Shown piece by piece: positions 1 through 46,527 of a DNA stretch of 46,527 nucleotides. The notes under the pieces are model-generated. The model did not search any database. It saw nothing but the letters and a program-made list of their open reading frames with translations, and was not told the origin of the DNA. A program made the position numbers and the translations under genes. Source of the stretch: Deltaproteobacteria bacterium (GTDB lineage Bacteria; Desulfobacterota; Syntrophia; Syntrophales; Smithellaceae). How positions within the stretch are numbered: the stretch's first letter is position 1; the number at the start of each line of letters is the position of its first letter. Location: positions 1-46,527 of the forward strand of contig JANYAY010000127.1 in assembly GCA_025361065.1 (NCBI GenBank). The letters run 5' to 3'.

Positions 1-163
1 AGCCGTACCTGCCTGGCTCTAGATGGGCCGCAGGCATGGCTATGGATAACTCTCACATGGGGGAGGGAAACTTTCTTCTGATAACAGCTTAATAATATAG
101 ATGTTTCAATGAAAATATTAAAGAAATTTTGACATTACGTAAAATATAACAAGGAGATGTATC

Positions 164-658
164 ATGAAAAAGTTAACACTAACATTGATGGCCGTTGCAG
201 TTGGCCTGCTTTTTACTTCTCAGGTATTTGCCTGGGGTCCCGGTTACGGCCCGGGTAAAGGCAGAGGATATGAAAATGGTCGCGAAGCAGGCTTGGAGAG
301 ATTGAATCTGACCGCTGAACAAAAAACTAAGATTGAGGCTCTGCAAACTTCAACCGACAAGGAAGTAAGACCAATTCGGGAAAAGATGTTCGACAAATCA
401 GTAGAGATGCGCAGGTTTTGGCTGCAGGCTAACCCGGATAAAAACAAGATTAATGCCGCCCGGAAAGAAATAAGTGCTCTGCGCGATCAGATGCAGGATA
501 AGACTACGGAAATGAGGCTGGAAATCCGCAAGGTTCTGACAACGGAACAGCAGGAAAAACTGGCTAATGTAGGCTGGGGCAGAGGGATGGGTTATGGGCC
601 ACGCGGTGGTATGCGGGGCCAGGGCGGTTATGGTCCCAGAATGGGAATGTGCAACTAA
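164..658 (+). CDS. Spy/CpxP-like periplasmic LTXXQ-motif protein
   Basis: A 164-aa exported protein. Residues 1-23 form a Sec signal peptide (basic MKK, hydrophobic core, cleavage likely after VFA). The mature part begins and ends with Gly/Pro/Arg/Tyr-rich low-complexity tails around a helical, charged core. Two copies of the LTxxQ motif (LTAEQ at about 49-53, LTTEQ at about 125-129) are the hallmark of the Spy/CpxP/ZraP family of periplasmic stress chaperones. Family knowledge: these are ATP-independent chaperones or sensors of envelope stress, some metal-binding. The Gly/Met/Tyr-rich C-terminus (GMGYGPRGGMRGQGG) resembles ZraP-like proteins, but metal binding is inference. Start supported by AAGGAG at 151-156. 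It is monocistronic, ended by a strong hairpin terminator. Confidence 0.85.
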   Translation: MKKLTLTLMAVAVGLLFTSQVFAWGPGYGPGKGRGYENGREAGLERLNLTAEQKTKIEALQTSTDKEVRPIREKMFDKSVEMRRFWLQANPDKNKINAARKEISALRDQMQDKTTEMRLEIRKVLTTEQQEKLANVGWGRGMGYGPRGGMRGQGGYGPRMGMCN

Positions 659-682
659 TCCAATCTTTATATCCTTCTTCAG

Positions 683-713
683 GGGGGAGCGTTTCTTACG
701 CTCCCCCTTTTTT
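683..713 (+). terminator. Rho-independent terminator after the Spy-like gene
   Basis: A perfect 9-bp GC-rich stem (683-691 GGGGGAGCG with 699-707 CGCTCCCCC), 7-nt loop, followed by six T residues. Confidence 0.93.
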
Positions 714-964
714 GAGGTTGCGCTTTCTCCTGATTCGACAAACTGACTTCAGTGGTTATTATATTGATGCATAAGTGAATAATAATGATAAACTGGCACA
801 AAATCGAAAAACTCATACATTATATTATTACATACAAACGGAGCGCGACTTTAAGCCTCCCTCGTGCTTAACACGGGGTCATCTTGCATATTAAATAAGT
901 TATAGATGCCGACATAATTTTAAATGATCGTAAATTCTGCGTCTTCAGGAAAGGGGAAAGTCAT
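714..964. other. intergenic region upstream of the ABC operon
   Basis: AT-rich, 251 bases, no coding potential seen. The only structure noticed is a small hairpin at 859-878 (CCC-T-CGTG / CACGGGG) in what would be the operon's 5' leader. No convincing sigma-70 promoter could be assigned by eye. Confidence 0.4.
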
Positions 965-1666
965 ATGGTATTAATTAAAGCACAGAAAATCACCAAAGAT
1001 TACCAGACGGAAGACGTGGTCGTTCACGCTCTTCAGGATGTGGACTTTGAAATCGAGCCCGCCTCCTTCGTTTCCTTTGTCGGGCCTTCGGGCAGCGGCA
1101 AGACGACCATCCTGAATCTCATCGGCTGCCTGGACAAACCATCGGCAGGTAACCTCCGCATTGCCGACACAGACGTTATCGGGCTGGAACGTAAGGAAAG
1201 CGCAGCATTTCGAGGAAAGCATCTCGGATTTATTTTTCAGGATTTTAATCTGATCCCCGTACTGACTGTTTACGAAAACATCGAATATCCTCTGATCATG
1301 GTTCAGAACATAGCACCGCAGGAACGCAAAGAGAGGATTTCCCGGCTGCTGGCGGCTGTGGACATGACAGATCAGGGGCAAAAGTATCCCCACCAGATAT
1401 CGGGAGGACAGAAGCAGCGCGTGGCCATTGCCCGTGCTCTGGTAACCAATCCCGCCCTGGTCCTGGCCGATGAACCCACAGCAAACCTTGATTCCCAGAC
1501 GGCCTATGCCGTGATCGGGCTGATGAAGAAAATGCGGGATGATTTTGGAACGACGTTTATCTTCTCCACCCATGACACTAAGATTGTCGGCGAAGCGGAA
1601 GTTATCTTCCGGCTGGAAGATGGCAGACTGACCGCAAAAGAGACGAAAGAGGGGACAAAGCCATGA
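965..1666 (+). CDS. ABC transporter ATP-binding protein, LolD/MacB type
   Basis: A 233-aa cytoplasmic ATPase subunit. Walker [10 protein letters not shown] at 40-48, Q-loop glutamine near 92, signature SGGQKQR from 146, Walker B LVLADEP at 165-171 and switch histidine in STHD (about 203) are all intact. The length and the [10 protein letters not shown]-loop fit the LolD/MacB/FtsE subgroup, which drives mechanotransmission rather than import. It overlaps the FtsX-type permease by 4 bases and is followed by a LolA-like protein and an outer-membrane barrel, so the four probably form one system moving a lipophilic cargo or lipoprotein to the outer membrane. The true LolD would normally sit with LolC/LolE, so calling this lolD is not justified. 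GGAAAGGGGAAAG precedes the ATG. Confidence 0.9.
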
Positions 1667-2901
1667 GAAATCTTTTTAAAATTGCCGTCCGCAATCTCAT
1701 CCGCTACAAAAGAAGAACATTGCTGACAGCATCGCTCATCACCATCGGCGTTGTTTTCGTTCTTGTCTTTGTTTCCATTACCGGCTCTTTCAAGGCGATG
1801 ATTATTGGACAAGTAACCGATTCCATGCTGGGGCATCTCCAGATTCACCGGAAAGGGTATGTTGCTGCCATCGATAACCTGCCCCTAAATCTGAACATGA
1901 AAACCAATGCTTATGCAAAAATTGCCACAGTTCTCTCAGCAACGCCGGCAGTAGAAGCTTTTTCGCCGCGTCTTAAATTCGGCGGGATGTTCAGCAACTT
2001 TGTGGAGACAACCAATATCCGCTTAAACGGCGTCTATCCCGATCAGGAGTTTCCAACCGTCCCTCTTTTAGCCTCCCGCATAGCGGAAGGCAAAAAGACC
2101 CTCGGCCGGGGTGAAATAATGATTCCCACGCTTCTGGCGAAGGGATTGAAAGTAAAACTGGGCGATACTGTTGTCATTGTGGCGACAAATGTCGATGGCT
2201 CCGTCAACGGCAAGCAGTTTATCGTTTCCGGCATCCTGGAGAGCGCCACCGGCCCCGGCGGACGTGACGGGTATATTCATATTGAGGATGCCGCCGAGGT
2301 ACTTCGTATGCCGGAAGCGGAAGTGAGCGAAGTGGCGGTCCGGCTCAAGGATTTTAGCCGTCTTTCCGCCGCAGTGAAGCAACTGGAGGGTAAGGTTGCG
2401 GGCGAGGTAAACAAGGAGGGGCGGCCTATGTTGGAGGTTCATTCCTGGGAACAACTCTCACCTTTCTTCAATATCGCCCGGATGATCGACGTGATGACCT
2501 TCTTTATTAAAATTATGCTGATTGCCATTGTGCTCATCAGCATCATGAATGTTATGATTATGGCTGTCTATGAACGGATTCGGGAAATCGGTACCATTGC
2601 CGCCATCGGCACTTTGCCCGGCAAGATCCGCTCCATGTTCATCATCGAGGGATTCTGCCTCGGCGTGGTCGGTGCCATCATTGGAGATCTAATCGGGATC
2701 GCTGTCGTGATAATAATCAATCTGATCGGCATCCGGTTTGATTTCGGCCAGCAGCAGGGACTTCTTCTGAAAGCCACACTTCAGCCGCTTGATGTGCTGA
2801 CAGTGTCAATCATCGTTATCGTTGTCGCCGTTGCGGCCAGCCTCCAGCCGGCTGTCAAGGCATCGAAAATGGAGCCTATTGAAGCCCTTCGTCACGTTTA
2901 A
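1663..2901 (+). CDS. FtsX/MacB-type ABC transporter permease (LolC/LolE-like)
   Basis: A 412-aa membrane protein with the type VII ABC permease layout: cytoplasmic N-terminus and TM1 (about 20-45), a long periplasmic MacB_PCD-like domain (about 46-270), then three TM helices near 272-302, 325-357 and 376-398 forming the FtsX domain, ending with the typical short tail (PAVKASKMEPIEALRHV). The motif with MAVYERIREIGTIAAIGTLP after TM2 is the conserved coupling region contacting the ATPase. The start codon overlaps the ATPase stop (ATGA), indicating translational coupling. Its substrate cannot be read from sequence; the LolA-like gene next door suggests extraction of a lipidated or lipidic substrate from the inner membrane. 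Confidence 0.88.
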   Translation: MRNLFKIAVRNLIRYKRRTLLTASLITIGVVFVLVFVSITGSFKAMIIGQVTDSMLGHLQIHRKGYVAAIDNLPLNLNMKTNAYAKIATVLSATPAVEAFSPRLKFGGMFSNFVETTNIRLNGVYPDQEFPTVPLLASRIAEGKKTLGRGEIMIPTLLAKGLKVKLGDTVVIVATNVDGSVNGKQFIVSGILESATGPGGRDGYIHIEDAAEVLRMPEAEVSEVAVRLKDFSRLSAAVKQLEGKVAGEVNKEGRPMLEVHSWEQLSPFFNIARMIDVMTFFIKIMLIAIVLISIMNVMIMAVYERIREIGTIAAIGTLPGKIRSMFIIEGFCLGVVGAIIGDLIGIAVVIIINLIGIRFDFGQQQGLLLKATLQPLDVLTVSIIVIVVAVAASLQPAVKASKMEPIEALRHV

Positions 2902-2921
2902 ATCATAAAGGAGAAATGATG

Positions 2922-3653
2922 ATGAAAAAAATGTTATTGATTATTCTGCTTATTTTATCCATGGCTTGTCCCGTCTTTGCCTTAGATGGTAAGGCGCTTC
3001 TTGAGCAGGTGGATAGAAACCTCTCTCCTGAATCCTACGAGTCCTATCGCAAGCTCATCAACATCGAGCCTTCCGGCGCGAAAAAAGAATTTACTCTTTT
3101 TACCGTTAAAAAGGGCGTTGATAAAGTTGCCTCGCTGTTTATCGCCCCGGCCAGTGAAAAAGGCAGAAGCACACTGCGTGTCGGCGATAACATGTGGCTG
3201 AACATTCCCAATATCGGTAAGCCGATTCGCATTACCAGCCTTCAATCGGTCGTAGGCGGCGTTTTCAACAATGCTGATATCCTGCAACTGGATTACACCG
3301 CGGAATACGATGTGGAAAAGGTTGATGAAAAAGGCAGTGAGTATCTTCTCTATCTCAAAGCCAAGACAAAAACCGTCGCCTATGACAAGCTCAAGATTTG
3401 GGCCGATAAGGACAAAAAGTTGCCGACAAAGATTGAATGCCTGACAGAGGCAAACATGCTCATCAAAACCCTCTATTTCAAAGATGTAAAAGATTTTGGC
3501 GGCGGCCTTGTCCGTCCGGCGGTGATAGAAACGGACAGTCCCCTTTACAAGGGCTACAAGTCCGTCATGATTTTTGCCAAGGTCAAAAAGAAGACCTTTA
3601 AGGATGAGGTCTTTACCCTGACCTTCATGCCAAATCTGGAATCGCTGCGATAA
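2922..3653 (+). CDS. LolA-like outer membrane lipoprotein-sorting protein
   Basis: A 243-aa exported protein with a signal peptide (about 1-21, ending PVFA). The sequence (beta-rich, with motifs such as VKKGVDKVASLFIAPASEKG, DNMWLNIPNIGKPIRI and a NADILQLDYTAEY segment) fits the LolA-like 'outer membrane lipoprotein-sorting protein' family (PF17131 type) that accompanies LolCDE-like ABC transporters. Three consecutive ATG codons occur at 2916, 2919 and 2922; AAAGGAG at 2907-2913 is 8 bases from the third but only 2 from the first, so 2922 is chosen. It lies 20 bases after the permease and its stop overlaps the next ATG by one base. Probable role: periplasmic carrier between the ABC transporter and the outer-membrane barrel (inference from context). 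Confidence 0.8.
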   Translation: MKKMLLIILLILSMACPVFALDGKALLEQVDRNLSPESYESYRKLINIEPSGAKKEFTLFTVKKGVDKVASLFIAPASEKGRSTLRVGDNMWLNIPNIGKPIRITSLQSVVGGVFNNADILQLDYTAEYDVEKVDEKGSEYLLYLKAKTKTVAYDKLKIWADKDKKLPTKIECLTEANMLIKTLYFKDVKDFGGGLVRPAVIETDSPLYKGYKSVMIFAKVKKKTFKDEVFTLTFMPNLESLR

Positions 3654-4954
3654 TGAAGAGGTTATGGCTTGTCTTCCTATTCTTTGCGATTTGCGCTGTC
3701 CCGGCATTAGCAGGAGCCGAGGAGACGTATACCTTTGACCCTGGCGAAACAGAAAAAAAACCCTATCATGTCGGTGGCTATGTCGAGTTCAAGCCCATTC
3801 TCTATGGCCTTGATCGCGACAGCGCCTTTTACAAGCAGCGCTTTTTCAGCGATCCCCGAGGACAGAATCTATTAGAAGCAAACGGCAGGATTCAACTGGA
3901 AGGATACTTTGAAAAAAATATCTTCCGGATCTATGCAAAGACGAATACTGATCTGAAGTCTTCCTATTCTGGAGAATCGGAGAGATCGACGTTTTATGAA
4001 CTATATGCTTCCTTAAAACCATTGATCAATCTTAAGTTTGACGTGGGGAAAAAGACCATGAAGTGGGGAAAAGGTTACGCCTGGAATCCCGTGGCTTTTG
4101 TGGACAGGCCGAAAGATCCGGATGATCCGGAAACTGCCCTGGAAGGCTACATCCTGGCTACGGCCGATTATATCAAAAGCTTCGAGGGGCCATTGAAAAC
4201 GATTTCTTTTACGCCCGTTCTCTTTCCTGTGTACGACCATGTAAATGATAGTTTTGGCAATAATTACAAACTCAACGTTGCCGGTCGTTTGTATTTTCTT
4301 TTGTACGATACGGATATTGATTTGATGTTCATGACCGGGGGCAGCAGGACCGACCGCTACGGCGCTGATTTTTCCCGCAATATCACCACCAACTTTGAAA
4401 TACACGGCGAACTGGCCTATGTTCAGAATTTTCAGAAAAACGTGCTGGACGTAAACGGCAATCGTTATCAGGTGGAAGGAGACGCCGTAAGTTATGTCAT
4501 CGGTATCCGCCACCTGACCACATTTGACCTCACCACTATCATTGAGTACTATCACAATGGCATGGGTTTCAGTGGCAATGATATGAAAAACTATTACGCC
4601 TACATCACACGGGGGTATAACACGTATCAAACAACCGGCAATGCAACTCTTCTTGGCAATGTCCAGCAAATGGCAGAGGGAAGCTATGGCCGTGCCAACG
4701 CTATGGCCAATTATCTGTATATTCGTTTCAGCCAGAAGGAGCCCTTCGATATCCTCTACTTCACGCCATCACTCACCTGGATGATGAATACGGACGATCA
4801 GAGTTGGTCATTGACGCCGGATTTGCTTTATACAGGCATTACCAATTGGGAATTCCGCATCCGCACAGGCATTATCTTTGGCGCCAGAAATTCGGATTTT
4901 GGTGAAAAACAAAACGATTATCGTATCGAACTGCGGGTGGGGTATTACTTTTAA
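3653..4954 (+). CDS. outer-membrane beta-barrel protein of the ABC/LolA-like operon
   Basis: A 433-aa protein with a signal peptide (about 1-20, ending ALAGAE) and a sequence of alternating amphipathic strands rich in Tyr, Phe and Asn, ending in IELRVGYYF, a typical C-terminal beta-signal with terminal Phe recognised by the BAM machinery. A conserved-looking block KKTMKWGKGYAWNPVAFVD lies near 137-155. No named family is recognised with certainty. TAATG overlap with the preceding LolA-like gene shows it is translated as part of the operon. The combination ATPase-permease-periplasmic carrier-OM barrel suggests a complete inner-to-outer-membrane route, with this protein as receiver or pore (inference). 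Confidence 0.75.
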   Translation: MKRLWLVFLFFAICAVPALAGAEETYTFDPGETEKKPYHVGGYVEFKPILYGLDRDSAFYKQRFFSDPRGQNLLEANGRIQLEGYFEKNIFRIYAKTNTDLKSSYSGESERSTFYELYASLKPLINLKFDVGKKTMKWGKGYAWNPVAFVDRPKDPDDPETALEGYILATADYIKSFEGPLKTISFTPVLFPVYDHVNDSFGNNYKLNVAGRLYFLLYDTDIDLMFMTGGSRTDRYGADFSRNITTNFEIHGELAYVQNFQKNVLDVNGNRYQVEGDAVSYVIGIRHLTTFDLTTIIEYYHNGMGFSGNDMKNYYAYITRGYNTYQTTGNATLLGNVQQMAEGSYGRANAMANYLYIRFSQKEPFDILYFTPSLTWMMNTDDQSWSLTPDLLYTGITNWEFRIRTGIIFGARNSDFGEKQNDYRIELRVGYYF

Positions 4955-4956
4955 AC

Positions 4957-4978
4957 AAAGGCCGGCTTTACGGCCTTT
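4957..4978 (+). other. short intercistronic hairpin before chrA-like gene
   Basis: An 8-bp stem (AAAGGCCG / CGGCCTTT) with a 6-base loop lies between the barrel gene stop and the transporter start. There is no T-run, so it is more likely an RNA-stability or partial attenuation element than a terminator; the downstream SD AGGAAG follows it directly. Confidence 0.45.
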
Positions 4979-4993
4979 CAGGAAGCATATCAA

Positions 4994-6187
4994 ATGAAAC
5001 GACCGACCTTAGCGGAAATACTAAAGACTGCTTTATACATCGGCACTATCGGCTATGGTGGACCGGCAATCCTGGCCTTGATGAAGAAAGTCATTGTTCA
5101 TGAAAAGGCGTGGATCTCCGAAGAGGAGTTTATGAATGCCTTAAGCCTGGCGCAGATTTTGCCGGGCGCTGTCGGTGTGACCCTGTTTGGTTATATCGGC
5201 CACAAGCTTGCGCGGCCCTGGGGCGCACTTCTGGCGCCTTTTGCTTTTGTTTTTCCGGCGATGTTTGCCATTACATTATTAGCATGGGCCTATTTTACAT
5301 ACGGAAACCTGAACTTTGTCCATTCAATATTTATAGGTCTCGGGGCAATGGTGGTGGCCTTATTAGTCAATGCGACTTTGATGATGAGCAAATCGGTGTT
5401 CCCCGAAATGGATAGAAATTCCTATAAGGGCATTGCTATCGTGGTCCTTGCTTTTCCGGGAATGGTGTTTCTGCGGTTGAATGTTGTTTACATCATCTTA
5501 ATCTCCGGTCTTCTTGGTGTTTTGTTTTTTTATTTCAGCGGAGAATTCGGCGAGGAAACAATGCCCGCACATTTAAGAGTGGAAATTGTGACCTCGAAAG
5601 TCCGGAGGTGGCAAAATTATGTCCCGGTGCTTGCCTTGACGCTAATTTTCCTGATCCTCTTTTTGTCTATTGACGGAACATGGACAATCTTTGCGACCTT
5701 CTTGAAGATAGGCGCTTTTGCTTTCGGCGGTGGTTTTACCGCTATTCCCCTGATTCAGCAAGTCGTAGTGGATGGAATGCAGTGGCTCGATTTAACGGCG
5801 TTTCGCGACGGCATCGCTCTGGGACAGATCACACCGGGGCCAGTTTTTATCACTGCCACTTTCATCGGGTACAAGGTGTCAGGTATCATCGGCGCCTTAG
5901 TTGCCACCGTCGGCATCTTTACCCCTTCACTTGCAGCCATAATCCTCCTGGGCCGTGCTCATGCGAAAGTCAAAAACATGAAGATCGTTAAGGTGGCCAT
6001 TAAGGGATTCTTATCCGGCTTTATCGGCCTGCTGCTTTTCATTATTCAGCAGTTTGCATTTCATTCTCTGATAAATTGGCAAACATGGATGATCTTTGCC
6101 ATTTCCGCTCTTTATCTGAGTGTGTGGAAAAAGGATGCAATCTGGCTTATTCTGGGTACTATCAGTGTTTCTTTGCTGCTGTTTTAG
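4994..6187 (+). CDS. chrA: chromate transporter (CHR family), ChrA-type
   Basis: A 397-aa inner-membrane protein with the internally duplicated CHR architecture: each half carries a Gly-Gly-x motif and a QxxPGP-like block. First half: IGYGGPAILALMKK near 17-30 and LAQILPGAVGV near 51-61; second half: FAFGGGFTAIPLIQ near 242-255 and LGQITPGPVF near 276-285. About 10-12 hydrophobic helices. CHR proteins export chromate or act as sulfate/anion carriers; substrate specificity cannot be read from the sequence, and in anaerobes the chromate label is only a family name. It follows the OM-barrel operon by 39 bases and may be cotranscribed. SD AGGAAG 8 bases before ATG. Confidence 0.88.
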   Translation: MKRPTLAEILKTALYIGTIGYGGPAILALMKKVIVHEKAWISEEEFMNALSLAQILPGAVGVTLFGYIGHKLARPWGALLAPFAFVFPAMFAITLLAWAYFTYGNLNFVHSIFIGLGAMVVALLVNATLMMSKSVFPEMDRNSYKGIAIVVLAFPGMVFLRLNVVYIILISGLLGVLFFYFSGEFGEETMPAHLRVEIVTSKVRRWQNYVPVLALTLIFLILFLSIDGTWTIFATFLKIGAFAFGGGFTAIPLIQQVVVDGMQWLDLTAFRDGIALGQITPGPVFITATFIGYKVSGIIGALVATVGIFTPSLAAIILLGRAHAKVKNMKIVKVAIKGFLSGFIGLLLFIIQQFAFHSLINWQTWMIFAISALYLSVWKKDAIWLILGTISVSLLLF

Positions 6188-6416
6188 CAGTTCCCGATCG
6201 CCAAGCAATAAAGAGCCGAATTCCTGATATTTTTCAGTATTCCCGAACACGCTTATATTTATGATTATTCCACTTGCCGTATTAGAGATCCGGTGAATAC
6301 CAGGTATGAGCCTGATCCAGTTTTGTAAAAAAAACCATTTGAAGCTAATCACAATTATGCTTATATTCAACCACGTTCTTAAGTAGATTATACGTTTTAC
6401 AGGAAAGGAATGAATG

Positions 6417-7010
6417 ATGATCGATTTGAAGATATTTTCCGATTATATCTGACCCTTCTGCTATATCGGCAAGGGCATTGTCGACCAGTTGAAGAAGGAA
6501 TACGCTATGGATGAGAAGTGGGTGAGTTACGAGCTTCATCCGGAGACGCCGCCTTCTGGAATGTTGCTCTCCGAGAGATTCAAAGGTTATGACCTCTCTT
6601 CGTTTTACGACCAGTTGCGCGCACGCGGAAAAGAAGCAGGGGTAGTGTTCGGCAACCACAAACTCCTGTCCAATTCCCGATTGGCGCTAATGGCCTCTGA
6701 ATTTGCCCGCGATCAAGGCCGGCATGATTCTTTTCATGAAAACATGTTTCATACATATTTTACGGAAGGTCTGGATATCGGTAATCCGGATGTTATCAGT
6801 GCCGTCGCCGGGAAAAGCGGTCTTGATGGAAAGGAGACGCTCCGTGCCGCAAATGACGGCCGTTATGCATCGCGGTTGGATGATGCCGGAAGAGAAGGGC
6901 AGTTGATTGGCTTAACGGGTGTGCCCCTGTTCATCATTGAGAACAAATATCAGATCGTCGGAGCTCAGCCGATTGATGTATTCCGCGATCTTTTCGAGAA
7001 AACTAAGTGA
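6417..7010 (+). CDS. FrnE/DsbA-family thiol oxidoreductase, probable selenoprotein (UGA = Sec at residue 12)
   Basis: Read through a single in-frame TGA (6450-6452), the frame gives a 197-aa FrnE-like DsbA protein: N-terminal strand IDLKIFSDYI, then U-P-F-C (residues 12-15) exactly where the family has its C-P-[WF]-C active site, followed by YIGKG, a helical insertion, and the cis-proline loop LTGVPLF at about 166-172, ending in a normal TGA at 7008-7010. Nothing else is broken: the frame is open for 185 codons downstream. AAAGGA at 6404-6409 is 7 bases from the ATG at 6417 (4 from another ATG at 6414). A SECIS-like hairpin follows the TGA. UxxC thioredoxin-fold proteins are known among deltaproteobacterial selenoproteins (established for the group; decoding here is inference). 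Alternatives: a nonsense mutation, or initiation at ATG 6507 (AAGGA upstream), which would give a protein lacking the active site. It would act as a cytoplasmic redox enzyme, since no signal peptide is seen. Confidence 0.85.
6458..6488 (+). promoter_or_regulatory. candidate bacterial SECIS element
   Basis: Directly downstream of the in-frame TGA. Upper stem TCGGCAA (6466-6472) pairs with TTGTCGA (6478-6484) over 7 bp with one G-U, closing a 5-base apical loop GGGCA (6473-6477). A lower CTG/CAG stem (6458-6460 with 6486-6488) is separated by an internal loop. The loop starts about 21 bases after the TGA and begins with G, which agrees with the usual bacterial SECIS geometry. A competing shorter hairpin CCCTT/AAGGG (6453-6457 with 6471-6475) also exists. 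Confidence 0.65.
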
Positions 7011-7176
7011 AAGCAGAGAGGGGAACCTCTAAAAAAATCGACTTAAATTTAAAGGGTTTATGAAATTCTCCCAAGCCCTTATCTTTTTGCCATGGGTATA
7101 ATTGCCTGGTACGATCCAGGTTCGGCCCATACCGAAAGACAACCGGGCACAATCACGTGAACGCCATTTGATAATG

Positions 7177-7491
7177 TCAGCTAATATAGGAGCAACAGTA
7201 GTCGGTTATGCTTTTGACGTTCAGGCGGAATTTTGATTGAGCCGGAACCTCAAACGAATCTCCTGTTTTTATACTTTCCCATCCTTTTGCCTCCGGCAGC
7301 ATTATCTCCAGATCACCGGCAAGTATCTCCATGATTTCCTTACTTGCCGTTCCAAATTCATATTCCCCGGGAAGCATTATGCCCAGAGTCTTCTTGGAAC
7401 CATCCGGGAAAATAATCGTGCGGCTGGTGACTTTGCCGTCAAAGTAAATATTAGCTTTTTTCACTATTGTTACGTTCTTAAATTCTGGCAT
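7177..7491 (-). CDS. ppnP: pyrimidine/purine nucleoside phosphorylase PpnP (DUF1255)
   Basis: A 104-aa single-domain cupin-fold protein. The pattern [43 protein letters not shown], and [13 protein letters not shown] matches the YaiE/PpnP (DUF1255) family closely across its whole length. Family members phosphorolyse a broad range of nucleosides to base and (deoxy)ribose-1-phosphate in the cytoplasm. GAGG lies 5 bases before the ATG. It appears monocistronic: its 3' side faces the selenoprotein gene convergently and the next minus-strand gene begins far upstream. Confidence 0.9.
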
Positions 7492-7651
7492 AATAACCTC
7501 ACTTTATTGAATAATGTTTATAAAATTGCCTGAAAAGCAACAGGCTTCGAACTGTGGAATAGACAATATTATTCCAATTGTCCAATACATTTGAAAATAA
7601 TTCAGTCTTTTTCCAAACTGAAAAAAAACGAACGATGCAAGCTAATTGATA

Positions 7652-9943
7652 TTAAATAGCACTGCCCGTGAGCAGGAATGCCGCCCAGTAATAAGGATGT
7701 GGATAGATTTTTTTAACTTTAAGCTGTGCCTGCCGGAGAGCTTCGTCTTTACTCATTGTCGAAAGATTAGTATATAAATTTACCATTAAATCGCGGGTTG
7801 CCTGATCATCCACCTGCCATAAGCTGGAAATCAACGAACGGGCACCGGCATAAAGAAAGCCGCGGGTAAAACCGACGACATCATCGCCGGTCGCTACTTT
7901 TCCTAAAGCAGTTTCGCAGGCGCTCAAAGTGACTAAGTCGGCATTCAAGGATAGATCGTAAAGGTCGCCTGCTTTCAGCATTCCGTCATTATCTTTGTCC
8001 TTAGACAACAGCAATGCCGAATTCAGGGGGTTGTCCAGATCAAAAATTCCGTGAGCTGCCAGATGAATAACCGGATAATTGCCGCCATATTTTTTTAGAT
8101 TAGTTTCTGTTGCCTCGGTGCGCAAAAGAACGGTGGAGCGGGGAATTATTCTTCCGATAGCTAAAGCCTCATCCTGCGCAAACGTCAGATCATATTTCGG
8201 GTTATCCAATTGGGGATTGCCTAAAATTAAAGCACCGGCATCAGCTTTGTTCGTGCTGGACTGCAAGAAAGTCAACACACTGGAGCTGGGCAGCATTCTG
8301 ATGCTGAAACGGTCGATCAGATATTCTTTGCCGTTCGAAAGTGCGGCAAACGGCATATAGTGCAGAATGCCATGGGGAACGATGATCAGTTTCTTTGTTT
8401 TGACTCCAGAAGCCGCCGGTAAAAAAAGTTGCCGGTAAAGCTCCTGAGTTTGCCTGCTTAAAACAGTAGAATTGAGGGTGGTAAATGTTTTGCGCAATCC
8501 ATCTAAATTACCCATTAAATCTTCCGTAGGGAGCTTTTTTGCTGTTATTGCATTTCTGGTCAAAATAAAAACATACCAGTCCGATCCGGTAAAATAATAT
8601 TCTAAAAGAGTTTCTTCCGGTGAAAGCTTGCTTTGTATCTCTGCTGTTGCAGGTGTGTTTACGGAAACAAGTGATGCCAGCTGGGGTGCTTTTTCCTGCA
8701 AATCTTTTTTTAGCGCCAAAACAATCGAACGCGTTTTAGTTTGACCCTCTTTATCTGTGGCTTGGGCAACGACGGTGAGATTATTTTCCGCTTTGTTAAG
8801 CTCGGCTAATGTTGTCTTGATTTGCTCGGTTTGGCCATTGCTGGCGCGGATATTCTTTTGTGAAGCAAGCAAGTCCACCAGAGCACGGGCTTTGGAGCGT
8901 TCCACATAGGTAAATGCTTCCTGATAGCGGCTTTCGGCTAAAAGCAGCGCCGTTAATTGGGCATAGGCTGTTTGTTTATCACCGACAAAGCCGATTCGTC
9001 CGGCTTCTGTATTAATGGAGGAACGCTGTTTTTCGATGACATCAATTGCTTTTTTAAACATTTCTTCAGCAATATTATTCTGGCCTTCCGCCCGGGCAAT
9101 TCTGGCCCGGTCCAAAAGAACAACCCAGTAAATACCGCCGATTTGTTCAATCTGCGGATGGCCCAAAAGCTGGTCATAACCCTCTTTCGCTTCTTTTATA
9201 TTGCCTGTTTCATAAAGGCTTTTTGATAAGATATAAAGTTTAGGTATCTCTTGGAAGGTCTGATCATAGAAGGCTGTAATTGACCCTGTTACTTTTGCAT
9301 TCGGATTTTTTATGGCGGCCAGAGCATGATCGTATTCTTTCAATGCCATGTAAATCCTCGCCAGAGCACTGTATTTTGGTGGTCCATTCATTACGTTCAT
9401 GCCCGCTATGCTTATATTTTGCAATGAATTAACAATTTTTTGAGCATCAGCCTTATTCCCGGCTAGAGCATTAGCAACACCCAGAACATTGTAAATGTCA
9501 ATCAGTTGAGATGCATAAAATGATTTTCTCTCACGTCCCTCTTCATGCAACAGCTTATAAGCAAGGGTGCCTTCAACAATTGCTTTCTTTGGTTCTCCCT
9601 GGTCCAGATAAATGTAGCCGCGGAAAACATTGGGATAAACGGATAGGTCCGAACCATATGCGGACTTGTCTCCCTGATTAACTCGCTGTTGCATTAATTC
9701 AATTGTTGCCAGCGATTTGCTGTAGCTGCGAACCTCATAATAAGCTGCGGAAAGGAAGAAAAGGTGCCATGCGGAAAGGTGTTCACCCATGTCCAGTGTT
9801 GGTTGGAGCATTTTGATGATTTCGTGATGCTGCTTTTTCTGTGCGTACCTTGATAATGTAATTTCGTCGAAAAAAGAGAAACCGGAAAGAAAAAAGCATA
9901 ATGATAAAAAGATAAAATAAATACCTGGATGTTTACGTTTCAT
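7652..9943 (-). CDS. exported TPR-CHAT protein (caspase-like peptidase domain)
   Basis: A 763-aa protein. A start 10 codons inside the longest frame is preferred (9943) because GGAAGG lies 8 bases before it and the product then starts with a signal peptide (MKRKHPGIYFIFLSLCFF, hydrophobic to about 25). The first two thirds are helical TPR-like repeats (about 30-350), followed by a coiled region and a C-terminal CHAT domain (about 440-763) with the clan CD catalytic pair: histidine in HLAAHG (about 631) and cysteine in LSACETA (about 676). CHAT domains are caspase/separase-like proteases found in many bacterial regulatory and defence proteins. This one lacks an adjacent effector; being exported, a periplasmic signalling or processing role is likelier than CRISPR-type defence. 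Divergent from radA. Confidence 0.85.
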   Translation of the reverse strand: MKRKHPGIYFIFLSLCFFLSGFSFFDEITLSRYAQKKQHHEIIKMLQPTLDMGEHLSAWHLFFLSAAYYEVRSYSKSLATIELMQQRVNQGDKSAYGSDLSVYPNVFRGYIYLDQGEPKKAIVEGTLAYKLLHEEGRERKSFYASQLIDIYNVLGVANALAGNKADAQKIVNSLQNISIAGMNVMNGPPKYSALARIYMALKEYDHALAAIKNPNAKVTGSITAFYDQTFQEIPKLYILSKSLYETGNIKEAKEGYDQLLGHPQIEQIGGIYWVVLLDRARIARAEGQNNIAEEMFKKAIDVIEKQRSSINTEAGRIGFVGDKQTAYAQLTALLLAESRYQEAFTYVERSKARALVDLLASQKNIRASNGQTEQIKTTLAELNKAENNLTVVAQATDKEGQTKTRSIVLALKKDLQEKAPQLASLVSVNTPATAEIQSKLSPEETLLEYYFTGSDWYVFILTRNAITAKKLPTEDLMGNLDGLRKTFTTLNSTVLSRQTQELYRQLFLPAASGVKTKKLIIVPHGILHYMPFAALSNGKEYLIDRFSIRMLPSSSVLTFLQSSTNKADAGALILGNPQLDNPKYDLTFAQDEALAIGRIIPRSTVLLRTEATETNLKKYGGNYPVIHLAAHGIFDLDNPLNSALLLSKDKDNDGMLKAGDLYDLSLNADLVTLSACETALGKVATGDDVVGFTRGFLYAGARSLISSLWQVDDQATRDLMVNLYTNLSTMSKDEALRQAQLKVKKIYPHPYYWAAFLLTGSAI

Positions 9944-10018
9944 AAAAAAATACCTTCCAAATCGTATTGACATGAATGTGAAAAGTATGCTCTTGTAACT
10001 TTAATAGTCAAGGAGTAA

Positions 10019-11383
10019 TTGGATTTGAAAAAAAGCAAAACAAGCTTCTTTTGTCAGCATTGCGGTTACATGTCGCCCAAATGGCTGGGTAAGTGCCCGT
10101 CATGCAACGGCTGGAATTGCTTTGCTGAAGAATTGCTCGCGGAATTAGACTCGTCAAGCCGCGCCGATATGAAGTTTGACGGCAAGCCCTTGTCGATTGA
10201 AGATATTCCGGCTGAGGAAGGTAAGCGGATTGTCACCGGCATTGCCGAAATAGACCGGGTTTTGGGCGGTGGTATTGTTGGTGGATCGGCAATTCTGGTT
10301 GGCGGTGAGCCGGGCATCGGCAAGTCGACACTGCTTTTGCAGATGATGCACAAACTGGCCGAAAAAGGGCTGAAGGTGCTTTACGTATCGGGTGAAGAAT
10401 CAGCTCAGCAGATTAAATTGCGCAGTAACCGCGTTGGTGCAGCGGCAAAAGATTTGCTCGTACTGGTGGAGATCTCCCTGGAAAGAATTATAGAGCAAAT
10501 AAAAACAGTCGATCCCGCCATGATTGTTATTGATTCCATCCAAACAATTTATTCAGCAGACCTGATGTCTGCGCCGGGCAGTGTCGGCCAGGTTCGCGAG
10601 GCGTCATCAAGGTTGATTTTATATTCGAAAAAATATGGCATTCCAGTTTTTCTTATTGGTCATGTTACTAAAGACGGCTCTATTGCCGGCCCCAAAGTAT
10701 TGGAGCATATGGTTGATACGGTTCTTTATTTTGAGGGTGATTCCGGTCATGCTTACCGGATTATCCGCAGCATGAAAAACCGTTTCGGTCCGGCCAATGA
10801 GATCGGCGTCTTTGAGATGCAGGATAATGGGCTAAAAGAAGTGCCTAATCCTTCTGCGTTTTTTCTGGCCGAACGCCCCCACGATGTTGCAGGATCGGTT
10901 GTAGTTCCCAGTCTCGAGGGAACCAGGCCAATTCTGGTGGAGATTCAGGCCTTGGTCAGCGCCACCAACCTGGGTATGCCCAGGCGCACGGCTATTGGTG
11001 TCGATCATAACCGTGTTTCGCTTTTGGTTGCCGTACTTGAAAAGATTTGCGGTCTGCATTTAAGTGGCTCGGATATTTTTATTAATGTTGCCGGAGGGAT
11101 AAGGGTAGAAGAACCGGCGGTCGACCTCGGCATTGTTGCTGCCATGGCATCGAGTTTTCTGGACCGACCTATTGATTCGCACACTGTTGTTTTGGGTGAA
11201 GTCGGGCTGACCGGGGAAGTGCGGGCAATTTCGCAAATGGAAGTGCGAATCAAGGAAGCTGCCCGTTTAGGTTTCAACCGCTGTCTGGTGCCTAAGACGA
11301 ACGCATCCCAATTAGCGAAAATAGCAAAAATTGAAATTTGTACGATCAGTTCTTTAAAAGAATTGTTGGAGAATATTTTCTAA
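10019..11383 (+). CDS. radA: DNA repair protein RadA (Sms)
   Basis: A 454-aa RecA-like ATPase and branch-migration helicase acting in homologous recombination. N-terminal four-cysteine zinc finger (C12, C15, C26, C29), Walker A GGEPGIGKST at about 95-104, RadA-specific MKNRFGP motif near 255-261 and a C-terminal Lon-protease-like domain (about 270-454) used as an oligomerisation scaffold. Length is typical. The start is TTG at 10019 with AAGGAG at 10009-10014; another TTG two codons later is possible. Followed by the groESL promoter region, so probably transcribed alone. Confidence 0.95.
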   Translation: MDLKKSKTSFFCQHCGYMSPKWLGKCPSCNGWNCFAEELLAELDSSSRADMKFDGKPLSIEDIPAEEGKRIVTGIAEIDRVLGGGIVGGSAILVGGEPGIGKSTLLLQMMHKLAEKGLKVLYVSGEESAQQIKLRSNRVGAAAKDLLVLVEISLERIIEQIKTVDPAMIVIDSIQTIYSADLMSAPGSVGQVREASSRLILYSKKYGIPVFLIGHVTKDGSIAGPKVLEHMVDTVLYFEGDSGHAYRIIRSMKNRFGPANEIGVFEMQDNGLKEVPNPSAFFLAERPHDVAGSVVVPSLEGTRPILVEIQALVSATNLGMPRRTAIGVDHNRVSLLVAVLEKICGLHLSGSDIFINVAGGIRVEEPAVDLGIVAAMASSFLDRPIDSHTVVLGEVGLTGEVRAISQMEVRIKEAARLGFNRCLVPKTNASQLAKIAKIEICTISSLKELLENIF

Positions 11384-11425
11384 AAAATCAGTATCTTGAA
11401 AAGCAAGAAAATTTTTTCAAAAACC

Positions 11426-11453
11426 TTGACACTGCCGAAATAGTGCATAATAT
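11426..11453 (+). promoter_or_regulatory. sigma-70-type promoter of groES-groEL
   Basis: TTGACA at 11426-11431 and TAATAT at 11448-11453, 16-base spacer. A small inverted repeat CACT-N8-AGTG (11430-11445) overlaps the spacer; it is not a CIRCE element because the arms are too short and too close. Confidence 0.65.
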
Positions 11454-11513
11454 AGCGCCGCTTCACTGCTATACTATATAAATTTAAAAAAAGAGGAAAG
11501 GAGAGAAAAGCGC

Positions 11514-11804
11514 ATGAAAATCAGACCTTTACAGGATAGAGTCATTGTAAAACGTTTGGAAGAAGAGCAGAAAACCAAGGGGGGAATTATCATCCCGGAT
11601 ACAGCTAAAGAAAAACCAGTCGAAGGTAAAATTATTGCTGTCGGCAAGGGAAAAGTAGCTGACGACGGTAAGTTGATCAAAATGGATGTCAAAGAAGGCG
11701 ACAAAATTCTTTTCAGCAAATACGGCGGTACCGAAGTCAAGATTGACGGCCAGGAGTATCTGATCATGAGAGAAGATGACATTTTAGGCGTTATTGAAAA
11801 ATAA
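11514..11804 (+). CDS. groES: co-chaperonin GroES
   Basis: A 96-aa protein that forms the heptameric lid of GroEL. Starts [24 protein letters not shown], contains the mobile-loop [13 protein letters not shown] and the roof/edge motif [16 protein letters not shown], and ends with the usual ILGVIEK-type tail. Length is standard. AAAGGAG upstream of ATG; groEL follows 35 bases later. Confidence 0.97.
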
Positions 11805-11821
11805 GACAATTAAGAATATAA

Positions 11822-13483
<1,662 letters not shown>

Positions 13484-13514
13484 GAAATAAGCCTTATGGG
13501 CTGAAGACTCGAAG

Positions 13515-13580
13515 ACCGGCGAATGCCGGTGAAGGTTGGAAAGTTAAAGTCCCCTGTTCCTTGGAGCAGGGGACTTTTTT
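13515..13580 (+). terminator. groESL terminator with preceding hairpin
   Basis: Two hairpins: ACCGGC-GAAT-GCCGGT (13515-13530), then a strong 9-bp stem AGTCCCCTG / CAGGGGACT (13548-13556 with 13567-13575) followed by T residues to 13580. The second is a classical intrinsic terminator. Confidence 0.92.
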
Positions 13581-13643
13581 ATTGTATATTTTATACTTGT
13601 GCAAAAGAATAAATATTCTAACTAAATTAATACCTAACCGAAA

Positions 13644-14903
13644 TTATGGTGTTGATGTGGCGGGGGCGTATTGTTTGCCTTTTTTCAGGGTCAAAATGGT
13701 AATGGTGATAAAAATAAGCACAAAAATATTGATTAGCCAGAGATACCGGTAAGAACCAAAATGATCGTAAATAAAGCCACCGAGAATCGGGCCTATGCTG
13801 CCGCCTATGCCAATAAAGAACGTCAATAGTCCATAAACTGAACCGAGAACTTGTCTGCCAAACCGGTGGGCCGCTATAATCGGTATTGTCGGTGCCAGGG
13901 AACCGTAACCAAAGCCGTAAATGAGCGCATAAAAATAAAGTGTGTTGACACTGCGTGCATTTATCAGCAATATCATGCCTGTTAACATAAATGCTGTACC
14001 CAGGCAAAAAGCGTATTTTGGATCTTTCAGACGATCAGAGAGCCAGCCGTAGAAGAACTGACCGAGAAATCCGGTAAGGCTGATTGCCGCCAGAGACGTG
14101 GCCGCGGCGACCCTAGAGACTCCATTATCTTCAGCGTAAGCAACCTGGTGTACAAAAACGGACATTGCAACCATAAAAGCCAGGCCCTGACAGACAGCCA
14201 GTGTCCAGAAACGCGAATCTTTAAAAATAGTCATTGTAGGTACTTTATAAACGGCTTGGCCCGGTGATGTTTCATGAGACATGGCGATTTTATCACCATC
14301 GGGCAGCAGCCCGTACGCTTCCGGGTGTGTTTTTCGCATCAATGTTTGAGAGACAATCAGCCCTATTAACAATGTAATTGCGCCCAGAGTCATTAGTCCA
14401 ATGCGCCAGTTCAGGAAATTGACTATGTAGCCTGCCAACGGAGTCAATGCGATAGTTCCGAAGCTTATTCCCATCGAAGTTATGCCAATCGCCAATCCCC
14501 TTTTTCTGATAAACCATTTACCTACGGAGGAACTGCAAGTGACAACACCTAACCCGGTTGTTCCCAGTCCCACCATCAAACCATAAGTAATATAAAAATC
14601 AAGGGGAGTGTTGACGAAACCGGTCAGGATATAACCGCAGGCGGCAAGGGTTGCTCCTGCCGTTATAATCCAACGTGGCGCAATGCGATCCAGCATCCTT
14701 CCGACAAAAATAGCGCCGACAGAATAAAGGATAATATTGATAGTTGCAGCCAGTGATATTACCGAACGCGACCAGGCAAATTCCTCCGCCATAGGCTTAA
14801 GAAAAACCCCAAAGCAGTAACGTGATCCGTAATTTATGCCCAGCACTAGAAAAGCGCCTGTAACAATGAACCAGCCCCAGAAGATTTCTTTATTTTTTTG
14901 CAT
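13644..14903 (-). CDS. MFS transporter, OFA (oxalate/formate antiporter) family
   Basis: A 419-aa protein with 12 predicted hydrophobic helices in two halves. The start (KEIFWGWFIVTGAFLVLG, then NYGSRYCFGVFLKPMAEEF) matches the OFA/monocarboxylate-type MFS pattern, and the loop after TM2 has the MFS signature-like GRMLDRIAPRW. Probable function: exchange or uptake of small organic anions (formate, oxalate or other monocarboxylates) across the inner membrane, sensible for a syntrophic anaerobe, but the substrate is inference. No clear SD precedes the ATG at 14903. The C-terminus is short and basic. Convergent with groEL, divergent from the helicase. Confidence 0.85.
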   Translation of the reverse strand: MQKNKEIFWGWFIVTGAFLVLGINYGSRYCFGVFLKPMAEEFAWSRSVISLAATINIILYSVGAIFVGRMLDRIAPRWIITAGATLAACGYILTGFVNTPLDFYITYGLMVGLGTTGLGVVTCSSSVGKWFIRKRGLAIGITSMGISFGTIALTPLAGYIVNFLNWRIGLMTLGAITLLIGLIVSQTLMRKTHPEAYGLLPDGDKIAMSHETSPGQAVYKVPTMTIFKDSRFWTLAVCQGLAFMVAMSVFVHQVAYAEDNGVSRVAAATSLAAISLTGFLGQFFYGWLSDRLKDPKYAFCLGTAFMLTGMILLINARSVNTLYFYALIYGFGYGSLAPTIPIIAAHRFGRQVLGSVYGLLTFFIGIGGSIGPILGGFIYDHFGSYRYLWLINIFVLIFITITILTLKKGKQYAPATSTP

Positions 14904-15117
14904 TTATATGTCCATACAATATAAGAATAATTTTTTCCGCCGGTTCCTTTACCATTAAATGACTTTATGATACATGTAACGCCATTCCTAAAGCAAATGG
15001 CAGTCTTAATTGACTTTGTTGCCGGTTTCCGCAACGCACGTGCATAATATGTCTTGTCGCCTCGATATCATCTTTGATTTAGAAATGGTATAAGAAAGTA
15101 AAAAGCAACAAAAAGGC

Positions 15118-17202
15118 ATGATTATTAAAAAAGATAAATATTCCCCCCCGTCCAAAAAGAACTTTGCCGCAAAACAGCGCCGGCCGAAATCTCATCCTCC
15201 GGCGATGAAGCCGGAAATTGATCCCGTGCTGAAAAGCGTATTAGCGCAAATCGGCAAACCTCACGCAGCTCCTTTTATCCCTGATGATTTTCAAAAAGAC
15301 GCCTTGCAGGCGATCAAAAAAACTGATTGTCTGGTTATCGCGCCTACCGGTTCCGGTAAAACCTGGATTGCCCGGGAAGCGATAGTTTCAGTGCTCAAAA
15401 AGGGTGGCCGGGCCTGGTATGCCTCACCACTCAAGGCTCTTTCCAATTCCAAATGGATTGAATTTGGCCTTCATTTTGATGCCGGTAATGTGGGCATTAT
15501 TACCGGAGATACCAAGGAAAATACGGAAGCGCCGATTATTGTCGGCACAACGGAAATATTGCGCAACCAGCTTTACGACGCCATGCATCACGGGAATGAC
15601 TTGAATTGCGATCTGGTTATTCTCGATGAGGCCCATTTCCTGGGAGACATGGACCGGGGCGTTGTCTGGGAAGAAGTTATGACTTATTTGCCGGTACGCG
15701 TAAATTTGCTGCTCCTGTCGGCAACCATCGGCAATGGTGAAGAGATCGCCCGGTGGCTGACGACCATTCGTAAAAAACAGTGTGTGGTAATCAATGAAGA
15801 GAAGCGCCCGGTGCCGCTTTATCCTCTTTTTCTAAATCCCTCCGGCAGGCTTTTGCCTTTTTTGGAAGGGGGAAAATTATCTGCGCCTGTTGCCGATTTT
15901 CTGAAGAAAGATTCCGGGAGGCATTTCGACCACAGGCGCATGCCGGAATATGGCGGCATAATTCGCATTCTGGAGCGATTTAACCTTCTGCCGGCAATAT
16001 TTTTCTTAAAATCACGCGCCGAATGCGATGCCGCTTTGACGGCAAAGGAGTTTCTTTCTCCTTTGCCTTACCGCGCCGAATTCAACGATTCATTAGAAGA
16101 ATTATTGACGCGGTTTCCTTCTTTGCAAAATCACCGGCAATTAAAAGCTTTGCAGTCATTCGGCATTGCCGCTCATCATGGCGGCCAGTTGCCCGCCTGG
16201 AAATTACTGGTGGAAGAAATGATGAACAGGGGGCATTTGCGGGTTATCTTTGCCACATCCACAATTGCCGCCGGAGTTAATTTCCCGGCACGGACCATTG
16301 TGCTTTTTAACTCGGATTTGTTTAACGGTCATGATTTTCAGCCGCTGTCGTCCACGGAATTCCGCCAAATGACGGGCCGGGCAGGAAGGCGAGGGCAGGA
16401 TAAAATCGGCTTCATGCTGGCGATTCCCGGAAGATTCATGGATATTATTCATGTGCGGAAGTTATTGTTTAAGGCGCCGGAAGATATTTTAAGCCGGTTG
16501 AAAAATGATTTTTCTATGGTTCTAAATTTGCTCATGTCGCAGACACCGGTCGATATCCGGCAAATCTTTGAAAGATCACTGGCAGCTTATCAGCAAAATG
16601 AACGCCACCATTCTTTGGGCCACAAGGCGGCAAGAACGCTCTGGACGGATTTCCAACGTTATCTGGATTTTCTGAAGGCGGAAGGGTTCGTGAATGAAGA
16701 CGACAGGCTTACCGACGATGGCTTCTGGGCGGCCCGCTTACGTCTGGATTATCCGCTGCTGATCGCCGAATGTTTGCGCAGTAAAGCCTTTGATGACCAT
16801 AATGAAAGAATTCTGGCCGCACTCGTGGCCATGTTTGCTTATGATCGCGATAATGAAATAAATATTGCGGTGAAAGACCTGCCTCCGATGCTTTCGGCGG
16901 CGCTAAAGAAAGTATTGATTATTGTCCGGCCGCTGATTCATCGGTTGAACGCAGCAGGATTTTCCTCGGCGAAACTTTATCCGGCTGTGGGTGCGGCTAT
17001 GTATTTCTGGGCGCAGGGACGCAGCTGGGAGGGCATCATTAAAACCACAGGCATGGCCGAAGGCGATATGGCGACACTTGTTTTGCGGACAGCCGATAAT
17101 TTGCGGCAAATTGCCGCGCTGAAAGACACTTATCCGGAGGTGGCGGCGGTGGCGTATCGGGCGAGGGAAGCCATACTACGCGAGCCCGTCCTCTTCCTCT
17201 AG
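15118..17202 (+). CDS. Ski2-like DEAD/DEAH-box helicase
   Basis: A 694-aa superfamily 2 helicase. Basic, low-complexity N-terminus (about 1-45), then motif I APTGSGKTW (about 79-87), motif II DEAH (in LVILDEAHFLG), motif III LSATIG, motif V region FATSTIAAGVNFPA and motif VI MTGRAGRRGQDKIG. These variants (SATIGN, TGRAGRRG) are those of the Ski2/Mtr4/Brr2 group. The C-terminal about 230 residues are helical, without the arch domain of Mtr4. Role: ATP-driven RNA or DNA unwinding, possibly RNA turnover; the substrate is not known. ATG at 15118 has only a weak SD (AAAAAGG). A MITE-like repeat follows directly after the stop. Confidence 0.85.
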   Translation: MIIKKDKYSPPSKKNFAAKQRRPKSHPPAMKPEIDPVLKSVLAQIGKPHAAPFIPDDFQKDALQAIKKTDCLVIAPTGSGKTWIAREAIVSVLKKGGRAWYASPLKALSNSKWIEFGLHFDAGNVGIITGDTKENTEAPIIVGTTEILRNQLYDAMHHGNDLNCDLVILDEAHFLGDMDRGVVWEEVMTYLPVRVNLLLLSATIGNGEEIARWLTTIRKKQCVVINEEKRPVPLYPLFLNPSGRLLPFLEGGKLSAPVADFLKKDSGRHFDHRRMPEYGGIIRILERFNLLPAIFFLKSRAECDAALTAKEFLSPLPYRAEFNDSLEELLTRFPSLQNHRQLKALQSFGIAAHHGGQLPAWKLLVEEMMNRGHLRVIFATSTIAAGVNFPARTIVLFNSDLFNGHDFQPLSSTEFRQMTGRAGRRGQDKIGFMLAIPGRFMDIIHVRKLLFKAPEDILSRLKNDFSMVLNLLMSQTPVDIRQIFERSLAAYQQNERHHSLGHKAARTLWTDFQRYLDFLKAEGFVNEDDRLTDDGFWAARLRLDYPLLIAECLRSKAFDDHNERILAALVAMFAYDRDNEINIAVKDLPPMLSAALKKVLIIVRPLIHRLNAAGFSSAKLYPAVGAAMYFWAQGRSWEGIIKTTGMAEGDMATLVLRTADNLRQIAALKDTYPEVAAVAYRAREAILREPVLFL

Positions 17203-17203
17203 G

Positions 17204-17330
17204 CGGGCTGTTGAAAACGACTCATCTACTTTGTTACGCTTCGACCTTGCGTCGCTGCAGCGTATGTCAAAGATACGCCTCACTCCGAAGGCCTCGCGCG
17301 CCGCGTATCTGAGCCGTTTTGAACAGCCCG
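17204..17330. mobile_element. MITE-like palindromic intergenic element, 127 bp
   Basis: Bounded by 16-bp terminal inverted repeats (CGGGCTGTTGAAAACG at 17204-17219 and CGTTTTGAACAGCCCG at 17315-17330, one mismatch), with inner palindromes (e.g. GCGTAT/ATACGC around 17259-17277). No coding capacity. The same design (ends GGGCTGTT..., inner CTTCGACCTTGCGTCGCTGC) recalls abundant deltaproteobacterial intergenic repeats. It begins 2 bases after the helicase stop codon. Confidence 0.75.
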
Positions 17331-17344
17331 AAAATCGTGGAGTG

Positions 17345-17402
17345 ATGCGCCTCACTCATCTGGGCTCGGAGGCCTTACATCCAGGCACGTTTGAATAGTC
17401 CT
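17345..17402. repeat. decayed right half of a second MITE-like copy
   Basis: Sequence around TGCGCCTCACTC, GGAGGCCTT and CACGTTTGAATAGTCC resembles the right half of the neighbouring 127-bp element (ACGCCTCACTC, GAAGGCCTC, CCGTTTTGAACAGCCC) with many changes. Read as a degenerate fragment. Confidence 0.45.
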
Positions 17403-17428
17403 GTGAAAAGGAACTGCATAATCAAATT

Positions 17429-17458
17429 TGTCATTGCCCGGCTTGACCGGGCAATCCA
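17429..17458. repeat. 30-bp inverted repeat, left copy
   Basis: TGTCATTGCCCGGCTTGACC followed by GGGCAATCCA. Internally palindromic (TTGCCCGG...CCGGGCAA). It is exactly the reverse complement of the copy at 19221-19250 and 28/30 identical to the inverted copy at 17790-17819. It ends 7 bases before the GIY-YIG frame. Confidence 0.85.
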
Positions 17459-17464
17459 GAGAAC

Positions 17465-17764
17465 ATGCCTATGACAAATACTTATTATGTGTACATATTA
17501 GCCAGTAAAAGAAACGGAACTTTATACATAGGGGTAACTAATGATCTGGAAAGACGCCTCTATGAACATAAAAATAATCTGATTGAAGGTTTTACCGGCA
17601 AATACAATGTTCACCGCCTTGTATATTATGAAGACGTAAACGATATCCACTCCGCTTTACAGAGAGAAAAGCAATTTAAGAGATGGACTAGAAAATGGAA
17701 AATAGAATTAATCGAGAAAGAAAATCCCGAATGGCGTGATCTGGGAGATGACTTTGCCACTTGA
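17465..17764 (+). CDS. GIY-YIG domain nuclease (UPF0213/COG2827 type)
   Basis: A 99-aa stand-alone GIY-YIG domain. YYVYILASKRNGTLYIGVTN gives the GIY-YIG pair (YVYI ... LYIG), followed by the catalytic arginine in DLERRLYEHK, and a C-terminal KQFKRWTRKWKIELIEKENPEW typical of COG2827. These are small endonucleases of unknown physiological role. The ATG at 17465 is followed by another at 17471. It sits between two inverted copies of a 30-bp repeat (left copy 7 bases upstream, second copy 25 bases downstream), suggesting that the gene and repeats travel together (inference). Confidence 0.85.
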   Translation: MPMTNTYYVYILASKRNGTLYIGVTNDLERRLYEHKNNLIEGFTGKYNVHRLVYYEDVNDIHSALQREKQFKRWTRKWKIELIEKENPEWRDLGDDFAT

Positions 17765-18160
17765 GATGGAGAACGGATGATGTGTTGAATGGATTGCCCT
17801 GTCAAGCGGGGCAATGACAGAAAATGATGCATTTTATAAAAGTGCCACTTTTGTCATTCCCTTGCGAATGATAATGAGACAAGGGAATCCAGGCGGATAA
17901 TAAGGGCGAGCCTTTATTGTTCTACCGTTTAGCCATCTCAAATGACACTGATAGCCATTATGAAAAATACGAAAACAGATTGATTACGCCATTAAGTTGA
18001 AGTATTTAAAAAAGACAATTTGTTGTTTTTAGGTGTATTACGCCGATAATATTGTCGTATATTATCGCTGAAACAACAATTCCGAAAAATAGAATATGTT
18101 GAAATCAGGTAGTTGAATTTATCCCGTTCCATATGAACAATATTAGGCGGCTTGAAGCTA
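17765..18160. other. intergenic stretch with repeats, no gene
   Basis: About 390 bases without a supportable gene. It holds the internal 30-bp repeat (17790-17819) and a second repeat type at 17853-17892 (GTCATTCCCTTGCGAATG ... GGGAATCCAG, ends complementary), after which the sequence is AT-rich and looks unconstrained up to the HEPN-like gene. Confidence 0.6.
17790..17819. repeat. 30-bp inverted repeat, internal copy
   Basis: TGGATTGCCCTGTCAAGCGG then GGCAATGACA; reverse complement matches the left copy at 28 of 30 positions. It lies 25 bases after the GIY-YIG stop. Confidence 0.85.
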
Positions 18161-18586
18161 ATGACTGAAGATGAAAAATGGGAATACATTGTTGCTCTGG
18201 ATGAGAAACTTCTTCAAGGAGGTGTAATCTTGTCCGAATGGGCAGCGTATCTCATCAAAAGTGCGGACCTTGCCTTTGTGAGCGGTGATAACCTTGCGAG
18301 CATAATCACAGCTCTTGCTGGAGTCGAAACCCATCTCAGGGGAGAATGTGGATTAAGTAAGCAACGCCTTGTTGATCTAATTGCACAGTCTGATTTGGAA
18401 GATGATCTTAAACAGGAGCTTCAGATATTGAGAAAGTACCGAAACAAGTGGGTTCATGTCGCAGACCCATGGGATGATGATAAACTGATCGAGTATCCCG
18501 AACAATATGAAGCAGAATTGGAGGAGATAGACAAGCGGTGTGCTGTAGCGCTTCGACGAACTATTTACACGCATCCATGGCTATAA
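18161..18586 (+). CDS. small HEPN-like protein (DUF4145-like), putative
   Basis: A 141-aa helical acidic protein from ATG 18161 (a TTG three codons earlier is possible; neither has a strong SD). Two helices carrying ALAGVETHLRGECG (about 51-64) and LRKYRNKWVHV (about 90-100) resemble HEPN domains, the second giving the diagnostic R-x4-H (R94, H99) with N95. HEPN domains are often RNases in toxin-antitoxin or defence systems; whether this is an active nuclease is unknown. The assignment is by motif only. It lies in the repeat-bracketed accessory patch and is followed 72 bases later by an unrecognised gene in the same direction. Confidence 0.55.
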   Translation: MTEDEKWEYIVALDEKLLQGGVILSEWAAYLIKSADLAFVSGDNLASIITALAGVETHLRGECGLSKQRLVDLIAQSDLEDDLKQELQILRKYRNKWVHVADPWDDDKLIEYPEQYEAELEEIDKRCAVALRRTIYTHPWL

Positions 18587-18658
18587 GTTGCCGAACCAAG
18601 GCATCCAGGCGGATAAGAGCTCACTGGTGCCACAAGTTGCATTTATAGGGAGATACGA

Positions 18659-19168
18659 ATGAATCCAGAATGGTTCGGTGATTCCTATGATATCGTAAAG
18701 CGCTACTTTGTTGGTTTGCTGAAAGATAACGGATACCGGGTGGTTGTTGATCCAATGTTTACTGGTAACTATCGCGATATTGAGGATTCTTTCTATCATC
18801 TAATTGGCGCTTCTAAATTCGATAGAAATAATATCTCAGGTAAAAAAATAGCTCTCTTCTTAGATCCAGACACTGGTATCGGAAAACGTAGAACCTCTAA
18901 GCACGTAACCATGGTTGATATTATTGAAGCGCTTAAACAATATGACCTCGTTTTTTCATTTGACCAGTCGTTTTCGTGGAATAAAATTGCGAATGTCCAG
19001 ATTAATGAAAAATTTAAAACCCTTTCAGATAAAGGACTTTTCGGCTTCTACTATGATTCTCATGCAAGGTTCTTGTTTGCTGGGAAGTATCGCAAAGATA
19101 TGGAAAGCGTGATTTCTGCTATCTTAAATTCTGGATTACCCCGAAGGCGGTTAATAAGTAATTTTTGA
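18659..19168 (+). CDS. conserved hypothetical protein, 169 aa
   Basis: An intact reading frame with GGGAG 6 bases before the ATG. Distinctive blocks: YRVVVDPMFTGNY (about 27-39), IALFLDPDTGIGKRRTSKHV (about 62-81), DLVFSFDQSFSW (about 98-109) and GLFGFYYDSHARFLFAGKY (about 128-146). Alternating strands with Asp-containing turns suggest an alpha/beta fold, and the FLDPDTG block faintly recalls SAM-methyltransferase-like or TcmP-like proteins, but I do not recognise the family and assign no function. Located between the HEPN-like gene and the right 30-bp repeat, 52 bases from that repeat. Confidence 0.6.
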   Translation: MNPEWFGDSYDIVKRYFVGLLKDNGYRVVVDPMFTGNYRDIEDSFYHLIGASKFDRNNISGKKIALFLDPDTGIGKRRTSKHVTMVDIIEALKQYDLVFSFDQSFSWNKIANVQINEKFKTLSDKGLFGFYYDSHARFLFAGKYRKDMESVISAILNSGLPRRRLISNF

Positions 19169-19220
19169 ATATAACAATGTTTGTAAAGTCAAATATTGTT
19201 CAGAACATACGGGAGATAAC

Positions 19221-19250
19221 TGGATTGCCCGGTCAAGCCGGGCAATGACA
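19221..19250. repeat. 30-bp inverted repeat, right copy
   Basis: TGGATTGCCCGGTCAAGCCG then GGCAATGACA; the exact reverse complement of the left copy at 17429-17458. It ends 13 bases before the uvrB start codon. Confidence 0.88.
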
Positions 19251-19263
19251 GAGAGCATACACT

Positions 19264-21258
19264 ATGGAAAAATTCAAAATGATAACCGGTTTTGTGCCGG
19301 CGGGGGATCAGCCGCAGGCTATTGATCAATTGTCGGAAGGGCTGGCCGCAGGCAAAGAGCATCAGGTTTTGCTCGGTGTTACCGGTTCAGGGAAAACATT
19401 TACTATTGCCAATGTCATCGAGCGGGCGCAGCGGCCGGCGTTGATTATTGCGCATAATAAAACTCTGGCGGCGCAACTGTATGAAGAATTCAAAGGGCTC
19501 TTTCCCGATAATTCGGTCGAATACTTTGTCAGCTATTATGATTACTATCAGCCGGAGGCTTATCTGCCCTCTACCGATACATTTATTGAAAAGGATTCCG
19601 CGATTAATGAAGAAATTGACAAGCTGCGCCATGCGGCAACCCACGCTCTGCTGACGCGACGTGACGTCATTATCGTGGCCAGTGTCTCCTGCATTTACGG
19701 CCTGGGGTCACCTGAGGCGTATCAGGGCATGATCGTGCAACTGGAAGTGGGTATGGACATTCCCCGCGAAGATCTTTTAAAGAACTTAGTGGAAATACAG
19801 TATGAACGAAACGATATTGATTTTCACCGCGTCACGTTCCGCGTACGCGGCGATGTAGTGGAAATATTTCCACCTTACGAAGATGAACAGGCGCTGCGCG
19901 TGGAATTCTTCGGCGACACCATCGAATCCATGACGCTTATTGACCCGCTGCGCGGCAAGAAAATAGGAACAGTGAATAAAACAGCCATTTATCCCGGCAG
20001 CCACTATGTGACCACGCGCGAAAATCTCAAAAGAGCGACAGCCGATATCCGCGCGGAACTGGCGCGGACGCTGACTGAATATAAGGAACTAAATAAATTG
20101 CTGGAAGTACAACGCCTGGAACAGCGGACCAACTTTGATCTGGAGATGATGGAAGAGATGGGATACTGCCAGGGCATCGAAAATTATTCCCGCCATCTGA
20201 CCGGCCGCAAGCTCGGCGAGCCGCCACCGACACTGATAGAATATCTGCCAAAAGATGCCTTGATTATTGTCGACGAGAGTCACGCCACACTGCCGCAACT
20301 GGGCGGGATGTCTCGTGGCGACAGGTCCCGCAAGGAAACTCTTGTAAAATACGGCTTCCGCCTGCCTTCGGCGCTGGACAACCGTCCGCTGCGCTTTGAA
20401 GAATACGAAGCTCTGACCAATCAGCGAATTTATATTTCGGCAACACCATCTGTTTATGAACTGGAAAAAGCGCAAGGTATAAGAGTGGAACAAATCATCC
20501 GTCCGACAGGACTAATGGACCCGGTAATTGAGATCAAACCAGCTGTGCATCAGGTGGATGATCTGCTCGAAGAAATCCGGCAGCGGATTAAAAAAGAGGA
20601 ACGGGTGTTGGTGACCACTCTCACGAAGCGTATGGCGGAAAATCTAACCGATTATTACAGCGGTCTGGGGATCCGCGTGCGTTACCTGCATTCCGATATT
20701 CACACGCTTGAGCGCGTCAGTATTATCCGCGATTTGCGTCTGGGTGAGTTCGATGTGCTTGTTGGCGTCAATCTCTTGCGCGAAGGTTTGGATATTCCCG
20801 AAGTATCGCTCGTGGCAATACTCGATGCCGATAAAGAAGGATTCCTGCGCTCGGAGCGTTCACTGATTCAGACGAGCGGTCGCGCCGCGCGCAACGTCAG
20901 TGGCAAAGTAATCATGTATGCGGACAAAATTACCAAATCCATTCAGGCTTGTCTTACTGAAACCAAGCGCCGCCGCATCATTCAGGCGAAGTTTAACGAA
21001 GATAACAATATTACACCGGAAACAATTAAAAAATCGATCAGCAATGTGCTGGGCTCCATCTATGAAGCTGATTATGTTACCATTCCGGTGGATAGCAAAG
21101 GCAGAGCAATTCCCGCTAAAGAAGAAGATTTGCCTGTGCTCATTAAAAATCTCACAGCGGAAATGAAGCAGGCGGCCAAGAATCTCGAGTTCGAAAAAGC
21201 CGCCGGTTTGCGTGATGAAATAAAAGAGCTCAATAAGATTTTAATTGAGATGGGCTGA
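19264..21258 (+). CDS. uvrB: excinuclease ABC subunit B (UvrB)
   Basis: A 664-aa helicase-like damage-verification subunit of nucleotide excision repair. Walker [13 protein letters not shown] (about 37-48), the beta-hairpin region with [20 protein letters not shown] (about 92-111), DESH box (in [12 protein letters not shown]), motif [10 protein letters not shown], and a C-terminal UVR domain ([19 protein letters not shown]) that contacts UvrC. Length is standard. No obvious SD lies just upstream because the right 30-bp repeat ends 13 bases before ATG, so the insertion may have replaced the native leader. uvrC lies 1.1 kb downstream. Confidence 0.97.
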
Positions 21259-21301
21259 TGCATCAGCAATGTCCTTCCAGTATAAAAGCAGGAGACAATC
21301 T

Positions 21302-22330
21302 ATGAATAAGCGCCCTAGGATGAAAGAAAGATACCGCCATTTTTCATTCCTATCGGACATCGAAGGGATGAAAAATGCACTCGGAGAGATGCACGGATTA
21401 TTTTTTCTCGGGCAACCTGTTCTGAACCAGGAAGTCCGCAGAATCGATCCCGGAGGCATACCGGATGAAAAGTGGTTCATTCAAACCATCAAAGACAAGA
21501 TAGCCAGTCATCCGGAAAACGCCATGGAGTATCCATTTTACGGTGAACCGATCTATGAGGACCCCCTGATCGGATTTGTCCGGGGCAACGACCCGATTTT
21601 TGATCAGTTTAAGTCGATCATCGGGCCTCACCACTTCACTCCCTGGGAAATAATGAAATGGCAGGCAGATAACAATAGTGTTAAACCGCCGGATCCCGAG
21701 GATATAAGCGTTGTTTCTTTTGTTATGCCTTTCACGCCCAAAACCAAACAGGACAATGCCGCTGCCACGGACTGGGTTGCAGAGCGGTGGGCGCAGAGTC
21801 GTTTACTGGGCGAAATCTTCAGTCAGTCTTTGGTGCGGGAAATTGTCGACGGACTCATGAGTCAGGGAATCCTCGCTGTAGCACCCGACGTGACACCCAT
21901 GTTCAACAAGAAGCGATATCCCAATGTGGGATGGGCATCACCCTGGTCCCACCGGCATATAGCCTATGCGGCCGGGCTGGGTACTTTCGGGATGCATGAT
22001 TTCCTGATTACGGAGAAAGGCTGTGCGCACCGTCTCGGCAGCTTTGTGGTTAACCTGAAACTTGAACCCGGACGGCAGCGGCCGGACGATATCCATGCAC
22101 ATTGCCTCAACTATCAGGGCGTTTCATGCCTGAAATGCGTGAAGCGGTGCCCGGCCAATGCAATAACCAGAGAAAATGCCCACGACAAGGAAGCCTGTTA
22201 TCGAAAGGTTGCCGCCTCCCTGAAGTACTGCAACACTAATTATCATATTTTTATTTATGGCTGCGGCCTTTGTGCGACAGGTGTTCCTTGTGAATCGTCC
22301 ATTCCGGAAGCGCTTCGCTTTTCGGAGTAA
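21302..22330 (+). CDS. 4Fe-4S protein related to epoxyqueuosine reductase / reductive dehalogenase
   Basis: A 342-aa protein. The start at ATG 21302 follows CAGGAG; a 19-codon N-terminal extension is possible but has no SD. The N-terminal two thirds have a nitroreductase/corrinoid-like region containing WSHRHIAYAAGLGTFGMHDF (about 218-237), similar to the QueG and reductive dehalogenase core. The C-terminus has a ferredoxin-like cluster site CLKCVKRCP (C-x2-C-x3-CP) and a second cysteine group CGLCATGVPC. No Tat signal is visible, so it is cytoplasmic. Substrate is unknown; corrinoid binding is inference from the family. It lies between uvrB and uvrC in the same direction. Confidence 0.75.
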   Translation: MNKRPRMKERYRHFSFLSDIEGMKNALGEMHGLFFLGQPVLNQEVRRIDPGGIPDEKWFIQTIKDKIASHPENAMEYPFYGEPIYEDPLIGFVRGNDPIFDQFKSIIGPHHFTPWEIMKWQADNNSVKPPDPEDISVVSFVMPFTPKTKQDNAAATDWVAERWAQSRLLGEIFSQSLVREIVDGLMSQGILAVAPDVTPMFNKKRYPNVGWASPWSHRHIAYAAGLGTFGMHDFLITEKGCAHRLGSFVVNLKLEPGRQRPDDIHAHCLNYQGVSCLKCVKRCPANAITRENAHDKEACYRKVAASLKYCNTNYHIFIYGCGLCATGVPCESSIPEALRFSE

Positions 22331-22406
22331 CTGCCAAACAATTACCTGATTGAACAATGTCTGTAAATCAATTATAAGTATAATAAAAATATATTAATAA
22401 TTAACT

Positions 22407-24254
22407 ATGACAGAAAATACGGCTTTAAAAGAAAAAATGACTTCCGCGCCACGCAGCTCCGGCGTTTATATTATGCACGATGTGCAAGGGAAGGTGATCT
22501 ATGTCGGCAAAGCCAATGATTTGAAAAACCGAATCGCGTCGTATTTTACAGGCAAGGATACACGGCCGATGGCGCCTTTTTTGATGGCGCGGGTCAGCGA
22601 TATTGAGTTCATCACAACCGCCACGGGAAAAGAAGCGCTGATTCTGGAAAACAACCTCATCAAGAAGCATCGTCCCCGCTACAATGTCATTTTACGCGAT
22701 GATAAAACCTATTATCATTTATCGCTTGATCCTTCGGGAAAATTTCCCCGCCTGCAGCTGGTGCGCAAGCGGACAAATAATGCCGCGCTCTATTTTGGTC
22801 CCTATCCATCGGGCCTGGCGGCGAAAGAAACGCTGCGGTTTGTCCTGCAGGTATTTCCTCTGCGAACTTGCCGCAACCGGGATTTCCAATTACGCACAAG
22901 GCCCTGCCTGGAATTTCAAATGGGACGTTGTTTTGCGCCCTGCAAGGGCTTGATTGAGGAAGAAGCCTACAGAAAATTGGCCGATAACGCTGTGTCTTTC
23001 CTTCAGGGGCGACGCCGCGAGTTGATTGCCGATTTGAAAAAGCAGATGGAAGAGGCGGCCGGGGAGTTGAATTATGAGGAAGCGGCGCATTTGCGCGACC
23101 GCATCGGTGCGCTGAACCATGCGCTCGAAAAGCAAAATGTGGATTGGGGCGGCGATCAGGATCAGGATGTTTTCGGCGTTTATGACGAAGGTGATACTTA
23201 TCAGCTCTGTATTTTATTTGTGCGCTGCGGGAAACTTATCGGCAGTAAATCCTTTACGCCGGTAAAGACAAAAGCGGACGTTGCGGAAATTATTTCATCG
23301 GCGCTGCAACAATATTACGATGCTTCCAATTTGCCGGAAGAAATTATTCTTCCCTGTAATCTCCCCGATGAAAATGTCATTGCCGAATGGCTGTCCGACA
23401 AAAAAGAAAAAAAAGTGTTGGTGACTGTTCCACAGCGCGGCGCGAAAAAAGCGCTGCTTGCTATGGCCTGTGCCAATGCGGGTGAGTTGCTGGCGTCAGC
23501 CCGGAAAAAAGATGAACAAAAAAAGGCAGCGCTTACCATTCTTCAGGAAAAACTGGCGCTCACCCATCTGCCATGCCGGATAGAATGCTACGATATTTCC
23601 AACATCAGCGGCAAAAACGCCGTGGGTTCCATGGTGGTCTTTCAGGACGGCGAGCCGGACAAAGCAGGTTATCGGCGCTTCCGGATTAAAACTATGGATG
23701 AACCGGATGATTACGGCATGATGCGCGAAGTGCTGGCGCGGCGCTTTACCGGTGCCGAAGCAATGCCGGATCTGGTTGTAATAGATGGTGGCAGGGGGCA
23801 GCTCAATGTTGCACTCTCTGTACTCAGGGATTTAAAGATTAAACTGGATGTAATTGGTCTGGCTAAAGAGGAACGCACTTATATTTCCAATAAAGGGAAC
23901 ATAAGGAAGAAAATAGAAAAATCTGAAGATCGTGTTTATTTGCCCCGGCGCAAGGACGCTGTCTATCTTTCCGCCTGGCCGCAGGCGCTTGCGCTTTTGC
24001 AGCGGGTACGCGATGAGGCGCATCGCTTTGCCGTCACTTACCACCACAATCTGAAACAAAAAAATGACCTGAGGTCGGTGCTGGATGAGATTCCTGATAT
24101 CGGCAAGGAGCGTAAGAAAATATTGCTTAAGCATTTCGGCTCCGTCCGTCAGGTAAAAAACTCCTCTGTTGATGATTTGCAAAATGTTCCGGGAATTGGT
24201 AAGGAGCTGGCGGAAAAAATTTATACCGGGTTGAGACATTATAAGTGTGAATGA
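22407..24254 (+). CDS. uvrC: excinuclease ABC subunit C (UvrC)
   Basis: A 615-aa dual nuclease of nucleotide excision repair. N-terminal GIY-YIG domain (SSGVYIMHDVQGKVIYVGKA, about 17-36) for the 3' incision, a cysteine-containing middle (CRNRDF, CLEFQMGRCFAPC), UVR motif (NYEEAAHLRDRI, about 216-227), RNase H-like domain (ECYDISNISG and VIDGGRGQL) for the 5' incision, and C-terminal helix-hairpin-helix repeats (IPDIGKERKKILLKHFGS, VPGIGKELAEKI). Length is standard. It works with UvrB encoded upstream. AT-rich leader with no strong SD. Confidence 0.97.
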   Translation: MTENTALKEKMTSAPRSSGVYIMHDVQGKVIYVGKANDLKNRIASYFTGKDTRPMAPFLMARVSDIEFITTATGKEALILENNLIKKHRPRYNVILRDDKTYYHLSLDPSGKFPRLQLVRKRTNNAALYFGPYPSGLAAKETLRFVLQVFPLRTCRNRDFQLRTRPCLEFQMGRCFAPCKGLIEEEAYRKLADNAVSFLQGRRRELIADLKKQMEEAAGELNYEEAAHLRDRIGALNHALEKQNVDWGGDQDQDVFGVYDEGDTYQLCILFVRCGKLIGSKSFTPVKTKADVAEIISSALQQYYDASNLPEEIILPCNLPDENVIAEWLSDKKEKKVLVTVPQRGAKKALLAMACANAGELLASARKKDEQKKAALTILQEKLALTHLPCRIECYDISNISGKNAVGSMVVFQDGEPDKAGYRRFRIKTMDEPDDYGMMREVLARRFTGAEAMPDLVVIDGGRGQLNVALSVLRDLKIKLDVIGLAKEERTYISNKGNIRKKIEKSEDRVYLPRRKDAVYLSAWPQALALLQRVRDEAHRFAVTYHHNLKQKNDLRSVLDEIPDIGKERKKILLKHFGSVRQVKNSSVDDLQNVPGIGKELAEKIYTGLRHYKCE

Positions 24255-24272
24255 GAGGGGATTTGATCGAAA

Positions 24273-24827
24273 ATGAGTCTGATAACTATTTTTCTGCTGG
24301 CTGTGGCGTTAGGTGTAGATGCTTTTTCCGTGGCGATCGGAATTGGCTCAACTAATAATCAAAAATCCTGGGCGCCGGTTTTGCGCCTTTCCTTTGCTTT
24401 TGGCATTTTTCAGTTTGCCATGCCGATCATTGGTTGGCTGGCCGGTTCGACGGTGGTCAATATGATTGCCGGTTTTGATCACTGGATCGCTTTTGTGTTG
24501 CTGGGTTTTATCGGCGGGAAAATGATCCGGGAAGGTTTAGGGAAGGAAAGCGATGAGGAAAAGGCCGACCAGACCCGCGGTTGGGCGCTGCTTCTGCTTT
24601 CGATTGCCACAAGCATTGATGCCCTGGCCGTCGGTTTCAGTTTTTCCCTGCTGAAAACACCCATCTTTCTGCCCTCAGTCACTATCGGTATTGTTTGTTT
24701 CTGCATGACTGCGGTCGGCATGGTTTTCGGCAAGGGGCTGGCAAAATTGTTTGGGAAGAAAGTAGAAATATTCGGCGGCTTGGTTTTGATTGTTATCGGC
24801 GTGAAGATATTGACAGAGCACATATAG
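24273..24827 (+). CDS. mntP: manganese efflux pump MntP
   Basis: A 184-aa inner-membrane protein with six hydrophobic helices in two similar halves. The paired motifs LGVDAFSVAIGIG (about 13-25) and SIDALAVGFSFSL (about 114-126), with conserved Asp residues, and GKMIREG are those of the MntP/DUF204 family, which exports Mn2+. It starts 18 bases after the uvrC stop, so it may be cotranscribed. No yybP-ykoY-like manganese riboswitch was seen, consistent with a position inside an operon. Confidence 0.92.
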   Translation: MSLITIFLLAVALGVDAFSVAIGIGSTNNQKSWAPVLRLSFAFGIFQFAMPIIGWLAGSTVVNMIAGFDHWIAFVLLGFIGGKMIREGLGKESDEEKADQTRGWALLLLSIATSIDALAVGFSFSLLKTPIFLPSVTIGIVCFCMTAVGMVFGKGLAKLFGKKVEIFGGLVLIVIGVKILTEHI

Positions 24828-24833
24828 GCTAAT

Positions 24834-24982
24834 GGCTGAAGACTGAGGGCTAAAGGGGAAAATTAAGATGCACTTTCGTTATTCCCACTTGTGCCCAATA
24901 ATGGTCAGAAGTTGTGAATCCAGAAATAAAAAAGTGCCGGAGGCCGGCAAAACAGACCTTTAGTCTCCAGCCTTCGGACTTA
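24834..24982. repeat. imperfect inverted repeat in mntP-ogt intergenic region
   Basis: GGCTGAAGACTGAGGGCTAA near 24834-24855 is related to the reverse complement of the sequence at about 24956-24982 (CTTTAGTCTCCAGCCTTCGG). A phrase like the first also occurs after groEL (near 13498). Probably a degenerate intergenic repeat; weak evidence. Confidence 0.35.
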
Positions 24983-25002
24983 ATGCCTAAAAGGGGTGTT
25001 GA

Positions 25003-25545
25003 ATGTATTATCAAATCATTGGCGACAATAATGACTATATCGCTGTTGTTTGGCGGTTTGCGGAAGGTAAACCGCTGATAGAAAATATCTTCCTGCCCTG
25101 TCCGCGCAAGCAATTGATGGCTAAAATAAAAAGAGAATATTCTGCAATAAATACAACCGAACGAAAGATTCCCCGGGGCATAGCCAGGCAGCTTACGGAA
25201 GTATATTCCGGAATGAAAATCAGCTTCGATTATTCTCTTTTGAATTTAGCAAAGCTCACAGAATTCTCCGCACGCGTCTTGAAGCAAGCCTGCAAAATTC
25301 CGCGCGGGAAAGTTGCCACTTATTCAGGGCTTGCTGCAAAAATCGGCTCTCCCGGAGCCGCGCGCCCTGTCGGCACGGCCTTGGCTAATAATCCTTTCCC
25401 GTTAGTCATTCCCTGCCATCGTGTCGTGAGGACGGATGGTTCCTTAGGCGGCTTTGGCGGTGGAGTCAAGATGAAAAAGGAACTGCTGAGCCGCGAAGGA
25501 GTAGCATCAGACAACAAAGACCGTATTTCGACAGAATATTTTTAG
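25003..25545 (+). CDS. ogt: methylated-DNA--protein-cysteine methyltransferase
   Basis: A 180-aa suicide DNA-repair protein that moves the methyl group of O6-methylguanine to its own cysteine. The active-site block PLVIPCHRVVRTDGSLGGFG (about 136-155) contains the nucleophilic Cys in PCHRV; upstream lie the helix-turn-helix RGKVATYSGLAAKIGSPGAA and the arginine finger region. The N-terminal about 85 residues form the less conserved ribonuclease-like domain typical of Ogt. A G-rich stretch precedes the ATG. Convergent with the M48 protease gene, separated by a dispersed palindromic repeat. Confidence 0.93.
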   Translation: MYYQIIGDNNDYIAVVWRFAEGKPLIENIFLPCPRKQLMAKIKREYSAINTTERKIPRGIARQLTEVYSGMKISFDYSLLNLAKLTEFSARVLKQACKIPRGKVATYSGLAAKIGSPGAARPVGTALANNPFPLVIPCHRVVRTDGSLGGFGGGVKMKKELLSREGVASDNKDRISTEYF

Positions 25546-25553
25546 CCTGCCGG

Positions 25554-25655
25554 CAATCCCGCTCAAGCGGGATGAGCGTTAATTCTCGTGAGCTCGCTCG
25601 CAACATAATGACGTTCAGTGCATGCCTCGACAGCGGGCTCGCGAGGTGGTTGATT
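25554..25655. repeat. dispersed palindromic repeat, copy A (about 100 bp)
   Basis: Contains CAATCCCGCTCAAGCGGGAT, then GCGTTAATTCTCGTGAGC, CATAATGACGTTCA, GCATGCCTCGACAGC and GCGAGGTGGTTGATT. It aligns over its whole length with copy B at 41019-41119. It fills the space between ogt and the M48 gene stop codon at 25660. Confidence 0.85.
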
Positions 25656-25659
25656 ATAA

Positions 25660-27699
25660 TTATTTATCCGGCGTAAATGGCGGCAGCGGGCAGTGCAGGG
25701 CAAGCGAAATGACACGGAGCAGTTCCGCTTCCGCCACTGCAATTGTTTTGTCGGCAAAAGCACAATGGGCGCAGGCATCAACTAAAGCCTGTTTTATTTT
25801 AAAAGACGAGCAAGCGAGCTTTTTCAACGCCGTGTTGATTTCGGCAAAGTTAATATTTTCGGTATAATAGTAATCGGGGTTTTTACAAGCTAATTCCGGA
25901 ATGCGCGCCACGCCGCCATTAAAAGCCAACCTTGCTGCCTCAGCATTTCCCTTATTCCCGGCGTTGGCTAATGTTCTTAAAATTACTAAAATATTGTATC
26001 CGACCTGAGAAATATGAAAGAATGAAGTTTTACCGAATATTTTTTCCTTTTCCCGACCCAGATATTGCTGAACAATCCATTGCACGGAGAACTCCGATAA
26101 AGTAATTTTTTCATCGGCGCGAATTAGAGAATCTATTATTTCTAAAAAGTTTCTTCTTTCCATCATCGTTAGGCCGCGCAAAGAAGGCATTGCCAGCTCA
26201 ATTAGGGGCAATTTCCAGTCGTCTTGCAGATTTCGCGTGAGGTCACATAAACGGAGAAAATCATCTTTGCTGCCGGGCATAACCAAAGACCGGGCCAGAG
26301 CATTGAGCTGAATCTCTTGCTCGGGACATTGGTCTCCCATAAGTAAGGCATAAATTATGGCGGCAGCTCCTCCCGGAGTGTTCAAATTAGTCTTTATCTG
26401 CTCCGGGATTAATGCCAGAATTGCGGAACCACGGCCCAAATTATCTCCGGTGGGATTACCGACCTGGTCGATGATGTCCGGGGCTTTTGCTGTTATCCCG
26501 TAGCAGGAGACACCCGGCTCCTGTCGGAGGTGCTCCACCGGCTGGGAGCGGGGTAATGCAGCACTAAGCTGATCAGTACCGGACACCGCAGCCTCCGGGC
26601 GCATGGGTTGAAGGGTTTGTACACTATCTTTCACGTCGGGGAATGTGCCGTCGAAAGTCGGATCCAGCAGCCTGATGCGGGTGATTAGTGGCGGGTGCGT
26701 GGCCAGAAAATCCGGGAAAAGAATATTAATGTAACTTTCACCGAAAAACAAGTGACTGGCCTGTTTCGCTGTTGCGGGAGTAATCTGTGAACCGTAAATG
26801 TATCCGCCAATTTTTTTCAGGGCACAAGCCAGTCCCAGAGGGTTGCGGGTAAACTGGACGGCAGAGGCGTCGGCCAGGAATTCTTTTTCCCGGGAAACGG
26901 CGCTTTGAATTAACCTTCCGGCGAATGTTCCGATATAGCCGATTGTCGTCAGAAGTGCGCCGCCAATAAAGAGGACAATGGATTTTGATGAGATCCGGTG
27001 ATTTTCCAGGATTTCTCCGCCGATAATTCCGATAATCAAAATGCCGTAAATTATTCCGATTAATTGAATGTTCAAACGCATATCGCCGTTCAAAAGATGG
27101 CTGAACTCATGGGCTATCACTCCCTGCAATTCATCGCGGCTAAGCCTGTCGAGAGCGCCCTGTGTTACCGCTATGGCCGCGTCATTGATGCTCAGGCCGG
27201 CGGCAAAAGCGTTAATACCTTTTTCTTTATCCAGGATGTACGCCAGCGGTACGGGAATGCCCGAAGCGATGGCCATTTCTTCCACTACATTCAGCAGTCG
27301 CCGCTCGGCGGGATTGTTTGTTTTTTCGGAGACACACCTGCCCCCCAGCATTTCTGCTATGGCACCTCCTCCTTTTTGTAAGTGGCGCATTTTGATCATG
27401 CTGGCGATGAGGATAAAAAGAGTAACTGTTATAAAGACCAGGATAAAAGTTGCCGGATCCCACCATAAAAAAGAGCCGACCCGGCCGGGATTGTCCGATG
27501 GTCTTGTTACATTAAAGATGTTGGTAATTAAATTGATGTAGCAGATCAGACGAAAAGCAAAATAAACAGCAGCAATAATACAAATTACCGCGAGAACGAA
27601 CAACAGGCTGAGCTTGCGGCAATTGTTGCGGGCCTGCTCCTGTCTTGCAAAAAAGTTGGTCGAAGGCCGCCCGGCCATTTTTCCCATACCAAATGACAT
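25660..27699 (-). CDS. M48-family zinc metalloprotease (HtpX-like) with long C-terminal extension
   Basis: A 679-aa membrane protease. Two TM helices near 28-58 and 82-103, catalytic HEFSH at 197-201 (HExxH), further TM helices near 215-265, and a third zinc ligand in SREKEFLADASAVQFT. After about residue 335 a roughly 340-aa region without recognised catalytic motifs follows, so it is about twice as long as a standard HtpX. Its role is membrane-protein quality control by family. The start is uncertain: ATG 27699 lacks an SD, and ATGs at codons 5 and 8 are possible. It lies 12 bases after lemA; LemA-M48 pairs are common. Confidence 0.88.
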   Translation of the reverse strand: MSFGMGKMAGRPSTNFFARQEQARNNCRKLSLLFVLAVICIIAAVYFAFRLICYINLITNIFNVTRPSDNPGRVGSFLWWDPATFILVFITVTLFILIASMIKMRHLQKGGGAIAEMLGGRCVSEKTNNPAERRLLNVVEEMAIASGIPVPLAYILDKEKGINAFAAGLSINDAAIAVTQGALDRLSRDELQGVIAHEFSHLLNGDMRLNIQLIGIIYGILIIGIIGGEILENHRISSKSIVLFIGGALLTTIGYIGTFAGRLIQSAVSREKEFLADASAVQFTRNPLGLACALKKIGGYIYGSQITPATAKQASHLFFGESYINILFPDFLATHPPLITRIRLLDPTFDGTFPDVKDSVQTLQPMRPEAAVSGTDQLSAALPRSQPVEHLRQEPGVSCYGITAKAPDIIDQVGNPTGDNLGRGSAILALIPEQIKTNLNTPGGAAAIIYALLMGDQCPEQEIQLNALARSLVMPGSKDDFLRLCDLTRNLQDDWKLPLIELAMPSLRGLTMMERRNFLEIIDSLIRADEKITLSEFSVQWIVQQYLGREKEKIFGKTSFFHISQVGYNILVILRTLANAGNKGNAEAARLAFNGGVARIPELACKNPDYYYTENINFAEINTALKKLACSSFKIKQALVDACAHCAFADKTIAVAEAELLRVISLALHCPLPPFTPDK

Positions 27700-27711
27700 C
27701 CAAAACCAAAA

Positions 27712-28305
27712 TCAAGTAAATGATACTTTTGGAGATTTACGCTCGTCGGCACTTTCTACGGCTTCCAGAAGTTGCGCCACCTGAAAGTTAAATGAACTGG
27801 CAATAAGGCTTCCGGGAAATTGTTCGCGGCGGGTATTATAATCGGCAACGTTATCGTTGTAAGCCTGCCGGGCAAAGGAAATTTTGTTTTCCGTCGACGT
27901 CAATTCTTCCATTAACTGGCTCATGGTCGAATTGGCTTTCAGGTCGGGATAAGATTCGACAACTGCCAGGAGCTTCCCCATTATTGTGCCCAAAGCTCCT
28001 TCCGCCTTCATCAATCCGGTCATAGCCGCAGCACTGCCGGGGTTGGCGGCGGCCGCTTTGCTGGCGTCAAAAGCGTTATTGCGGGCTTTGATGACTTCTT
28101 CCAATGTGCCACGTTCATGAGCCAGATAGCCTTTGGCAGTTTCCACCAGATTGGGTATGAGGTCGTAGCGGCGCTTCAATTGGACATCGATCTGTTTAAA
28201 AGCATTCCGGTACTGGTTGCGTAAGAATACCAGGTTATTATATATGCCCACAAAATAGAACGCAATTATTGCGATAATAGCGACAAGTACGATTAACGGA
28301 ATCAT
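27712..28305 (-). CDS. lemA: LemA family protein
   Basis: A 197-aa protein anchored by one N-terminal TM helix (about 2-23, ending FYFVGIYN) followed by the helical LemA domain with the characteristic YNNLVFLRNQYRNAFKQIDV, LIPNLVETAKGYLAHE and NDNVADYNTRREQFPGSLIA. It starts after GGGAGGA. The adjacent M48 protease gene is the usual partner. Biochemical function is not established. Confidence 0.92.
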   Translation of the reverse strand: MIPLIVLVAIIAIIAFYFVGIYNNLVFLRNQYRNAFKQIDVQLKRRYDLIPNLVETAKGYLAHERGTLEEVIKARNNAFDASKAAAANPGSAAAMTGLMKAEGALGTIMGKLLAVVESYPDLKANSTMSQLMEELTSTENKISFARQAYNDNVADYNTRREQFPGSLIASSFNFQVAQLLEAVESADERKSPKVSFT

Positions 28306-28417
28306 ATGTCCTCCCGGTTATTTTTCCGTATTATTAAACTTTTGTCCGGCGAATATCAACATTAAAAGCAAAAACAATTATGGCGGGAGAGTGGGTGTTA
28401 GAGGGATGGCTTGTCGG

Positions 28418-29569
28418 CTATATTTTGTTTTTGGGGTTTTGCTTCGTAATGGCCAGATTGTCACGGTGAATGACTTCTGCGTAGTCCTTGTGACCCAGGA
28501 TCAGCTCGATCTTTGCTGTTTTCAAACCCATTATTTTGCGTACTTCAACAGAACTGAAATTGACGAGACCCTTGGCTATTACCGTTCCTTCGCGATCCAC
28601 GCAACTCACCGGATCGCCGACAGCAAAATCTCCTTCTACATCGATAATGCCTGAAGGAAGCAGACTCTTACCCTTTTCCAGCAGTGCTTTACTGGCGCCG
28701 TCATCAACAATCAGCCGGCCGTGAGAACGCAGGGTAAAAGCAATCCAGTATTTCTTGCTTTTTAAGCGATCAGCCATGGGCAGAAAAAGCGTGCCGATTT
28801 CACGACCTGCAATAATATCAGTTAAGACTTTCTTTTTTTTCCCGGGGGCAATGATACAGGGAATTCCGATGGCCGTAACCTTTTTGGCGGCAAGGACTTT
28901 GCTCTTCATACCGCCTGTGCCGATCGATGATGTTTCCGCCGTTGCAATGGTTTCAATTTCATCCGTGAATTCAGATACGAGCGGAATGAACCTGGCTTTC
29001 TCAGATTCAGCAGGGTTGCAGTCGTATAATCCCGCAGTATTGGTCAGGTTAATAAAAAGATCAGCCTCTACAATATTGGCGATCATGGCGGCGAGGTTGT
29101 CGTTGTCGCCGAATTTGATTTCATCAACGGCAACAGTGTCATTTTCATTGATAATAGGCGTCACTTTCCATTCCATCAGGGTGGAAAGAGTATTCCGGAT
29201 ATTTAAAAATCTTTGCCGGTCGGTGAGATCGGAAAGAGTCAGAAGAATTTGGGCGACATAAAGGCCGTGTTTTTCAAATGACTTGGAATAAACGCGCATC
29301 AGCCGGCCCTGTCCGACGGCGGCGGCAGCCTGTTTTTCCGGAATGCTTTTTAGTCTGCCGGTAATGTTCAGGCGGTGTTTCCCGGAAGCAATCGCTCCGG
29401 AAGATACGAGGATTATCGAATAACCCTGATTCACCAGCCCGGATATTTCGGTGACTAAAGAATCAACAACTTTGAGATCAAGGCCGTCCGTGCCGGTGAG
29501 CACTGCCGAACCGATTTTGATGAGAATTTTTTTTACGTGGGCCAGTGTTTCCAGACGGAGGTTTTTCAT
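28418..29569 (-). CDS. proB: glutamate 5-kinase (ProB) with PUA domain
   Basis: A 383-aa cytoplasmic enzyme catalysing the first step of proline synthesis (glutamate + ATP to gamma-glutamyl phosphate). Amino-acid kinase core: KKILIKIGSAVLTG near the N-terminus, VSSGAIASGKHRL, INENDTVAVDEIKFGDND, GTGGMKSKVLAAK. C-terminal PUA domain from about 285 (GRLIVDDGASKALLEKGKSL). No clear SD at ATG 29569; a GTG 12 codons later (VKKILIK) is an alternative start. It lies 31 bases after obg in the same direction. proA is not in this window. Confidence 0.94.
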   Translation of the reverse strand: MKNLRLETLAHVKKILIKIGSAVLTGTDGLDLKVVDSLVTEISGLVNQGYSIILVSSGAIASGKHRLNITGRLKSIPEKQAAAAVGQGRLMRVYSKSFEKHGLYVAQILLTLSDLTDRQRFLNIRNTLSTLMEWKVTPIINENDTVAVDEIKFGDNDNLAAMIANIVEADLFINLTNTAGLYDCNPAESEKARFIPLVSEFTDEIETIATAETSSIGTGGMKSKVLAAKKVTAIGIPCIIAPGKKKKVLTDIIAGREIGTLFLPMADRLKSKKYWIAFTLRSHGRLIVDDGASKALLEKGKSLLPSGIIDVEGDFAVGDPVSCVDREGTVIAKGLVNFSSVEVRKIMGLKTAKIELILGHKDYAEVIHRDNLAITKQNPKNKI

Positions 29570-29600
29570 TGTTAATTTTTCGACTTTTTTACGATTTCAC

Positions 29601-30602
29601 TTAAGTTTGGCTTAATTTCTCAATTATTTTGTTTAATATTTCCTTTATACCTTCACCGGTTACGGCGGAAAACGGATATAGTATTATGCCTTTTTTCTGA
29701 AATCGTGCAACTTCTTTTTTGACCTGATCCTGGACATCGGGAAGATCAATCTTGTTGAGAGCCACGATTTGCGGCTTTTCCAGCAGTTGCGGATTATAAA
29801 AACCCAGTTCTTTGTTAATTGCCTGATAATTCGCCAGGGCAATGTTGTCAGGTTCCAGGGAGATATCAATAATGTGGAGCAGGAGCGAGGTTCTTTCTAC
29901 ATGTTTTAAGAATTGGATGCCCATGCCGTGGCCTTCATGAGCCCCGGGGATCAAACCGGGGATATCAGCCATAACAAAACTTTTGCTGTCGAGATGTTTA
30001 ACGACGCCCAAATGCGGAGAGACCGTAGTAAAAGGATAATCGGCGATTTTGGGCCGAGCCGCGGAAACACGCGAAATGAAAGTTGATTTGCCCGCATTAG
30101 GAAAGCCGACAATGCCGACATCGGCCAGCAGTTTGAGCTCCAGTTTGAGCCAGCGTTCATCGCCGGGCATGCCTTCCTGAGCAAAACGCGGTGTTTGATG
30201 TGTGGAAGTGGCAAAATGAGAATTACCTTTCCCACCGATGCCGCCATGTCCGACTACATAAGTCTGTCCGTTAACAGATAAGTCGGCAAGTATCTCCTGC
30301 GTTTCGAAATCTTTAACGACCGTGCCCACGGGCACGACAATTTCCATATCTTCGGCGCTTTTACCGCTGCGGTTGTTTCCCGAACCATGGCTGCCATTTT
30401 GGGCCAGATAATGCTGCTGATATTTTAAGTCCAATAAGGTACGATGGCTTTGAGCTGCGCGGAAAAATATATCGCCGCCCTTGCCGCCTTCGCCGCCGTC
30501 GGGACCACCGCGAGGGACAAATTTTTCTCTGCGGAAACTTACACAACCTGGTCCGCCGTGTCCCGCCTTGATATAAATTTTTGCTTCATCAACAAATTTC
30601 AT
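29601..30602 (-). CDS. obg: GTPase Obg (CgtA)
   Basis: A 333-aa ribosome-associated GTPase. N-terminal glycine-rich Obg fold (SFRREKFVPRGGPDGGEGGK, then GGDIFF), G domain with P-loop GFPNAGKST, switch II DIPGLIPGAHEGHGMG, and NKID. It lacks the C-terminal OCT domain found in some Gram-positive Obg proteins, normal for proteobacteria. The SD is weak. It belongs to the conserved rplU-rpmA-obg order but is separated from rpmA by an intrinsic terminator and three tandem hairpins, so its expression may be separately controlled. Confidence 0.96.
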   Translation of the reverse strand: MKFVDEAKIYIKAGHGGPGCVSFRREKFVPRGGPDGGEGGKGGDIFFRAAQSHRTLLDLKYQQHYLAQNGSHGSGNNRSGKSAEDMEIVVPVGTVVKDFETQEILADLSVNGQTYVVGHGGIGGKGNSHFATSTHQTPRFAQEGMPGDERWLKLELKLLADVGIVGFPNAGKSTFISRVSAARPKIADYPFTTVSPHLGVVKHLDSKSFVMADIPGLIPGAHEGHGMGIQFLKHVERTSLLLHIIDISLEPDNIALANYQAINKELGFYNPQLLEKPQIVALNKIDLPDVQDQVKKEVARFQKKGIILYPFSAVTGEGIKEILNKIIEKLSQT

Positions 30603-30659
30603 GAATAATATCCGGAAAGATTTGCCTCTGTAATATCAATTTGATTGGAAGCATTATTG

Positions 30660-30875
30660 CCACAATCCCGCATGCGCGGGATAATTCGACTAACTAATTC
30701 TGCTGCGCGATGCTTGCATAATTAGAAACTCATTACCACAGCTATGCTGGATAATTCGGCTGGCCAATTCTACTGCGCTACGCTTGTATAATTGGAGCCT
30801 CATTGCCACCGCATGCGCGGGATAATTCGTCTAACTAATTCTGCTGCGCGATGCTTGCATAATTAGAGACTCATT
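30660..30875 (-). repeat. three tandem about 70-bp hairpin units in the obg leader
   Basis: Units start at 30681, 30751 and 30822 (period 70 and 71; the third is partial) marked by ATAATTCG. Each folds as CTAATT/AATTAG plus TGC/GCA around a 12-base loop. In unit 2 the stem changes to CCAATT/AATTGG and TAC/GTA, and GGCT/AGCC replaces GTCT/AGAC of unit 3, so several changes are paired. A preceding ATCCCGC-ATGC-GCGGGAT palindrome is at about 30666-30682. They lie between the rpmA terminator and obg. Confidence 0.85.
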
Positions 30876-30904
30876 AAAAAAGGCGCCTGTTTTGAGCGCC
30901 TTTT
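30876..30904 (-). terminator. rpmA intrinsic terminator (probably bidirectional)
   Basis: Stem AAAAGGCGC / GCGCCTTTT (30878-30886 with 30896-30904), 9-base loop, followed on the minus strand by a T-run (A30876-30881 on plus). It ends the rplU-rpmA transcript 26 bases after the rpmA stop. Confidence 0.88.
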
Positions 30905-30929
30905 GTAATCGTAATATTGTTGTGAAGAT

Positions 30930-31184
30930 TTATGCCGCGTAAACGCTTACCTTTTTTCTGGTCTTATCGAGTCTTTCAAATTTTACTATTCCATTAATCA
31001 AGGAAAAAAGAGTAAAATCTTTTCCTAAACCGACATTGTTACCCGGATGAATTTTTGTTCCTACCTGCCGCACGATGATTGATCCCGCATGGATTTTCTC
31101 ACCGCCGAACACTTTAACGCCACGCCTCTGGGAATTACTATCTCTACCGTTGCGAGAACTCCCTTGGCCTTTTTTATGTGCCAT
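30930..31184 (-). CDS. rpmA: 50S ribosomal protein L27
   Basis: An 84-aa protein, full length. [20 protein letters not shown] start, [21 protein letters not shown] and [19 protein letters not shown] are typical of L27; the N-terminus reaches the peptidyl-transferase centre. No cleavable N-terminal extension as in Firmicutes. GGAGGAAG precedes ATG. It follows rplU by 12 bases. Confidence 0.98.
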
Positions 31185-31196
31185 GACTTCCTCCGC

Positions 31197-31508
31197 CTAT
31201 ATTGAAATCTTTTTTATTTTCATGCTGGTTAAATTCTGGCGATGTCCGGTTTTCTTGTGAAAACCTTTGCGGCGCGTCATGTGGTAAACATGGATTTTCA
31301 TGCCCTTCTTTTGATTGACGATTTCACCTGTAACCGTGGCGCCCTCCACAAAGGGTTTGCCGATTGTAACGTTTTTATCGTCAGCAACCATCAGGACCTC
31401 GTTGAAAACGACTTCTGCGCCCTTATCACCGACCAGCTTTTCTATAGATAAAACATCACCTTCGCTTACCTTGTGTTGTTTCCCGCCTGTTTTTATTACT
31501 GCATACAT
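31197..31508 (-). CDS. rplU: 50S ribosomal protein L21
   Basis: A 103-aa protein. [20 protein letters not shown] start, the [19 protein letters not shown] region and the signature [12 protein letters not shown] are the L21 hallmarks. AAGGATAAGAG lies before ATG. First gene of the rplU-rpmA unit, with a good promoter 34-62 bases upstream. Confidence 0.98.
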
Positions 31509-31541
31509 ACTCTTATCCTTATATTGTGATTAAGATCGAAG

Positions 31542-31570
31542 CTTATAGTTAATTTGTGCTCGTTTGTCAA
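31542..31570 (-). promoter_or_regulatory. sigma-70-type promoter of rplU-rpmA
   Basis: On the minus strand TTGACA (31570-31565) and TATAAG (31547-31542) with a 17-base spacer, 34 bases before the rplU ATG. Confidence 0.85.
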
Positions 31571-31650
31571 TAAAATTTAGCTTTTAGAACAATTTTTTTT
31601 AATTATTGACCTCGCAATGGTTAAGACCCTGAAATAACGGAGATAATATC

Positions 31651-34134
31651 CTAAAAAAGCAGAGTCATCTTTTTAACAACGTGAATTTGCGTTAATTCTT
31701 CTTCATTAAATCCCAGAACATGCCCTATGATATCCAGAGGTCTTGCTGACCCCTGTTGGGAATGCCGAATAGTCAGGGATACTTTTTTTGCTGCAAAATC
31801 AAGTGTCATTTTCTCCACGAACGGACGAATATCTTTTGAAATATTCTTTCTCTTCGATTTCCGTTCAATATTAAATACCGGCGCGACCAGGAATTTTTGA
31901 ATATTATCTTCTAATGCGGCTAAATGTGCCGAATCAATGTCGTGCGGAAGGCGCAGCTCGTAGGAAAATCCGCGCAGTGCCTGGGCCAGATCTTTTTCAC
32001 TAAAAGCCAATTCCCGAATTTCCAGAACTTCCACCCCCAGGGGCAGTGCACCGTTGATCTCACTTTTCAGGAAGGCTAAATCCCCTGAATATTGTTGAGC
32101 GGTTACATCAGCGAACTCCTGAAGGCTTTCCATGCCGACGGAGGTCGCCGTAGCAAAAGATATTTTCGGATGGGGATGGTAACCCATGGAATAGGATAAA
32201 GACAGGCTGCTGCGGCGTAAGGCGCGGATTAATGCCGAAGATAATTCCAAATGGGAAAGGAAACGCGCACGGCAGGCTTTGGTAAAGGTGAAGCGATAAT
32301 GTTTCTCAATAACAGGCTGATTAGAAAAGGAGCGGCTAGATACAGCTGCCGCCGGATCAGTTTTGTCATCAGTCGCGGAAAAAGTATTTTTTGTCGTGGT
32401 AAAATCACAAACACCGCATTTTTGACAGCCATCGGCGCGGCAATCGGCAGTTGCTGAACAATCGGCGGCCTTGAGCCATTCTTCCCAGAGAAATTGACGG
32501 CTTACACCGCAGTCAATATTATCCCAGGGCAATATTTCGTCATGATCGCGCTCGCGGGTATAATCTTCCGGGTTAATTCCTGTCTCCCGTAACGCTTCCT
32601 GCCAGAGTTCAAAATTGAACAGCTCAGTCCAACCGTCAAAACGGCACCCCTTCCGAAAGGCCGCTTCTAAAAGGCCTGCGAGTTTTTCATCACCGCGGGA
32701 AAATAATCCTTCCAGCATGCTCATCCGGGCATCATGCCATTTCATGCTGAGGTTGCGGTTATTGATGCGCTGGCGGATATATTCCTGTTTAGCATATGTT
32801 TCGGCAAGTGAAATCTGCCGGTGCCATTGGAACGGTGTATGCGGTTTGGGAACAAATGTGGAAAGGCTGATGGTTACCTGGCCGCGGTTTTTCGCTGCCC
32901 GCAGCGCCTGATAGCCCAGTTCGATAATTCCCTCCAAATCTTCTTGAGACTCCTGAGGCAGTCCGATCATGAAATAGAGCTTGATTGATTTCCAGCCGGC
33001 GGCAAAAACTTTGTCCACCGTGGAGAGCAAATCTTCAGCGGTATTTCCTTTATTAATAATCTGACGCATCTTATTTGTTCCCGCTTCCGGCGCCAGCGTA
33101 AAGCTGGTTTTGCGGGTGCGTTTAATTTCTTCGATTAATGTTCCGGTCAGTGATTCTACACGCAAAGATGGAAGCGCCAGCGCAACACGCCGGGTATAAT
33201 ACCGGTTCATCAAATCTTTTAATAAAGGTTCAAGACAACTGTAATCACCGGAACTCAAAGCTAAAAGCGATATTTCATCGTGGCCTGTTGCCGCCAGTAA
33301 TTTTCCGGCCATCTCTTTGAGCAGAGATAAGTTTCTTTCCCTGTATGGACGCCAGAGCATTCCCGCCTGACAAAACCGGCAGCCGCGGGTGCAGCCGCGG
33401 GCTATTTCCAGGATAATGCGGTCATGGACGGTTTGCATTAAGGGGACAACAGGCGAAACAGGATAGGGCCATGAATTGAGATCAATTCCCTTTCTTTTTC
33501 TGATAATGCGGTTTTTATCATGCACAGCGGGAACATAAATGCCGGGAATTTGTGCCATTTGCAAAATGGATTCCTGCCGGGAGATTTTGTTTTTTTTGCC
33601 GTTACGAAGAAGTCCGGTAATTTCGGCCAGCACTTCTTCACCTTCGCCGATCACAAAGGCATCAATAAAATCAGCCAGCGGCGCCGGATTAAAACAGCAG
33701 GGCCCTCCGGCAATTATCAGCGGATCACCTTCCCGGCGATCGCAGCGTTTGAGCGGTACACCGCCTAATTCCAGCATGTTTAATACATTGGTATAAGACA
33801 ATTCATATTGGAGAGAGAATCCGACAATATCAAAATCCGCGAGCGGCAGTTGTGTCTCCAGCGAAGTAAGGGGCAGGTTGCCTTGTCGCAGTTGCTTCTC
33901 ACGATCGGGCCAGGGAGCAAAACATCTTTGTGCGGCCACGTAAGAAATTTCGTTTAATATTTCATAGAGAATCTTTAAACCCAAGTGTGACATTCCGACT
34001 TCATAAGTATCAGGAAAGGCAAGAAGAAAATTTACTTCCGCCTTCTCTTTATAAACGGAATTAACTTCTGCGCCAATATAGCGGCTGGGCTTCTCGGCGG
34101 CAAGCAGGAGTTCATCAAAATTATAGTTGATCAT
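31651..34134 (-). CDS. B12-binding radical SAM protein (TIGR03960-like) fused to DUF2344 (TIGR03936-like)
   Basis: An 827-aa protein from ATG 34134; a longer frame from 34215 would overlap the upstream gene by 95 bases and is not preferred. N-terminal B12-binding-like region (YEVGMSHLGLKILYEILN; IVGFSLQYELSYTNVL), radical SAM CTRGCRFC cluster (C-x3-C-x2-C, about 248-255), then a cysteine knot-like linker (CRADGCQKCGVC, about 560-580) and a C-terminal DUF2344 domain beginning YRFTFTKACRARFLSHLELS. Families of this kind are found next to ribosome genes and Rne/Rng in many bacteria; the reaction is unknown. It overlaps the 3' end of the upstream 156-aa gene by 14 bases. Confidence 0.9.
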   Translation of the reverse strand: MINYNFDELLLAAEKPSRYIGAEVNSVYKEKAEVNFLLAFPDTYEVGMSHLGLKILYEILNEISYVAAQRCFAPWPDREKQLRQGNLPLTSLETQLPLADFDIVGFSLQYELSYTNVLNMLELGGVPLKRCDRREGDPLIIAGGPCCFNPAPLADFIDAFVIGEGEEVLAEITGLLRNGKKNKISRQESILQMAQIPGIYVPAVHDKNRIIRKRKGIDLNSWPYPVSPVVPLMQTVHDRIILEIARGCTRGCRFCQAGMLWRPYRERNLSLLKEMAGKLLAATGHDEISLLALSSGDYSCLEPLLKDLMNRYYTRRVALALPSLRVESLTGTLIEEIKRTRKTSFTLAPEAGTNKMRQIINKGNTAEDLLSTVDKVFAAGWKSIKLYFMIGLPQESQEDLEGIIELGYQALRAAKNRGQVTISLSTFVPKPHTPFQWHRQISLAETYAKQEYIRQRINNRNLSMKWHDARMSMLEGLFSRGDEKLAGLLEAAFRKGCRFDGWTELFNFELWQEALRETGINPEDYTRERDHDEILPWDNIDCGVSRQFLWEEWLKAADCSATADCRADGCQKCGVCDFTTTKNTFSATDDKTDPAAAVSSRSFSNQPVIEKHYRFTFTKACRARFLSHLELSSALIRALRRSSLSLSYSMGYHPHPKISFATATSVGMESLQEFADVTAQQYSGDLAFLKSEINGALPLGVEVLEIRELAFSEKDLAQALRGFSYELRLPHDIDSAHLAALEDNIQKFLVAPVFNIERKSKRKNISKDIRPFVEKMTLDFAAKKVSLTIRHSQQGSARPLDIIGHVLGFNEEELTQIHVVKKMTLLF

Positions 34135-34591
34135 GTTTCGCGATCTCTTTGCATGAATACTTGTAAGGATTTTTTTTGATGTCCCGGAGTAGTGATAGAG
34201 CAAACTTTTTGGCAAAATTATCCGTCCCGAGGTAAGGGAGTGAATTATTTTTGAAGGTGTTAATTAATTCCTCGCGGACTATATCGCCTTTTTCTTTCTT
34301 AATATAAGCTCTTTCCAGCGTATATTCATAAATAAGCTTATCGCCAAAGATATTTTTCACCTGCAGATAATCGACTTCGGTTGAGAAAAATGATTCGTTT
34401 AAGGCGATGTCGATTTTTAAAGCGATCTCTACTTTAACCGTAGGGGCGGCAATTTCGCGCGACAAATCAAAAATATTTAACTTCAACCCATTGGGAAGAA
34501 TTATTTCTTCAATTAATTTCACTAATTTCCAGTCTCCATGCGTGTTCGCCCGATGGCGTCGTCTCTTAGCATTTTTAAGCTTGACCTGCAA
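34121..34591 (-). CDS. conserved hypothetical protein, 156 aa
   Basis: Not recognised as a named family. TTG at 34591 is preferred because AGAAGGA is 6 bases upstream; a TTG two codons earlier would touch the SD. Basic N-terminus (KLKNAKRRRHRANTHGDWK), then IIEEIILPNGL-like LIEEIILPNGLKLNIFDLSR, a strand-rich middle with EIALKIDIALNE and DYLQVKNIFGDKLIYEYTLE, and a helical basic tail RDIKKNPYKYSCKE. Probably cytoplasmic; no signal peptide or TM. The stop overlaps the start of the radical SAM gene, so the two are translationally linked. Divergent from purU. Confidence 0.6.
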   Translation of the reverse strand: MQVKLKNAKRRRHRANTHGDWKLVKLIEEIILPNGLKLNIFDLSREIAAPTVKVEIALKIDIALNESFFSTEVDYLQVKNIFGDKLIYEYTLERAYIKKEKGDIVREELINTFKNNSLPYLGTDNFAKKFALSLLRDIKKNPYKYSCKEIAKHDQL

Positions 34592-34650
34592 CGCCAATCC
34601 TTCTATAAATTAAGAAAGACATTTTAACCAGTAAAATATAAGGTTATCTG

Positions 34651-35508
34651 ATGAGTAATGTTCATGCAATTTTGCTTTTGTCCTGTCCCGACCGTAAAGG
34701 TCTTGTAGCCATGTTGTCTAATTTTATCTTTCAGCATAACGGCAATATAGTTCATGCCGACCAGTACACTTCCAAGAGAGGAAAAATATTCTTTATGCGG
34801 ATTGAGTGGGAGCTTCAAGGTTTTTCGCTGAGCCGCGAAGAAATTCCCGAGGCATTGGCGCCACTGGCCGCGCAGTTCGCAATGAAATGGGCTCTGCACT
34901 TTACCGATTATGTGCCCCGCATAGCCGTTTTCGTATCCAAACATCTCCATTGTCTCCATGATTTGATTCTGCGCCATCGTCTGGGTGAATTTAAAGCGGA
35001 AATACCTCTGGTAATCAGTAATCATCCTGATGCCCGGGAATCGGTGGAAGAATTAGGCCTGAAATATTTTCATTTTCCGATTACGGCGCAAAACAAGGCC
35101 GGACAGGAAAGACTGGAGATTCAGCATTTGCAGGAAATGAAGATAGACCTGATTGTGCTGGCGCGTTACATGCAAATTCTGACCGGGAAATTTCTTAAGG
35201 CCTATCCCCATAAGATCATCAACATTCATCATTCCTTTCTGCCGGCTTTTGCCGGGGGCAATCCTTATCAGCAGGCTTATGACCGCGGTGTGAAGATTAT
35301 CGGGGCTACCGGACATTATGTGACGGAAAATCTTGATGAAGGGCCGATTGTTGCGCAGGATGTAATCAAAATCAGCCATCGCGATACAATTGCCGACATT
35401 CAGACCAAAAGCAAAGACCTCGAAAGAATAGTGCTTGCGCGCGCTTTGCGCCTGCACCTGGAAAATAAAATTCTGGTTTATGGGTCAAAAACCATTGTCT
35501 TTGAATAA
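34651..35508 (+). CDS. purU: formyltetrahydrofolate deformylase
   Basis: A 285-aa enzyme hydrolysing 10-formyl-THF to formate and THF. N-terminal ACT domain (LLSCPDRKGLVAMLSNFIF, about 8-26) and C-terminal formyltransferase domain with the catalytic IINIHHSFLPAFAGGNPY (about 190-207), H and D (NLDEGPIVAQD) residues intact. Length and arrangement are standard. AAGG upstream. In an anaerobe it could supply formate or balance one-carbon units. It is followed 5 bases later by a cysteine-rich gene. Confidence 0.95.
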   Translation: MSNVHAILLLSCPDRKGLVAMLSNFIFQHNGNIVHADQYTSKRGKIFFMRIEWELQGFSLSREEIPEALAPLAAQFAMKWALHFTDYVPRIAVFVSKHLHCLHDLILRHRLGEFKAEIPLVISNHPDARESVEELGLKYFHFPITAQNKAGQERLEIQHLQEMKIDLIVLARYMQILTGKFLKAYPHKIINIHHSFLPAFAGGNPYQQAYDRGVKIIGATGHYVTENLDEGPIVAQDVIKISHRDTIADIQTKSKDLERIVLARALRLHLENKILVYGSKTIVFE

Positions 35509-35513
35509 ACAAT

Positions 35514-36326
35514 ATGAATAATCATTCAATCGTTTTGTGTCAGCCTGATGAATTTAAGTCCTGCGGCGCCTGCTGCGGACTTTACAATTATGTGGACAGT
35601 TCCCGCGAGTCGCTTCAGCTGCGATTGCGTGCGCGAACAAAGCGTTTCCGCGAGATGGTAAAAATTCCGGGTGACATTGAATACTATGCCGAAGCTACCT
35701 TTGCTGCGGAAGATTTTAAGAAGAGATATGAAGTAATTTACTGCTGTGAATATCTCGGTTTTCTCGATGAGTCGGAAAATAAAGTGGGTTGCTTATTGCA
35801 CCCGTTGCAGAATTCGGGTCTGGATATGCGCGCCGGTTCTTTTTACGGGCAGGAGACTTGCGCGGGCCATCTCTGCCCCAGTCATCATTTTATTCCCGGA
35901 AGTCAGGCGCAAATTATGATTAAAATAGTTAAGGACTGGTATCTTTACGGTCTTTGCCTGACGGATATTGATTTAGTAACTGATTATTTTCGAATTCTGG
36001 CCGATAGAATAGGCGAAGAACTCAAACCGGAAGTCTTTGAAAATGAAGCTTTGAGGAATATTGCCCGGGAGTTTTTTGACTGGAAAATTTACTGGCCATT
36101 TCGCTCGGAAGAGACCAACCGGCTGGGCAAATATTATTTTGACGGATCGCAATATATGATCAGTTATATTGATTATGCAAAATTCGGCAGAGAGATTTCG
36201 CCTCTGGATAAAATATTCATGAGCCTTTCTTCCACATTTGCCGATGCGCAGGAACTGGAAGCGGCAGAAGCGCTGATTTTGCGCAATGTGCGGCAATTTG
36301 TCGCCGCGTATCGGAAGCATTTTTGA
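35514..36326 (+). CDS. cysteine-rich conserved hypothetical, putative metal-binding protein
   Basis: A 270-aa protein not assigned to a named family. The N-terminal half holds three cysteine groups: SCGACCGLYN (about 16-25), YCCEYLGF with VGCLLHP (about 76-98) and ETCAGHLCPSHH (about 113-124). The spacing resembles CxxCC metal/Fe-S proteins (YkgJ-like group), but the C-terminal half, helical and acidic, has no match I recognise. No signal peptide or TM. It starts 5 bases after purU, so it is in the same transcript. The Cys/His set would suit a Zn or Fe-S site (inference). Confidence 0.6.
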   Translation: MNNHSIVLCQPDEFKSCGACCGLYNYVDSSRESLQLRLRARTKRFREMVKIPGDIEYYAEATFAAEDFKKRYEVIYCCEYLGFLDESENKVGCLLHPLQNSGLDMRAGSFYGQETCAGHLCPSHHFIPGSQAQIMIKIVKDWYLYGLCLTDIDLVTDYFRILADRIGEELKPEVFENEALRNIAREFFDWKIYWPFRSEETNRLGKYYFDGSQYMISYIDYAKFGREISPLDKIFMSLSSTFADAQELEAAEALILRNVRQFVAAYRKHF

Positions 36327-36333
36327 TTTCCTA

Positions 36334-36362
36334 TTGACAGAACAACTTATATTTTGTCTAAT
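36334..36362 (+). promoter_or_regulatory. sigma-70-type promoter of hpt
   Basis: TTGACA at 36334-36339 and TCTAAT at 36357-36362, 17-base spacer, 42 bases before the start codon. Confidence 0.75.
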
Positions 36363-36403
36363 GTGACGCGCCAAACAACCAATAATCCGAGGAGATTCCT
36401 GAA

Positions 36404-36928
36404 TTGGACAAAATGCACAAAGAAATCCTTTTCCCCCGTGATGTTATTGCGCGACGGGTGCAGGAGATAGCCAGTCAAATTTCGGATGATTATAATGGCC
36501 GTGAATTAATAGTTATTGGTATTCTTAAAGGTGCTTTTATTTTTATGGCTGATTTAATCCGGGCTCTGAGCATCCCCTGTAAAGTTGATTTTGTTCGGGT
36601 AGCAAGTTATGGCGCAGGATCGGAAAGCTCAGGCAAGGCAGTCCTGACCAAAGACATCGAAACATCAATTAAAGGCCGGGATATTCTGATTGTGGAAGAC
36701 ATTATTGATACGGGCGTAACTTTAACATATCTGGTTAACTGGTTGAAAGAAAGAAATCCGCAATCTCTTAAAGTCTGCGCTTTTTTGGATAAACGGAAAA
36801 GAAGAAAAATATCATTTGAAGCCGATTATGTCGGTTTTACTATAGATGACGGTTTTGTGGTTGGCTATGGACTTGATTTTAACGAACAGGCTCGTTTTTT
36901 ACCGGAAGTTTATATAATCAAACAGTAA
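36404..36928 (+). CDS. hpt: hypoxanthine phosphoribosyltransferase
   Basis: A 174-aa purine-salvage enzyme converting hypoxanthine/guanine plus PRPP to IMP/GMP. PRPP loop VEDIIDTGVTL (about 101-111), N-terminal FPRDVIARRVQEIA and the YVGFTIDDGFVVGYGLDFNE block are typical. Start TTG at 36404 with GAGGAG 9 bases upstream; ATG at 36413 is too far from the SD. Own promoter just upstream. Followed 17 bases later by the MJ0042-finger gene. Confidence 0.95.
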   Translation: MDKMHKEILFPRDVIARRVQEIASQISDDYNGRELIVIGILKGAFIFMADLIRALSIPCKVDFVRVASYGAGSESSGKAVLTKDIETSIKGRDILIVEDIIDTGVTLTYLVNWLKERNPQSLKVCAFLDKRKRRKISFEADYVGFTIDDGFVVGYGLDFNEQARFLPEVYIIKQ

Positions 36929-36945
36929 GAGGCAGAGGTAAGAGA

Positions 36946-37893
36946 ATGATCATTCAATGCCGGCAATGCCGGACCAAGTTTCGTTTTGCTGATGATCTGA
37001 TGGAAGGGGAAGGCGTATGGCTGCGTTGCAGCCATTGTCAGCACGTTTTTTTTCAGGACAATCCGCAAACAGTAAAGCCCGGCGCGGACCCGGTGGACAG
37101 GGAAGGACTATTCTCGGTGGAAGAAACTGCGCCGGCAAGAGCGTCGATTTCCAGCGGCGATGAGGATGATGCCCTTTTTCTTGCGAATGTTATGAAGTCG
37201 CAGAGTGCTTCCGATAAAGAATTAATGCCGGAGATTGGAAAACCTTTCAATGAAGACACCAGGGAAGATGAAAATGTCATAGCCTATGAATTGTCGGCAC
37301 AAGAGAATAAAAAGCAGGCAGGAAAATCATCACGAAAAGGTATCTTACGAGTGTTGACGATTGCCGTCTGGATTGTTGCGGTAATTGTCGTCATTCCGGC
37401 AATTATTTATATTTTTGTTTTCCCGCATATGGGAGATCGTTTGCTGAAAATTGTCAACCAATATGTCGATATCGGTATTAGTGAGCCGGCACGCCCCGAA
37501 ATTGTTGTAGGCCAGGTCAAGTTACAGGATATAAGGCAGCGGATTTTAAATAACTATGTTGCGGGTCCAATCCGTATTGTTGAAGGAACGGCGGTGAATC
37601 AGGCGGATTACCCCATTTCCCGGATAGTAATAAAAGGCGAAGTTGTTGATGCCTATGCTGTAGTGTTGGGCGAACTGGCCACCTATGCCGGTAATGTTTT
37701 AACTGATGAAGAACTAATGACGTTGCCGGAAGAAGAAATTTTGAAAAGACTTTCCCGTCCGGAAGGCGGCAATAATGTCAATGATAAAATTATGCCTAAT
37801 GGAATGATACCTTTTATGATTGTTTTTACCCGCGAACCGGCAGGTGTAATTAAAACAACGGTGAAGACTGTCGGCGCAGAACGCCTTTTGTAG
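36946..37893 (+). CDS. MJ0042 zinc-ribbon and DUF3426-like membrane protein
   Basis: A 315-aa protein. The N-terminal MJ0042-type zinc ribbon has C5/C8 (QCRQCRTKF) and C28/C31 (LRCSHCQHVF). An acidic, disordered linker follows (about 45-125), then one TM helix (about 139-162) and a C-terminal DUF3426-like extracytoplasmic domain (VEGTAVNQADYPISRIVIKG). Such proteins are common in Desulfo-/Syntrophobacterales; function unknown, possibly envelope sensing. It lies 17 bases after hpt and is likely cotranscribed. AGAGGTAAGAG precedes ATG. Confidence 0.82.
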   Translation: MIIQCRQCRTKFRFADDLMEGEGVWLRCSHCQHVFFQDNPQTVKPGADPVDREGLFSVEETAPARASISSGDEDDALFLANVMKSQSASDKELMPEIGKPFNEDTREDENVIAYELSAQENKKQAGKSSRKGILRVLTIAVWIVAVIVVIPAIIYIFVFPHMGDRLLKIVNQYVDIGISEPARPEIVVGQVKLQDIRQRILNNYVAGPIRIVEGTAVNQADYPISRIVIKGEVVDAYAVVLGELATYAGNVLTDEELMTLPEEEILKRLSRPEGGNNVNDKIMPNGMIPFMIVFTREPAGVIKTTVKTVGAERLL

Positions 37894-37989
37894 AAAAGCG
37901 TATCGGTTTAAAGAAAATTACCGGTATGCTCAGATGTTGCATCGGTGCAGCTAAGAGTGGCAACTTCTGCAAAGGCAACAGATGTATAT

Positions 37990-39855
37990 TTATTCTGCAT
38001 GCCGTGTAAGTTTCTCTAACCTCTGCCTTATTTCTTTTAGCTCGGGATTTTGCCGCAGGGCCTCCCTGTAATGCAAGACAGCTTCCGAGTTTAATCCCTT
38101 GGACTCCAGAGAGTAACCCAGATTCGCATGGGCCTCGGCGAAATGGGGATTCCAGTATATCGCCTCCCGGAGATGGCTTACAGCTTCGTCATATCTTCCC
38201 ATTTCATTGAGCGCACAACCCAGATTGGAATGCACCTGCGGCTGGTTTGCTTTGAGTTGCAATGCCTTCTTAAAATATCGGTAAGCTTCTTCTTTTTTTC
38301 CTGATCCCCACAGGGCTATGCCGAGATTGGAGTGCGCCGCGACGTTATCCGGGTTTAAAAGCAGGGATTTATGGAATAGTTCGATCGCTTCAGCGGGCTT
38401 GCCCATCCTGTACAAATTAAAGCCCAGATTGGCATAAGCCTCATCCGACCGGGGATCCAGGCTGATGGTTTCCCGATATTCGGCGGCGGCTTCATTAATT
38501 CTACCCGTACGATCTAAAGCGGCGCCCAGGTTAAGATGGGCGCGGCTGTTCTGCGGACGTTTTATTACCGTATCCTGCCAGAGAGTCATTTCCTGCCGGT
38601 AAGTCTGATTGCGCAACCAGGTCGCGCCTCCCAGCAAACAGGCAACAATGACCAACAGAAATATCCGGGTCCACCTCAATCCATCTATCTTGTCGGGAAA
38701 GAAACGCTTCGTCAATTTTCCGCTCAATTCATAAAAACCTATGACGGCAATAACGGCAATTGCGATAAGCGGCAGATACATACGGTATTCCCAGGCGGGA
38801 TCGGGGAGAGGTACAATAGAAGTGGGCGCAAGAACGGCAAAAAACCATATGGCAAGAAAGGCGAAAGGACTTTTCTTTAAAAAAAGCCATAATGAACCGA
38901 TAAGCATTGTAAGCAGGATAAAAATCGCCGGAATGGCTTCCCCGAGAGAAGCCATGGGCCATCCATAGTCAAAACAGAGTGGATGCGGCCATACCGCCAG
39001 CCGCAGATAGTGCAAAATAACCTGGGGCTCAGTCTGCCAGTATTGCAGAGGTGAAACTGAAGAAGTCACAGTTCCCCCGGCTAAGACTATGATCGATAAA
39101 ACAATGACTCCTGATCCCAATCCCCAATACAGAAACCGGGAATGTCGCCATATTTCTTTAAGCGAGGGATGCAAAAAAATCCATTCATAGGCCAACACAA
39201 CAAATGGCGCCGTGATAATAACCTCTTTAGTGCCGACACCCAGAAGAAAAAACAATACTGCTAAAAGACGCCATGTATTTGCCGAGGTGGAAACCCAGCT
39301 TCTTATGGAACAGTACAAAGTTAACAAATAAAACAGACCCATGAGAGATTCGCAGCGCTGAATAACGTATGTAACAGCCTGGGTGTTCAGAGGGTGTAAC
39401 GCCCAAAGCAGCGCAGATCCCAAAGCGAGGGATGTGGCAGTGTGATGGTATCTTTCTGCTAATGTGCTTGTCAGCAATGTCCGTCTGATAATTCCCAACA
39501 GGCATAGCGCGGAAAGGATATGAATAAAGAGATTTCCAACGTGATAGCTCCATGAATTCTCTCCGGTTAAGGCATAATTGATTGCCAGCGTAAAGTTTAT
39601 TACAGGACGATCCCATAGTCCGGAAACCGACGGAACCAGGAAAAATTTTCTAATATCGGCAATGCTGCGGATGGAAGAATTATCCAGAATATTGGTCAAA
39701 TCATCAAAAATGAAAGGTGCCTGAAAACTGTTGGAATACGCAATAATACTGGCAATTATTATCAGGAAGGCAGCAAAAGGAATTGGCGGAAATGTATCCG
39801 TTGAAGGAATTAATGAATCAATTCGTTTTATTCTTTTTCCCTTTTTCGCACTCAA
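37990..39855 (-). CDS. TMTC-like GT-C glycosyltransferase with TPR repeats
   Basis: A 621-aa protein. The N-terminal two thirds hold about 10 TM helices; FIFDDLTNI after TM1 gives the GT-C acidic pair, as in PMT/TMTC mannosyltransferases. From about residue 425 there are five or so TPR repeats (AHLNLGAALDRTGRINEAAAE, AYANLGFNLYRMGKPAEAIE, AHSNLGIALWGSGKKEEAYR and so on). Likely a membrane glycosyltransferase using lipid-linked sugar, with TPRs binding the acceptor protein (family inference). It overlaps the GT4 gene by 4 bases, so it is part of a glycan cluster. Confidence 0.82.
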   Translation of the reverse strand: MSAKKGKRIKRIDSLIPSTDTFPPIPFAAFLIIIASIIAYSNSFQAPFIFDDLTNILDNSSIRSIADIRKFFLVPSVSGLWDRPVINFTLAINYALTGENSWSYHVGNLFIHILSALCLLGIIRRTLLTSTLAERYHHTATSLALGSALLWALHPLNTQAVTYVIQRCESLMGLFYLLTLYCSIRSWVSTSANTWRLLAVLFFLLGVGTKEVIITAPFVVLAYEWIFLHPSLKEIWRHSRFLYWGLGSGVIVLSIIVLAGGTVTSSVSPLQYWQTEPQVILHYLRLAVWPHPLCFDYGWPMASLGEAIPAIFILLTMLIGSLWLFLKKSPFAFLAIWFFAVLAPTSIVPLPDPAWEYRMYLPLIAIAVIAVIGFYELSGKLTKRFFPDKIDGLRWTRIFLLVIVACLLGGATWLRNQTYRQEMTLWQDTVIKRPQNSRAHLNLGAALDRTGRINEAAAEYRETISLDPRSDEAYANLGFNLYRMGKPAEAIELFHKSLLLNPDNVAAHSNLGIALWGSGKKEEAYRYFKKALQLKANQPQVHSNLGCALNEMGRYDEAVSHLREAIYWNPHFAEAHANLGYSLESKGLNSEAVLHYREALRQNPELKEIRQRLEKLTRHAE

Positions 39856-40958
39856 AACAATTTACTTCCTTTTGAGGTTAAGATTTCTTCCTTAATTATG
39901 TCCAGAAAGGCGGCCGCCGAATTATCCCAGCAGAAATTACTGCTCCAATCAAGGGCATTTTTTGACAAATAATTTCGTAATAAAGGTTTATTGAATATCT
40001 CCAGGACAGCTAAAGCAAGAGCCTCCGGATTACTTGCCGTAGTGATACCCGTAACCCCGTTCCTGATAGAATCCCGCAACCCCGGCACTTCATATCCGAC
40101 GGCCGGAGTTCCGCAGGCGTTGGCTTCCGTGACTACCATGCCCCATCCTTCTCTTATGGCGGGTACAACAAGTACATGAGCCCTTCTCATCAGATCGAGT
40201 TTAATCGACTCACTGACAAAACCAAAAAATATAATTTTTTTATTGCCGTCAGCAATCTTCTCCAGTCGTTTCCTGTCAGCACCTCTGCCGACAACCCACA
40301 GTTGCGATTGGGGTATAATGGCATTAATTTTTTTAAAGGCAATGATGGCGTCTTCCACCAGATTCAATCTTTTCAGCATCCCGACGTATAAGAGAGTCGG
40401 CGCTTCCTCTTTTTTTGGTATTGCGGGGCACGGTTGGCTGCTGAGACCGACCGGTACAATGCTGACGTCGTTAAAACCAAAGTTAAGGAGATCCTGCCTT
40501 GATGATTTGCTGACCGCGATCGTTTTGATATTCCGGTACGCCGCAAGCCAGCGCGGTTCCAAAATATAATAGGCCAGATGACTGAAAAGCGGCGGCAAGG
40601 CCTGGAAGTATTTTTCTCTGGCGAGTTCATGAACAAAAAAGATAACCGGTTCCGAGACGAATTTCGGACTGAGAAAGGGCCGCAATGTATATTCGTCTAT
40701 AACAATATCATACCTGCCCTGCAGTTGCTTTTTATAGATATATTTTACAAAGAGATAGACAAAAGGGAATCTCCCTCGCCTGATTACTTCAATTCCTTCG
40801 ATATATTCTTTTTTTGTTCCTCCCGGGAATTCAGCAGAGAAAATAGTAACATTGTGTCCCCAGCGGACCCAGCGCTTGCATATCTCGTGAGTATATATTT
40901 CAGCCCCTCCCGAGGCTGGATGGGCTATGTCCCTCGTATTTAATAGTAAAATATTCAT
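39852..40958 (-). CDS. glycosyltransferase family 4
   Basis: A 368-aa GT-B enzyme. N-terminal ASGGAEIYTHEICKRW donor/acceptor loop (about 15-30), C-terminal nucleotide-sugar site with LLYVGMLKRLNLVEDAI and the EGWGMVVTEANACG E-x7-E motif (about 270-283). No TM segments; peripheral cytoplasmic. Sugar and acceptor are unknown. It begins the pair with the TMTC-like gene (4-base overlap). SD is weak. Confidence 0.88.
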   Translation of the reverse strand: MNILLLNTRDIAHPASGGAEIYTHEICKRWVRWGHNVTIFSAEFPGGTKKEYIEGIEVIRRGRFPFVYLFVKYIYKKQLQGRYDIVIDEYTLRPFLSPKFVSEPVIFFVHELAREKYFQALPPLFSHLAYYILEPRWLAAYRNIKTIAVSKSSRQDLLNFGFNDVSIVPVGLSSQPCPAIPKKEEAPTLLYVGMLKRLNLVEDAIIAFKKINAIIPQSQLWVVGRGADRKRLEKIADGNKKIIFFGFVSESIKLDLMRRAHVLVVPAIREGWGMVVTEANACGTPAVGYEVPGLRDSIRNGVTGITTASNPEALALAVLEIFNKPLLRNYLSKNALDWSSNFCWDNSAAAFLDIIKEEILTSKGSKLF

Positions 40959-41018
40959 ATATTATAGAGAAATCCGGATAGTAATTCTTTGTTCCCATTG
41001 TGCCAGTGCTGCAATCTT

Positions 41019-41119
41019 CAATCCCGCTCACGCGGGACGAACGTTAATTCCCGTGAGCGATCTCGCGATATAATGACGTTCATTTCATGCCTCGACAGCT
41101 TGCTGTGAGGTGGCTGATT
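41019..41119. repeat. dispersed palindromic repeat, copy B (about 100 bp)
   Basis: CAATCCCGCTCACGCGGGAC, ACGTTAATTCCCGTGAGC, ATAATGACGTTCAT, CATGCCTCGACAGCTTGCTG and TGAGGTGGCTGATTT align with copy A at 25554-25655. It covers the end of the methyltransferase gene: the last codons and stop (41085) lie within it. Confidence 0.85.
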
Positions 41120-41834
41120 TCAACGGCGGTTTGGTGCAGAGGTGGTAAACCTGATATTGCCATTTCAGCGGCCAGATAGCAAGCACCAGCGCCTGAGCCG
41201 CACGCAGCGGGATATTGCGCCAGCCGGATAATTTGATCCAGCGCCAGGATAGAATGTGCAGGTCGCGCCAGCGCTGCCGCACGCAAAGTCCTGCATATTC
41301 AAACATGTATTTCCATTCATGAAGATACAGCACTTCTTCCTTAATCTGCAGTTGGTCAGTTCCCGAAAAAAACCCAAGCCTGCTCGTGAGAAAACCGGCA
41401 TTCGGGACCAGAAGCAGTATCACGGCGTTTTCTTTGCCCACGCGGGCCATTTCCCGCAATGCCTGCCCGGGATTGATGAAATGTTCCAGAGAGCCAAGGC
41501 AGGTGACTACATCAAATGTATTTTCCCGGAAAGGCAAATTCTCTGCACATCCCTCCAAGAAGCGGCCTCGCGGTACGTTTTCCTTACACGCGGCGATAGC
41601 TTTGGAAGAAATATCCAGTCCAACGGTAAAAGCCCCGTGACGAGATACGGCGCGCAACCAGTCGCCCGAGCCACAGCCTATATCCAGAACAGATTGTCCG
41701 GAGCGGATATTCAGGCGGCAGGCCAGCTGCTTATGGTGCCGAGATGTTTTTGCCTTCGGGGCGATATGGGAAAAGTAAACCTCATCATAATAATTTTTGA
41801 TCATCTTATAACTTAACAGATTATTATTTTTCAT
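41085..41834 (-). CDS. class I SAM-dependent methyltransferase
   Basis: A 249-aa protein. SAM motif I VLDIGCGSGDWLRAV (about 49-63), motif II VGLDISSKAIAACKEN, and DVVTCLGSLEHFINPGQALREMARV (Methyltransf_11 pattern). The C-terminal about 60 residues contain basic/hydrophobic segments. The last ten or so residues (SATSQQAVEA) come from repeat copy B, so the native C-terminus may have been replaced. An alternative start 10 codons in (MIKNYYDE) is possible. Likely methylates a sugar or lipid of the neighbouring glycan pathway (inference). Confidence 0.82.
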   Translation of the reverse strand: MKNNNLLSYKMIKNYYDEVYFSHIAPKAKTSRHHKQLACRLNIRSGQSVLDIGCGSGDWLRAVSRHGAFTVGLDISSKAIAACKENVPRGRFLEGCAENLPFRENTFDVVTCLGSLEHFINPGQALREMARVGKENAVILLLVPNAGFLTSRLGFFSGTDQLQIKEEVLYLHEWKYMFEYAGLCVRQRWRDLHILSWRWIKLSGWRNIPLRAAQALVLAIWPLKWQYQVYHLCTKPPLKSATSQQAVEA

Positions 41835-41892
41835 TGGTTGCCGATAGACTATCCGTTCCTATCTCTAATCGATTGAAGATTATATCTGCAAA

Positions 41893-42588
41893 TCAGGAAA
41901 ATCTGTATTTAATAATATTCCAGATAATTTCGAAGCCGTCTTTTACTGTGATTTTTTTCCCTTCGGTGATCTTTCGGGGATAGTAGTCAATATATACCTC
42001 TTTTATTATCCATTTCTTTTTGAGGGCTTTTATTATCCACTCGGTTTCGAATCCAAATCTTTGCGATTGAATGTCCAGAATTTTAAAGTTTTCCAGGGTG
42101 CAAAGTTTATAAGAACTAAGCAGGTCATTGATGTTTTTTCCGTAGAGCAGCCATAAAAGGTTTTTTGTGTTTTTTTTTGCCAGCATTGAAATGAAGTTTG
42201 TGTTTCTTGTGCAAGTCGCCTGGCGATTACCGTTAACCATATCCACATTTTTCGTTCTGATCATTCCCAGCATTTTCAAAATATCCTGCGGATTTAATTC
42301 CATATCGGAGTCTTCGACGATTAAATACTTTCCGGTGGCAAGTTTGACGGCGGCAAGAACGGAAGCACCTTTGCCTTTATTGGGGGAATGGGTGATGAGC
42401 GAGAAAGCGTATTGTTTCGCCAGGGCCGCAATTATTTCTTTGCTCCCGTCGGTAGAGCCATCGTCTACGACAATAATTTCTTTTGCTACCGGTAGGTCAT
42501 TGATCCTTTTGATAACAGCGGCAACGGTTTTGCTTTCATTGAAAACCGGGATGATTATGCTTATTAAAGGTTTTGTCTCTGCGTTCAT
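41893..42588 (-). CDS. glycosyltransferase family 2
   Basis: A 231-aa GT-A enzyme. PLISIIIPVFNESKTVAAVI (about 7-26), VVDDGSTDGSKEI (about 40-52) and VEDSDMELNP (DxD-like, about 91-100) are intact. No TM helices; dolichol-phosphate-mannose-synthase-like. It could make the lipid-linked sugar used by the nearby TMTC-like GT-C enzyme (inference). No SD is obvious before ATG. Confidence 0.88.
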   Translation of the reverse strand: MNAETKPLISIIIPVFNESKTVAAVIKRINDLPVAKEIIVVDDGSTDGSKEIIAALAKQYAFSLITHSPNKGKGASVLAAVKLATGKYLIVEDSDMELNPQDILKMLGMIRTKNVDMVNGNRQATCTRNTNFISMLAKKNTKNLLWLLYGKNINDLLSSYKLCTLENFKILDIQSQRFGFETEWIIKALKKKWIIKEVYIDYYPRKITEGKKITVKDGFEIIWNIIKYRFS

Positions 42589-42832
42589 AAATATTTTTTT
42601 ACGCTGCCGGAAAAACTACTAAACCTGTAGTCTTGTCTTTACCAGAAATTCTCAATACCAAAATAACGAAAAGGGAGTAAATCTCTTACAGTGCCTAGCT
42701 TTCGTGACCTCGTGCAACTTTCAGTTTATTCAATTATTTGCCGGGAAAGCAAGACTGAAGTTCCGCATTGCTGCGGAGATAGAAGAAACATTATATGATA
42801 GCTTTGCATAACTACATAAAACTAACAATTTT

Positions 42833-42869
42833 GTCATTCCGTGCAAGCGAAGCGCGATACGGAATCCAG
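42833..42869. repeat. REP-like repeat GTCATTCC...GGAATCCAG
   Basis: Complementary ends GTCATTCC / GGAATCCAG enclose GTGCAAGCGAAGCGCGATAC; related by layout to 17853-17892. Confidence 0.6.
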
Positions 42870-42987
42870 TATTATCAATGGTTTCCTGGATACCGGCGTT
42901 CGTAACCTAAAGGTCACAAGACCGGTAAGACGATTAGAGGGGTTGTGCAAAGCTCTCTATATGATGTTCCTGCAAAATGCTCGTCAT

Positions 42988-43043
42988 CCCCGGATTCCTT
43001 TACCAGGGTACCTTGCCGGAGGGACGAAAAAAGGGATCCGGGG
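42988..43043. repeat. inverted repeat CCCCGGATTCC / GGGATCCGGGG
   Basis: Two 11-base arms with one mismatch, 34-base spacer, in the intergenic region downstream of the FecR-domain gene. Confidence 0.5.
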
Positions 43044-43128
43044 CAAAAAAGCTCTCTTAGGCAATGGAATCCTTACACAAACAAAGCCTTCCGGAGCACA
43101 TCGGCATATTCGTGCTTCATCAATAAAC

Positions 43129-44895
43129 TTAGAACGGAGCGGCCTTGGAATTACCTATCGCAATTCCCGCGGCGTTATTTGCGCCTGTAGTCATCCCCCA
43201 GGCAGAGCCCATATTGTTGGCAGTGGGACCAAAGAATGAACCATATAATTTGCCCGTGGTAACATTACCGGCGGCACCGACAGTATTCGCCACCAGTGTC
43301 CAGGTTCCGTTAGTTTGAATGGCAGAAAAATTAGGTGAGCCGGGAACGAGGTTTATGACGGCGCCGATTATAGACGCTGATGACGTGGTAGGGCCAGTGC
43401 CACCGGCAACAGCCATATTGTAGTTGGTAATTTGCGCAGTATTAAAATTTACATTGGCTGTAAAACCGCCAGTCATAGTCAGACCGCCGGATGTGCTAAA
43501 TAGTGTGCCGTAAGCGGGTCCGGCATAGTCATAGGTTCCCGTCAGGGGTAACGTGGCCGTGACGGCTCCGTTAACGGTATAATTGGGGTTGTCGAAAAAT
43601 AGATCATAGACAGAGTTAGTTGTCATTGCCAATGGTTGTGTCCAGGAACCCCAGGACATATATTCAGTGAAACCCAGGTCGACAACTGTTACCGGTTTTG
43701 AACCGGAAAATGTGCCATAAAGCGATGTAGCTATTCCGGTCACAGACTGGCTAGACCCGTTACCGGTAATAGTATAAACTCCCGTGATATTATCCGCCTG
43801 AATTGAAGCCGCAAAGTTTTGTGGAGTCGTCGATATATACGCTCCCTCAAATTGCCTACCGCTGTTTTGCACGCTCAGCAGACCGGTAAAATACCCGGTG
43901 CCCTGCCATGCTTGTGCTGGTGGTGGCGGCGGTGGTGGCGGCGGCGGATTCTGTGTTTGAGTGATATTTGTGGTATCGACTACGGTGCTCGTTCCACCGG
44001 TATCCGTGGTTGTACCTGATGTGCCGCCACCAGCACTGTCGCCAGTACCAGTACCAGCATCAGCACCTCCTGATCCACTGCCGCCGGTGTTCTGCTGGAA
44101 CTTCTGGGTCACACCCGGAGGTGTCGACACAACGGCACCCAGCCCTGTGGGCGAGCTGGAAGTAGATTGCCCGGAACTGATAGACTGGGTCTGGTTTGTC
44201 GATGTGCTGGTTACATAAAGGTTCCCGTCAAAGGCATGTACATTGGTTACGCTGCCTTGAGAATTGGCCTGGGCCAGATGGATAAATGCCTTGTCCGAAG
44301 CATCGGCCACATAAATCGGCTTTCCGGCGGTATCGGTATCTTCTTTCAGTAAAGCAACCTCGACACCAAACTTTGTTCCCCTGACTCCCGCAATAGATGT
44401 GGGAGTATCTACCGTCATCGATGCGTTCTTGTAACGAAACAGGCGCATAGTGTAGAACATAACCTTGCCCTTCACCATGTTGAAGGAGGCGTGTTTTTCC
44501 TGTGATTTCCTGTCGTCAATAAACTTGGTAACGCTAATTTTGGCATTGTCTCCGACGCTGATCACATCCTCAAATAATAAGCGGAAGCGGCACCGCGAGT
44601 TTTTGAGTGTAAAGAAGGTGTCTTTTTCATAGATCTTGTCACCGGGCGCCGCAAAATAAGCCTGCTGCAAGTTTTCCCGGGCAACAATCACGGCTCCGGA
44701 CACTTCCTGGATGACTCCCGCTTCCTTGCCGGAAGATGGGATGAAGGCATTGTTTATCGTTATGCCCCGCAGCTCGCGGGGGAGCATCTCTTTTGATACC
44801 CCGGCGCCGCGTTCGGCAAAGGACGGATGTGAAAAAATAAACATTACCGCTGCCAGGACTGCTGAAATTGTTATGATGCTTTTGTGCTTTTTCAT
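43129..44895 (-). CDS. exported FecR-domain protein with TbpB-like C-terminal barrel, putative T11SS cargo
   Basis: A 588-aa protein with a signal peptide (about 1-27, ending SFAERG; no lipobox). Residues about 65-180 are a FecR domain (VSGAVIVARENLQQAYFAAP, FRLLFEDVISVGDNAKISV, TPTSIAGVRGTKFGVEV). A Ser/Thr/Gly-rich linker (about 225-310) leads to a ten-proline run (317-326). The C-terminal about 260 residues are strand-rich, end with GKLYGSFFGPTANNMGSAWG (about 548-567) followed by NNAAGIAIGNSK, closely resembling the last strands of TbpB-type beta-barrels (pattern YGPNAEELGG...FGAK). That barrel is the recognition handle of Slam/type XI cargo. The DUF560-like gene 15 bases upstream is the matching translocator. 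GGGAGGCCTCC precedes ATG. Confidence 0.72.
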   Translation of the reverse strand: MKKHKSIITISAVLAAVMFIFSHPSFAERGAGVSKEMLPRELRGITINNAFIPSSGKEAGVIQEVSGAVIVARENLQQAYFAAPGDKIYEKDTFFTLKNSRCRFRLLFEDVISVGDNAKISVTKFIDDRKSQEKHASFNMVKGKVMFYTMRLFRYKNASMTVDTPTSIAGVRGTKFGVEVALLKEDTDTAGKPIYVADASDKAFIHLAQANSQGSVTNVHAFDGNLYVTSTSTNQTQSISSGQSTSSSPTGLGAVVSTPPGVTQKFQQNTGGSGSGGADAGTGTGDSAGGGTSGTTTDTGGTSTVVDTTNITQTQNPPPPPPPPPPAQAWQGTGYFTGLLSVQNSGRQFEGAYISTTPQNFAASIQADNITGVYTITGNGSSQSVTGIATSLYGTFSGSKPVTVVDLGFTEYMSWGSWTQPLAMTTNSVYDLFFDNPNYTVNGAVTATLPLTGTYDYAGPAYGTLFSTSGGLTMTGGFTANVNFNTAQITNYNMAVAGGTGPTTSSASIIGAVINLVPGSPNFSAIQTNGTWTLVANTVGAAGNVTTGKLYGSFFGPTANNMGSAWGMTTGANNAAGIAIGNSKAAPF

Positions 44896-44910
44896 GGAGG
44901 CCTCCCGGTG

Positions 44911-46341
44911 CTAAAAGTAAGCGCCAATGCTTAATGTATATGTTTCCTTGCTAAAATCGTACAATCCTGCCGATGAGTAATTATCAATATAATTAATGGC
45001 AAACGATGCAAAGAAATTCTTATAAAAGTTCTGATTAATAACTGCCGTGACCATATTACGCCGGTCGTACCGGTAACTGTCGAAGAGAGGGGGAATCTCC
45101 TTATATTCTTTCACTGACCACTGGTAGCGCAAAAAGATTTCCGTCTGGGTTGGGAAGCGCGTAAAATAGGATATTGCGTAAAATTGGCCGTCATAGGAAA
45201 ATTGCCGGGCATTGGCTGAAGAATCCTCATAGGCAGCGCTCAAGGAAATGATATGTTTGCGGTTGCCGAAGTAGAAGCTGGGGCTGATTTCATATCTCCT
45301 CGTATCATTGTCGTAAGACTCATTTTCCGTGTAGTTAAATCGCTCCCGTGCATAACGAAAACTTCCTTTCAGACTGAAGTTGCTGCCAAAAAAATGTTCG
45401 TAGCTGGGGTCAATATGAAAAATGCCGGAAAGCTGTTCACTTCCATATTCCTGATAAGAATAGCCAAAGGGAACTTTGAGAATATCCTGCCGACCCGCCC
45501 ACCAGGGACCGGTACTAAGATCCGTAAGAAAGTAGTTAAACTTGCCATATTGAAAATAAGCAGAGTTATAGACATCGAGAGTCGAATTCCACAGGACCCC
45601 TTTTTCTTTGGAAATGTTATAGAGGACATTGCCGCTGAAATTGGTGATAGAGGCATAATCCGCCAATTTTTTTTGTTCATCCGTGAGAGGGATTGTTCCA
45701 CCTAAGACACTGATAGAACTATCATTTGGCCCCGCACTGATGTTGGTATCGTACATGATTCCTTGCGAAAACCGCACATTCCACGCGACCTTTCTTGTTG
45801 CCTCGTCTATAGCTGCAAGCAGCTTATCAACATTTTTCAGGACTGCTTCCGGTGGACGGGCGGCTTTAACGGCTGCCAACTCCTTTTTTGCCTCTTCATA
45901 ACGCTGCATCTGAAAATAGGTGGCGGCAAGTTCCAGCCGTACCCGGTGTAAATTAGGATTAACCTCCAGCATGCCCTTAAACTTCTTAATGGCCAGTTCC
46001 ATATTTCCCGTTTTCATGGCACTTGTGCCGACCCACCACATCACATCCATAGTTTCCACAGTGGATGCAATCTGGTTGAATATAGGCAGTGCCCGTCCGT
46101 ATTGACCGTCGTAATAGAGGGTGAGTGCTTCAGCGACCTTGCTGTCGAGTGCCTCTATTTCTTCCGGCTTCATTTTGCTGAGCTTCTCTACGGCCTTTTT
46201 GTTCGGGTCGTACTTTTCATCCCGGAAGTTGTCATCCGCCGTGGTCTGGTCTGCGGGTTGAGCAAATGACGGGGAAAATAAGACAAGGATAAAGAAAATT
46301 AGGAAAACACCAGTAAAGCGAAAAAAATATTTTGTATTCAT
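44911..46341 (-). CDS. Slam/DUF560-like outer-membrane translocator (TPR + beta-barrel), type XI secretion
   Basis: A 476-aa protein with a signal peptide (about 1-27, ending SFAQPA). Periplasmic helical domain with TPR-like repeats (about 65-185), including HRVRLELAATYFQMQRYEEA and the EAVLKNVDKLLAAID segment typical of DUF560/Slam N-domains. From about 190 the barrel begins (VAWNVRFSQGIMYDTNISAG, like the W...DSNVN block of Slam) and runs to the beta-signal YTLSIGAYF. Slam proteins export or flip TbpB-like cargo across the outer membrane. The cargo-like gene follows 15 bases downstream. GGGAG lies 7 bases before ATG. Assignment is by motif and layout, so DUF560 versus another TPR-barrel family should be tested. 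Confidence 0.72.
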   Translation of the reverse strand: MNTKYFFRFTGVFLIFFILVLFSPSFAQPADQTTADDNFRDEKYDPNKKAVEKLSKMKPEEIEALDSKVAEALTLYYDGQYGRALPIFNQIASTVETMDVMWWVGTSAMKTGNMELAIKKFKGMLEVNPNLHRVRLELAATYFQMQRYEEAKKELAAVKAARPPEAVLKNVDKLLAAIDEATRKVAWNVRFSQGIMYDTNISAGPNDSSISVLGGTIPLTDEQKKLADYASITNFSGNVLYNISKEKGVLWNSTLDVYNSAYFQYGKFNYFLTDLSTGPWWAGRQDILKVPFGYSYQEYGSEQLSGIFHIDPSYEHFFGSNFSLKGSFRYARERFNYTENESYDNDTRRYEISPSFYFGNRKHIISLSAAYEDSSANARQFSYDGQFYAISYFTRFPTQTEIFLRYQWSVKEYKEIPPLFDSYRYDRRNMVTAVINQNFYKNFFASFAINYIDNYSSAGLYDFSKETYTLSIGAYF

Positions 46342-46527
46342 GTTTGTACTCCCAATGTTAATACTGAATACTAATTGATTAAAGTAAAAAAATATTGAGC
46401 CGACACGTACTTAAATGAATAATTAAAATAATTTTTTTAGTCAAGAGATATTACCAAAATATGAATAATATTGTTTTAGTAGATGGCATCAGTTCTGAAC
46501 AGCCAGGAAATTTCCAATAAAAAATAA
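46342..46527. other. AT-rich upstream region of the T11SS-like operon
   Basis: 186 bases to the window end, no gene seen. Contains the SD and probably the promoter of the minus-strand operon; no boxes are convincing enough to call. Confidence 0.4.

Follow-up and report, generated by a model that had tools for sequence, protein, structure and literature searches.

Introduction

FrnE of Deinococcus radiodurans (DR_0659; PDB 5cnw and others), predicted to be cytoplasmic, is reported to have isomerase and insulin-reducing activity and to be required for cadmium and diamide tolerance (PMC8945050). According to the same source, its 260-residue chain carries a C-terminal CXXXXC motif that regenerates the active site, and the FrnE proteins of D. 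maricopensis and S. roseofulvus are without this motif. The D. radiodurans gene (frnE, DR0659) is given as COG2761 (PMC1978522), and a selenoprotein family described as DsbA-like COG2761 is already published. It was reported in 2005 from nine Sargasso Sea sequences with UXXC (PMC1088965), appears as DsbA 1 and DsbA 2 with UxxC in ocean metagenomes (PMC2398784) and as 'DsbA-like protein form 1' (PF01323) in the table of a 2026 review (PMC13188914), is named again as form 1 in a further review (PMC9312934), and includes two Asgard sequences (PMC11227280). The table of a 2006 survey gives Anaeromyxobacter, Desulfovibrio desulfuricans and Desulfotomaculum reducens as DsbA-like hosts, and under Syntrophus aciditrophicus no such protein appears (PMC1794560). 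A literature search combining 'selenoprotein' with 'FrnE' returned no paper on the subject, as judged by title.

A review describes selC* tRNA-Cys species (Mukai et al. 2017, via PMC7609411) that join U73 to a UCA anticodon and an 8/4 branch; selB* beside selC* is reported for Syntrophobacterales and Desulfobacterales. For tRNA-Sec, G73 is described as a requirement (PMC5330540).

The DNA analysed here, referred to as the window, is a stretch of 46,527 nucleotides from a bacterium of the Smithellaceae. Its frame at 6417–7010, on the forward strand, is best explained as encoding a predicted selenoprotein that belongs to the DsbA family, in its FrnE branch, and has Sec at UGA 6450; the product is probably a cytosolic disulfide enzyme. 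We hold the selenoprotein reading with high confidence. Because DsbA-like COG2761 proteins with UXXC are in print, the gene would be a further member of a known selenoprotein family; the features in common with the published descriptions, compared by description and not by alignment, are PF01323, Sec in the first position of UxxC, and a bacterial SECIS after the codon.

An in-frame TGA at the FrnE active site

The frame opened by ATG 6417 contains an in-frame TGA at 6450–6452 (codon 12, the proposed Sec of UPFC), which is followed by 185 codons up to the TGA stop at 7008–7010; the read-through product has 197 residues. A plausible Shine-Dalgarno sequence, AGGAAAGGA, was located by eye at 6401–6409, ahead of tandem in-frame ATG codons at 6414–6419. 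Because an in-frame TGA at 6411–6413 bounds the frame upstream, an ATG start would have to be the one at 6414 or the one at 6417; relatives begin MI..F.IFSDYI at the position of the second ATG.

The read-through protein matched the Pfam DSBA model (E 1.3e-28, 100.5 bits, cut-off 25.6) and aligned over residues 4–187 with Deinococcus FrnE (PDB 5cnw; E 3.3e-20), with which it shares the domain, the active-site spacing and the GVP loop; an NCBIfam search of the protein gave nothing over cut-off. Both active-site cysteines of 5cnw fall on codon 12 and Cys15 (6459–6461). The CP[WF]C active site of the FrnE branch is present with U for its first Cys, where the original prediction had placed the TGA, whereas D. 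radiodurans FrnE has Cys at the position of the proposed Sec. The frame past the TGA was likewise found intact, as had been claimed, and includes GVPLF at 6918–6932 (GVPFF in 5cnw), which we take to be the cis-proline loop of the thioredoxin fold. Cys15, the presumed resolving residue, is the sole Cys codon of the frame, with none after it. The C-terminal CXXXXC found in many, though not all, FrnE proteins is absent from the 197 residues; this is not decisive against the FrnE branch, since the D. maricopensis and S. roseofulvus proteins are also without it. No obvious signal peptide was seen by eye. A structure predicted from only three sequences was of poor quality, with a mean pLDDT of 50.7.

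The gene is solitary. Upstream, a chromate-transporter-like gene ends at a distance of 230 nt, and the downstream neighbour is nucleoside-phosphorylase-like and convergent. When the window was scanned for further TGA read-through candidates with redox-like motifs, 23 rows were obtained, of which none besides 6450 was convincing by eye.

The mechanical ORF list gives only TTG 6489–7010 at this locus, bearing out the expectation that gene callers would start inside and lose the active site; standard annotation would truncate or miss the gene. The existence of this ORF would also fit a reading in which translation terminates at TGA 6450 and a shorter protein is initiated within the frame, for example at TTG 6489. 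However, conservation across two subfamilies extends to the motif and to the 11 codons that precede the TGA, the shorter protein would be without any of the active site, and an internal start leaves the helix described below unexplained. We consider this reading highly improbable, and the codon at 6450 is treated below as a candidate Sec codon.

The TGA is conserved among relatives

Within the order, 155 genomes were searched, and 52 of them contain matches (56 rows); the class-level search drew the same 155 genomes and added nothing. Exactly one TGA is present in 54 of the 56 rows, and the two without a TGA do not cover residue 12, one lying at a contig start (in genome G136) and the other being a piece that begins at residue 66 (in G081). 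Seventy-eight TGA rows were read as DNA, comprising all 54 from the order and 24 more (two further loci and 22 from the phylum search). In each of the 78 the TGA opens a U-x-x-C motif: UPFC in 45, UPWC in 29, UPYC in 2, and USFC and UHWC in 1 each. Among the best 30 phylum rows, five homologs without a stop (L090, L092, L099, L108 and L112) have CPFC, as expected if Cys aligns to the TGA column; the remaining phylum rows, among the matches listed, were judged by stop count alone. The Sec-containing FrnE branch thus appears to be spread over an order and a phylum of anaerobes.

Coding constraint was estimated from pooled pN/pS between the window's gene (L020) and 24 relatives. The ratio is 0.177 over the 11 codons before the TGA and 0.267 over the 184–185 codons after it, and we conclude that there is purifying selection on both sides of the TGA.

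These data also bear on whether the TGA is a nonsense mutation, the mark of a pseudogene, or a sequencing error. Some relatives do carry TGA-bearing copies that are truncated or have a broken frame (L133–L136), which speaks for decay of this kind, but the same codon is found in tens of independent genomes and the sequence downstream of it is under purifying selection. The same-site TGA recurs in relatives with identities as low as about 30%, which upholds the original judgement that a chance nonsense mutation is unlikely, and its presence in independent genomes makes a sequencing error improbable. Altogether this explanation has a negligible probability, and the selenoprotein reading is retained.

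The short or frame-broken copies L133, L134, L135 and L136 are in genomes G010, G081, G121 and G070; G010 and G070 each have, in addition, a complete copy at another place.

A SECIS-type helix follows the TGA

The sequence UCGGCAA-GGGCA-UUGUCGA begins 13 nt after the UGA and can form a hairpin at 6466–6484, with arms at 6466–6472 and 6478–6484 and the loop GGGCA at 6473–6477. The 51-nt stretch folds with a z score of -2.12, and 6 of 200 shuffles were equally good. The helix was then evaluated at a fixed offset from the TGA (+14 to +20 against +26 to +32, seven pairs) in the 71 distinct TGA sequences, with synonymous-codon versions as the control. At least six of the seven pairs form in 71/71 sequences (all seven in 55), against a synonymous expectation of 4.7 pairs. 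The pair total is 481, compared with 332.6 for the synonymous versions (sd 8.0; maximum 357 of 500), although the simulation overstates the independence of the test because the sequences are related. Sliding the partner arm by 1–3 nt lowers the mean number of pairs from 6.77 to 1.7–3.6. At the same offset none of the five Cys forms has six or more pairs. Position 2 of the helix loop is G in 71/71.

Pairs 16/30, 18/28 and 20/26 are of G-C or C-G type in some sequences and of A-U or U-A type in others. These swaps in pair type, which mostly distinguish the UPFC branch from the UPWC branch, mean that the changes in the helix are compensated. With such compensated differences between their SECIS helices, the two sub-branches offer clean material for studying Sec/Cys exchange.

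Minimum-energy folding of single sequences gives a less uniform picture. The helix is part of the minimum-free-energy fold of only 41/71 sequences, with a competing fold in 30/71; among UPWC sequences it is found in only 5/28, another hairpin folding better. When each row is folded singly, only 26/78 do better than their synonymous versions at p<0.05 (mean z -1.29), as do 0/5 of the Cys forms (mean z 0.10). Rfam searches of the whole window and of 6300–7100 gave no useful RNA match. We conclude from the fixed-offset pairing and the covariation that a bacterial SECIS-type hairpin with an apical-loop G follows the UGA. This helix, which was absent from the original prediction, supports the proposal of a probable selenoprotein together with the homologs and the sel genes.

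Selenium machinery and its co-occurrence with the TGA

All four sel components that the prediction called for are present in the same genome (3.95 Mb, 186 contigs): selA (608 bits), selB (364 bits), selD (379 bits) and tRNA-Sec (70.9 bits). The selD gene is itself of the Sec type, a TGA giving GAGUACK, and the tRNA-Sec is canonical with an encoded GCCA end.

Within the order, selA was found in 137 of the 155 genomes, and the TGA is not associated with it (46/51 TGA genomes vs 91/104 others, p 0.79), because selA is almost universal there and many of the genomes are incomplete. The five TGA genomes of the order without selA are 79–88% complete. Across the phylum there is a modest association: selA is over cut-off in 70/71 of the TGA genomes listed vs 285/324 of the others (Fisher p 0.004). 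A one-TGA homolog in genome G347 (contig C37:26064–26624), which is listed as 100% complete, is accompanied by only a weak selA match; we have no explanation for this exception beyond a missed or foreign gene.

Among genomes with no-stop homologs, 14 of the 17 examined have selA, which is absent from G187, G369 and G410. The closest Cys form among the best 30 phylum rows is in G187, a genome without selA, a combination that fits loss of the trait with replacement of UGA by a Cys codon.

A proposed route to an active Sec enzyme

The selenoprotein reading is built on the observed TGA, its conservation, the selection on both sides of it, the helix with its covariation, and the sel genes. From these we infer that Sec is actually inserted. 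SelA and SelD would make Sec-tRNA-Sec, and the hairpin 13 nt past the codon would direct SelB to bring it to UGA 6450, so that the active site would read Sec-Pro-Phe-Cys. The product is probably a cytosolic disulfide oxidoreductase, as far as its sequence indicates, and would act as a soluble reductase or isomerase; this location and this redox direction are suggested by the FrnE likeness. The selenolate would attack a disulfide in the substrate, and Cys15 would resolve the mixed selenide-sulfide. Unlike the D. radiodurans protein, the product has no C-terminal CXXXXC, and an outside reductant would therefore have to regenerate the active site.

A second opal tRNA and a second CysRS

The genome contains a second tRNA with a UCA anticodon (L003; contig C127:12459–12553, minus strand), which is tRNA-Sec-like and has U73 and no encoded CCA. 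This selC*-like type (L003 and L052–L079) occurs in 28 copies in 27 of the 155 genomes of the order, all among the 51 genomes of the window's family. U73 is present in all 28 copies and UCA in 27. Variation at acceptor pairs 7 and 8 mostly preserves the pairing, and an A2:C71 mismatch occurs in 12/28; all 12 branch pairs (8/4) are formed in 15/28 rows, the others departing mostly at A2:C71. With the published selC* tRNA-Cys (Mukai et al. 2017, via PMC7609411) the extra tRNA has in common a tRNA-Sec-like cloverleaf, 8/4, U73 and UCA. It differs from the form described there in having G1:C72 and not A1:U72, in showing no T-stem adenosine bulge, and in lacking a neighbouring selB*, none being present among the ORFs of L003.

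A second CysRS is also encoded in the genome; it is preceded, in the same fused protein, by a pyridoxal-phosphate-dependent domain resembling cysteine synthase (PF00291 + PF01406; L138:2801–4999, minus strand, contig C103).

These observations raise the question of whether decoding of the UGA by the second opal tRNA gives Cys, in all or some of the product, for example when selenium is scarce. Two tRNAs with UCA anticodons in one genome, the restriction of the second type to the window's family and the near-uniformity of its copies (U73, UCA, 8/4 branch), the fused CysRS, and the description of selC* tRNA-Cys and of possible UCA anticodons in the review (PMC7609411) would all fit such decoding. 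However, only the TGA forms retain the SECIS-type helix. The tRNA and the TGA-bearing frnE do not track each other within the family: the tRNA is in only 14/23 TGA genomes and also in 13/28 others, and therefore it does not explain the TGA. In the order's other 28 TGA genomes no match to the tRNA was obtained, a weak negative at the level of a blastn search. Finally, the genome has a single selB, no second one being over cut-off; the runner-up, L011, was considered as a second selB containing stops and was rejected, as it is EF-Tu followed by read-through. Decoding as Cys, whether complete or partial, is judged very unlikely, although some Cys insertion by the selC*-like tRNA is conceivable, and Sec at UGA 6450 remains the preferred reading.

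A broader proposal is that UGA here, and perhaps in the family's other selenoprotein genes, is a two-way codon, giving Sec via tRNA-Sec and SelB, or Cys via the selC*-like tRNA charged by CysRS (possibly the fused one), with the form set by the selenium supply. We regard this as a speculative and unlikely scheme; since a conserved Cys-type opal tRNA coexists with the gene, whether the UGA gives Sec or Cys can be tested directly.

Two irregularities were seen among the selC*-like tRNAs. Genome G028, in which selA was not found (94% complete, 9% contamination), has two copies on one contig, C241 (L063 and L079), and the copy L072 has anticodon GGA and G33.
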